33,384 nt of DNA from a virus, in IMG/VR virus record IMGVR_UViG_3300049893_001953, positions 1-33,384 of that record; one strand, given 5' to 3'. A program made the position numbers and the translations under genes. The notes beneath the pieces are model-generated. The model saw nothing but the letters and a program-made list of their open reading frames with translations, ran no database searches and had not been told where the DNA came from. Positions 1-33,384 of this stretch are shown here, piece by piece; position 1 is the first letter of the stretch, and each line of letters opens with the position of its first letter.

Positions 1-93
1 GTTGAGGATTGCGACGTCCGTCGCCGCGGAGGAGAGCTCCACATCACGCTCCCAGACGGGACGGTTCTCAAGTTCCCAGATCCACGAAAGTAA
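1..93 (+). CDS. C-terminal end of an unknown protein (partial)
   Basis: The reading frame is open from the first base and ends with TAA at 91-93. The last 30 residues are hydrophilic and include a short beta-hairpin-like stretch (LHITLPDGTVLKFPDP). The next start codon lies 4 bases after this stop, which fits a tightly packed operon. A second, TTG-initiated frame overlapping this segment could extend the next gene upstream, but the smooth protein-like sequence here and the ATG at 98 make a separate gene ending at 93 more likely. The function cannot be judged from this fragment. Confidence 0.5.
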   Translation, partial: VEDCDVRRRGGELHITLPDGTVLKFPDPRK

Positions 94-97
94 AGCC

Positions 98-397
98 ATG
101 ACTTCAAAAGATAAAAAGAAGCTTAAGTCCATTGGTAGACGCCTGACTGCGTACACTCAGCAGGGTTACAGTTCATGGAACACTGAGGTGTTTGTGCTCT
201 TGTACGTGCTAGATAAGAGCAATTTTCAAGGACTCTACCGAGGTCACACGCATACGTGTTTCAGGATAGCGGCTAGTCGTTTGGAGTCTTTAGCTTCTCG
301 GCTCTCAGAAAATCAGCTACTCCGAGCAGCGCACTTGCTTTGCGATGCGGCGTGGCGTGGCGACATAGACTACTGTCGTAGAGCAAACGGGCACTAA
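98..397 (+). CDS. hypothetical protein, 99 aa, basic N-terminus
   Basis: I do not recognise this gene. The ATG at 98 is preferred over the TTG near position 2 because it follows the stop of the upstream gene by 4 bases and gives a conventional lysine-rich start (MTSKDKKKLKSIGRR). The rest is predicted mostly helical, with an aromatic and leucine-rich middle (EVFVLLYVLDKS) and four cysteines in the second half. The stop overlaps the next ATG (TAATG at 395-399), so the two genes are probably translationally coupled. No membrane span or catalytic motif is visible. Confidence 0.55.
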   Translation: MTSKDKKKLKSIGRRLTAYTQQGYSSWNTEVFVLLYVLDKSNFQGLYRGHTHTCFRIAASRLESLASRLSENQLLRAAHLLCDAAWRGDIDYCRRANGH

Positions 398-906
398 TGA
401 GCAGTGAGCAGTTATCATTCATTCCCTGTCCGCGGTGGATCACTCCTCTTTGCGGTCCACGAGAGGACCTCGCAACTCCGGTCATAGTGTGGCCTGAGAA
501 GCACGAACTCGTTCACGTTCTTGGGAGTCCGTACTCCCTGGACGCAAAGGACGAGAGCCCAAACGTGCGACGAAGGTTGCGTTATTTCTTTGAAGAACTT
601 GCGGTCTTGTGCAAAGGGGTTGCTATGGACGTTCGTGGAGTCCTGACGATCTACGTTCTAGATCCGGATCCAATAGTGGAGCAGATTGTCCGCACCCAAG
701 AAATAAGCCGAGAACTTGTCGACTACGTGCGGACCGCATACGAGTCGGCCGCAATGCAGCTCCAACCCACGTGGAAGGTCTGGAGTGCAACTCCTGACGT
801 TCAGCAGGTGGACTTATCTATCACGAACAAAGGAGTCAAGGAAAGTGCTTGGACTCGTGCCCCATTGCATTGGGGAGCTCCGGTCCTTTATCCAAGTTCT
901 AAATAA
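397..906 (+). CDS. hypothetical protein, 169 aa
   Basis: I do not recognise this gene. The ATG overlaps the stop of the preceding gene by one base, which fixes the start. The protein is soluble, has no signal peptide or membrane span, and mixes acidic and aromatic residues. The segment around residues 45-130 (RRRLRYFFEELAVLC to LVDYVRTAYESAAMQLQ) looks helical and could pack as a small alpha/beta domain. It belongs to the short plus-strand cluster at the left edge with its two neighbours; no known motif suggests a role. Confidence 0.6.
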   Translation: MSSEQLSFIPCPRWITPLCGPREDLATPVIVWPEKHELVHVLGSPYSLDAKDESPNVRRRLRYFFEELAVLCKGVAMDVRGVLTIYVLDPDPIVEQIVRTQEISRELVDYVRTAYESAAMQLQPTWKVWSATPDVQQVDLSITNKGVKESAWTRAPLHWGAPVLYPSSK

Positions 907-929
907 AGTAAGATGAAAGCAGATAGCAA

Positions 930-1997
930 ATGGTAACGAGACGTCAGATATTGATCGCAGTTAGATCTTTTCAATCTTGGGTTTCGGCGGAACAAGTGTT
1001 TGAGGCGCTTCCTGTAGCTTCGAGATCTACTGTAGCAGCGACGCAGGATATACTTGATCGGATGGTACGGGATAGAGTCCTCACGACGGACAGGCCCGTC
1101 CCACCGATGCGGTACTGCGTCCGTCCGCCAAAACAGAGACCGTCCGCCCCTTTGGAGCTTACGTATCCTGGACTTGCTGCATTGGAGAGCGCGGGGCTAG
1201 GGTCTGGGTTCCTTCTGGGCACGGCCATCAGCCTTGCAACGTCCAAGTTCCTCGCTTCGAAGGAAGCTAGGATCTTCCAACTCCTCTCCCGTTGGGTAGA
1301 GCGTGCAAAAGTTGGATTGGAGCCGCCTGTCTCAGACGCGGTGATGAAGATTTTATTGGATCTTCAGAGCAAGACTCTGCATCTTGGGATCCGTGCTGAG
1401 ATCGACAGGATCCGCGAGGTATACGAGGGGCGTTTCCCTATGCCCGTCGCTCCTGTTCTGCGTTATGACGCGGTGGAGTTTGCCCGGCATGTCACGACGG
1501 CCGTCAACGAGAACAACGCAAGTTTTATCCCTTCTTGGATCTTTCAGCACACGCCGGGAATAGAAGAACAGGTGCTGGCGCTCTTCACCGCTTGTCGTGG
1601 ATCTTTGGAGTTCAGCAAACGGTTCCTCGTCCGTTGCGCGGTCCATGTAGCGCACACGGAACTCCGGATGAAGCAGCACGTGATCGCAGCCAACCTTCTG
1701 CTCCGTGTCGAGAATGTTCGTGCGATCTTGGATGACCTTGGATCTGGTGGATCCCTTTGTGATCGTGGAGACGCAAGAGACCATCAGATGCGCATCGTTG
1801 GAGCGCTCCGCCCTCTCGCTTACACCGAGCCCGCAATAGACCTCGTTTGTACTTTACGAGCCGTGCACGCGTTACAAGGCAACTTAACTCATAGTGCTCG
1901 TTATATCGGAATAACTAGAGCCGCTCTGGACCGCTTGATTTCTCGTTACGGTCTAGAGCGGCTTCGCGGTGGTGTTTACGGGGATTGTCTGCTTTAG
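930..1997 (+). CDS. putative DNA-binding protein with winged-helix-like N-terminus and Fis-type HTH C-terminus
   Basis: This 355-residue protein has two segments that look like DNA-binding folds. Residues 1-55 (RRQILIAVRSF, then VSAEQVFEAL and a helix ending VRDRVLTT) resemble the winged helix of Fur/MarR-like proteins. Residues 316-350 resemble a Fis-family HTH: a helix with a GN turn (LQGNLTHSARYIGI) followed by TRAALDRLISRYGLERL. The 250 residues between are mostly helical and unrecognised. The architecture suggests a transcriptional regulator or a DNA-bridging protein; that is inference. No good Shine-Dalgarno precedes the ATG at 930. The 3' end overlaps by 4 bases the end of a possible convergent gene, so it sits at the border of the minus-strand island. 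Confidence 0.65.
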   Translation: MVTRRQILIAVRSFQSWVSAEQVFEALPVASRSTVAATQDILDRMVRDRVLTTDRPVPPMRYCVRPPKQRPSAPLELTYPGLAALESAGLGSGFLLGTAISLATSKFLASKEARIFQLLSRWVERAKVGLEPPVSDAVMKILLDLQSKTLHLGIRAEIDRIREVYEGRFPMPVAPVLRYDAVEFARHVTTAVNENNASFIPSWIFQHTPGIEEQVLALFTACRGSLEFSKRFLVRCAVHVAHTELRMKQHVIAANLLLRVENVRAILDDLGSGGSLCDRGDARDHQMRIVGALRPLAYTEPAIDLVCTLRAVHALQGNLTHSARYIGITRAALDRLISRYGLERLRGGVYGDCLL

Positions 1998-2272
1998 GCG
2001 CAAGCAAGCACTTGCTGGGCGCTACAGAGGGCGGACAGCTTTGCGCTTCGCAGCCAGCTCAGCTGGACGGGTTGTCCGTTCAGCGGCAGCGCTTGCGCGT
2101 GCTTAGGCCACGCAGAGCAGCCAAGCAGAGGGTCCACGACGTACTCGTTTGCAAATACGTCGCGAAAAACCTGGACACCAGAGTTGGGGTCCGAAACAAG
2201 TCGCAGAGCGACGGTCAGAGTCCGTTGACCGTCCCAAAGGTCAATGACGTGGGTTGCTCGGAAGATGTTCAT
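1994..2272 (-). CDS. possible hypothetical protein, last gene of the minus-strand island
   Basis: A minus-strand frame starting at ATG 2272 (MNIFRATHVIDLWDGQ) encodes about 92 residues. A GTG at 2287 would add five residues. The first half reads like a real beta-rich protein (TLTVALRLVSDPNSGVQVFRDVF), while the C-terminal half is low in complexity and less convincing. It lies 36 bases downstream of the previous minus-strand gene and runs convergently into the plus-strand gene ending at 1997. There is no Shine-Dalgarno. The competing plus-strand frame here looks less protein-like. I regard this as plausible but unproven. Confidence 0.35.
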   Translation of the reverse strand: MNIFRATHVIDLWDGQRTLTVALRLVSDPNSGVQVFRDVFANEYVVDPLLGCSAWPKHAQALPLNGQPVQLSWLRSAKLSALCSAQQVLACA

Positions 2273-2308
2273 AACTTGATTATGCACACGATCCCAAGCA
2301 ACGCAAGG

Positions 2309-2641
2309 TCAAGTCGGAAGATTCTTGATAGCGCTTTGTGGCGGAGCGCTTGTTTTTAGAACTGCGAACTTGACAGTCGTGTCAACGAACACTAAATTGA
2401 TCTCTTGTACCGATGGATCCACATTCTGCGTTCTCGGTGTGCTTAGATCTGGTCTCATCTTGGCGGCAAACTGAAGCGGGTTTACCCCGTTCCAGCGCGC
2501 GGTGACTTCGTAGCAGAGCCCCGTTGGCTCCATGTAGACAAGGTCGCCGACGTAGATCTCGGAGACAGGAAGCCACCAGATATGATAGACTCCGGAATCT
2601 CTGGAAGATCTTATAGTTCCAGATTCTGGATCAATCGGCAT
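2309..2641 (-). CDS. hypothetical protein, 110 aa, beta-rich
   Basis: I do not recognise this gene. The start is ATG 2641, chosen because a clear AGGAG lies 7 bases upstream on the minus strand; an in-frame TTG six bases earlier lacks that spacing. The protein is probably beta-rich, with alternating hydrophobic residues (YHIWWLPVSEIYVGDLVYM, GLCYEVTARW, INLVFVDTTVKFAVLK), and resembles small phage head-tail or adaptor-like proteins only in general character. It overlaps the end of the lipoprotein gene by 11 bases, which implies translational coupling. No signal peptide or membrane span is visible. Confidence 0.65.
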   Translation of the reverse strand: MPIDPESGTIRSSRDSGVYHIWWLPVSEIYVGDLVYMEPTGLCYEVTARWNGVNPLQFAAKMRPDLSTPRTQNVDPSVQEINLVFVDTTVKFAVLKTSAPPQSAIKNLPT

Positions 2642-2948
2642 CGCCAACTCCTAAGCACGTATCGAGACGAGCGAGGATGTCGTCACTGTCCAGAAGTTTT
2701 GTAGTGAGCTCGTCTGGTATAAATGGAGTCGTCCCAGACTGGACACGCTCGCGAACTTGTTTCCATGTTGCCCGTTGGTCCTGAACCCACTCTTTAGCCT
2801 TTGGAAGATCTTTGACGATTGTACTCAATCGCGGATCTTCCAGAACGCACCGCGCAACGGCTCGCACCTTGTTTGTCTGTTTGTCGCACGCAACAAACAG
2901 GAGAGTTGATAACATCACAATCGAGAGAATGATTGATTTCTTTTTCAT
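2631..2948 (-). CDS. small lipoprotein, possible superinfection-exclusion factor
   Basis: The 105-residue product begins with a textbook lipoprotein signal: basic MKKK, a hydrophobic run, and the lipobox LFVAC with the lipidated cysteine at residue 21. The next residue is Asp; in Escherichia coli Asp at +2 retains lipoproteins in the inner membrane, so a periplasm-facing inner-membrane location is likely. Cys34 and Cys98 could form a disulfide. The rest is charged and helical. An excellent Shine-Dalgarno (AGGAAGG) precedes the ATG, and the gene follows the dUTPase-like gene by 7 bases. Phage lipoproteins on the opposite strand to virion genes are often involved in blocking superinfection or altering the host envelope; that role is inference. 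An Rz1-type spanin is less likely because it lacks the usual small proline-rich form. Confidence 0.75.
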   Translation of the reverse strand: MKKKSIILSIVMLSTLLFVACDKQTNKVRAVARCVLEDPRLSTIVKDLPKAKEWVQDQRATWKQVRERVQSGTTPFIPDELTTKLLDSDDILARLDTCLGVGDAD

Positions 2949-2955
2949 TTCCTTC

Positions 2956-3483
2956 CTATCTCGGGTCCGGGCTGTACCCTACGACCCCGTTCTTCTTTTG
3001 ATACTTCCCTTGATATCCGGAAGTCTCTGTTGTCAGTTGGAACAGAACGATCTGAGCTATCCGATCACCAGCGTAAAGTCTGACAGGGTTTGCACCAGCA
3101 TTAAAGATCTGAAGGTCTAGTGTTCCTTCAAATCCAGGATCGATGAATCCTGTCAGTGTACTTATCATCAGGAACATGCGAGCGATAGAGCTCCGCGTAG
3201 TGAGCAGAGCGCACATGTTCAAAGGGATGCGAACAGCCTCTCGTGTGCTTGCAAGTACACAACCTTCTGGCGGGATGACGTATCCGTGAGGAGGTATGTC
3301 GAACAGCTCTACAGTTGGAGCAGGCTTATGAAGATCTAACTCTCCGAGTGTGCTGTATTTACCAATCCGGGACCCAAGACAGAGGTCCACGCTTGCGGGC
3401 TGGAGAGCTTGATCGCTCCTTGGCTCCACTATCAGGTCCTTGCAAAACAGAAGAGACTCCATCGTCGTCTTTGAGATCACCAT
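2956..3483 (-). CDS. dCTP deaminase / dUTPase-family enzyme
   Basis: The 175-residue product belongs to the trimeric dUTPase/dCTP deaminase superfamily, which controls dUTP and dCTP pools during DNA synthesis. Visible motifs are PASVDLCLG (29-37), TTRSSIARM (95-103), the TGFIDPGFEG loop (111-120) carrying the conserved Asp115, and AGDRIAQIVLFQL. The family start is usually M-x-L/I-S, matching MVISKTT at ATG 3483; the frame remains open for 24 codons upstream but that part looks unlike the family. The residue equivalent to the catalytic Glu138 of E. coli Dcd is Gln125 here (CAG at 3109-3111), so deamination may be lost and dUTP hydrolysis retained. No clear Shine-Dalgarno precedes the ATG. It lies 31 bases after the upstream minus-strand gene. 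Confidence 0.85.
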   Translation of the reverse strand: MVISKTTMESLLFCKDLIVEPRSDQALQPASVDLCLGSRIGKYSTLGELDLHKPAPTVELFDIPPHGYVIPPEGCVLASTREAVRIPLNMCALLTTRSSIARMFLMISTLTGFIDPGFEGTLDLQIFNAGANPVRLYAGDRIAQIVLFQLTTETSGYQGKYQKKNGVVGYSPDPR

Positions 3484-3514
3484 AGTTGGACAATGCCACG
3501 GACGCCGCTCTTTG

Positions 3515-3790
3515 TTAGAGTGGAGCCTTGAGAGGCTGAGGAGGTTCGCAGACACTCGTACAACGCACCTCGACCTCTACGTCCCATCTGTAGATCTCGG
3601 ATAGACTGTCGTCTCTATCAAAATACAAGAGACCAGCATCTACAAGATCCTTGACATACCTATAAGATCCACTAATCTTGGAAACGCTTGCGATATAGTC
3701 CTTCCCGTCAAATCTTGTAAGCGCGACTAGTACGTTTACATGCGTGCGCAACGGCGAATCTTTGTATTTCTGTAAGATTACAGTCAGCAT
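3515..3790 (-). CDS. hypothetical protein, possible winged-helix domain
   Basis: This is the first gene of the minus-strand island, diverging from the endolysin-like gene at 3848. I take ATG 3790 as the start, giving 91 residues; a TTG at 3838 would add 16. The segment from about residue 12 to 60 has the spacing of a winged helix: a helix (THVNVLVALTRF), a second helix (DYIASVSKIS), a recognition-like helix (SYRYVKDLVDAGLL) and a strand (LYFDRD). It may be a small regulator of the island, but no family is recognised. The proline-rich C-terminus (CEPPQPLKAPL) looks disordered. Confidence 0.55.
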   Translation of the reverse strand: MLTVILQKYKDSPLRTHVNVLVALTRFDGKDYIASVSKISGSYRYVKDLVDAGLLYFDRDDSLSEIYRWDVEVEVRCTSVCEPPQPLKAPL

Positions 3791-3847
3791 TCGCCCAACA
3801 TTACCAACGTCCTTGCGGTTAGCGCACACACTGGGCAAAGTGCCGGC

Positions 3848-4297
3848 ATGACGTCAGGAGATAGACTTATCCTCGCAGCGTTGTCTTTCTATGGAGAGGC
3901 CGAGGCTCCGGGCTCTGCAAGTAACGCAAAGATCCTCTCTTGGATCAAGAAGTTCTTTCGTGCGTCTGCGACAGATGACAGCACGACGCCGTGGTGTGGA
4001 ATCTTCATGTCCCAAGTGTTTGGGACGTGTGGATTTCCAACGCCGTCTGTTCCCGCTCGTGCAAGCTCGTGGGCTGAGGTTGGGATCCCAATCCCACTCA
4101 CGGAGGAAATGAAGCCAGGGGACGTTCTTGTATTTGATCGAGAGGGAGGAAACCACGTGACTCTATTCGTTTCAGCTCAAGGCGAGCTGATACACTGCCT
4201 TGGAGGGAATCAAGGAAATAGAGTATCGATTGCATCGTATAACAGATCTAAACTAAAGCACGTGCGTCGTATTAGAACAACGGTGTCCTCCAGTTAG
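3848..4297 (+). CDS. peptidoglycan amidase/endolysin-like protein (TIGR02594/CHAP-like)
   Basis: The 149-residue protein matches the short Cys/His peptidase family described as TIGR02594, related to CHAP and NlpC/P60 hydrolases that cut peptide bonds in the cell wall. The nucleophile is probably Cys50 in TPWCGIFMS, the base His103 in GGNHVTLFVS, and the polar third residue Asn121 in GGNQGN. The segment KPGDVLVFDR is typical of the family. There is no signal peptide, so export would need a holin; none is identified here. It could serve lysis or be carried in the virion. It is transcribed away from the minus-strand island, with no strong Shine-Dalgarno before the ATG. Confidence 0.8.
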   Translation: MTSGDRLILAALSFYGEAEAPGSASNAKILSWIKKFFRASATDDSTTPWCGIFMSQVFGTCGFPTPSVPARASSWAEVGIPIPLTEEMKPGDVLVFDREGGNHVTLFVSAQGELIHCLGGNQGNRVSIASYNRSKLKHVRRIRTTVSSS

Positions 4298-4338
4298 TGG
4301 ATATTGTGTATTGGATGCACGTCAGGTAAACAAGAATC

Positions 4339-4896
4339 ATGACGACAGCCGTCCTCCTCGTTCCTCCGATTCATCAAACACTCATCAATCCGGCCATGAT
4401 GTCGAACTGGCTTGCGAATCAGCTTCGCAACTTGGGACGGTTTGCTTCCTCCCCGTCCATTCCAGGAGACGACTCTCATCAGAACGATCGCGAGTATCAC
4501 CGCTTCGCTCGGACGTTCCCCTTCGTTGGTGATTGGGAACAAGCGCAGCAAGTAGCAGACAGCTTCAGCGTGATCCTTGTTCCGTCTCCGACGATCCATC
4601 TTCGCCGAGAAGTGCTGAGCGGTTTGTCCGACGTTGTGCAAGCGAGTCGAGAAGAGATCGAGGATGCCCTGCACGAGTGCGTTTGTCGATTCTTCGGTAT
4701 AGAGGTCGGACCGGACGATCTGCAAACACTTGCTGCCTTAGTGAAAGGCTCCTTGGTTGATGGCGATGTCGCTAAAGCAAAGAAGGGGCATCCGATACTC
4801 GAAGCTCTGTTATGGATCTCGTCCGTGGATGATGCTAAACTTTTAGAGTACGTGAAGCAGTTCGCTATCCCTGTCGAGAAGCTTGAGCACGCTTAG
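4339..4896 (+). CDS. hypothetical protein, 185 aa
   Basis: I do not recognise this gene. It begins 41 bases after the endolysin-like gene. The protein is mostly helical: an aliphatic N-terminus (TAVLLVPPIHQTLINPAMM), a middle helix pair (EEIEDALHECVCRFFGIEV) and a C-terminal helical bundle (ILEALLWISSVDDAKLLEYVKQF). A frame on the opposite strand covers much of this locus, but it is rich in Arg and His and looks like a shadow. Its place between the lysin-like gene and the exonuclease gives no clear functional hint. Confidence 0.6.
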   Translation: MTTAVLLVPPIHQTLINPAMMSNWLANQLRNLGRFASSPSIPGDDSHQNDREYHRFARTFPFVGDWEQAQQVADSFSVILVPSPTIHLRREVLSGLSDVVQASREEIEDALHECVCRFFGIEVGPDDLQTLAALVKGSLVDGDVAKAKKGHPILEALLWISSVDDAKLLEYVKQFAIPVEKLEHA

Positions 4897-4907
4897 TTTC
4901 TTGTAAA

Positions 4908-5011
4908 GCGGACAAACGTCCGCCTACATTGTAAATCAGATCGACTGCCTTACTTATTATGCGAGGAGAGCTTGTTTCCACGACACCGGGAACGCAAGCT
5001 ATCTTTTGCGT
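4908..5011 (+). promoter_or_regulatory. intergenic segment with two short hairpins before the exonuclease gene
   Basis: The 125-base gap (4897-5021) holds two perfect 6-bp stem-loops. The first is GCGGAC-AAAC-GTCCGC at 4908-4923, just after the upstream stop and without a U-tract. The second is ACGCAA (4992-4997) paired with TTGCGT (5006-5011), ending 10 bases before the ATG of the exonuclease gene, which has no evident Shine-Dalgarno. A weak promoter-like pair (TTGTAA at 4901, TACATT at 4925, spacing 18) overlaps the first hairpin. A role in mRNA processing or translation control is inference. Confidence 0.4.
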
Positions 5012-5021
5012 ATAAGCAAGC

Positions 5022-5771
5022 ATGACCGCACTTCTTCTTGATACCTCTTCCCTAGCCTATCGGGCCGTCCATGCGGTTGGCCCGGACAGGTCTTCTAGGG
5101 TTTTTGTATCAATGATCCAATCCTTGATTGGAACGTATCGACCAGAAGCGATCCTATTTGCAAAAGACTCTAAACGAGAAACTTTAGATCGTACAAAGAT
5201 TCATCAAGAGTACAAGGCAGGGAGGACGCACGACCCGAACATCTCGTTTGGAGTTCGTGAGATCGAACGGGGATTGTCTGAGTGTGGATCTCCAGTTGTC
5301 CAAGTAGAGGGAGCGGAAGCGGACGACGTGCTTGCTTCTGCTGCGGATATTCTTGAGGGTGTTTACGATCTATTGATTATTGTATCAGAGGACAAAGACC
5401 TTTATCAAGCGGTGCGCCCTAACGTTCGCTTGCTGAAGGGCGGGAAGCTTCAGGGAGAGGAAGAGGTGAAGGAGCGTTGGAGTGTCGATGCGAGCCGCGT
5501 GCCTCACGTGCAAGCGTTGTGTGGAGACACTGCCGACAACATCCCCGGGCTCGAAGGAGTGGGCCCGAAGACGGCGGCAAAGCTTATCAACAAATATGGG
5601 TCTGTAGAGCAAGTCTACTCTAATAGGTCCACTTTGACCAAAAGCTTGTCAGCTCAACTGGACACGTTTCCATGGAAGAGAAATCTGAGTCTAACAACCC
5701 TGCGAACAGACCTTGCGCTTCCGATCAAGTTATCGGAACTCGAACGCCCTATAAACTGGAACCGGTTTTAG
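5022..5771 (+). CDS. flap-type 5'-3' exonuclease
   Basis: This 249-residue protein is a compact FEN/5'-3' exonuclease like the N-terminal domain of DNA polymerase I, T5 exonuclease or T4 RNase H. It removes RNA primers or 5' flaps at replication forks. Visible motifs are LLLDTS with Asp7, the YKAGR helical-arch segment (64-68), EGAEADDVLA (97-105), SEDKDLYQ with Asp124 and Asp126, GDTADN with Asp169 and Asp172, and the H3TH helix-hairpin-helix GLEGVGPKTAAKLINKYG. All expected metal-binding acidic residues are present, so it should be active. No polymerase domain is attached. It sits directly upstream of the coat gene, apart from the helicase cluster at the right end. Confidence 0.93.
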   Translation: MTALLLDTSSLAYRAVHAVGPDRSSRVFVSMIQSLIGTYRPEAILFAKDSKRETLDRTKIHQEYKAGRTHDPNISFGVREIERGLSECGSPVVQVEGAEADDVLASAADILEGVYDLLIIVSEDKDLYQAVRPNVRLLKGGKLQGEEEVKERWSVDASRVPHVQALCGDTADNIPGLEGVGPKTAAKLINKYGSVEQVYSNRSTLTKSLSAQLDTFPWKRNLSLTTLRTDLALPIKLSELERPINWNRF

Positions 5772-5896
5772 CGGCGTATAGCTCCAAATTCTTGTGCGTG
5801 TCCCTATTCGCTATTGTGATAAGCAATCTAATCATCCTTCGGTGGATCTTGTCTAGTGTAAATTGGATCCAGAGTTGGAGATTATTCTGACCTCGC

Positions 5897-5924
5897 TTGT
5901 CGACGACTTGTGCTCGGTTATAAT
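5897..5924 (+). promoter_or_regulatory. probable sigma70-type promoter for the coat gene
   Basis: The 188-base gap before the coat gene contains a perfect TATAAT at 5919-5924. Sixteen bases upstream is TTGTCG (5897-5902), a partial match to TTGACA. The start site would be near 5931, giving a leader of about 30 bases with the Shine-Dalgarno AGAGGT at 5946-5951 and the coat ATG at 5960. The rest of the gap (5772-5896) is A/T-rich and shows only weak structure. Location before the most highly expressed structural gene supports the call; the -35 match is modest. Confidence 0.6.
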
Positions 5925-5959
5925 GAATGCACGAGCTCGCTCGGTAGAGGTCCAGCAAG

Positions 5960-7069
5960 ATGGCAAACTCCCTCGCAGATATAACTCCACTCTTGGTCGC
6001 TAACGCAGTGGCCGTTCTTCGCACGAACTCCGTGCTTCCCCGTTTGGTCAATCGAGACATCGAGGAGACCGCGGCTCAACAAGGTGAGACGATCAACGTC
6101 GGCGTGATGGGATCCTTGGCTGTCACGGATGTGACTCCGAGTGCAACTGTTCCCACTCCACAAAACGTCGTGTTCACTAAGGTCCCTGTTGATCTGGATC
6201 AGTGGAAGAAGGTCGACTTCTCCTTGACTGATAAAGAGATGCACGAGATTGCGGAAGGCAACTTCCCAAGAGTGGCCCAAGAGGCTGTCTCCAAGCTTGC
6301 GAAGTACGTCGATCAGTACCTGCTCGGCATGTACAAGGAGTTCTATGGTGTTGCTGGCACCGCTGGAACAACTCCGTTTGACGACGAGAAGCCGACAGAT
6401 GCGACTCAGCTCCGCAAGGTGCTGAATAACCAACTCTGTCCGTTAGAGAATCGGCATTGTGTGTTCAATGCCGATGCAGAAGCCAACGCGCTCAACGTTC
6501 CTGCATTTGCAAATGCAGAGTGGCACGGCGATCCACAAGCCATCATCGAGGGCAAGCTGAACATGCGTGTCGGCTTCCAGTGGTGGATGGATCAGAATGT
6601 CTTCTATCATACAGCGGGCACGGCTGCTTCGTTTACCGTTACCGCGCTCGAGACAGTCGGTGAGACAGTACTTGGATTGACCGCTGGTACAGGAACGTTC
6701 AACGTTGGCGACATCATAACGTTTGCGAACCACTCGCAAACCTACACGGTCTTGAACTGGTCTTCGCCGAACATCACGATCCGTCCTCCGCTCCAAATGG
6801 CCGTCCCTGCGACCACGGCGGTCGCTGTTACAGCCTCGCATGTCGCCAACATTGGTTTCGCTCCGCAAGCGTTTGCGTTCGCCGTGCGCACGCTACAGTC
6901 CCCACCTGCACAACTTGGCGTCATGTCGTCCACTGCTCTCGATGAAGTATCAGGTTTGGCAATCCGAGTCCAAGTCCGTTACGGACACTTCGAGACTATC
7001 TGGTCCTACGATATCTTGTACGGTGGCGCGGTTGTCCAACCGGAGTGTGGTGCCCGATTGCTCGGCTAA
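5960..7069 (+). CDS. major capsid protein, P22 coat-like HK97 fold
   Basis: The 369-residue product is the probable coat subunit. The N-terminus (MANSLADITPLLVANAVAVLR), the segment PVDLDQWKKVDFSLTDKEMHEIAEG and the long helix following it resemble phage coat proteins of the P22 gp5 family (PF11651), which assemble into the icosahedral shell through the HK97 fold. Residues 223-294 form a beta-rich insertion (GTFNVGDIITF to RPPLQMAVPATTAVAV) where P22-type proteins carry an insertion domain; a related module occurs in the head completion gene at 12102. A strong Shine-Dalgarno (AGAGGT) and a promoter precede it. No scaffold or protease gene lies next to it, so scaffolding is encoded elsewhere or is not recognisable. 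Confidence 0.85.
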   Translation: MANSLADITPLLVANAVAVLRTNSVLPRLVNRDIEETAAQQGETINVGVMGSLAVTDVTPSATVPTPQNVVFTKVPVDLDQWKKVDFSLTDKEMHEIAEGNFPRVAQEAVSKLAKYVDQYLLGMYKEFYGVAGTAGTTPFDDEKPTDATQLRKVLNNQLCPLENRHCVFNADAEANALNVPAFANAEWHGDPQAIIEGKLNMRVGFQWWMDQNVFYHTAGTAASFTVTALETVGETVLGLTAGTGTFNVGDIITFANHSQTYTVLNWSSPNITIRPPLQMAVPATTAVAVTASHVANIGFAPQAFAFAVRTLQSPPAQLGVMSSTALDEVSGLAIRVQVRYGHFETIWSYDILYGGAVVQPECGARLLG

Positions 7070-7075
7070 TAGCCC

Positions 7076-7091
7076 GAGAGCCTAGGCTCTC
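7076..7091 (+). promoter_or_regulatory. perfect 16-base palindrome after the coat gene
   Basis: GAGAGCCTAGGCTCTC is a perfect inverted repeat beginning 7 bases after the coat stop codon. As RNA it could form a short stem, and as DNA it could bind a dimeric protein. It is followed after two bases by a much stronger hairpin (7094-7133). Together they form a tandem structure at the end of the coat message that may stabilise its 3' end. Confidence 0.6.
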
Positions 7092-7093
7092 CA

Positions 7094-7137
7094 AAGCCCT
7101 CGACTGGAAGTGGTATGCTTCCTTCGAGGGCTTCTTT
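7094..7137 (+). terminator. rho-independent terminator/attenuator after the coat gene
   Basis: A perfect 10-bp stem pairs AAGCCCTCGA (7094-7103) with TCGAGGGCTT (7124-7133). A further 5-bp stem inside pairs GGAAG (7106-7110) with CTTCC (7118-7122), and CTTTAT follows. This is terminator-like, although the U-tract is short. The next gene starts at 7138 and its only Shine-Dalgarno candidate (GAGG, 7126-7129) lies inside the 3' arm, so the hairpin could both reduce transcription into the rest of the operon and hide the ribosome binding site. Confidence 0.75.
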
Positions 7138-7605
7138 ATGTCGTGTGGATGTCAAGGAAACGGATCAACGGATCTTAGTTCGATCATTGTCAATACGTGC
7201 TGCGGAGCGCCGGAGCCCACGGGTGGGTGGTCCACCGGAATAGACTTCGTCGGCGTGATCGACTCTAACGATCTAACAGCCGGAGCTGATCTTGTACTCT
7301 ACACACAAGGGACAACTGGAAGCGTCCTCGCTGCTCCAAGCTCGAGCCAGCGTCTTTATATCTTCCACATCAGCGCAGTCGTTGGAGCAGCCGGGAACTT
7401 CAAGCTGTTTTCCGGCGTGACTGCAAATCAAGTGCCTGGTGGGCCATGGGCAACAATCGTGAGCGGACTGCTAGCGAAGTACGGAGGCATCGTCACGAAG
7501 CTTCCCAACCGCCGTCTACCTCTTAACCATACGCTCCACGCAAGCCACGACGTAGCTGGTCGCGTGGTAGTTACCGTCCTTGGCAAGCTGGTCACGGAGG
7601 CGTAA
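7138..7605 (+). CDS. small virion-associated protein, possible capsid decoration protein
   Basis: The start is ATG 7138, just after the terminator-like hairpin; the frame stays open into the coat gene, but those residues overlap the hairpin and look artefactual. The 155-residue protein has a cysteine-rich N-terminus (MSCGCQGN and NTCCG) and a beta-rich body (RLYIFHISAVVGAAGNFKLFSG, HDVAGRVVVTVLGKLV) reminiscent of jelly-roll or immunoglobulin-like small virion proteins. Its place straight after the coat gene and 3 bases before the large adhesin gene suggests a decoration or head-fibre base protein. That role is inferred from position only. Confidence 0.65.
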   Translation: MSCGCQGNGSTDLSSIIVNTCCGAPEPTGGWSTGIDFVGVIDSNDLTAGADLVLYTQGTTGSVLAAPSSSQRLYIFHISAVVGAAGNFKLFSGVTANQVPGGPWATIVSGLLAKYGGIVTKLPNRRLPLNHTLHASHDVAGRVVVTVLGKLVTEA

Positions 7606-7608
7606 CCG

Positions 7609-10600
7609 ATGGCGCTCGCAGTCCTCCAACACACAAGCGCTAGCGGTGGCAACAGTGGGACGTTCTCTGCCACGTTGTCCAACATGACGGGCAACGATTG
7701 CGTGATCATTATCATGCTGTCGTTGCGCGAGATTACAGGAAGTCCTACCTACACCGCATCGTGGGACGGCAACGCAATGACGCTCCAACGCAACGAGTTT
7801 GGAGCGATGGGAGGCTTCGGAAAAGGAGCGGCCGTTATCTGGACTTACACCGCTGGAAACTTCAGCAACAAGACAGCAAGTGGATCCGTCACTATCTCCG
7901 GAGCAGACAGCTCTACGCAGTGGATGTTCACGCTCCTCTGCATGACGGGTGCACACCAGAGCAGCCTTGTGCAATCCGTAGCGGGGTCGTTCTTTGCTTC
8001 TGCCGGATCTAGTAGCAGCTTGACAGCTCCAGCCGCCGCCGAAGGGGCCGTTGATGTTATATCCATTGCCACGGCTGGGTCTGTTACCATCTCGGGAACC
8101 GGACACACTCAGCTTTGGAACTTCAACAACTCAGGGACGGGACGTGATCAACTTTCTCATGCTTCGGGATACCTAGTTGATCCAAATACTCAGTGTGCTT
8201 GGAGTTTTTCTGGATCCTACGCGCACGCGCAGGTCTGTCTCAACGAGTCGGTTGCCAACCCTCCCGTCATCACATCGGTGGACGGAGACAATTCCATCAT
8301 CACCACGCAGACGAACATCGCAATCGTGGGTACAAGCCTAAGTGGCGGCGTCACGGCGCTGTTCTACGCAGACGGGACAAACTACTCCACCGCTACCAAA
8401 GTGCAACAGACCATTTCTGGAGTTAGCGGAACAACCATCACGTGGAGTTCCGTAAACTTTGGATCCATTACAGGAGCAGGGACTCGCTACTTGTTCGCGG
8501 TGACAGACTATGGCGGAGGTGGACAGCAAGTGTCCGCCGCCTTTGCGATAACGGTCTCCGTCCCTCCTGCTCCTGCGATCACATCGTTGACCGGCGGATC
8601 GACAGTAGACACAACGGACACGAACAGGGTCGTCAACGGTACCAACTTCGTATCTGTTGGGACAACTGCGCTGTTCCTTGCGCAGACAAACGTCTACGCG
8701 GCGGCAACTAAAGTCCAACAGACGATAACAGGAACGGCAAACACGGTAACGACGTGGAGTTCTGTCAACATGGGATCGTTGACAGTTGGATCCATGTTTT
8801 TGTTCGTCGTGTCTGACTTTGGTGGAGCGAACGCGACTCCGAGTGCTGCATTCCCAATCACCATGACGACGCCTATCACTCCAACACTCACGAGTGTTGC
8901 CGGTGGAAGAACTAGATTCTATCCAAACGAGACAAACCTTGCTGTCGTGGGGACGGATCTAGCTCCGGGAGGGACGACGAAGCTTGTTTGGGCGGATAGC
9001 TCAAACTACACGTCCGCGGTGAAACAGGATCAAGCAATCTCTTCAGTGACGTCCACGTCACTGAACTGGAACGCGATCAATCTTGGGTCTATTGGAGAGG
9101 GGTTCTTTTATCTATTCGCCGTCACGTGGGCTGGAGATGTGAAAGAGCGACGAAGCGTTCCACTCCAGATCACAATCCAGACGGCCGTCCCGGCGGTCAT
9201 CACAAGCGTTGCTGGTATGTCCACCATCACGGACACCATGACCAACGCTACAGTTTACGGGAACGGCTTTTCTCAGCCAGGAACGACTCAGCTTTGGTAC
9301 GCAAGCACGTCTACGTTTGCGACAGCCACTAAGGTTCAGCAGAGCATTTCTGCCATTACGGACACCTCGATGCTCTGGGCGTCCTTGAATCAAGGAGCCG
9401 TTGGAGTTGGGGCGAAGTTTCTATTCGTGGTGACGGACGCGGGAGGTCCTAACGAACAGATTAGTTCGGCCTTCTCCCTCATGGTCACTACGACAGAGGA
9501 TAATTTCTTCGTCGTATTCCAGGGAGACGACGATGCCGGGATATTCACGAGCGTCTACGATTCGACAGTTATAACGCCCCCAACATCTATCTTATTGCTC
9601 CGCGATTGGATGTGCTGGACTGGGGTGGGCACGTGGTACTACGCTCGGGATCTGTTCAAGGATCCAAGCAGCACAAGCGACATCGTCATACTTGGGGACT
9701 ATGCCGGACCGGTAACAGGCTCGAAGGCTGTCCAAATAGAAACAGTCACGGCTTCAGGTACGTGGAGAATAAGGGCCAACGAGTCTATAAACATCTTCAC
9801 GGAAGCCTCAAGATATAAGTTTTGTGTCGGCTTTTGGCTCTATAATCAAGGAGGCGGAGGTGATCCAGCGCTTACGGAGGTGAGCTTTTATAAGATACAG
9901 ACATCGACAGGATCTGCTTATGTAGAAGTATTCTTACGTAGGGTGTCCGGTAAGATACGACTAGGAGCGGCGTATTACAGCGCAGGCGTGCGTTATGAGT
10001 ACGTTGCTCCCGTCGATCTCCAGGACGTTGTCGGTATAGGCGGATGGGTGTTTCTTGTTTGCAAGATTGTCTATGATGCAAATCCAAGGATTGTGCTGAA
10101 TATTCATGGAGACGAACGAACAAGCAATGTAGGGACATCACCAACGGGTGCCCTCTACGAACTTGTTTACATGATCAATAACTATACGTCCACGGGGACA
10201 ACTATCGGAGTCCGCTTCTTTGGTCTGTTCTACGGCATGGCCAATCTATCCGCAGCTAACATCACAACGCTGCGAAATAGTGCGTCCATAGCAGCGTATC
10301 AATCCAACCTTCGGAGCGTGTTTGGGACAGCCGGACCTGTTCATTACTTCCCAACAAACGATACTGTCCCAGACCGTTTTATCCACGATCATTCTGGAAA
10401 CTTCCATCCTGCAAAGGCTGTAGGAGGTGCATTTCAACGAGGTATTGTCGTCGGAACTTATGGAGGTTCGACGATGTATATCATGCGATTTACGGGTGGA
10501 TGCCGCGGAGAGGCTGCAGTAGAAGTAAGTTTCTCGGATTACGGATGCACAATCGTCGCTCACATCCGGTACGTGGGTCCATACAATCAACAAGGGACGA

Positions 10601-11076
10601 TGCTTCTGCTCCAAGCATCAAACGGTGCAAAGATCGAACTATACAAGACGTCTGCGGGAATAGGACCGAACGAGACAAATGGACGGCTACGCGTGATTGT
10701 GAAATCTAGTACGTCTACGACAATTGTAGATGACACAATTTCATCTCCTGTAGCAGACCCATTTGACGGACTTGTCCACACGTACGTTCTGTCTACCGGA
10801 ACATCCAACACTCACTGGAAGTTGACTCAGAACGGTTACGCGGTTTGGTCAACATCCCTTGGATCCATTCCAGCTTGGCACGGTAACTCCTACACAACCT
10901 TCATCATGGCCGGGATCGACATGGATTGCCATAGCGTCGGGTACCGCAACTCCTACGATGCGAACGCCCACTCGCAATGGCACGTCTGGAGCAGCGTTTA
11001 TGACCTTTTGCAGTTCATGCAGAATAACTCGTACAATGCAGCCTACTGGAACCAAAACGTGAGGGCCAATGACTGA
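7609..11076 (+). CDS. large virion adhesin with four Ig/IPT-like repeats and a LamG-like C-terminal region
   Basis: The 1155-residue protein has three parts. Residues 1-215 form a beta-rich N-terminal domain, Ser/Gly/Thr-rich, probably the attachment to the virion. Residues 218-629 are four consecutive repeats of about 100 residues, each with an ITSV or LTSV opening, an N-x-x-V-x-G motif, a variable xATKVQQxI segment, W(S/A)S(V/L)N and a closing LFxVTDxGG. They resemble IPT/TIG or bacterial Ig-like folds. Residues 630-1155 look like one or two concanavalin A/LamG-like sandwiches (for example GFWLYNQGGGG and the YVLSTGTSNTHWKLTQNG segment), which bind carbohydrate in other proteins. A strong GGAGG lies 8 bases before the ATG. 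Position behind the coat gene suggests a head fibre or surface adhesin; a displaced tail fibre is possible. Confidence 0.8.
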   Translation: MALAVLQHTSASGGNSGTFSATLSNMTGNDCVIIIMLSLREITGSPTYTASWDGNAMTLQRNEFGAMGGFGKGAAVIWTYTAGNFSNKTASGSVTISGADSSTQWMFTLLCMTGAHQSSLVQSVAGSFFASAGSSSSLTAPAAAEGAVDVISIATAGSVTISGTGHTQLWNFNNSGTGRDQLSHASGYLVDPNTQCAWSFSGSYAHAQVCLNESVANPPVITSVDGDNSIITTQTNIAIVGTSLSGGVTALFYADGTNYSTATKVQQTISGVSGTTITWSSVNFGSITGAGTRYLFAVTDYGGGGQQVSAAFAITVSVPPAPAITSLTGGSTVDTTDTNRVVNGTNFVSVGTTALFLAQTNVYAAATKVQQTITGTANTVTTWSSVNMGSLTVGSMFLFVVSDFGGANATPSAAFPITMTTPITPTLTSVAGGRTRFYPNETNLAVVGTDLAPGGTTKLVWADSSNYTSAVKQDQAISSVTSTSLNWNAINLGSIGEGFFYLFAVTWAGDVKERRSVPLQITIQTAVPAVITSVAGMSTITDTMTNATVYGNGFSQPGTTQLWYASTSTFATATKVQQSISAITDTSMLWASLNQGAVGVGAKFLFVVTDAGGPNEQISSAFSLMVTTTEDNFFVVFQGDDDAGIFTSVYDSTVITPPTSILLLRDWMCWTGVGTWYYARDLFKDPSSTSDIVILGDYAGPVTGSKAVQIETVTASGTWRIRANESINIFTEASRYKFCVGFWLYNQGGGGDPALTEVSFYKIQTSTGSAYVEVFLRRVSGKIRLGAAYYSAGVRYEYVAPVDLQDVVGIGGWVFLVCKIVYDANPRIVLNIHGDERTSNVGTSPTGALYELVYMINNYTSTGTTIGVRFFGLFYGMANLSAANITTLRNSASIAAYQSNLRSVFGTAGPVHYFPTNDTVPDRFIHDHSGNFHPAKAVGGAFQRGIVVGTYGGSTMYIMRFTGGCRGEAAVEVSFSDYGCTIVAHIRYVGPYNQQGTMLLLQASNGAKIELYKTSAGIGPNETNGRLRVIVKSSTSTTIVDDTISSPVADPFDGLVHTYVLSTGTSNTHWKLTQNGYAVWSTSLGSIPAWHGNSYTTFIMAGIDMDCHSVGYRNSYDANAHSQWHVWSSVYDLLQFMQNNSYNAAYWNQNVRAND
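8260..9495 (+). repeat. four in-frame Ig-like domain repeats within the adhesin gene
   Basis: Copies begin near 8260, 8560, 8870 and 9181, each about 100 codons. They share protein-level motifs (ATKVQQxI in copies 1, 2 and 4; a TTLW/TTWSSVN-like strand; LFxVTDxGG) but have diverged in DNA sequence, so the expansion is old. Copy 3 is the most divergent. Such arrays usually act as spacers or as sugar-binding decorations and are prone to gain or loss of units. Confidence 0.8.
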
Positions 11077-11686
11077 CGACTTGCACCCGATCATTCAAAT
11101 CTTGATTGCATTCATTGGCACGGGAGGTGGAGCCGCTGCGCTTGTTGCCCTCGCCCGAGAAGTCTGGCGCGGACGTCAATCCAGAAAAATGGATCGTGGC
11201 TTCCTGGACATTGCGTCAATCTGGGAAGAGACACAAACTCTTGCGGCAGATGTCGGTGCGGACCGAGTGCTTGTTCTCAAGTCCGAGAATGGAGGAGGTC
11301 TTCCAGCTCCGGGATGCATCATCAAAAGCTCTGTTGTGTTTGAGTACAGGACAGGGGCGCTTCCTTCCGTGCGCAACGTGTGGCAGCAAGTCCAGCTCGA
11401 TTCTCACTACAGTGAGACGCTTTCTATTATATCAACAGGGTGTTGGACATGGAGTCAAACTTCCTCTATGCCAGAAGGCTGCATTATGCGAGACCTTTGC
11501 GGAGATGGACTTCTGATCGGTATGGCACGCATCTGCAAGACTCAGCAGGCGCTTTGGTACATCTGCGTTCAGTTCAAGAACATAGAAACAGACGCTAAGA
11601 TTCGTTCTAGGATTCGAACATCGCTTTACAAGATGCGGATACTGTTCGGAAAGCATCACAAGCTACTGACAGGGGAAGCATCATGA
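11069..11686 (+). CDS. membrane-anchored protein with a GAF-like domain
   Basis: The ATG overlaps the adhesin stop by 8 bases. The 205-residue protein has one N-terminal transmembrane helix (about residues 8-30, IIQILIAFIGTGGGAAALVAL) followed by basic residues, predicting a cytoplasmic body. Residues 45-190 have the look of a GAF fold, with the segment ADRVLVLKSENGGGLPAPG and a later strand pair (CGDGLLIGMARIC, ALWYICVQF). Small membrane-GAF proteins are known in other phage genomes without a settled role. It could sense a small ligand or act in lysis timing, but neither is shown. It interrupts the virion gene order between the adhesin and head completion genes. Confidence 0.65.
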   Translation: MTDDLHPIIQILIAFIGTGGGAAALVALAREVWRGRQSRKMDRGFLDIASIWEETQTLAADVGADRVLVLKSENGGGLPAPGCIIKSSVVFEYRTGALPSVRNVWQQVQLDSHYSETLSIISTGCWTWSQTSSMPEGCIMRDLCGDGLLIGMARICKTQQALWYICVQFKNIETDAKIRSRIRTSLYKMRILFGKHHKLLTGEAS

Positions 11687-12105
11687 GCTCTAAACTAGAA
11701 CAGATCCAGAACCGTTTTATCGCTCTCAAGGGCGTTGTCGCTGTCCCGACCGTTAAAGTGATTCACATCCGGACAGGTCGTCCAATGATCATTGCGGTCA
11801 AGGACTACAACAAGCATATCCATGAGCTTCAAGAGGAACTACCAGAAGCCGTCCTTGCAAAGAAGCAAGAGTTTGACGACAACGGAGATCCGATCGAGGA
11901 CAACTTTCAGAAAACAGACGTCGTTCAGAACGCGAACATGTCGTCGCGTATCACGAAGACAGACCTCCTCACAATGTCGATCGACGCCTTGTATCTTCTG
12001 CCGGAGTGGCAGAACGCCAGTGCACGGCAACGGTCCAAGTGTAACAACAAGACGGACGTGATTGAGCTGATCCTCGCGATCCGTAAGCAAGGCGGAAATC
12101 GATGA
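11683..12105 (+). CDS. hypothetical protein, possible head-associated, 140 aa
   Basis: Start overlaps the previous stop (ATGA at 11683), and its own stop overlaps the next gene. The N-terminal half is a small beta domain (VVAVPTVKVIHIRTGRPMIIAVKDYNKHIHEL). The middle is acidic and probably flexible. The C-terminal 45 residues (TKTDLLTMSIDALYLLPEW to KTDVIELILAIRKQ) resemble the short helix-loop-helix of Rho-N/SAP-like domains, sometimes seen in phage head proteins. Position just before head completion genes suggests a minor capsid or connector-associated role; I do not recognise the family. Confidence 0.6.
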   Translation: MSSKLEQIQNRFIALKGVVAVPTVKVIHIRTGRPMIIAVKDYNKHIHELQEELPEAVLAKKQEFDDNGDPIEDNFQKTDVVQNANMSSRITKTDLLTMSIDALYLLPEWQNASARQRSKCNNKTDVIELILAIRKQGGNR

Positions 12106-12833
12106 TCATTTCAGATCCAAACTCGTTAGAAGCAAATAGCTACGTCTCCTTGATCGAAGCTGAGATCTACGCCGGGTCTCGTCTGTCTACGGCGGCTTGG
12201 GATGCGCTAAGCAACCAGCCGTCTGCTACAGGTTGGACGCTTGCGAGTTCGCAGCTTGCTGGCGCTACCACGATCCCACTGACGGGCGGAGTTGGCACGT
12301 TTCAAGTTGGCAACGTCGTCAGCATTGACGGGACGTACTACTCGATCACGGATGTGACTGTTCCGACGTCTCCCATCATTGCGCCTCCGTTAGTGGCTAA
12401 CGTTTCAAGTGGCACTGCGTTCATCCGTATCACACTCAGCGAGAAGGAGAAGGCTTTGACGTGGGCGACGGCTATGCTGGACGTTCAGGTCACGTGGGAT
12501 GGTGATAAGAAGTCCGTGGATCAGCCTCTTGCTTGGCCTCGGTCTGGCGTACAGGATTGCGATGGAAATACGTTTCCGGATAACATCTTCCCCAAGGAGC
12601 TCAAGAATGCAACGGCGGAGCTTGCTCTCTCCCTTGCTGGACGAGACTCCTCCGCAACACCGAGTCTTCTCGGTCTCGGTCTCAAGTCTGCTAAGGTCGC
12701 TGAGATCGAAGTCGAAGCAGATAAAAGCATGGTCGTGGACGCAGTTCCTAACTATGTCCAAGACATGATCGCTTGCTTTGGAACAAGCAAGTCTGTCGGC
12801 GGCTCGGGCATGGTGCGCCTCGTTCGTGTCTAA
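12102..12833 (+). CDS. head completion/adaptor protein (DnaT-like phage family)
   Basis: The 243-residue protein has the hallmark start (DPNSLEANSYVSLIEAEIYAGSRL) and later segments (EKALTWATAMLDVQVTWDG, QPLAWPRSGVQDCDG, ELKNATAELALSLAGRD) of the phage head completion family often annotated as putative DnaT-like ssDNA-binding protein, the position of gp15/gp6-type adaptors that bridge portal and tail. Despite that name, a replication role is unlikely in this context. Residues 44-112 are an insertion not expected in the family: a beta module (TTIPLTGGVGTFQVGNVVSI to IIAPPLVANVSSGTAF) that resembles the insertion in the coat protein. It is coupled on both sides by overlapping or hairpin-linked stop/start codons. 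Confidence 0.8.
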   Translation: MIISDPNSLEANSYVSLIEAEIYAGSRLSTAAWDALSNQPSATGWTLASSQLAGATTIPLTGGVGTFQVGNVVSIDGTYYSITDVTVPTSPIIAPPLVANVSSGTAFIRITLSEKEKALTWATAMLDVQVTWDGDKKSVDQPLAWPRSGVQDCDGNTFPDNIFPKELKNATAELALSLAGRDSSATPSLLGLGLKSAKVAEIEVEADKSMVVDAVPNYVQDMIACFGTSKSVGGSGMVRLVRV

Positions 12834-12848
12834 GGCATACTAGACACG
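12825..12848 (+). promoter_or_regulatory. hairpin spanning a stop codon and the next GTG start
   Basis: CGTGTCTA (12825-12832) pairs perfectly with TAGACACG (12841-12848) across an 8-base loop (AGGCATAC). The 5' arm holds most of the TAA stop of the head completion gene, the loop contains the likely AGG ribosome-binding bases, and the last base of the 3' arm is the first base of the GTG start. Ribosomes finishing the upstream gene would melt it, so it fits a translational-coupling switch. Confidence 0.6.
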
Positions 12849-13234
12849 TGGGCCTTCTAGACGCACCTCTTCGATCCGTAGCAAGTACTCTAATCAACTT
12901 GTTCACGGACGTCCCTTTGGTCTTTGAGATCAAGACGTCCGTTTACAATGCTTTGTCGGGAGTCGCCGTTGTGACGATGGTCTCGAAGTCCGTCAAGGCA
13001 AGTCCGCCTTACGAGTTCACGGAGCAAGAGGTTACGGACTCGGCTCTGCAACGCGGAGACCTAAAGATCATCATTGCTGCTCTGGATGCCGAAGCCGTCG
13101 GACTTGACGTCCGAACCGCGTCGGAGAAGCAAGTCTTTTGCACTCGCGGAGGTGTCCGCTATCGTGCAATCTATGTGAAGCCAATCAACAGCGGAGATCA
13201 AGAGGCCGCGACCATCCTCGCACTGAGGAGGTAA
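12848..13234 (+). CDS. putative head-tail joining protein, 128 aa
   Basis: The frame is open upstream into the previous gene, but GTG 12848 gives a sensible start (MGLLDAPLRSVASTLINLF) 14 bases after the previous stop. The N-terminal helix is followed by a beta-rich body (PLVFEIKTSVYNALSG, KVFCTRGGVRYRAIYVKP) typical in size and composition of head-closure or stopper proteins such as SPP1 gp16. The family assignment rests on gene order, between the adaptor and the gp10-like neck protein, and is tentative. Its start is embedded in a hairpin, suggesting coupling to upstream translation. Confidence 0.6.
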   Translation: MGLLDAPLRSVASTLINLFTDVPLVFEIKTSVYNALSGVAVVTMVSKSVKASPPYEFTEQEVTDSALQRGDLKIIIAALDAEAVGLDVRTASEKQVFCTRGGVRYRAIYVKPINSGDQEAATILALRR

Positions 13235-13235
13235 C

Positions 13236-13667
13236 GTGGCAAAAGCAAAAGGGAAGAGGTCCAACTTCAAAGCGGACGTCCGCAAGTTTGCAGAGAACCT
13301 TCAGTTGGACATCGTTACCGTGATGCGCAAGCTTGCTCTGGACGCGCTCAACGGGACCATACGCCGCACGCCCGTCGACACGGGACGCCTGCGAGCTTCG
13401 TGGCGTGTCAGTGTAAACGCTCCCGACACAAGCACCGTGCCCGAAGGAGAGGCGCCAGGAGGTAGCCCAGGAGCTCCGGCGGATGGGCAACAGACGGCCA
13501 ACGCTCTGTCCAAGATGAGCGGACTAAAGATTGGCGATAGTGTTCACATATCCAACTCCGTTGAGTACGCAATTTACGTCGAGGAGGACTCGCACATGCT
13601 TGCAGACACGTTCACGGAGTTGACAACTCAACTTGATAAAGCGGTGAAGAGCTCAAAGAGGAAATAA
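13236..13667 (+). CDS. HK97 gp10-like neck/tail completion protein
   Basis: The 143-residue protein carries the diagnostic segment TPVDTGRLRASWRVS (about residues 45-59) and the later VHISNSVEYAIYVEEDS motif of the HK97 gp10-like family (PF04883). These proteins sit at the head-tail interface and complete the neck or tail. The C-terminal helix (FTELTTQLDKAVKSSKRK) is usual. It starts at GTG 13236 behind a very strong GAGGAGGT, one base after the previous stop. Its stop overlaps the next ATG (TAATG). Confidence 0.88.
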   Translation: MAKAKGKRSNFKADVRKFAENLQLDIVTVMRKLALDALNGTIRRTPVDTGRLRASWRVSVNAPDTSTVPEGEAPGGSPGAPADGQQTANALSKMSGLKIGDSVHISNSVEYAIYVEEDSHMLADTFTELTTQLDKAVKSSKRK

Positions 13668-14098
13668 TGGCTACAGATATCCAAGCCGTAAGACTTGCAC
13701 TAAGGACAAACCTATTGACCAACGTTCCCTCTTTGCCTGCATTGCAAGAGTGGGAGAACCGGACGTTTGTTCCTCCGGATCCGGAGGGGAGTGACTGGGT
13801 TCGCGAGTTCAACTCTGTCGTGACAGAACGACTTGTCGGATCTAATACAACCGAGACGATCGGAAATTATCGTGTCATGCTTGTGTACCCACTCGGGCAG
13901 GGGACGGAGGACATCGAATCCGTCAGCACGCAGATCATAGCTGCGTTTCCTCCGGGTCTTGGTCTTGTCGTTAGTCCCGGATGCACTGCTCAGATCTTCA
14001 GAAGTGAAAGACTAGCGCCATCTACTAGCGCGGTTCAGAGCTGGTACACTATAACCACGGTCATCAGTTGGCGCGTCTACTCGTCGCTACTCGGATGA
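13667..14098 (+). CDS. tail terminator-like protein (DUF4128 type)
   Basis: The 143-residue product resembles the DUF4128/tail terminator-like family: an N-terminal helix (IQAVRLALRTNLLT), the FVPPDPEGSDWVREFN segment that is common to it, the strand GNYRVMLVYPLGQG and a final strand pair (SWYTITTVISWRVYSS). Tail terminators cap the tail tube at its head-proximal end and fix its length. The order gp10-like, terminator, tail tube is standard. Start overlaps the previous stop by one base, giving coupled translation. Confidence 0.82.
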   Translation: MATDIQAVRLALRTNLLTNVPSLPALQEWENRTFVPPDPEGSDWVREFNSVVTERLVGSNTTETIGNYRVMLVYPLGQGTEDIESVSTQIIAAFPPGLGLVVSPGCTAQIFRSERLAPSTSAVQSWYTITTVISWRVYSSLLG

Positions 14099-14114
14099 TA
14101 GGAGAAAACAGATC

Positions 14115-15584
14115 ATGACGTGTATTGACATCGCATCAGGAGTCCGGGTTGGCATCTCTGTCGTTGAAGAGGCCGTGTGCGGCGAAGTTCCAGCGGGGCT
14201 TGGAGCTTTTACGGCCGTCGCAATCACTGTCAGTGCTGGCATTGGGACACTGACTAGAGCGGGCGGATCCTTTGTAGACGACGGCTACCTTGTTGGACAG
14301 ATGGCGAAGATCTTAGGATCTTCAAATCCAGCGACGAACGGTTATTGGCGCATCCTCACCGTGACCGCTCTCGTGGTCACAATCGCGGACCCAGATGCTG
14401 AGATTGTCGCGGAGCCCTCTGGTGCAACGGTCGCAGTCGCACTTGAAGGTCTTGCATTGACCTCTCGCAATGTAAACCTTGAGCGAGACACTTTGGAGTC
14501 AGAACGAGTCTCTCCTGATCGCCAATACCACTCCGTTCGTCACGGACTGAACCGCGTCACCGGAGACATTGGATACGAGCTCGCGCTTGTATCTACGGAC
14601 ACTGCAATCCGTGGCGCGATGTTCAGCGAGTGGAGTACTCCGGTTATTACAACCACGGGAGCTCTCACATTCACGGATCCAAACTTGACGGACAACTTGG
14701 CCACGATCACAAGAGCGTCCGGGTCTTGGATCACGGACGGAGTGCGACCGGGAGACGTTCTGAAGTTGACGGGAGCAACACCCTCGACAAACAACAAGTT
14801 CTGGCTTGTGATTAGTGTATCAAGTGCAACTCAGATCGTGGTCGCAAATCCTGGAAACGAGGTAGTGACCGGAGGATCTGGCGGAACGATGTCCTATCCT
14901 GGACGACGCATCGACATCGGTACAACGAAGCACACTTATTCAATGTGCAGATCGTTTACCGATGTCGCGAAGTATCAATACTTTCATCAGTGCATCTTCA
15001 ACACGATGTCGATGACGCTGTCTCCAGAAAACCCGGTGGGTGGGTCGTTCGAAATCCTTGGCACAAGCGCCGAGGCTATGGCGAACGTCCCCATGGGAAC
15101 AGAAGACCCAAGTCCAGAGCCGAGCACGGAGTTCTTCGCTGCATTCGACGGCTACATGTACGAAGCCGGGGAGTTGAACGCTGTCGTTACGTCCATCGAC
15201 TACACGTTGGACAACCAAGCAACACTCACGGGTGTTGTCGGTAGCAAGTTCTCGCCCAACGTGTTCGAGGCGCGAGCCTCTGTTGAAGGAACGATCTCCG
15301 CTATGTTTACAGGCGGAGGCATGTACGATCGATTCTTCAACGAAGAAGAGACCGCGATGTCCGTTTACATGGAATCGCCTGACGCTTCTGGATTCATTTG
15401 TGTCACCATGCCGAGGATCAAATATACCGGATCCACCATGGATCCTCCGGCAGAGGGTCCTGTCGTCCAGGAAATGCCTTTCCGTGCACTCGCCAAGTCC
15501 ATGAACAACGGCGGAGGAAACGAAGTCATTACTTCTTTGACGATACAGATCTCGAATGCAGTTAGCGACGAGCGCTCGCTGTAG
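14115..15584 (+). CDS. tail tube protein with two inserted beta modules
   Basis: The 489-residue protein matches the phage tail tube family (Phage_tube_2): residues 111-150 contain SRNVNLERDTLESERVSP and the following RHGLNRVTGDIGYEL, and the C-terminal half (for example FEILGTSAEAM, VVTSIDYTLDNQ) forms the tube beta-sheet. It is longer than the usual 300-330 residues because a module occurs twice, near residues 30-108 and 178-262. Both copies contain T(L/I)TRA-G-S followed by DGY/V-x-x-G, a -TN-K/Y-W- turn and a final IADP or VANP-type strand. Such modules project from the tail surface in other phages. A good AGGAG stands 10 bases before ATG 14115. Confidence 0.85.
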   Translation: MTCIDIASGVRVGISVVEEAVCGEVPAGLGAFTAVAITVSAGIGTLTRAGGSFVDDGYLVGQMAKILGSSNPATNGYWRILTVTALVVTIADPDAEIVAEPSGATVAVALEGLALTSRNVNLERDTLESERVSPDRQYHSVRHGLNRVTGDIGYELALVSTDTAIRGAMFSEWSTPVITTTGALTFTDPNLTDNLATITRASGSWITDGVRPGDVLKLTGATPSTNNKFWLVISVSSATQIVVANPGNEVVTGGSGGTMSYPGRRIDIGTTKHTYSMCRSFTDVAKYQYFHQCIFNTMSMTLSPENPVGGSFEILGTSAEAMANVPMGTEDPSPEPSTEFFAAFDGYMYEAGELNAVVTSIDYTLDNQATLTGVVGSKFSPNVFEARASVEGTISAMFTGGGMYDRFFNEEETAMSVYMESPDASGFICVTMPRIKYTGSTMDPPAEGPVVQEMPFRALAKSMNNGGGNEVITSLTIQISNAVSDERSL

Positions 15585-15609
15585 TCTTTGAGTCGCATGG
15601 TAGATTCTA

Positions 15610-15625
15610 AACGGCTGAGGCCGTT
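15610..15625 (+). promoter_or_regulatory. hairpin ending one base before the chaperone start codon
   Basis: AACGGC (15610-15615), loop TGAG, GCCGTT (15620-15625) is a perfect 6-bp stem-loop. Its last base is immediately followed by the ATG at 15626. The only Shine-Dalgarno-like bases (GAGG, 15617-15620) lie in the loop and first base of the 3' arm. It may limit initiation on the tail chaperone gene. There is no U-tract, so it is not a terminator. Confidence 0.55.
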
Positions 15626-16048
15626 ATGGATCTATCCAAGTTCGACTCCCTGCTCAACTCCGAAAGTCAACTCACTGTTCTTGATCCCGAAGGAAACCCT
15701 CTCACGTACGAGGGACCAGACGGACCACTTCCTGTTCTCATCTCGCTTGTGTGTTGCGACTCTCCGGAGTACGTCCGAGTTCACAAGCAACAAGTGACTG
15801 AGATCGCAGAGAGGGCAACCTCCCGAAAAGGAAAAGTGATTACAGGGGAATCCAGCGAACGTGATAAGTTGGACCTACTTGTTGCGTGCACCAAAGGTTG
15901 GGTCGGCTTCACCATGAATGGAGCTTCGTTCAACTACTCGCCCGTGAACGCACGCACGCTCTACTCTCGCTACCGTTTTATCCGAGATCAGGTGGATGAG
16001 TTCATCCACGAACGGGGAAACTTCTTAGCCGGAAACTCGACCAACTAA
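15626..16048 (+). CDS. tail assembly chaperone, G-like
   Basis: The 140-residue protein lies between the tail tube and tape measure genes, the position of lambda gpG, and has the same length. It is soluble and mostly alpha/beta (SQLTVLDPEGNPLTYEGPDG, YVRVHKQQVTEIAERA, RDKLDLLVACTKGWVGF). Lambda G and the frameshift product GT bind and organise the tape measure before tube polymerisation and are absent from the virion. Near the 3' end, codons CGG-GGA-AAC contain the slippery heptamer GGGAAAC, so a fraction of ribosomes shift to the -1 frame and make a longer protein. Sequence similarity alone is weak; position plus the frameshift signal make the call. Confidence 0.85.
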   Translation: MDLSKFDSLLNSESQLTVLDPEGNPLTYEGPDGPLPVLISLVCCDSPEYVRVHKQQVTEIAERATSRKGKVITGESSERDKLDLLVACTKGWVGFTMNGASFNYSPVNARTLYSRYRFIRDQVDEFIHERGNFLAGNSTN

Positions 16049-16062
16049 TCGAGTTCGCCGGC
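16015..16062 (+). promoter_or_regulatory. programmed -1 ribosomal frameshift signal
   Basis: The heptamer GGGAAAC (16015-16021) is in the right phase for X-XXY-YYZ slippage (cgG GGA AAC). Six bases later a two-part stem starts: GCCGG (16028-16032) with CCGGC (16058-16062), and AACTCGA (16034-16040) with TCGAGTT (16049-16055), around an 8-base loop that contains the zero-frame stop. The -1 frame is open from 16021 through 16413. Lambda uses the near-identical GGGAAAG for its G/GT pair. All elements, including the spacer length, agree with a canonical site. Confidence 0.9.
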
Positions 16063-16413
16063 GTGTATCTAGACACGCAAACAGACACGACAGGAAAGGG
16101 ATCTGTTGGATCCCACGTGGCGCAAGCCATGAAAACGCTGAAGTCCGCGGCAGAGCCTCCCGCTGCTATACTAGAGCCGCCTGAGGGTACAGAGTGGATA
16201 TGGGCTTTGTTCTTAGCCCTGTCTCGGACACGGACGCACTCGGATGGGAACTACCATCCGATCCAATACAAAGAGATCGAAAGTTGGCGAAACCTTCATC
16301 TTGTCCCACTGTCCCACTTTGATATCCAAGCGATCCAAGAGCTGGACGCTGTCTGGCTAGCTTGGATCCAAAAGAAGATGCGGGAGCAAAATGGCAGACG
16401 TAGCAGAACTTGA
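16021..16413 (+). CDS. T-part of the G-T tail assembly chaperone, made by -1 frameshift
   Basis: This frame has no good start of its own: the first in-frame start-like codon is a GTG at 16063 buried next to the frameshift stem. It is best read as the continuation of the G-like protein, joined at 16021 to give about 262 residues (132 from the first part and 130 here). The region includes the segment ILEPPEGTEWIWALFLALSRTR and a C-terminal helix (AIQELDAVWLAWIQKKMREQ) typical of T-part chaperones that contact the tube protein. Its end overlaps the tape measure start by 23 bases, as expected for coupled genes. Confidence 0.85.
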   Translation, partial: LLSRKLDQLIEFAGVYLDTQTDTTGKGSVGSHVAQAMKTLKSAAEPPAAILEPPEGTEWIWALFLALSRTRTHSDGNYHPIQYKEIESWRNLHLVPLSHFDIQAIQELDAVWLAWIQKKMREQNGRRSRT

Positions 16414-19400
16414 TCTCATAATCGACAGCTCTCCGGTCAAGAAGGCAACTGGAGATCTAAACATCTTTATTGATGCAGCCGGGAAAGCCCACGACAACAC
16501 CGGGAAGTTCATCAGTTCTGCCAAGAAGTTAGGAGTTGAGGCTGGCGTGCTTGGTCGCTCGTTTGCCTTCGCCGCATCCCAAGCGGCAACACTCGCGGCC
16601 GTGTCCGCTGGTCTATTTGCCGCGGGGTCGGGCATCCGAGCAGTTGTTGAGTTTGACAAAGCGATGCAGACGCTCCGAGGAACCATCGAAGGGACATCTG
16701 AAGACTTCGCGGACCTACGTCAGCAGGCCAAGGAGCTTGGAGCAGCAACGTCCTTCAGCGCTGGAGAGGCGGCCAAGGCTCAGCTTGCATTGGGACAAGC
16801 GGGACAAGACGTCAACGCTATTCTGGAGACGACACCGAAGGTCCTCTCGCTCGCAACCGCCGCGAGCATAGATCTTTCGGAAGCTGCAAAGATCACAACT
16901 CAAGCACTAGCTCAGTTTGAGCTTGGCGCTGATCAAGCCGGGAGGGTTGTAGATACGCTTGTCGTTGCTGCAAACGCAGCGCAGACCAGCGTGCCTCAAC
17001 TCAGTGAGGCTCTGTCGCAAGTGGGCGTCATCTCGGCGCAAACAGGCAAGGGTTTAGAGGAGACGGTCGCCGCGGTAGCTCTGCTTCAGGACGCGGGCTT
17101 GGAGGGGTCCCAAGCGGGAACGGCTTTGCGGTCGAGCATGGCCGCACTCTTAAATCCAAGTAAGAAGGCAGCGAATATCATAGAGGAACTCGCGAACCGT
17201 AGCGGGCAAACAAAGGACGCGTTTGATATATCAAAGAACTCCTTCCTGGACGTTGCGAGAGCTCTAGATGTCGCGGGCGCATCCGCTAAGGACCTGTCCG
17301 CTATCTTTGGAACAGAAGGCTTTTCGGCTGCGAGTATCCTCGCAGGATCAACCGAGAAGTTGGAGAAGTTCAATAAAGCAATCGCGGAAGGAAAGGGCGC
17401 TGCGGAAGCACTTGCTGAGGTGATGCGCGACACACTCTCCGGATCCTTTGATAACCTTACAGGTGCCATCGAGTCTCTCTTCCTTCAGACCGGAGACGCA
17501 GGCTTGAATGGAGCGATGAAGGATCTACTGAACACGCTTGCGAATGCAATCTCCATCCTTGCCGGTTTGGCAGACGACGCGGCTCTGGCAGACGACGCAG
17601 CGAAGTCCCTTGCGAATGCAGTCAAGGCAGCAACGATCGGACTTGCTGCATTCTTTGCCATCATGGCCGTGTCAAAAATCCTGGCAATGGCCAAAGCCAT
17701 TGGAGGGATCACGCAAGCGTTCCGCTTGCTGAATGCAGCACTCAAGGCGAACCCCATACTTGCGATCGTCTCCCTTGTTACGACATTGATCTTTGCGCTA
17801 CTAGAGCTTGCGGATTCTTTCACGGAAGTGGATGGGGAGTCTGTCCGCGTTGGCAATCTCATGATCGCAACGTGGGAAGAGGTTACATCTATCTTCATAG
17901 ATGTCTGGGACGACGCAACACGCATCCTTGAAGAAGCATGGGACAGCACGACCAAGTTCTTCACGGAGGCGTGGACAGACAGCGTCGATGAGGTGGCAGA
18001 ACAGAACGAGCGTTTGGAGAAAGACTCTTCCAGTGTTTGGGGAACGATCAAGGACGTCGTCAAGGGAACGATCAATGAAATGATCCGCCCTGTCGTGAAG
18101 TTCTACCGAGACGTTCAGGCGTTACTTCGCGCTCTGGTTGCTTCAATCCTTGCGTTTAAAGAGCTGGACTTCACCAGTGCCTCGGGGTTTGCAGACTCCC
18201 TTGATCGATTTGGGGAGGCGTTTGCGGTGGCATTCAACGCGGACAAGCTTGCAAAAGATATGCAAGACGACCTCACGCGAGACTTTGTCGGAGCAGCCAT
18301 TGAGATTGGGAAAGAGTTTGGAAACTCGCTCGAGACGTCCGTTGGTGAGTCCGTGTCTAGGATAAAGGCACGGGCTAAAGAGCTCCAGCGGATTGAGGAC
18401 GCTGCTCCACGCAAGCGCAAGCCTGGACAGACAAGGGCTAAGCAAGATAAGCAGACTCAAGATGTGAGCAGAGAGGCGGAGGACGCTGCTAACAAGGTGC
18501 GTGAGGCAAGGCAGGCGCTTGCAGAGCTGATAGAAACCGTCAAACAAGAGAAAGATCTTGTCGGTCTGACCTCCGATGAGAAGGAACGGCTTGAGCTGCT
18601 CCACCAGACTCGCGATCTTGTTAAAGAGATCTTCCAGATTCCAAAGGAGTCTGACCTCTTCACGTCTAAGCAGACGAAAGAGTTGGATAAAGTTCACAGG
18701 GAAGTAGACGCACTTATTACCCGTGTGCAGAGTGCTCGGGCGTTTGAAGAGCTTGCCGTCCGGTCAAAAGAGTCTTTGGACACCATCGCGGAGCAGACCA
18801 AAGAGGCTCAACAGTCCATGGAGGGCTTGTTTGCTTCTCCAGCCGCAACTATTGCTATCCAAACTCAACAGCAACTTGCCATCCAGATCCAGAACACTAA
18901 CAACTATATCAACGAGCGAGTTCGCTTAGGTAAGATCAGCAACGAGCAGGCAGAGACAGAGCGGCGCGCAATCCAAGCCCAAACACAAGAGTTGATCAGA
19001 CTCCGCATAGCAGCCGACGGCCTTGCAGAAGTCCGCTCTGGTCTTGACGCGTTTATCGAGAATGCGCAGAAGGCCGGCGAGACTTTCAGAACAGGGTTGC
19101 TCGGAACAGATGCGGGCGCCCGCATCTCCTCTGCAACTCAGCAGATCATTGCTCCATTAAAAGATGTCGAGAAGGAGCTTGCGTCGCTCCGAGCAGCCGG
19201 AGCCATCACGGCGGAACAGTACGAAGCGTCCATGACTCAGATTGGCATCGCGACGAAGAACGCCGCACTGCTTGCGGAGCAAGCTGAGATGTTGGATCGC
19301 GTTCGTACGTTTGCAAACACAATCTCGTCCGAGGTTGGAGGAGCGTTCAAGTCTGTCGTGCTTGGAGCAAAGACGGCTGAGCAGGCCGCGGCGGATTTCT

Positions 19401-20098
19401 TTGCAGCACTTGCAGACGCTGCATTGACGCAAATCATCATCCAACCTATGGTCGATCTTCTAACTAGTGGGATCACACAAGCGGTCGCGGGCGTAACAGG
19501 CATGACCGCGGGTGCTCAAACTTCCGCGTCTATCTTGACGGCCGGCGGCATTGCGACAGCAAACGCAATGATTGCAGGAGCCACACAAGCGGCCGCCATA
19601 CTGTCCGCTCAGTCTGCGGCTGGTACCGCTACCAAGATTGGAGGAGCGGCCGTCGCCGGAGCAGCGGCCGCTAACGGGGCAATCTACAATGCAGGCGTGA
19701 TGAAGTTTGCGCGCGGTGGCATTCTGGACAAGCCCGCGATGTTCGCACTTCGCGGTGGGAAGCTTGGAGTGGCTGGAGAAGCCGGACCGGAGGCGATCAT
19801 GCCGATCGTGAACTCCACTAAAGGTCCAGCGGTCCATTCAAGCGAGGGTCCGTTACTGCTCCAACGACAAGGCAACGGCAAGCTTGGAGTAGACGCCTCA
19901 CCTCTTGCTCGCAGCGGCACGGCGGACCTTGTTCAGCCCAAAGGCGGACAAACTCGCTCCTTTGCCGGAGCTCCTGCTACTCCGGTTCAGTCCACGCAAA
20001 ACGTCACGTTCATTGTACAAACGCCAGCGGTGGACTCTTTCAAGAAGAGCTCCAATCAATTCGCAAAGCAGATGCAGCGCGTAACCCGAGGAAAATAG
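16391..20098 (+). CDS. tail tape measure protein
   Basis: The 1235-residue protein sets tail length and is ejected with the DNA. Residues about 75-330 match the TIGR01760/TP901-type core (FDKAMQTLRGTIEGTS, AATSFSAGEAAKAQLALGQAG, VPQLSEALSQVG, GLEGSQAGTALRSSMAALLNP). Residues about 405-470 hold hydrophobic segments (LAAFFAIMAV and ILAIVSLVTTLIFALLEL) that may insert into the host membrane. A long charged helical region follows (about 660-960). The C-terminus is lambda-type, with Ala/Gly-rich helices and FARGGILDKPAMFAL plus GEAGPEAIMP. At roughly 1.5 angstrom per residue the tail would be about 185 nm long. The start at ATG 16391 follows GGGAG. Confidence 0.95.
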   Translation: MADVAELDLIIDSSPVKKATGDLNIFIDAAGKAHDNTGKFISSAKKLGVEAGVLGRSFAFAASQAATLAAVSAGLFAAGSGIRAVVEFDKAMQTLRGTIEGTSEDFADLRQQAKELGAATSFSAGEAAKAQLALGQAGQDVNAILETTPKVLSLATAASIDLSEAAKITTQALAQFELGADQAGRVVDTLVVAANAAQTSVPQLSEALSQVGVISAQTGKGLEETVAAVALLQDAGLEGSQAGTALRSSMAALLNPSKKAANIIEELANRSGQTKDAFDISKNSFLDVARALDVAGASAKDLSAIFGTEGFSAASILAGSTEKLEKFNKAIAEGKGAAEALAEVMRDTLSGSFDNLTGAIESLFLQTGDAGLNGAMKDLLNTLANAISILAGLADDAALADDAAKSLANAVKAATIGLAAFFAIMAVSKILAMAKAIGGITQAFRLLNAALKANPILAIVSLVTTLIFALLELADSFTEVDGESVRVGNLMIATWEEVTSIFIDVWDDATRILEEAWDSTTKFFTEAWTDSVDEVAEQNERLEKDSSSVWGTIKDVVKGTINEMIRPVVKFYRDVQALLRALVASILAFKELDFTSASGFADSLDRFGEAFAVAFNADKLAKDMQDDLTRDFVGAAIEIGKEFGNSLETSVGESVSRIKARAKELQRIEDAAPRKRKPGQTRAKQDKQTQDVSREAEDAANKVREARQALAELIETVKQEKDLVGLTSDEKERLELLHQTRDLVKEIFQIPKESDLFTSKQTKELDKVHREVDALITRVQSARAFEELAVRSKESLDTIAEQTKEAQQSMEGLFASPAATIAIQTQQQLAIQIQNTNNYINERVRLGKISNEQAETERRAIQAQTQELIRLRIAADGLAEVRSGLDAFIENAQKAGETFRTGLLGTDAGARISSATQQIIAPLKDVEKELASLRAAGAITAEQYEASMTQIGIATKNAALLAEQAEMLDRVRTFANTISSEVGGAFKSVVLGAKTAEQAAADFFAALADAALTQIIIQPMVDLLTSGITQAVAGVTGMTAGAQTSASILTAGGIATANAMIAGATQAAAILSAQSAAGTATKIGGAAVAGAAAANGAIYNAGVMKFARGGILDKPAMFALRGGKLGVAGEAGPEAIMPIVNSTKGPAVHSSEGPLLLQRQGNGKLGVDASPLARSGTADLVQPKGGQTRSFAGAPATPVQSTQNVTFIVQTPAVDSFKKSSNQFAKQMQRVTRGK

Positions 20099-20099
20099 A

Positions 20100-21092
20100 A
20101 TGGCTTTTATCAACGAAGTGATGCCGACATACTTCTCGCAAGGATCCGCCTTTGGTCGGTCCTTTGATACGAGAATCGTCAACCTGGAAAACTTGGCAGA
20201 GTACCGACTTGCGCGTAACCCTCTTGGGCGGCGGCGGTACACCGTTAATTTGAATCTTTGGGAACGAGAACAGCTCTACGAGCTCTACAACTTTTATATC
20301 GCAGTCGCTAGAGGATCTTTGAACAGTTTCTTGTTCAAAGACTGGTTCGATTACGCCTCAACACCGGATGGCGTCGCTGGAGAAGGAGCAACGTACACCA
20401 CGACAGCTTTCGATCAGAACTGCGAAGACCGAACGAACAATCGTTGGCTTATCCGGAAAGCCTACACCTATGGATCGCAAACGGTCCAGCAACACGTCCC
20501 TCACGTGATTACCAGCACGGTGAAGTGTGCAATCAATGGAGTTCAGTATGGACCTGGAACTTATTGGACAGTGAATCCAATAGAGGGAACGATTGACGTA
20601 ACACTCCCTCCCGCTGTCGTCGTGATTACAAGCGTTCAGTGTGGATACGAGCATTATGTGCGCGTCCGATTCGAGAAGGACGTCGACAACCTCTTTCAGG
20701 TTGCGTTGCACGGAACAGACGTCGGAGAGCTCCCTTCCGTGTCTTTGATAGAAGACGTGACGAACTTCGATTGGTCCCAAGACGCCCCAATGGGAGGAGG
20801 GATCCACAAGGATTTGGTTGACTATTCAAGACCAACATTAAATCAACTCTATGGACGCGTGTGGCACTGCACACCACTGGAAGCTGGTTGCGGTGTGGTA
20901 CTTCCGAGCGTTGTGTCTGCCGTGGCGAAGGCGGGAGGTCCCCACTTCGTCGTGTTTAATGCCTCCGCATCCTTCACCATGGGTATCTACGACGAAGAGG
21001 CAGTCCTTCACGCGACGATCCCGACGCAATCTTGTGCAACGCTCTGGCTTGCTCCTAATGCTTCAGGAGCCTTGGAGTGGATCGTTTCATGA
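20100..21092 (+). CDS. distal tail protein, DUF2460/GTA gp12-like
   Basis: The 330-residue protein has the family start of DUF2460 (TIGR02217) proteins: residues 1-90 include GSAFGRSFDTRIVNL, YRLARNPLGRRRYTVN, the helix LYELYNFYIAVARGSLNSF and LFKDWFDY. The middle (FDQNCEDRTNNRWLIRKAY, YWTVNPIEGTIDVT, YYVRVRFEKD-like strand) also fits. This is the GTA gp12 or Dit equivalent that forms the ring between the tube and the tip. Residues about 235-330 are an additional C-terminal domain of unknown type that may decorate the tip. It starts 1 base after the tape measure stop and ends with an ATGA overlap. Confidence 0.85.
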   Translation: MAFINEVMPTYFSQGSAFGRSFDTRIVNLENLAEYRLARNPLGRRRYTVNLNLWEREQLYELYNFYIAVARGSLNSFLFKDWFDYASTPDGVAGEGATYTTTAFDQNCEDRTNNRWLIRKAYTYGSQTVQQHVPHVITSTVKCAINGVQYGPGTYWTVNPIEGTIDVTLPPAVVVITSVQCGYEHYVRVRFEKDVDNLFQVALHGTDVGELPSVSLIEDVTNFDWSQDAPMGGGIHKDLVDYSRPTLNQLYGRVWHCTPLEAGCGVVLPSVVSAVAKAGGPHFVVFNASASFTMGIYDEEAVLHATIPTQSCATLWLAPNASGALEWIVS

Positions 21093-22435
21093 CGTTCAAA
21101 CCGATTCCCTACTTCGGAGGAGCTGTTCGTCGCACGGTAGACGACGGAGCGGACATCTATCACGAGTCCGGAACAGGAGACGCCCCTCGGACTCCATACC
21201 CGAGAGTTACTCGTTTGTACGTGAACGACACCGCTGGGTCTGGTCCTGCGAAGTACCACCTACCGGATGCGACAGGACTTCAAACGGGATGGCCGATCCT
21301 TGTCTTGATTGTCGAGGGATCTCCGACAAGCAACGGCTTTCGTCTACAGAACTACGATGGATCTTTGATCTTAAACTGGACCGCCGGACAGTTTCCAGTC
21401 ACGATCACTCTTGGTCTTTCGGATAACAGTACTCCAGCGGGGCAGTGGACGTGGTGTGCAAAGTCAGCAACCATTATCCTCCCTCCGTCTATCGGCTATG
21501 TCGGGTCCTTTGGAACAGGTGGGGATATCCCTTCGCTTGTTCGGAAGTACGATACTCAACTAAATGTCTGGTCTTCCAATCCGGCATTGACCTTTGATGC
21601 TCGCAACGCGGGCTCAAGTTGGGATGGACTCCGGACACTTGTTCGCGACGACAAGACGATCTATTCATACTTGCTTGCTGGAACCACTACGTTGGAGAAC
21701 TCTGGTGGATCCGCGCAATGTAAAGACGTAGCCTTCTGTCGTGTTCCTCCTCCATCCGACGGGACGATAACATTTCAGCGGGATCACGTTTGTTTTGGAT
21801 CCTGGGAGATGGGAAGTTATTCAAACATCATCGACAGGTATAGATCCGACACTAACGTCATCTACTTAGGAACGACGCCAGCGTGGATAGATTGGGATTG
21901 GTGCACGGCTTCAGGGTCGACAGGACAAGGACCTGTCGGGTGTCTTGTAGCGGGCTACGAAGGTACACCGACTCCAGCTTATTCGATCTACACTCCGTTC
22001 TTTTTCTATGCTCCGTTATTTGATACGTCCACGAAAGTCATCAACCTTCCGACGGACAACTGGTACCGCGGACACCTTGTTGAGCTTCTTGGATGGCACC
22101 ACTGGCTTGGAGGCACAACGGTAGAGCCTACCGTTCCGCAATGGACATTAGGTCCGACGGCGTATCATTTGGCAATGGACATGGCCACTGCGTCAGCGTG
22201 GGTTGTTTTACCTAATCTAGTCTTGCCGTGCTTCTGGCATGGGTGCATGGGCTTCTCGACAACGGAGGTAAGAAGTAGAGCTTATTACGGGATGGGAAGA
22301 GCGAATGCAGTCGACGAGTCGGCTAACCCGTACACGTATTACTATGATCAGTACACACAAGTCAGTGCAATACTGAGATCGGACGTATGGACAAATTGGC
22401 ATCATCAGACAAGTCACTGGTCCCGCTTGAGTTAG
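21089..22435 (+). CDS. hypothetical tail-tip protein, 448 aa
   Basis: I do not recognise this gene. The ATG at 21089 overlaps the previous stop (ATGA) and is preferred over an in-frame start 12 bases earlier. The N-terminal 125 residues form a beta-sandwich-like segment (YHLPDATGLQTGWPILVLIVEG, FRLQNYDGSLIL) similar in feel to phage tail fibre domains that report hydration or trimer contacts. The rest is rich in Trp, Tyr and Cys (DWDWCTASGSTG, ELLGWHHWLGG), consistent with a ligand-binding beta structure. It sits inside the Dit-to-hub gene series where the standard GTA order has no such gene, so it may be a lineage-specific receptor-binding protein. Confidence 0.7.
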   Translation: MTFKPIPYFGGAVRRTVDDGADIYHESGTGDAPRTPYPRVTRLYVNDTAGSGPAKYHLPDATGLQTGWPILVLIVEGSPTSNGFRLQNYDGSLILNWTAGQFPVTITLGLSDNSTPAGQWTWCAKSATIILPPSIGYVGSFGTGGDIPSLVRKYDTQLNVWSSNPALTFDARNAGSSWDGLRTLVRDDKTIYSYLLAGTTTLENSGGSAQCKDVAFCRVPPPSDGTITFQRDHVCFGSWEMGSYSNIIDRYRSDTNVIYLGTTPAWIDWDWCTASGSTGQGPVGCLVAGYEGTPTPAYSIYTPFFFYAPLFDTSTKVINLPTDNWYRGHLVELLGWHHWLGGTTVEPTVPQWTLGPTAYHLAMDMATASAWVVLPNLVLPCFWHGCMGFSTTEVRSRAYYGMGRANAVDESANPYTYYYDQYTQVSAILRSDVWTNWHHQTSHWSRLS

Positions 22436-23046
22436 ATAACTCTGTCTTGGACATGCGGTCCATTGACATAGAGTTCATCGACCGTCTGAATCAAGACGTG
22501 CCGGACAGGCACGACGACATTCAGATCGAGAACTTCATCATCCAGCAGAATGCTCACGGGTGTTTATGGGGTGTCCTCCGGCAGACGTCACTTGAGCTCC
22601 GTGCTCGGCTCGACACGTGGCACACGGTGAGGTCAGAGTACTTGCTAGCGGTGCACGACCTGAATGCGGCTCCGGGCATCCTGGCGCGCCTAAGAGGGTT
22701 GTTTGCTTCTCCGCGCAAGCGGATGGAGAAGCAGTTCGAACGGGAAGCTCTCGTGCGGAAGACAAAAGCGCTAAGGAGCAGGATGCTGAACCTCCGATAC
22801 GAGATGAGCCTCTTCCTTGAGATTGCACGCAAGGCAAGAGCAAAAGCTGGTGACTTGAGAAACGCAAGCTATTTGCGTCAGATCCAAGTCGAGTTCTGGG
22901 CAAACAAGATCCAAGACCAGATGGACGCGTGTGTTCAGCCTAACGGTGTCCCATCTGGTCTTTATGATGTGATCAAAAACCTTCCAGACGATGTCCGCAA
23001 GAAGATGGGACCAGCTCAAAGGAAATCGATAACGGAGAAGGCATGA
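22387..23046 (+). CDS. hypothetical helical protein, 219 aa
   Basis: I do not recognise this gene. The first ATG at 22387 overlaps the preceding gene by 49 bases; an alternative ATG at 22453 (MRSIDIEFIDRLN) would remove the overlap. The middle and C-terminal parts are strongly helical and charged, with heptad-like spacing (KRMEKQFEREALVRKTKALRSR without breaks, then LRYEMSLFLEIARKARAKAG), suggesting a coiled coil. The stop overlaps the next ATG (ATGA). A structural or assembly role at the tail tip is inferred only from location. Confidence 0.65.
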   Translation: MDKLASSDKSLVPLELDNSVLDMRSIDIEFIDRLNQDVPDRHDDIQIENFIIQQNAHGCLWGVLRQTSLELRARLDTWHTVRSEYLLAVHDLNAAPGILARLRGLFASPRKRMEKQFEREALVRKTKALRSRMLNLRYEMSLFLEIARKARAKAGDLRNASYLRQIQVEFWANKIQDQMDACVQPNGVPSGLYDVIKNLPDDVRKKMGPAQRKSITEKA

Positions 23047-23951
23047 GTACAACTGTTCTAGAATCATCCAAATGGGAACTCACAAACGCAAGGCAGCACT
23101 TCCACGCTTATTGTTGGAAGCTATCTTTGCAGTTTGATAATCGGATCTTCCGGTGGACAGAATACCCACAAGACCTTGTCTTGTTTGACGGGCAGACATA
23201 CGGACCAGCGCAGGGCGGCGACACTTCCGCGCGTGATGCCATTGCAACTCTAGAGGCATCCAACAAAGAGTTCAAAGGCTTTGCCGTGCTTGAGACCGGG
23301 GATGGGCTTACGCAAACCGAGATCCGCAATGGCGCACTCGTCGGTGCTTACTTGGATGAGTACTTAGTAGACTGGCGAACGCCGTGGCTTGCTCCTCTGC
23401 ACTGCACTCGTTACTTTATCAAGTCCGCGACAATGGACGGGAGTCTCTGGCGCTTAGATTGCCAAGGTCTTAGCTACATCTATGAGGATCAGGTTGGCGA
23501 GTATTGGGGACCGCTCTGTAGGTCCGAATTGTTCGACTCTGGGATTCGCAAGTGCAATCTCCCGACAAGCGGGAAGATCATAGCGAGCTCTATTCTTCAC
23601 GTTTACCCCGGAGACACCGGACGCTATAAGATCAAGGTGTCCGCATTCGGGGCCTTTGCTGCGGACAATTGGGCGAACGACGGCAAGGTTTATTTCTTGT
23701 CTGGCGCTATGTCTGGGCGCATCGGGAACATCAAACAGTGGGATTATCTTGGATCTAATCAAGCAGATCTTTATTTGCAAGAACGGTCCCCTCATCCGCT
23801 AACCGTTGGGATGAACCTGACGCTTTACCCGGGTTGCGACAAAACGCTCGCGACCTGCAAAGCGAAGTTCAATAATGTTATCAACTTTCAAGGAGAGCCT
23901 TGGATTCCAGGCGGAGACGCAGGGACGAGAGGCGTATCCACAAAGTTTTGA
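23043..23951 (+). CDS. tail hub protein, GTA gp13/BR0599-like, possible Fe-S protein
   Basis: The 302-residue protein belongs to the DUF2163/BR0599 family (TIGR02218), the gp13 hub of gene transfer agents and functional analogue of lambda gpL. The N-terminus (LTNARQHFHAYCWKLSLQF) and the segment YLDEYLVDWRTPW are family-like, and the C-terminus ends with FNNVINFQGEPWIPGGD. Four cysteines (159, 171, 265, 272) sit where this family and lambda gpL bind a [4Fe-4S] cluster: PLCR, RKCNLP, YPGCDK and ATCKAKF. The hub links the distal ring to the tip. It starts within an ATGA overlap. Confidence 0.85.
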   Translation: MSTTVLESSKWELTNARQHFHAYCWKLSLQFDNRIFRWTEYPQDLVLFDGQTYGPAQGGDTSARDAIATLEASNKEFKGFAVLETGDGLTQTEIRNGALVGAYLDEYLVDWRTPWLAPLHCTRYFIKSATMDGSLWRLDCQGLSYIYEDQVGEYWGPLCRSELFDSGIRKCNLPTSGKIIASSILHVYPGDTGRYKIKVSAFGAFAADNWANDGKVYFLSGAMSGRIGNIKQWDYLGSNQADLYLQERSPHPLTVGMNLTLYPGCDKTLATCKAKFNNVINFQGEPWIPGGDAGTRGVSTKF

Positions 23952-23960
23952 GGAGGACCG

Positions 23961-24614
23961 ATGGCTTTCATCCCAAACGTTATTCAGTTCTATCGAGAAG
24001 CTCCGACAGCTCCTTGTCGGACAAAGAAGAGCGCAGATTTTTCATTGGATAAAAAGAGAGTTCAGATAACAGACCGAAGTGAGGCCATTTTAGCGGAGGC
24101 CAGATCTTTGATCGGAAAGACTTTCCAACTCAACGCACGCGACCCGCTCGCTACAGATTGCGGAGGAATGATGATTGAGATCTGCAAGCGGCTCGAGCTT
24201 CGTTGGGAAGACCTAGGCCGTCATTACGATCTATCGGATTGCGGAGGTCAGGCACTTTACGTGCATCTTCGTGGGTGCACAAACGAAGTTCCTGTCGCGG
24301 ATGCTCTTCCTGGCGACATGCTCTTGCTATCTATTCGTCATTTGGACTATCCGCAACATTTGGCCATCTTTGCGGGATCGACTATTATCCACTCCAACCC
24401 GTCTTTCACGACGCGTGCAATCACGGAGCAACCGTTCACGGATGAGTGGGTCAAGCGAGTCTACGCCGTGTTCCGATTCAGAGGTCTCAAGGAGGCGGCA
24501 AAGCACACGGCTCCTTTGCATATGCACGTTCCCTGTGAGGCGTGCGTGCGAGAGAACCCACGCGCATTCACTAAGAGAAGAATGATCTCTTTCGCTAAGA
24601 CGTGCGCTCATTAG
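23961..24614 (+). CDS. NlpC/P60-type tail peptidase, GTA gp14-like
   Basis: The 217-residue protein is a tail-borne cell wall peptidase of the NlpC/P60 type, located as in GTA gp14 and lambda gpK. Cys67 in ATDCGGMMIEIC is the probable nucleophile, His133 in PQHLAIF the base, and His144 in TIIHSN the third residue. LPGDMLLL is the standard strand before the His motif. Such enzymes open peptidoglycan locally during DNA entry. The last 45 residues (including HVPCEACVREN and a final Cys) are an unusual Cys/His-rich extension that could bind a metal. GAGGAGG stands 8 bases before ATG 23961, an excellent ribosome binding site. Confidence 0.88.
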   Translation: MAFIPNVIQFYREAPTAPCRTKKSADFSLDKKRVQITDRSEAILAEARSLIGKTFQLNARDPLATDCGGMMIEICKRLELRWEDLGRHYDLSDCGGQALYVHLRGCTNEVPVADALPGDMLLLSIRHLDYPQHLAIFAGSTIIHSNPSFTTRAITEQPFTDEWVKRVYAVFRFRGLKEAAKHTAPLHMHVPCEACVRENPRAFTKRRMISFAKTCAH

Positions 24615-24648
24615 CGCTCACCTCCGTGCTAGTCTAGCCTCAGGAGAA

Positions 24649-27483
24649 GTGCTTAAGTGCACGACTGATCTTGTGGCTACTTTAGTCTTGGGTGTCGCTG
24701 GAAATGCAATCTATCCTGGAGTCGGTGGGGCGATCGGAGCTGTCGTCGGAGCTGCAATCGACACCGTCGCTTCTATCTATATTCAAAAGGCGCTGACGCC
24801 GACGAGGCCACGCCCAGAGCTTGTTCGAAACACAACGTCGGATCAAGGAAACCCCGCTCCGGTTGTTTATGGCAATCGTGTCCGTGTCCCTGGACAAGTG
24901 ATCTACATGTCCAGGATCAAAGAGACAGAGGTTTCCGCTACCACGAAGGGCAAGGCGGAAGGCTCGATCACTTATAAGTACACCACGACCGTTGCGATCG
25001 CGTTTGCTAGATCTACTGTCCAAGAGATCTCCTCTATATTCGCTAATGGAGATCTAGTCTACTCCTCGATCGGATGGGACCCTGGTCTACAGACAGCGAA
25101 CGTCCACCATATCGAGACTTATACGCTTGTTCAGCCCGGAGCCGGAGGAGGGACGTACTACACCGTACTCTATTATTTCCCAAAGGATGGATCTGCTCCC
25201 GTGATCCAAGCAGGGACGGAGGTTACGGTGACAGGTCCGGCTCCACAAAATACAGGAGCAAACTTTATCCGTTGTGTGTACCCACTCGTCCCTTCTGGTT
25301 TAGATCACGACAACTGGGATATCATTGGACTACTAAAAGGACGCATGGAGGATGGAGCTACGCCCGGAGTTCCAGTGTTGAATCCAGCGGGTAGCTATTC
25401 GTTTCAGTCCACAAGCACAAACCCTCTGACAGACAATCAATATATCGACACGCTTCCCGTGTTCTATACAGGACAACCCGATCAGCTAATAGATCCACTA
25501 TTAGACGCGCATACTCCTGGAAACTCTCCAGCTTATCGAGGGACCACTTATGTCGTGCTTCAGGATTTCAATGTTACTAAGTTCGGGGGACAGCTCCCGA
25601 GGTTCGAAGCAATACTCACGGTGAATCCTTCCGCTCGTCCGGTTGGAAGGACGATCTATGAGATTACACAAAAGAGCGTGACAAACATTGGAATCGAAGT
25701 TGATACAACAGACATCGAAGACATCTATGTTTCAGGATTGATGGTCCTTGGTCCGACGCAACTCAAGAACACGGTCCGTCAGTTGATGGAGCTTTATTTC
25801 TTGGATGCGTTTGAGACGTTCCGTATCAGCGATGTCGGACAAGTTTGGCCCGTCCTGAAGTTCGTTCAGCGCAAGGACGTCGGGGCGCTGGCAATCCCTT
25901 ATGCGGACGTCGGGGCAAACGAGGAGGGCTCTCAGGAGTACGACAAGCAAGAGATTGCAGTTACAGATCGGCGTGACCTTCCGACAGGGCTTGTGCTTGA
26001 CTTTATCAATGCGAGCAACGAGTACCAACCTGGATCGTTTGCTTACACGGTCCGTCCAGCGAACGTGATGGCAGACACAACGGTCAAGGTAAGCACGGAT
26101 CTTGTCCTTACTCCTGTCCAGGCGCAGACGCTCGCGAGACAGATGTTCTGGACAGCGAATGTCAACCACGACCAAATCCGGATCAAGCTTCCACTCAAAT
26201 ACTCATCCGTGATACCCGGAGACGTGGTCTCTTGGCCCATGTCCGGTCAGGACCCAGATTCCGTCAGATTTAGAGTTAACAAGGTATCTAAAGGACAGAA
26301 CGGAATACTGGATCTAGAGGGCATTATAGAGGACCAAAACGGGTACTCTCAAAGCTTCCCTGTCGTGTACTCCAGTCCGCTCCCACGAGACCCGCCGGGA
26401 GGTGTAGGAACAAACATGCTCTACGTGCTGGACATGCCTTCCTTATTCCAGGGGCACGCAACTCGTTTCGGGATCTACACGTTTGTTGGGATTGGAGTGG
26501 ATCGTAGACCGGACGAGCAGCCCGAGTTTCCTGGAGATCCAGAAATTGTAGAACCGACAGCGATCTACAAGAGCATAGACGATGGATCTAACTTTGTCTA
26601 TGTAGACACGCACACACAAGCTGGAGTCTACGGCCTGGCTGTAACCGTGCTCGGAAATGCAAACGATATCGCGTGGGATACGTTCAACACGGTGGATATT
26701 GATATCGCGGATCCGACACGAATGTTCCTCACTAATGCAGCGGAGGAGACGGTAGGGAGCGGACTCAGGAACCAAGCCATACTAGGGAACGAGGTTATTG
26801 GATTCACAACGGCGACTCTAATATCTCCTGGACGCTACCGTCTGTCTCATCTAATACGTGGACGTCGTGATACAATCTCTGAAGCGGCCACTCATGCAGT
26901 TCAGGAGGTTTTCATCTTGCTAGATAACGTCACATCGATTCACTTTGGGGATCTTCAAAACCTTGATTACAACCGTCCAGTGATGTTTCTTGGCATTCCC
27001 CGAGGTATGCCTCCGGGAACAGCCGGGCTCTACAACACGGTCACTAGGACTCCAGAGGCCCAGACTCTGCAACCGTTCAAGCCTCGCTCCCGCTGGCTCA
27101 AGCGTGGTACAGACCAGACGATCCGATTTTATTTCAAATGGAGGTCTAGGGTTATCTTCCGTCTGTTCTCGGGCATCTCTGCTCCTCGCGCGGACGACAC
27201 TCATTGTTTTATATTAGAGGTCTATTGGATGGATCCGGCTGCTCAAGACGGTTACGAGTTCATTCGAGCAATCGAGTGTTGCTTTGAGGATGACGATGAA
27301 TATTGGATTGAGTACACGAGGGACATGCAAGCCTATGACTTTCATCGGCCCGACAGAATCCTAGATGGATCTTATCCGGTCAAGCTTGGATTGGAGATCT
27401 ACAAGAAATCGACAACGCTCGGCATCGGAAGACGCTCTGTTGGAGTTATGGACGGTCTTGGCCCGCTGCTTGTTTACTTCTAA
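24649..27483 (+). CDS. tail tip attachment protein, GTA gp15/Phage-tail_3-like
   Basis: The 944-residue protein is the tip or megatron protein. An N-terminal hydrophobic Gly/Ala stretch (VLGVAGNAIYPGVGGAIGAVVGAAIDTVAS) opens it, as in other gp15-type proteins. Residues 60-100 (NTTSDQGNPAPVVYGNRVRVPG) and residues about 330-510 (RPVGRTIYEI to PLKYSSVIPGDVVSWP) match the Phage-tail_3 (PF13550) region. Residues about 685-745 (ADPTRMFLTNAAEETVGSG, EVIGFTTATLISPGRYRLS and HLIRGRRDT) match the GTA gp15 carboxyl domain. The family often has a TIM-barrel glycosidase part; it is missing here. The start is uncertain: GTG 24649 has AGGAG only 2 bases away and the next GTG is 24 bases later. Confidence 0.85.
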   Translation: MLKCTTDLVATLVLGVAGNAIYPGVGGAIGAVVGAAIDTVASIYIQKALTPTRPRPELVRNTTSDQGNPAPVVYGNRVRVPGQVIYMSRIKETEVSATTKGKAEGSITYKYTTTVAIAFARSTVQEISSIFANGDLVYSSIGWDPGLQTANVHHIETYTLVQPGAGGGTYYTVLYYFPKDGSAPVIQAGTEVTVTGPAPQNTGANFIRCVYPLVPSGLDHDNWDIIGLLKGRMEDGATPGVPVLNPAGSYSFQSTSTNPLTDNQYIDTLPVFYTGQPDQLIDPLLDAHTPGNSPAYRGTTYVVLQDFNVTKFGGQLPRFEAILTVNPSARPVGRTIYEITQKSVTNIGIEVDTTDIEDIYVSGLMVLGPTQLKNTVRQLMELYFLDAFETFRISDVGQVWPVLKFVQRKDVGALAIPYADVGANEEGSQEYDKQEIAVTDRRDLPTGLVLDFINASNEYQPGSFAYTVRPANVMADTTVKVSTDLVLTPVQAQTLARQMFWTANVNHDQIRIKLPLKYSSVIPGDVVSWPMSGQDPDSVRFRVNKVSKGQNGILDLEGIIEDQNGYSQSFPVVYSSPLPRDPPGGVGTNMLYVLDMPSLFQGHATRFGIYTFVGIGVDRRPDEQPEFPGDPEIVEPTAIYKSIDDGSNFVYVDTHTQAGVYGLAVTVLGNANDIAWDTFNTVDIDIADPTRMFLTNAAEETVGSGLRNQAILGNEVIGFTTATLISPGRYRLSHLIRGRRDTISEAATHAVQEVFILLDNVTSIHFGDLQNLDYNRPVMFLGIPRGMPPGTAGLYNTVTRTPEAQTLQPFKPRSRWLKRGTDQTIRFYFKWRSRVIFRLFSGISAPRADDTHCFILEVYWMDPAAQDGYEFIRAIECCFEDDDEYWIEYTRDMQAYDFHRPDRILDGSYPVKLGLEIYKKSTTLGIGRRSVGVMDGLGPLLVYF

Positions 27484-27484
27484 C

Positions 27485-27503
27485 GCGTGCTACCATCACA
27501 CGC
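27485..27503 (+). promoter_or_regulatory. hairpin ending directly at the tail fibre start codon
   Basis: GCGTG (27485-27489) pairs with CACGC (27499-27503) across a 9-base loop, and the ATG at 27504 follows without a gap. The leader of this gene has no Shine-Dalgarno. The arrangement resembles the hairpin before the gene at 15626. Confidence 0.4.
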
Positions 27504-28196
27504 ATGGCAGACAACGATCCATTCTTCTCTTCGACGTACATGACCGAAGCGACCTCGCGTGCAGACTTGATCCATAACGAGTTCGCTGCGAGGGTTGCGG
27601 CTACTCTTGGGGTTCTGAAAGGAGTGGACGTCAACACTCCTCCAGGGTCTCCAGCGGACTTCGATGCCTACATAGTAGGGACAAGCCCAACGGGGCCGTG
27701 GTCTGCGGCGGCGGGGCAGATTGCGTTCTGGCTCAACGGATGGAAGTTCGTCCCTGTCAAAGAGGGCATGAAGCTTCTTGTCGCAGCGGACGTTAGCGGG
27801 CAAGCTGGACGCCACATCGACTACTTTTCGGGAGGGTGGTCCTCTGTCGGAGGTTCGCAGTTTGTGTCGGCTGTGAATCTTTCTGGTGTGTGGACGATCC
27901 AATGGGATCTTAAGTACGGAGTCACGCTCCGCACAACACTCACAAACCCGACAACGGTGATTGAGAAGCCAGCAAATGCGAGGTACGGACGTCCCGTCTA
28001 TGTCGTCGTTCAGCAGGACGCGACCGGAGGACGATTGATTCAGTTTAAGACTGGACAGTGGGTATCGTCGGGAGGTACGTACACACAACCGACCGCTACC
28101 GCAAACGCTCGCACGGCGTACACGGCTATCTGGTATGGACCAAGCGATGTTGGCCCGACAATACTTGGAGCGACGCTCAACCTAATCAATGTCTAG
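27504..28196 (+). CDS. tail fibre-like protein with DUF2793-type domain
   Basis: The 230-residue protein contains the DUF2793 signature: VNTPPGSPADFDAYIVGTSPTGPWSAAAGQIAF split over residues about 43-75, then NGWKFVPVKEGMKLLVAAD and a FSGGWSSVGG strand. This domain is common near tail tips of alphaproteobacterial phages and GTAs and probably contributes to a receptor-binding fibre. The C-terminal part (ARYGRPVYVVVQQDAT to AYTAIWYGPSDVGP) is beta-rich. It is the last late gene; its stop overlaps the convergent queE stop (CTAG at 28193-28196). No Shine-Dalgarno is visible and a hairpin abuts the ATG. Confidence 0.75.
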   Translation: MADNDPFFSSTYMTEATSRADLIHNEFAARVAATLGVLKGVDVNTPPGSPADFDAYIVGTSPTGPWSAAAGQIAFWLNGWKFVPVKEGMKLLVAADVSGQAGRHIDYFSGGWSSVGGSQFVSAVNLSGVWTIQWDLKYGVTLRTTLTNPTTVIEKPANARYGRPVYVVVQQDATGGRLIQFKTGQWVSSGGTYTQPTATANARTAYTAIWYGPSDVGPTILGATLNLINV

Positions 28197-28942
28197 GGCA
28201 AGTTCAGAGTCTTGTGGAGTTGCACGCTTAGGCGATACCCGTAGCGCTCGCACACGGATATCGCAGTTCCAAGGTTGTTAGCCTTGGCAAGCGCGTCGTT
28301 CGTGTCGCAAGGTTGTATCAAGACTTCAGAGTTACGAACCGTCGGCTCTCCGAACTGTTCTGGTCGCGCAACTCGGCATTGATTAGACATCAACGATCGT
28401 TGGGAGTTGCGAATCGGCAAACCGTCCTTGATGCAATTCTTACCGCTCTCGCAGATATACTTGATCGCGTGAATGAATGGTCCGATCCCTGGAGCAATAG
28501 AGGCAGTCTTCGGGCTGCAAACGATTGTGTTGACTGGGCCGTCCGACCCTCGCTTGGCGAAGATGTCTTCTAGGTCCTTTGTCCATACAGTTCCGGCCGT
28601 CTCCACTTGCACGCGCAATCCGGCGTTGTTCAGTGCAAGGACCAGTGGGCGGACGTACTGACGCAAAGGCTCCCCTCCGGTGAGTACGACTAAGGAGATC
28701 CCCGGAGTTGCTTTGCGGATAGAAGTGGTCCGATCAAGAATCTGTTCTACAGTCAATTGATCTTTTACAGTGAAGTCTGTATCGCAAAAGTTGCATTGAA
28801 GGTTGCATCCTGCCAAGCGAATGAATATCGCAGGCATTCCCGTGAGAGGACCTTCGCCTTGGATCGTTGGGAAGATCGAGTGGACTTCAAACGTCGGATG
28901 AGGAGAACGGAGGACAGATGCTTTCTCGTTTGTGCCGAACAT
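28193..28942 (-). CDS. queE: QueE, 7-carboxy-7-deazaguanine synthase
   Basis: The 249-residue radical-SAM enzyme converts 6-carboxytetrahydropterin to 7-carboxy-7-deazaguanine on the route to preQ0. The Cx3Cx2C cluster-binding motif is at Cys46, Cys50 and Cys53 (AGCNLQCNFCDTDF). IFPTIQGEGPLTGMPAIFIRL precedes it, SLVVLTGGEP holds the SAM-binding TGGEP at 88-92, and VCSPK follows. The C-terminus (YGYRLSVQLHKTLNLP) is typical. Length and motifs indicate a complete enzyme. It is transcribed against the late genes, with no clear Shine-Dalgarno upstream and a leader running into the structured region. In phages it usually feeds guanine modification of DNA. Confidence 0.95.
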   Translation of the reverse strand: MFGTNEKASVLRSPHPTFEVHSIFPTIQGEGPLTGMPAIFIRLAGCNLQCNFCDTDFTVKDQLTVEQILDRTTSIRKATPGISLVVLTGGEPLRQYVRPLVLALNNAGLRVQVETAGTVWTKDLEDIFAKRGSDGPVNTIVCSPKTASIAPGIGPFIHAIKYICESGKNCIKDGLPIRNSQRSLMSNQCRVARPEQFGEPTVRNSEVLIQPCDTNDALAKANNLGTAISVCERYGYRLSVQLHKTLNLP

Positions 28943-29142
28943 GGAGGCAATATACGCTCGATTGATTCACAAGCCGTTACGTACGAAAGATCCATTAAAC
29001 AAAGAGGCTTTATTTTAGAATACGGACGCCAACCGCGCTACACAAAACAAAACACTTGCGGCCCATGAAGCCTCTCGCGTACAACAAACAAGCCGAACCG
29101 AAGGCACTCAAACGAGTTTGAAGCAACGGCAGCGGTGGAGCA

Positions 29143-29190
29143 GGAGCCGGTCTACGGGAGTCATCACCCGAAGACTGGCTTCTTTATTTT
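29143..29190 (+). terminator. strong rho-independent terminator
   Basis: Bases 29143-29153 pair with 29172-29182 (11 bp including two G-U pairs). After a single A-A mismatch, CGGG (29155-29158) pairs with CCCG (29167-29170) around the loop AGTCATCA. The stem is followed by TTTATTTT (29183-29190). It is the clearest terminator in the window and reads on the plus strand, yet no plus-strand protein gene ends upstream of it. An untranslated transcript of up to about 180 bases must be considered. Confidence 0.85.
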
Positions 29191-29305
29191 CAGGTGCTGT
29201 ACGCTCCGCGAGGCATCTAAGACATCACTCCTTGAGTTGTTGATGACCAGCTCTTGGGGAACATAGTTTGCGCGGCCTTGTCAGCCTGGTAGAGTCGTCC
29301 GTTTC

Positions 29306-29332
29306 GCTTGCAACGCCCGCGAGGGAGCAAGC
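29306..29332 (+). promoter_or_regulatory. stem-loop with a GCGA (GNRA) tetraloop
   Basis: GCTTGC (29306-29311) pairs with GCAAGC (29327-29332). Inside, CCC (29316-29318) pairs with GGG (29323-29325) around GCGA, a GNRA-class tetraloop that is very stable in RNA. The internal loop is asymmetric (four bases against one). It supports an RNA rather than a DNA function. Confidence 0.55.
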
Positions 29333-29396
29333 AGAAATGAGCAAGACCCGCTCCGCTGGTAGGTCCGGCAACTATCGCCGTCTATCTTCTTCTAGT

Positions 29397-29425
29397 GGGT
29401 CAAGTCCGAGTGGCTTCTTTGACCC
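29397..29425 (+). promoter_or_regulatory. 7-bp stem-loop
   Basis: GGGTCAA (29397-29403) pairs perfectly with TTGACCC (29419-29425) around a 15-base loop. The loop and 3' arm include GGCTTCTTT, also present at two terminators in this window. A further small hairpin, CACACT-CAAC-AGTGTG, lies just downstream at 29436-29451. Confidence 0.5.
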
Positions 29426-29543
29426 CGGGAAGTCCCACACTCAACAGTGTGCACTCGACGTTGGATGCGTGGTGGACGGTTTTGCTCAGCCGTCGAAATG
29501 GTGCGACATCCAACTATGACCGAGGCGACTCAAGTCCTCAGCC

Positions 29544-29564
29544 ATACCCCTTTGTTTGGGGTAT
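29544..29564 (+). terminator. terminator-like hairpin
   Basis: ATACCCC (29544-29550), loop TTTGTTT, GGGGTAT (29558-29564) is a perfect 7-bp stem followed by TTCCC. The U-tract is short, so termination would be partial. A second palindrome, AGCTCTT-C-AAGAGCT, follows at 29572-29586. Confidence 0.5.
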
Positions 29565-29592
29565 TTCCCTCAGCTCTTCAAGAGCTCCGCCT

Positions 29593-29617
29593 CTGGCTTC
29601 TGGCTTCTGGCTTCTGG
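29593..29617 (+). repeat. heptanucleotide tandem repeat (CTGGCTT)
   Basis: Three exact copies of CTGGCTT (29593, 29600, 29607) plus a partial CTGG run directly into the 9-bp stem at 29617-29647. Short direct repeats next to a hairpin and an A/T-rich stem resemble iteron-type binding arrays, but three copies of 7 bases is a small array and replication slippage is an equally simple origin. Confidence 0.7.
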
Positions 29618-29647
29618 TCTCAAGCGCCGAAGGAAAAAGCTTGAGAC
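29617..29647 (+). promoter_or_regulatory. 9-bp stem-loop
   Basis: GTCTCAAGC (29617-29625) pairs perfectly with GCTTGAGAC (29639-29647) around a purine-rich 13-base loop (GCCGAAGGAAAAA). The exposed loop contains an AAGGA-like sequence resembling a Shine-Dalgarno, which could bind ribosomes or an antisense target. Confidence 0.6.
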
Positions 29648-29660
29648 GCTAGTCAGCTTA

Positions 29661-29696
29661 GAGCTTCCTCTTTTGATTTATAAATAAGAGAAGCTC
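29661..29696 (+). promoter_or_regulatory. 11-bp A/T-rich hairpin
   Basis: GAGCTT (29661-29666) pairs with AAGCTC (29691-29696), and after a bulged C, CTCTT (29668-29672) pairs with AAGAG (29686-29690). The loop contains the self-complementary ATTTATAAAT. This is the most A/T-rich spot in the region, a possible DNA unwinding or promoter site. Confidence 0.6.
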
Positions 29697-29724
29697 CTAC
29701 AGTCATCTAAATAAAAATGGGCGA

Positions 29725-29759
29725 TTGGCTTGTCTCTGCTTCTAGCGGACACAAGCCAA
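29725..29759 (+). promoter_or_regulatory. 9-bp stem-loop
   Basis: TTGGCTTGT (29725-29733) pairs perfectly with ACAAGCCAA (29751-29759) across a 17-base loop. It is one of two consecutive 9-bp hairpins separated by 22 bases. Confidence 0.6.
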
Positions 29760-29781
29760 GTCTCGTTATGCCCTCAAGCTT

Positions 29782-29820
29782 GCTGTCGCCGCGTAGCGCG
29801 TCTTTCTTGTGGGCGACAGC
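29782..29820 (+). promoter_or_regulatory. 9-bp stem-loop with internal hairpin
   Basis: GCTGTCGCC (29782-29790) pairs perfectly with GGCGACAGC (29812-29820). The 21-base apical segment holds a small GCG-TAG-CGC hairpin (29791-29799). CAAG at 29775 and CTTG at 29822 can extend the stem beyond a small internal loop. A further GGCT-TGT-AGCC hairpin lies at 29856-29866. Confidence 0.6.
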
Positions 29821-29913
29821 TCTTGGCACCGTGGCCCGTCATGTCCCTGCCTTGTGGCTTGTAGCCTCTCGTTCTTTGTATCTAAGAAAAAGCTGGAGAT
29901 TGCAGTTAGTCCG

Positions 29914-29941
29914 TTCCAAAGAGTATGGATTAGAGTATAAT
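29914..29941 (+). promoter_or_regulatory. probable promoter of the HTH-queD-replication operon
   Basis: A perfect TATAAT lies at 29936-29941. The best -35 candidate is TTCCAA (29914-29919), 16 bases upstream and a poor match, so an activator or a phage sigma factor may be needed. The ATG of the next gene is 8 bases past the -10 box, so transcription would begin at or next to the start codon and the message may be leaderless. Confidence 0.55.
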
Positions 29942-29948
29942 CTTTTGC

Positions 29949-30248
29949 ATGGGAATGCCGTCTGCAAGATCTCCACAAGCGAAGCCGCTTTCTTGCGAGC
30001 AACAGAAGAAAGTTGATCGTCACAACCGCTGGTCTATCCCTGTAGCGGAGGCGAGAGCAAAGCAGCAAGCGGAGCGCGAGCGTAGGAAGAGACGTGCAAC
30101 GAGTCTTTGGATCTCTTTGGACGGTGTCCGCCATACGTTGTCCGATTGGCTCCTTCTGCTTGGGATGTCTCGTGTCGCGTATAACAAGCTCATCTCTAGT
30201 GGTAGGACGCCGGAAGAGGCGCTTCGCCATGGAAGAAAGATGACATGA
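29949..30248 (+). CDS. small HTH-like protein of the replication operon, 99 aa
   Basis: The 99-residue protein has a basic helical N-terminus (residues 15-48, with EARAKQQAERERRKRR) followed by a short domain: ISLDGVRHTLSDWLLLLGM then SRVAYNKLISSGRTPEEALRHGRK. This pattern (a strand, then a helix with W, then a G-I/M-S turn and a recognition helix ending in PEEAL) is common in small phage DNA-binding proteins. It probably regulates early genes or recognises DNA near this locus. The ATG follows a -10 box so closely that the mRNA could be leaderless; a second ATG lies two codons in. The stop overlaps queD (ATGA). Confidence 0.7.
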   Translation: MGMPSARSPQAKPLSCEQQKKVDRHNRWSIPVAEARAKQQAERERRKRRATSLWISLDGVRHTLSDWLLLLGMSRVAYNKLISSGRTPEEALRHGRKMT

Positions 30249-30703
30249 CTACGCTCTACTCCAATCTACCAACCTGCACACGGCGTCTTGAGTTTGATTC
30301 TGGACACCGCGTCCCGGGGCATCGAGGCAAGTGCAAAAACCTTCACGGTCATCGGTATGTTGCCGAGATCACATGTCAAGCGATCGAGGAGCTCCTTCCC
30401 GAAGGCTTTGTCATCGACTTTAGTGTGATCAAACAAAAAGTCGGAACGTGGATCGATGATAACTTAGATCATACAGTGATCTATCAATCGTCAGATTGGT
30501 TCATGCACTCACTTGCATTGCAAGCGAAGGATGAGGGCCATAAGCCATGGTACCCAATGAACGACCCTCCTACCGCGGAGAACATCGCAGTCTTGTTGCA
30601 CGCGACAGCTTGCTCCTTGCTATTAGAGGATTGCGTGCGTGTGACCAGTGTGCGCGTCTGGGAGACGCCGAACTGTTTTGCGCACTATCAGCCCGACGTA
30701 TAA
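30245..30703 (+). CDS. queD: QueD, 6-carboxytetrahydropterin synthase
   Basis: The 152-residue enzyme makes 6-carboxytetrahydropterin from dihydroneopterin triphosphate, the substrate of QueE. Zinc ligands are His21, His34 and His36 (EFDSGHRVPGH and KNLHGHRY), and Cys30 is the catalytic cysteine. GFVIDFSVIK, LDHT and PTAENIA follow in the standard order, and the C-terminus carries the family motif VRVWETPNCFAHY. Nothing essential is missing. It is coupled to the upstream HTH gene by an ATGA overlap and lies 6 bases before the next gene, so it is expressed with replication genes while queE runs the other way. Confidence 0.95.
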   Translation: MTTLYSNLPTCTRRLEFDSGHRVPGHRGKCKNLHGHRYVAEITCQAIEELLPEGFVIDFSVIKQKVGTWIDDNLDHTVIYQSSDWFMHSLALQAKDEGHKPWYPMNDPPTAENIAVLLHATACSLLLEDCVRVTSVRVWETPNCFAHYQPDV

Positions 30704-30709
30704 CGCGAC

Positions 30710-31297
30710 GTGCCAAAGCAGCCGAGGAAGAAGGTTTTGGATCCAGGAGATCTTGTAACAGGTAAGAAGGTCTCGAAAGTTCAAACCCCTGTAGTTCAAG
30801 ATCCAATAGATGAGAGGGTGCTTGTGATCCTTTCTATGATTGATGAGTTGGACAACGTCGGTCTTTTCGAGGTGCTTCGCCACACGGAACGAGCACTTCA
30901 GCCCAAAGCAAAGGCCGCGCTTGCAAGCGAGCCTCTCTGGTATACACACGTCGAATCAACATTATCCAAGACAGGCATCGCCTGTCTGCCATTCGCGGCA
31001 CTAAGTGGGACGTCTGTTTTATCCACTTCTTGGAAAAAGGGATGCCTTGCGTGCCAAGCCTATGTGGATCAGTTAGGCGCGACGTCTCCGGCTGAGGTGT
31101 CCCATGGCCGATCTTTATTGCTCCGTTGCATCTTGTCTTGGATGCAGAAGTGCAACATCCCTATAACGTTCAAGACGTTCACGCAACAAATGAATAACGT
31201 ATCAACTGCAATGGAGTTCTGTTTCCCCGGATACCGTTCCAGCGGGTTACTCTTGGTGCTCTTGAAGCGAAGGAGAGAAGAGCGTGGATCTAAATAG
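30710..31297 (+). CDS. hypothetical protein upstream of the helicase, 195 aa
   Basis: I do not recognise this gene. It starts at GTG 30710, 6 bases after queD, and overlaps the helicase gene by 14 bases. After a basic, probably flexible N-terminus (residues 1-30), the protein is helical (VLVILSMIDELDNVGLFEVLRHTERAL divided into two helices) with a Cys pair (GCLACQAY, residues 104-111) and a basic C-terminus (LLKRRREERGSK). The place directly before a DnaB-type helicase is often taken by a helicase loader or origin-binding protein, but I see no motif to prove that. Confidence 0.65.
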   Translation: MPKQPRKKVLDPGDLVTGKKVSKVQTPVVQDPIDERVLVILSMIDELDNVGLFEVLRHTERALQPKAKAALASEPLWYTHVESTLSKTGIACLPFAALSGTSVLSTSWKKGCLACQAYVDQLGATSPAEVSHGRSLLLRCILSWMQKCNIPITFKTFTQQMNNVSTAMEFCFPGYRSSGLLLVLLKRRREERGSK

Positions 31298-32681
31298 GGG
31301 AATACAAGAGCACTTACTCTCCTTGCTTTGTCACGACCAGGTTCATTGCCGGATTGTGTCCGGGCTCGTTCCAGATCATTATTACAGCAAGTTCTATCGA
31401 GAGGTGTTTATTTGCGCTCGAGACTTCTTGGCTTCGTATGGGAAGCCAATAGGCGAGCACCTGTTTGATGAGATCAACAGGCTCCGAGATCTACATCCAA
31501 AAGACGAAGACATCTACCACCGGATCTACGTTAGTGTTTATCAACTAAAAGATACAACAAACGCAGAGTACACCCTTCGGAGCGCTGGTGACTTTGTTGC
31601 GTATCAAACGACAAAAGCGGCACTCGGCAAGTCGCTAACGGAGTTGGAGGCAGGAACCGCGGAGTCCGTCGCGAAGGTTCACTCCATATGGGGAACGGCA
31701 ATGAAGTCCAGCGCCCAGACCATGGAGACGGGAACGTTCTTGTCGGACAAGAAGTCCTTTCTCAGTTTCTTGGATCAATCCGATCAGCACGTACTTCCGA
31801 CAGGCATCGCGGAGCTGGACGTCCGGGGCATCGGCCCAACAAAGCAAGCGCTCCATCTCACTCTTGCTCTTTACGGACGCGGAAAATCTTGGTGGCTCAT
31901 GCAATGCTTGAAGCACGGCATCTTGAGTCGCCGTCGAGTTCTTTATATCACGCTGGAGATGCCACTCGAGCAGTGCTGCGCACGGTTTGCGAGCTCTTAC
32001 TTTGGATTCGGGAAAGTGGACAAGGTCCATGAGTACTTCACGATCGCAAAGGACGGAGAGGGCAGAGTTGTTGATCTAGAAGCGATGTCCTTGAAAGCTC
32101 CCGGTTACATGAGCGCAGAGGGGGCGCATAAGTTGTCGGAGCTTGCAGACGTGTTCGGACGCAGACCTCCGGCCGTCATCAAAGCGTTCCCTAACGGGAA
32201 GCTGACTATGGATCATCTAAACTCTTACTTGGATATGTTGTCCGCGTTGCACGGTTTTGTTCCAGACATGATCCTTTTGGACTACCTCGCACTCTGCAAG
32301 ATACGAAGTCCAGAAAACAAGCGTGTGGAGCTTGGACAGTTGGCTCTAGATTACAGAGCCATTGCACAAGAGAGAAACCTTGCGGCGGTTACTGTCGGCC
32401 AGCTAAACCGCGGCGCTGGTGAGAACGAGTACGCTACAGGAGACCAGATCGGAGAGTGCTTCGATCTCGCAGCTCATAGCGATTTTATGCAGACGCTGAA
32501 TCAAACTCAAGCAGAGAAGAGCCTTGGACTTCTACGTCTATGGATCGACAAGGCCCGCGAGAAGGCAGACAAGTTTGCACTTCTGTTGTCAACAGACTTT
32601 GCTCGCGGTCAGTTCTGCACAAGCTCTGCATTGATGAGTTCTGCGTATAACGACTTAGTGAAGGGCCTAACCGATGCCTAG
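31284..32681 (+). CDS. DnaB-family replicative DNA helicase
   Basis: The 465-residue protein has an N-terminal helical domain (1-150) like the DnaB primase-interacting region and a RecA-fold core. The Walker A motif is LYGRGKSW (residues 196-203), ITLEMP (222-227) corresponds to the SLEM segment, Walker B is MILLDYLAL with Asp333, and TVGQLNRG (370-377) is the H3/H4-like motif. It would unwind the fork as a hexamer. The start is GTG 31284 with AGGAG 8 bases upstream, within the preceding gene. The stop overlaps the next ATG by 8 bases. Confidence 0.92.
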   Translation: MDLNRGIQEHLLSLLCHDQVHCRIVSGLVPDHYYSKFYREVFICARDFLASYGKPIGEHLFDEINRLRDLHPKDEDIYHRIYVSVYQLKDTTNAEYTLRSAGDFVAYQTTKAALGKSLTELEAGTAESVAKVHSIWGTAMKSSAQTMETGTFLSDKKSFLSFLDQSDQHVLPTGIAELDVRGIGPTKQALHLTLALYGRGKSWWLMQCLKHGILSRRRVLYITLEMPLEQCCARFASSYFGFGKVDKVHEYFTIAKDGEGRVVDLEAMSLKAPGYMSAEGAHKLSELADVFGRRPPAVIKAFPNGKLTMDHLNSYLDMLSALHGFVPDMILLDYLALCKIRSPENKRVELGQLALDYRAIAQERNLAAVTVGQLNRGAGENEYATGDQIGECFDLAAHSDFMQTLNQTQAEKSLGLLRLWIDKAREKADKFALLLSTDFARGQFCTSSALMSSAYNDLVKGLTDA

Positions 32682-33384
32682 TCCGGGATTTGGATTTCAT
32701 AGGAAGCCAATGCAGGGGTTCACGACGGAGCACGTTGTGCAGCTCTATCGAGACATGAATCTAAGAAATGCCCACGACTGGAAGCGTGCGGACGTCCAAG
32801 AGGTGGATACGTGGATGAAGGCAAACGTCCCTCCTGGAGTTTCTTTCGTCCACCCAATGAGAGATCACCAGAAGCGAGCTTATTGCTTAGGGCTGATCAA
32901 TCCTAAGTTTTATTTTCAGCTCGACATGGGCCTCGGAAAGTCCAAAGTCGTTTTGGATATATTTCTAACGAAGCTCGCAGTCGGTCACGCGACGCGTGCG
33001 TTGGTACTTGCCCCCGCCTCTCTCAACTTGGAGCAATGGAGGCAGCAAGTGAGCGAGCACGCGCCGAGCTTGTCCTGGCTGCTCTGCACTAAAGGGACGG
33101 ACAAGTTTGCGTCCGCCGTGGAGTCGGGGACGGAAGAGGTCTGCGTGATGACGTATGCGGCCGCTGTCACACTATTCAAAAAGAATCCAAAGTTCTTTGA
33201 TCTTTTTGATTATCTTGTGCTTGATGAGTCCTCGACGTTCCGGTCTCACGACGGGGTTACGTTCAAAGCACTTAAGCCTATATCAAAGAAGATGAAGAGC
33301 GTTTACCTCCTAAGCGGTACGCCTTTCAGTAAGACCGTCATGGGCCTTTGGAGTCAGTTCTTCTTGTTAGATGAGGGATGGCTT
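32674..33384 (+). CDS. SNF2/DEAD-type helicase, N-terminal part (cut by window end)
   Basis: The frame opens at ATG 32674, overlapping the helicase stop by 8 bases, and runs open to the last base, giving 237 residues so far. After a leader domain, motifs of a superfamily 2 helicase appear in order: the Q-like MRDHQKRA (62-69), Walker A DMGLGKSK (84-91), motif Ia VLAPASL, Walker B VLDESS (182-187) and motif III LSGTP (213-217). This fits the SNF2-like proteins often found beside phage replication genes, roles including fork remodelling or recombination. The C-terminal RecA lobe lies outside the window. Confidence 0.9.
   Translation, partial: MPSPGFGFHRKPMQGFTTEHVVQLYRDMNLRNAHDWKRADVQEVDTWMKANVPPGVSFVHPMRDHQKRAYCLGLINPKFYFQLDMGLGKSKVVLDIFLTKLAVGHATRALVLAPASLNLEQWRQQVSEHAPSLSWLLCTKGTDKFASAVESGTEEVCVMTYAAAVTLFKKNPKFFDLFDYLVLDESSTFRSHDGVTFKALKPISKKMKSVYLLSGTPFSKTVMGLWSQFFLLDEGWL

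Follow-up and report, generated by a model that had tools for sequence, protein, structure and literature searches.

A small conserved hairpin within a stem-rich non-coding interval between queE and the queD/replication operon of two related environmental phages

The non-coding interval and its stems

The window analysed here is a stretch of viral DNA of 33,384 bases, IMG/VR record IMGVR_UViG_3300049893_001953, given as one strand from 5' to 3'. It carries a rightward run of head and tail genes, in which the major head protein (5960–7069) and tail proteins are found, followed by a leftward queE, a non-coding interval (28943–29948), and a rightward series formed by a 99-aa ORF, queD, a 195-aa ORF and a DnaB-type helicase. 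The queE-like radical SAM gene (28193–28942, minus strand) matches phrog_2076 (E 5e-44), the queD-like 6-pyruvoyl tetrahydropterin synthase gene (30245–30703, plus strand) matches PF01242 (E 2e-30), and the DnaB-type replicative helicase gene (31284–32681, plus strand) matches phrog_19 (E 1e-43). The 99-aa ORF (29949–30248, plus strand), which is the first gene of the right operon, has a coding score of 0.108 and no family match. The two queuosine-pathway genes queE and queD are on opposite strands, either side of the control region; queC, folE and a transglycosylase did not turn up among the checked proteins of the window or of the relative described below, and the 7-deazaguanine pathway looks incomplete in the sequence covered for both.

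ORFs within the interval have codon scores of −0.035 to −0.004, compared with 0.07–0.24 for real genes of the window, and a Pfam search of these ORFs gave no match. The codon scores and the family searches rule out a protein gene here, in agreement with the first-pass annotation, which had described a stem-rich stretch without a protein gene at a divergent boundary, between queE and the queD/replication operon.

The stems that the annotation had pointed out are present: three perfect 9-bp stems, the bulged stem at 29661–29696 (7+4 bp) and the long imperfect stem at 29143–29190, together with a heptamer tandem repeat, GGCTTCT, at about 29589–29616. The interval contains 6 perfect stems of at least 7 bp against a dinucleotide-shuffle mean of 1.47, and 3 of at least 9 bp against a mean of 0.09, a number reached in 0 of 200 shuffles. 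This excess is confined to 29534–29948, where all three perfect 9-bp stems lie, whereas the part left of 29440 has one perfect stem of at least 7 bp against a mean of 0.80, which is the chance level. Folding of 120-nt windows gives z-scores close to 0 over much of the left part, −2.7 around 29120–29239, and −2.6 to −4.1 across 29540–29839. The proposed excess of stems over chance is thus found in 29534–29948 and in the hairpin at 29143–29192, but not elsewhere in the left part. Stem density in the interval is notable, not extraordinary, because several coding places of the window also reach 3–4 stems of at least 8 bp per kb.

The long imperfect stem (29143–29190) is followed by TTCTTTATTTT; on the plus strand, 29143–29192 folds into a strong terminator-like hairpin (−26.4 kcal/mol, z −6.09) with the U-rich run UUCUUUAUUUU behind it, which looks like a rightward intrinsic terminator and is not conserved in the relative. 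On the right, a bank of four lineage-specific stem-loops (29617–29647, 29661–29696, 29725–29759 and 29782–29820) has no counterpart by alignment in the relative. The latter bank is preceded by a 7-bp hairpin, AUACCCC/GGGGUAU, followed by UUUCCC (29544–29564, plus strand), a possible weak 3' end that is not conserved either.

Comparison with a related phage

Searches with queE, queD, DnaB and a tail protein revealed one close relative in IMG/VR, IMGVR_UViG_3300049491_000624 (51,380 bases), which aligns collinearly over most of the window with 65–73% nucleotide identity, rising to 80% in one short segment. Amino acid identities are 86% for DnaB, 74% for queE and 61% for the 195-aa protein. IMG/VR (DnaB, queE, queD, tail protein), phage GenBank records and bacterial genomes (DnaB) yielded no second close relative. 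Coordinates in the relative refer to its locus L006, which was used to compare the intervals, unless another locus is named. The first gene of the right operon has apparently been swapped, as the 99-aa (window 29949–30248) and 103-aa (L006 4629–4940) products have no evident similarity when their translations are inspected. The relative also contains another region, about 4 kb long, in which all ORFs are short (L100 17975–20000 and L101 1–1970), several of them opposite in strand to the head and tail genes; it is unmatched in the window fragment.

At the same place between queE and the replication operon, the relative has an interval of 746 nt that is also non-coding. The genes on either side share 68–73% nucleotide identity between the phages, whereas only one 88-nt block out of about 1000 nt can be aligned within the interval. 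This block (29446–29533, plus strand) comprises a hairpin, its 5' flank and a 3' tail, UGACCGARGCGAYU, and aligns to L006 4312–4397 with 72% identity (E 2e-9; global alignment z 9.35). By contrast, a piecewise global alignment gave z-values of −0.75 to +0.45 for all flanks, no better than shuffles. Because only 29446–29533 aligns and the ORF that follows differs too, the interval, as read from the two genomes, is one that turns over quickly while a single block is held.

The first-pass annotation had argued that a conserved non-coding kilobase implies function. The 88-nt block is the sole part of the interval that can be aligned to the only relative, and the argument fails because the listed stems are not conserved, none of them aligning to the relative. 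The block itself was absent from the list. Compensatory change is lacking in the stems that had been listed and is seen in the unlisted hairpin at 29460–29514, so that the expectation of a real structured RNA in the interval stands, while the stems put forward for it do not.

These results bear directly on the proposal that the whole kilobase constitutes either a single large, ornate RNA or several functional small RNAs in a cluster. The excess of perfect stems in 29534–29948 and the strong terminator-like hairpin at 29143–29192 agree with it, as does the presence in the relative of one 9-bp stem and a window at z −3.1 near the same end. However, no listed stem aligns to the relative, though the flanking genes align at about 70%. 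The interval resembles GOLLD and ROOL, which are giant phage or prophage RNAs, in being long, non-coding, stem-rich and located in a phage, but it differs from them in lacking an Rfam match, tRNA neighbours and conservation along its length; the conservation along most of a long RNA that is typical of that type is not seen, as only 88 of about 1000 nt align. RNAs of the GOLLD and ROOL type, if present, would be expected to match Rfam, and their Rfam models gave no match. Searches of the window and the relative with the Rfam 15 covariance models at gathering score gave no match either, only chance-level matches being obtained (E 2–2.6), and ARAGORN found no tRNA or tmRNA. We consider the ornate RNA or RNA cluster very unlikely. 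As judged from the two genomes, the interval holds one small conserved RNA element, not a kilobase-long RNA machine.

The conserved hairpin

The conserved hairpin (29460–29514, plus strand) has 55 nt in the window and 52 nt in the relative, with 19 consensus pairs. It is formed by an outer 8-bp arm, P1 (29460–29467/29507–29514), a segment of mostly wobble pairs, P1b (29469–29473/29500–29504), and P2 (29475–29480/29489–29494), whose terminal loop contains UGCUC; an asymmetric internal loop holds AAAU. Between the two sequences, 5 of the 19 pairs changed on both sides yet remained paired, 1 changed on one side and 1 is broken, with 97% of cells paired. Controls with slid partners have 28–50% of cells paired and no double change, and 20 of 500 shuffles reach the observed covariation, a control that is weak with two rows. 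Three of the double changes are found in the outer arm, whose two strands are GTTGGATG/CATCCAAC in the window, against CACGGATG/CATCCGTG in the relative; the others are G-C to U-A in P1b and A-U to U-G in P2. On this two-genome comparison, the pairing of 29460–29514 is kept by compensatory change while its surroundings have diverged.

The folding energy of the hairpin is −22.8 kcal/mol in the window (z −2.97) and −19.4 kcal/mol in the relative (z −3.26), and the minimum-energy fold of the latter is exactly the hairpin structure. On the opposite strand the window copy folds less well (−16.0 kcal/mol), whereas in the relative the two strands are nearly equal (−18.9 kcal/mol for the other). Three U-G/G-U wobble pairs are invariant and each genome has an additional one in P2. 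Since the opposite strand would have A-C mismatches in their place, they argue for a hairpin read from the plus strand.

A possible second small hairpin, GAC/GUC, which the tail may enter, folds at 29524–29541 (plus strand); it is tentative, weakly formed in the window and distinct in the relative. Its counterpart there is AAGCGAUU-GAAA-AGUCGUUU (L006 4387–4406), followed by U-rich sequence, with a 3' strand of uncertain homology to the window. Small hairpins lie directly downstream of the block in both phages, that of the window without a good U tract. The block tail, TGACCGAGGCGAC (29515–29530), recurs with one change as TGACCGAAGCGAC in the 230-aa tail gene (27539–27552) of the window, and this recurrence is absent from the relative there.

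A covariance model of the hairpin, searched against 82 loci and 9 whole records, matched in the two phages only. Besides the known relative, an IMG/VR motif search with two DNA patterns retrieved L077 and L078 with the first and 13 others with the second, all of which were set aside as chance because they lie in or resemble coding sequence and have no paired arms. An integron attC site was also considered and rejected, as the arms (GTTRRRY...RYYYAAC) are in the wrong order and the relative breaks the pattern. In a search of the two phage genomes for antisense targets, no position common to both was found at which the same part of the hairpin could pair.

Conservation of the block could instead reflect a peptide, as a remnant of a protein-coding stretch, and the tail can indeed be read as ATGACCGAGGCG (MTEA) in the window and as TTGACCGAAGCG in the relative. 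However, the reading frames downstream of the MTEA stretch share nothing between the phages, there is no ribosome-binding site, the overlapping ORFs have negative codon scores, and the double changes fit pairing instead. A coding origin of the block is therefore most improbable.

The block could also be a DNA element, namely an inverted repeat that serves in replication initiation or to which a regulator of the two divergent operons binds. Its position between divergent promoters, beside the replication genes, and the preservation of an 8-bp inverted repeat are consistent with such a site. Three of the 8 arm pairs, however, change sequence and still pair, which is unusual for a protein-bound DNA site, and the conserved wobble pairs and the internal loop favour a folded single strand. 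A replication origin had been among the options of the first-pass annotation; the GC skew, which it had proposed as a check, is flat with no switch, and no iterons were found. We regard a DNA element as unlikely.

Flanking starts and the possible role of the hairpin

At the edges of the interval, a −10-like TATAAT (29936–29941, plus strand) lies 7 nt before the ATG of the 99-aa ORF, and a −10-like TATATT (28949–28954, minus strand) lies 6 nt before the ATG of queE, both without a Shine-Dalgarno sequence. The relative has TATAAG 5 nt before the GTG at L006 4629 and TATGAT 5 nt before the GTG of queE. All four flanking genes of the two phages therefore have a hexamer with at least 5 of 6 matches, 5–7 nt before the start codon, and no Shine-Dalgarno, an arrangement with a chance of 1.3% per site that was recognised after the fact and not predicted. 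The two queE genes are orthologous and are not fully independent cases, whereas the right-hand genes are not evidently related. A TANNNT-type hexamer beside the start codon in the absence of a Shine-Dalgarno characterizes leaderless genes in Deinococcus-Thermus and other bacteria (PMC12340547, PMC3160421). Both flanking genes of the window and queE of the relative conform to this pattern, and TATAAG of the relative departs from it at the final T. The interval shares with leaderless divergent regions the −10-like hexamer 5–7 nt upstream of its flanking genes and the lack of a Shine-Dalgarno; it differs in that the leaderless reading is drawn from the sequence. The layout may hint at the host group. 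In the window, TATAAG/TATAAC is also found 5 nt before an exonuclease-like gene (5022) and the 195-aa ORF (30710), with no Shine-Dalgarno (5010–5022 and 30698–30710), the TATAAC-type site of the latter overlapping the end of queD; this phage may make wider use of leaderless-type starts.

Given these hexamers at the start codons and the lack of Shine-Dalgarno sequences, the interval is probably not the 5' UTR of either flanking gene. If neither flanking mRNA has a leader here, the hairpin would belong to another transcript.

HK022 put RNAs act in cis on the polymerase, suppressing termination through the zinc-binding domain of the RNA polymerase β' subunit. The hairpin could analogously be a cis element in a nascent rightward transcript into the replication operon, either for processive antitermination or as a regulator in a queD leader. 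It lies upstream of the hairpin bank and of the operon with the queD and helicase genes, and together with the possible second small hairpin it is comparable in size to the put RNAs, which have about 70 nt and two stem-loops and follow early promoters, at about 270 nt in the case of putR (PMC9378689). The block is likewise phage-encoded, of about 70–95 nt, hairpin-based and placed in a control region before early or replication-type genes, a resemblance in general layout. By contrast with put, only one hairpin is firmly supported, the second being weak in the window, and the leaderless-type promoter is apparently downstream of the hairpin: in both phages the first gene carries a TATAAT-type hexamer, which suggests that transcription starts there. 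Moreover, the spacing between the hairpin and this gene differs between the phages (about 430 and 250 nt), and the downstream stems are mostly without U tracts. As to a queD leader, the hairpin shares with preQ1 riboswitches its location near queE and queD, but it is plain and bulged, lacks their short pseudoknot fold and is not directly before the queD start. Rfam models of preQ1 riboswitch types I, II and III gave no match in the queD leader (E up to 5), and no other riboswitch family matched. A cis-acting role is possible, if doubtful.

We tentatively prefer a different explanation, which is plausible without being firmly established, namely that the kilobase serves as the control region of the divergent genes and carries a small structured RNA, which is most likely transcribed rightward as a short RNA separate from the flanking mRNAs. 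The leftward queE and the rightward queD/replication operon would be transcribed leaderless from the edges of the interval, and the hairpin would form part of a separate plus-strand RNA of roughly 90–125 nt that ends at the small downstream hairpin. Such an RNA could work through the conserved UGCUC loop, the AAAU internal loop and the UGACCGA tail, and bind a protein or RNA partner; alternatives to a free small RNA would be action in cis on the polymerase or as single-stranded DNA. The other stems would be terminators or spacer sequence particular to each lineage and would not together form one machine. The double changes and the alignment of the block against dissimilar flanks, both from two genomes, are consistent with this small RNA; no convincing promoter for a separate hairpin transcript was found in the sequence.

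Stem excess alone is a poor guide to function here, the strongest stems being unconserved and the conserved one having gone unnoticed. The comparison separates a testable 55-nt RNA element from a kilobase of eye-catching stems that are not kept. That the hairpin, seen in two related environmental phages, represents a new class of phage regulatory RNA acting on RNA polymerase or a host protein, and is the only constrained part of the region, is distinctly unlikely as a specific proposal; should it act on transcription or on a host protein, the few phage RNAs of this sort would gain a new member.
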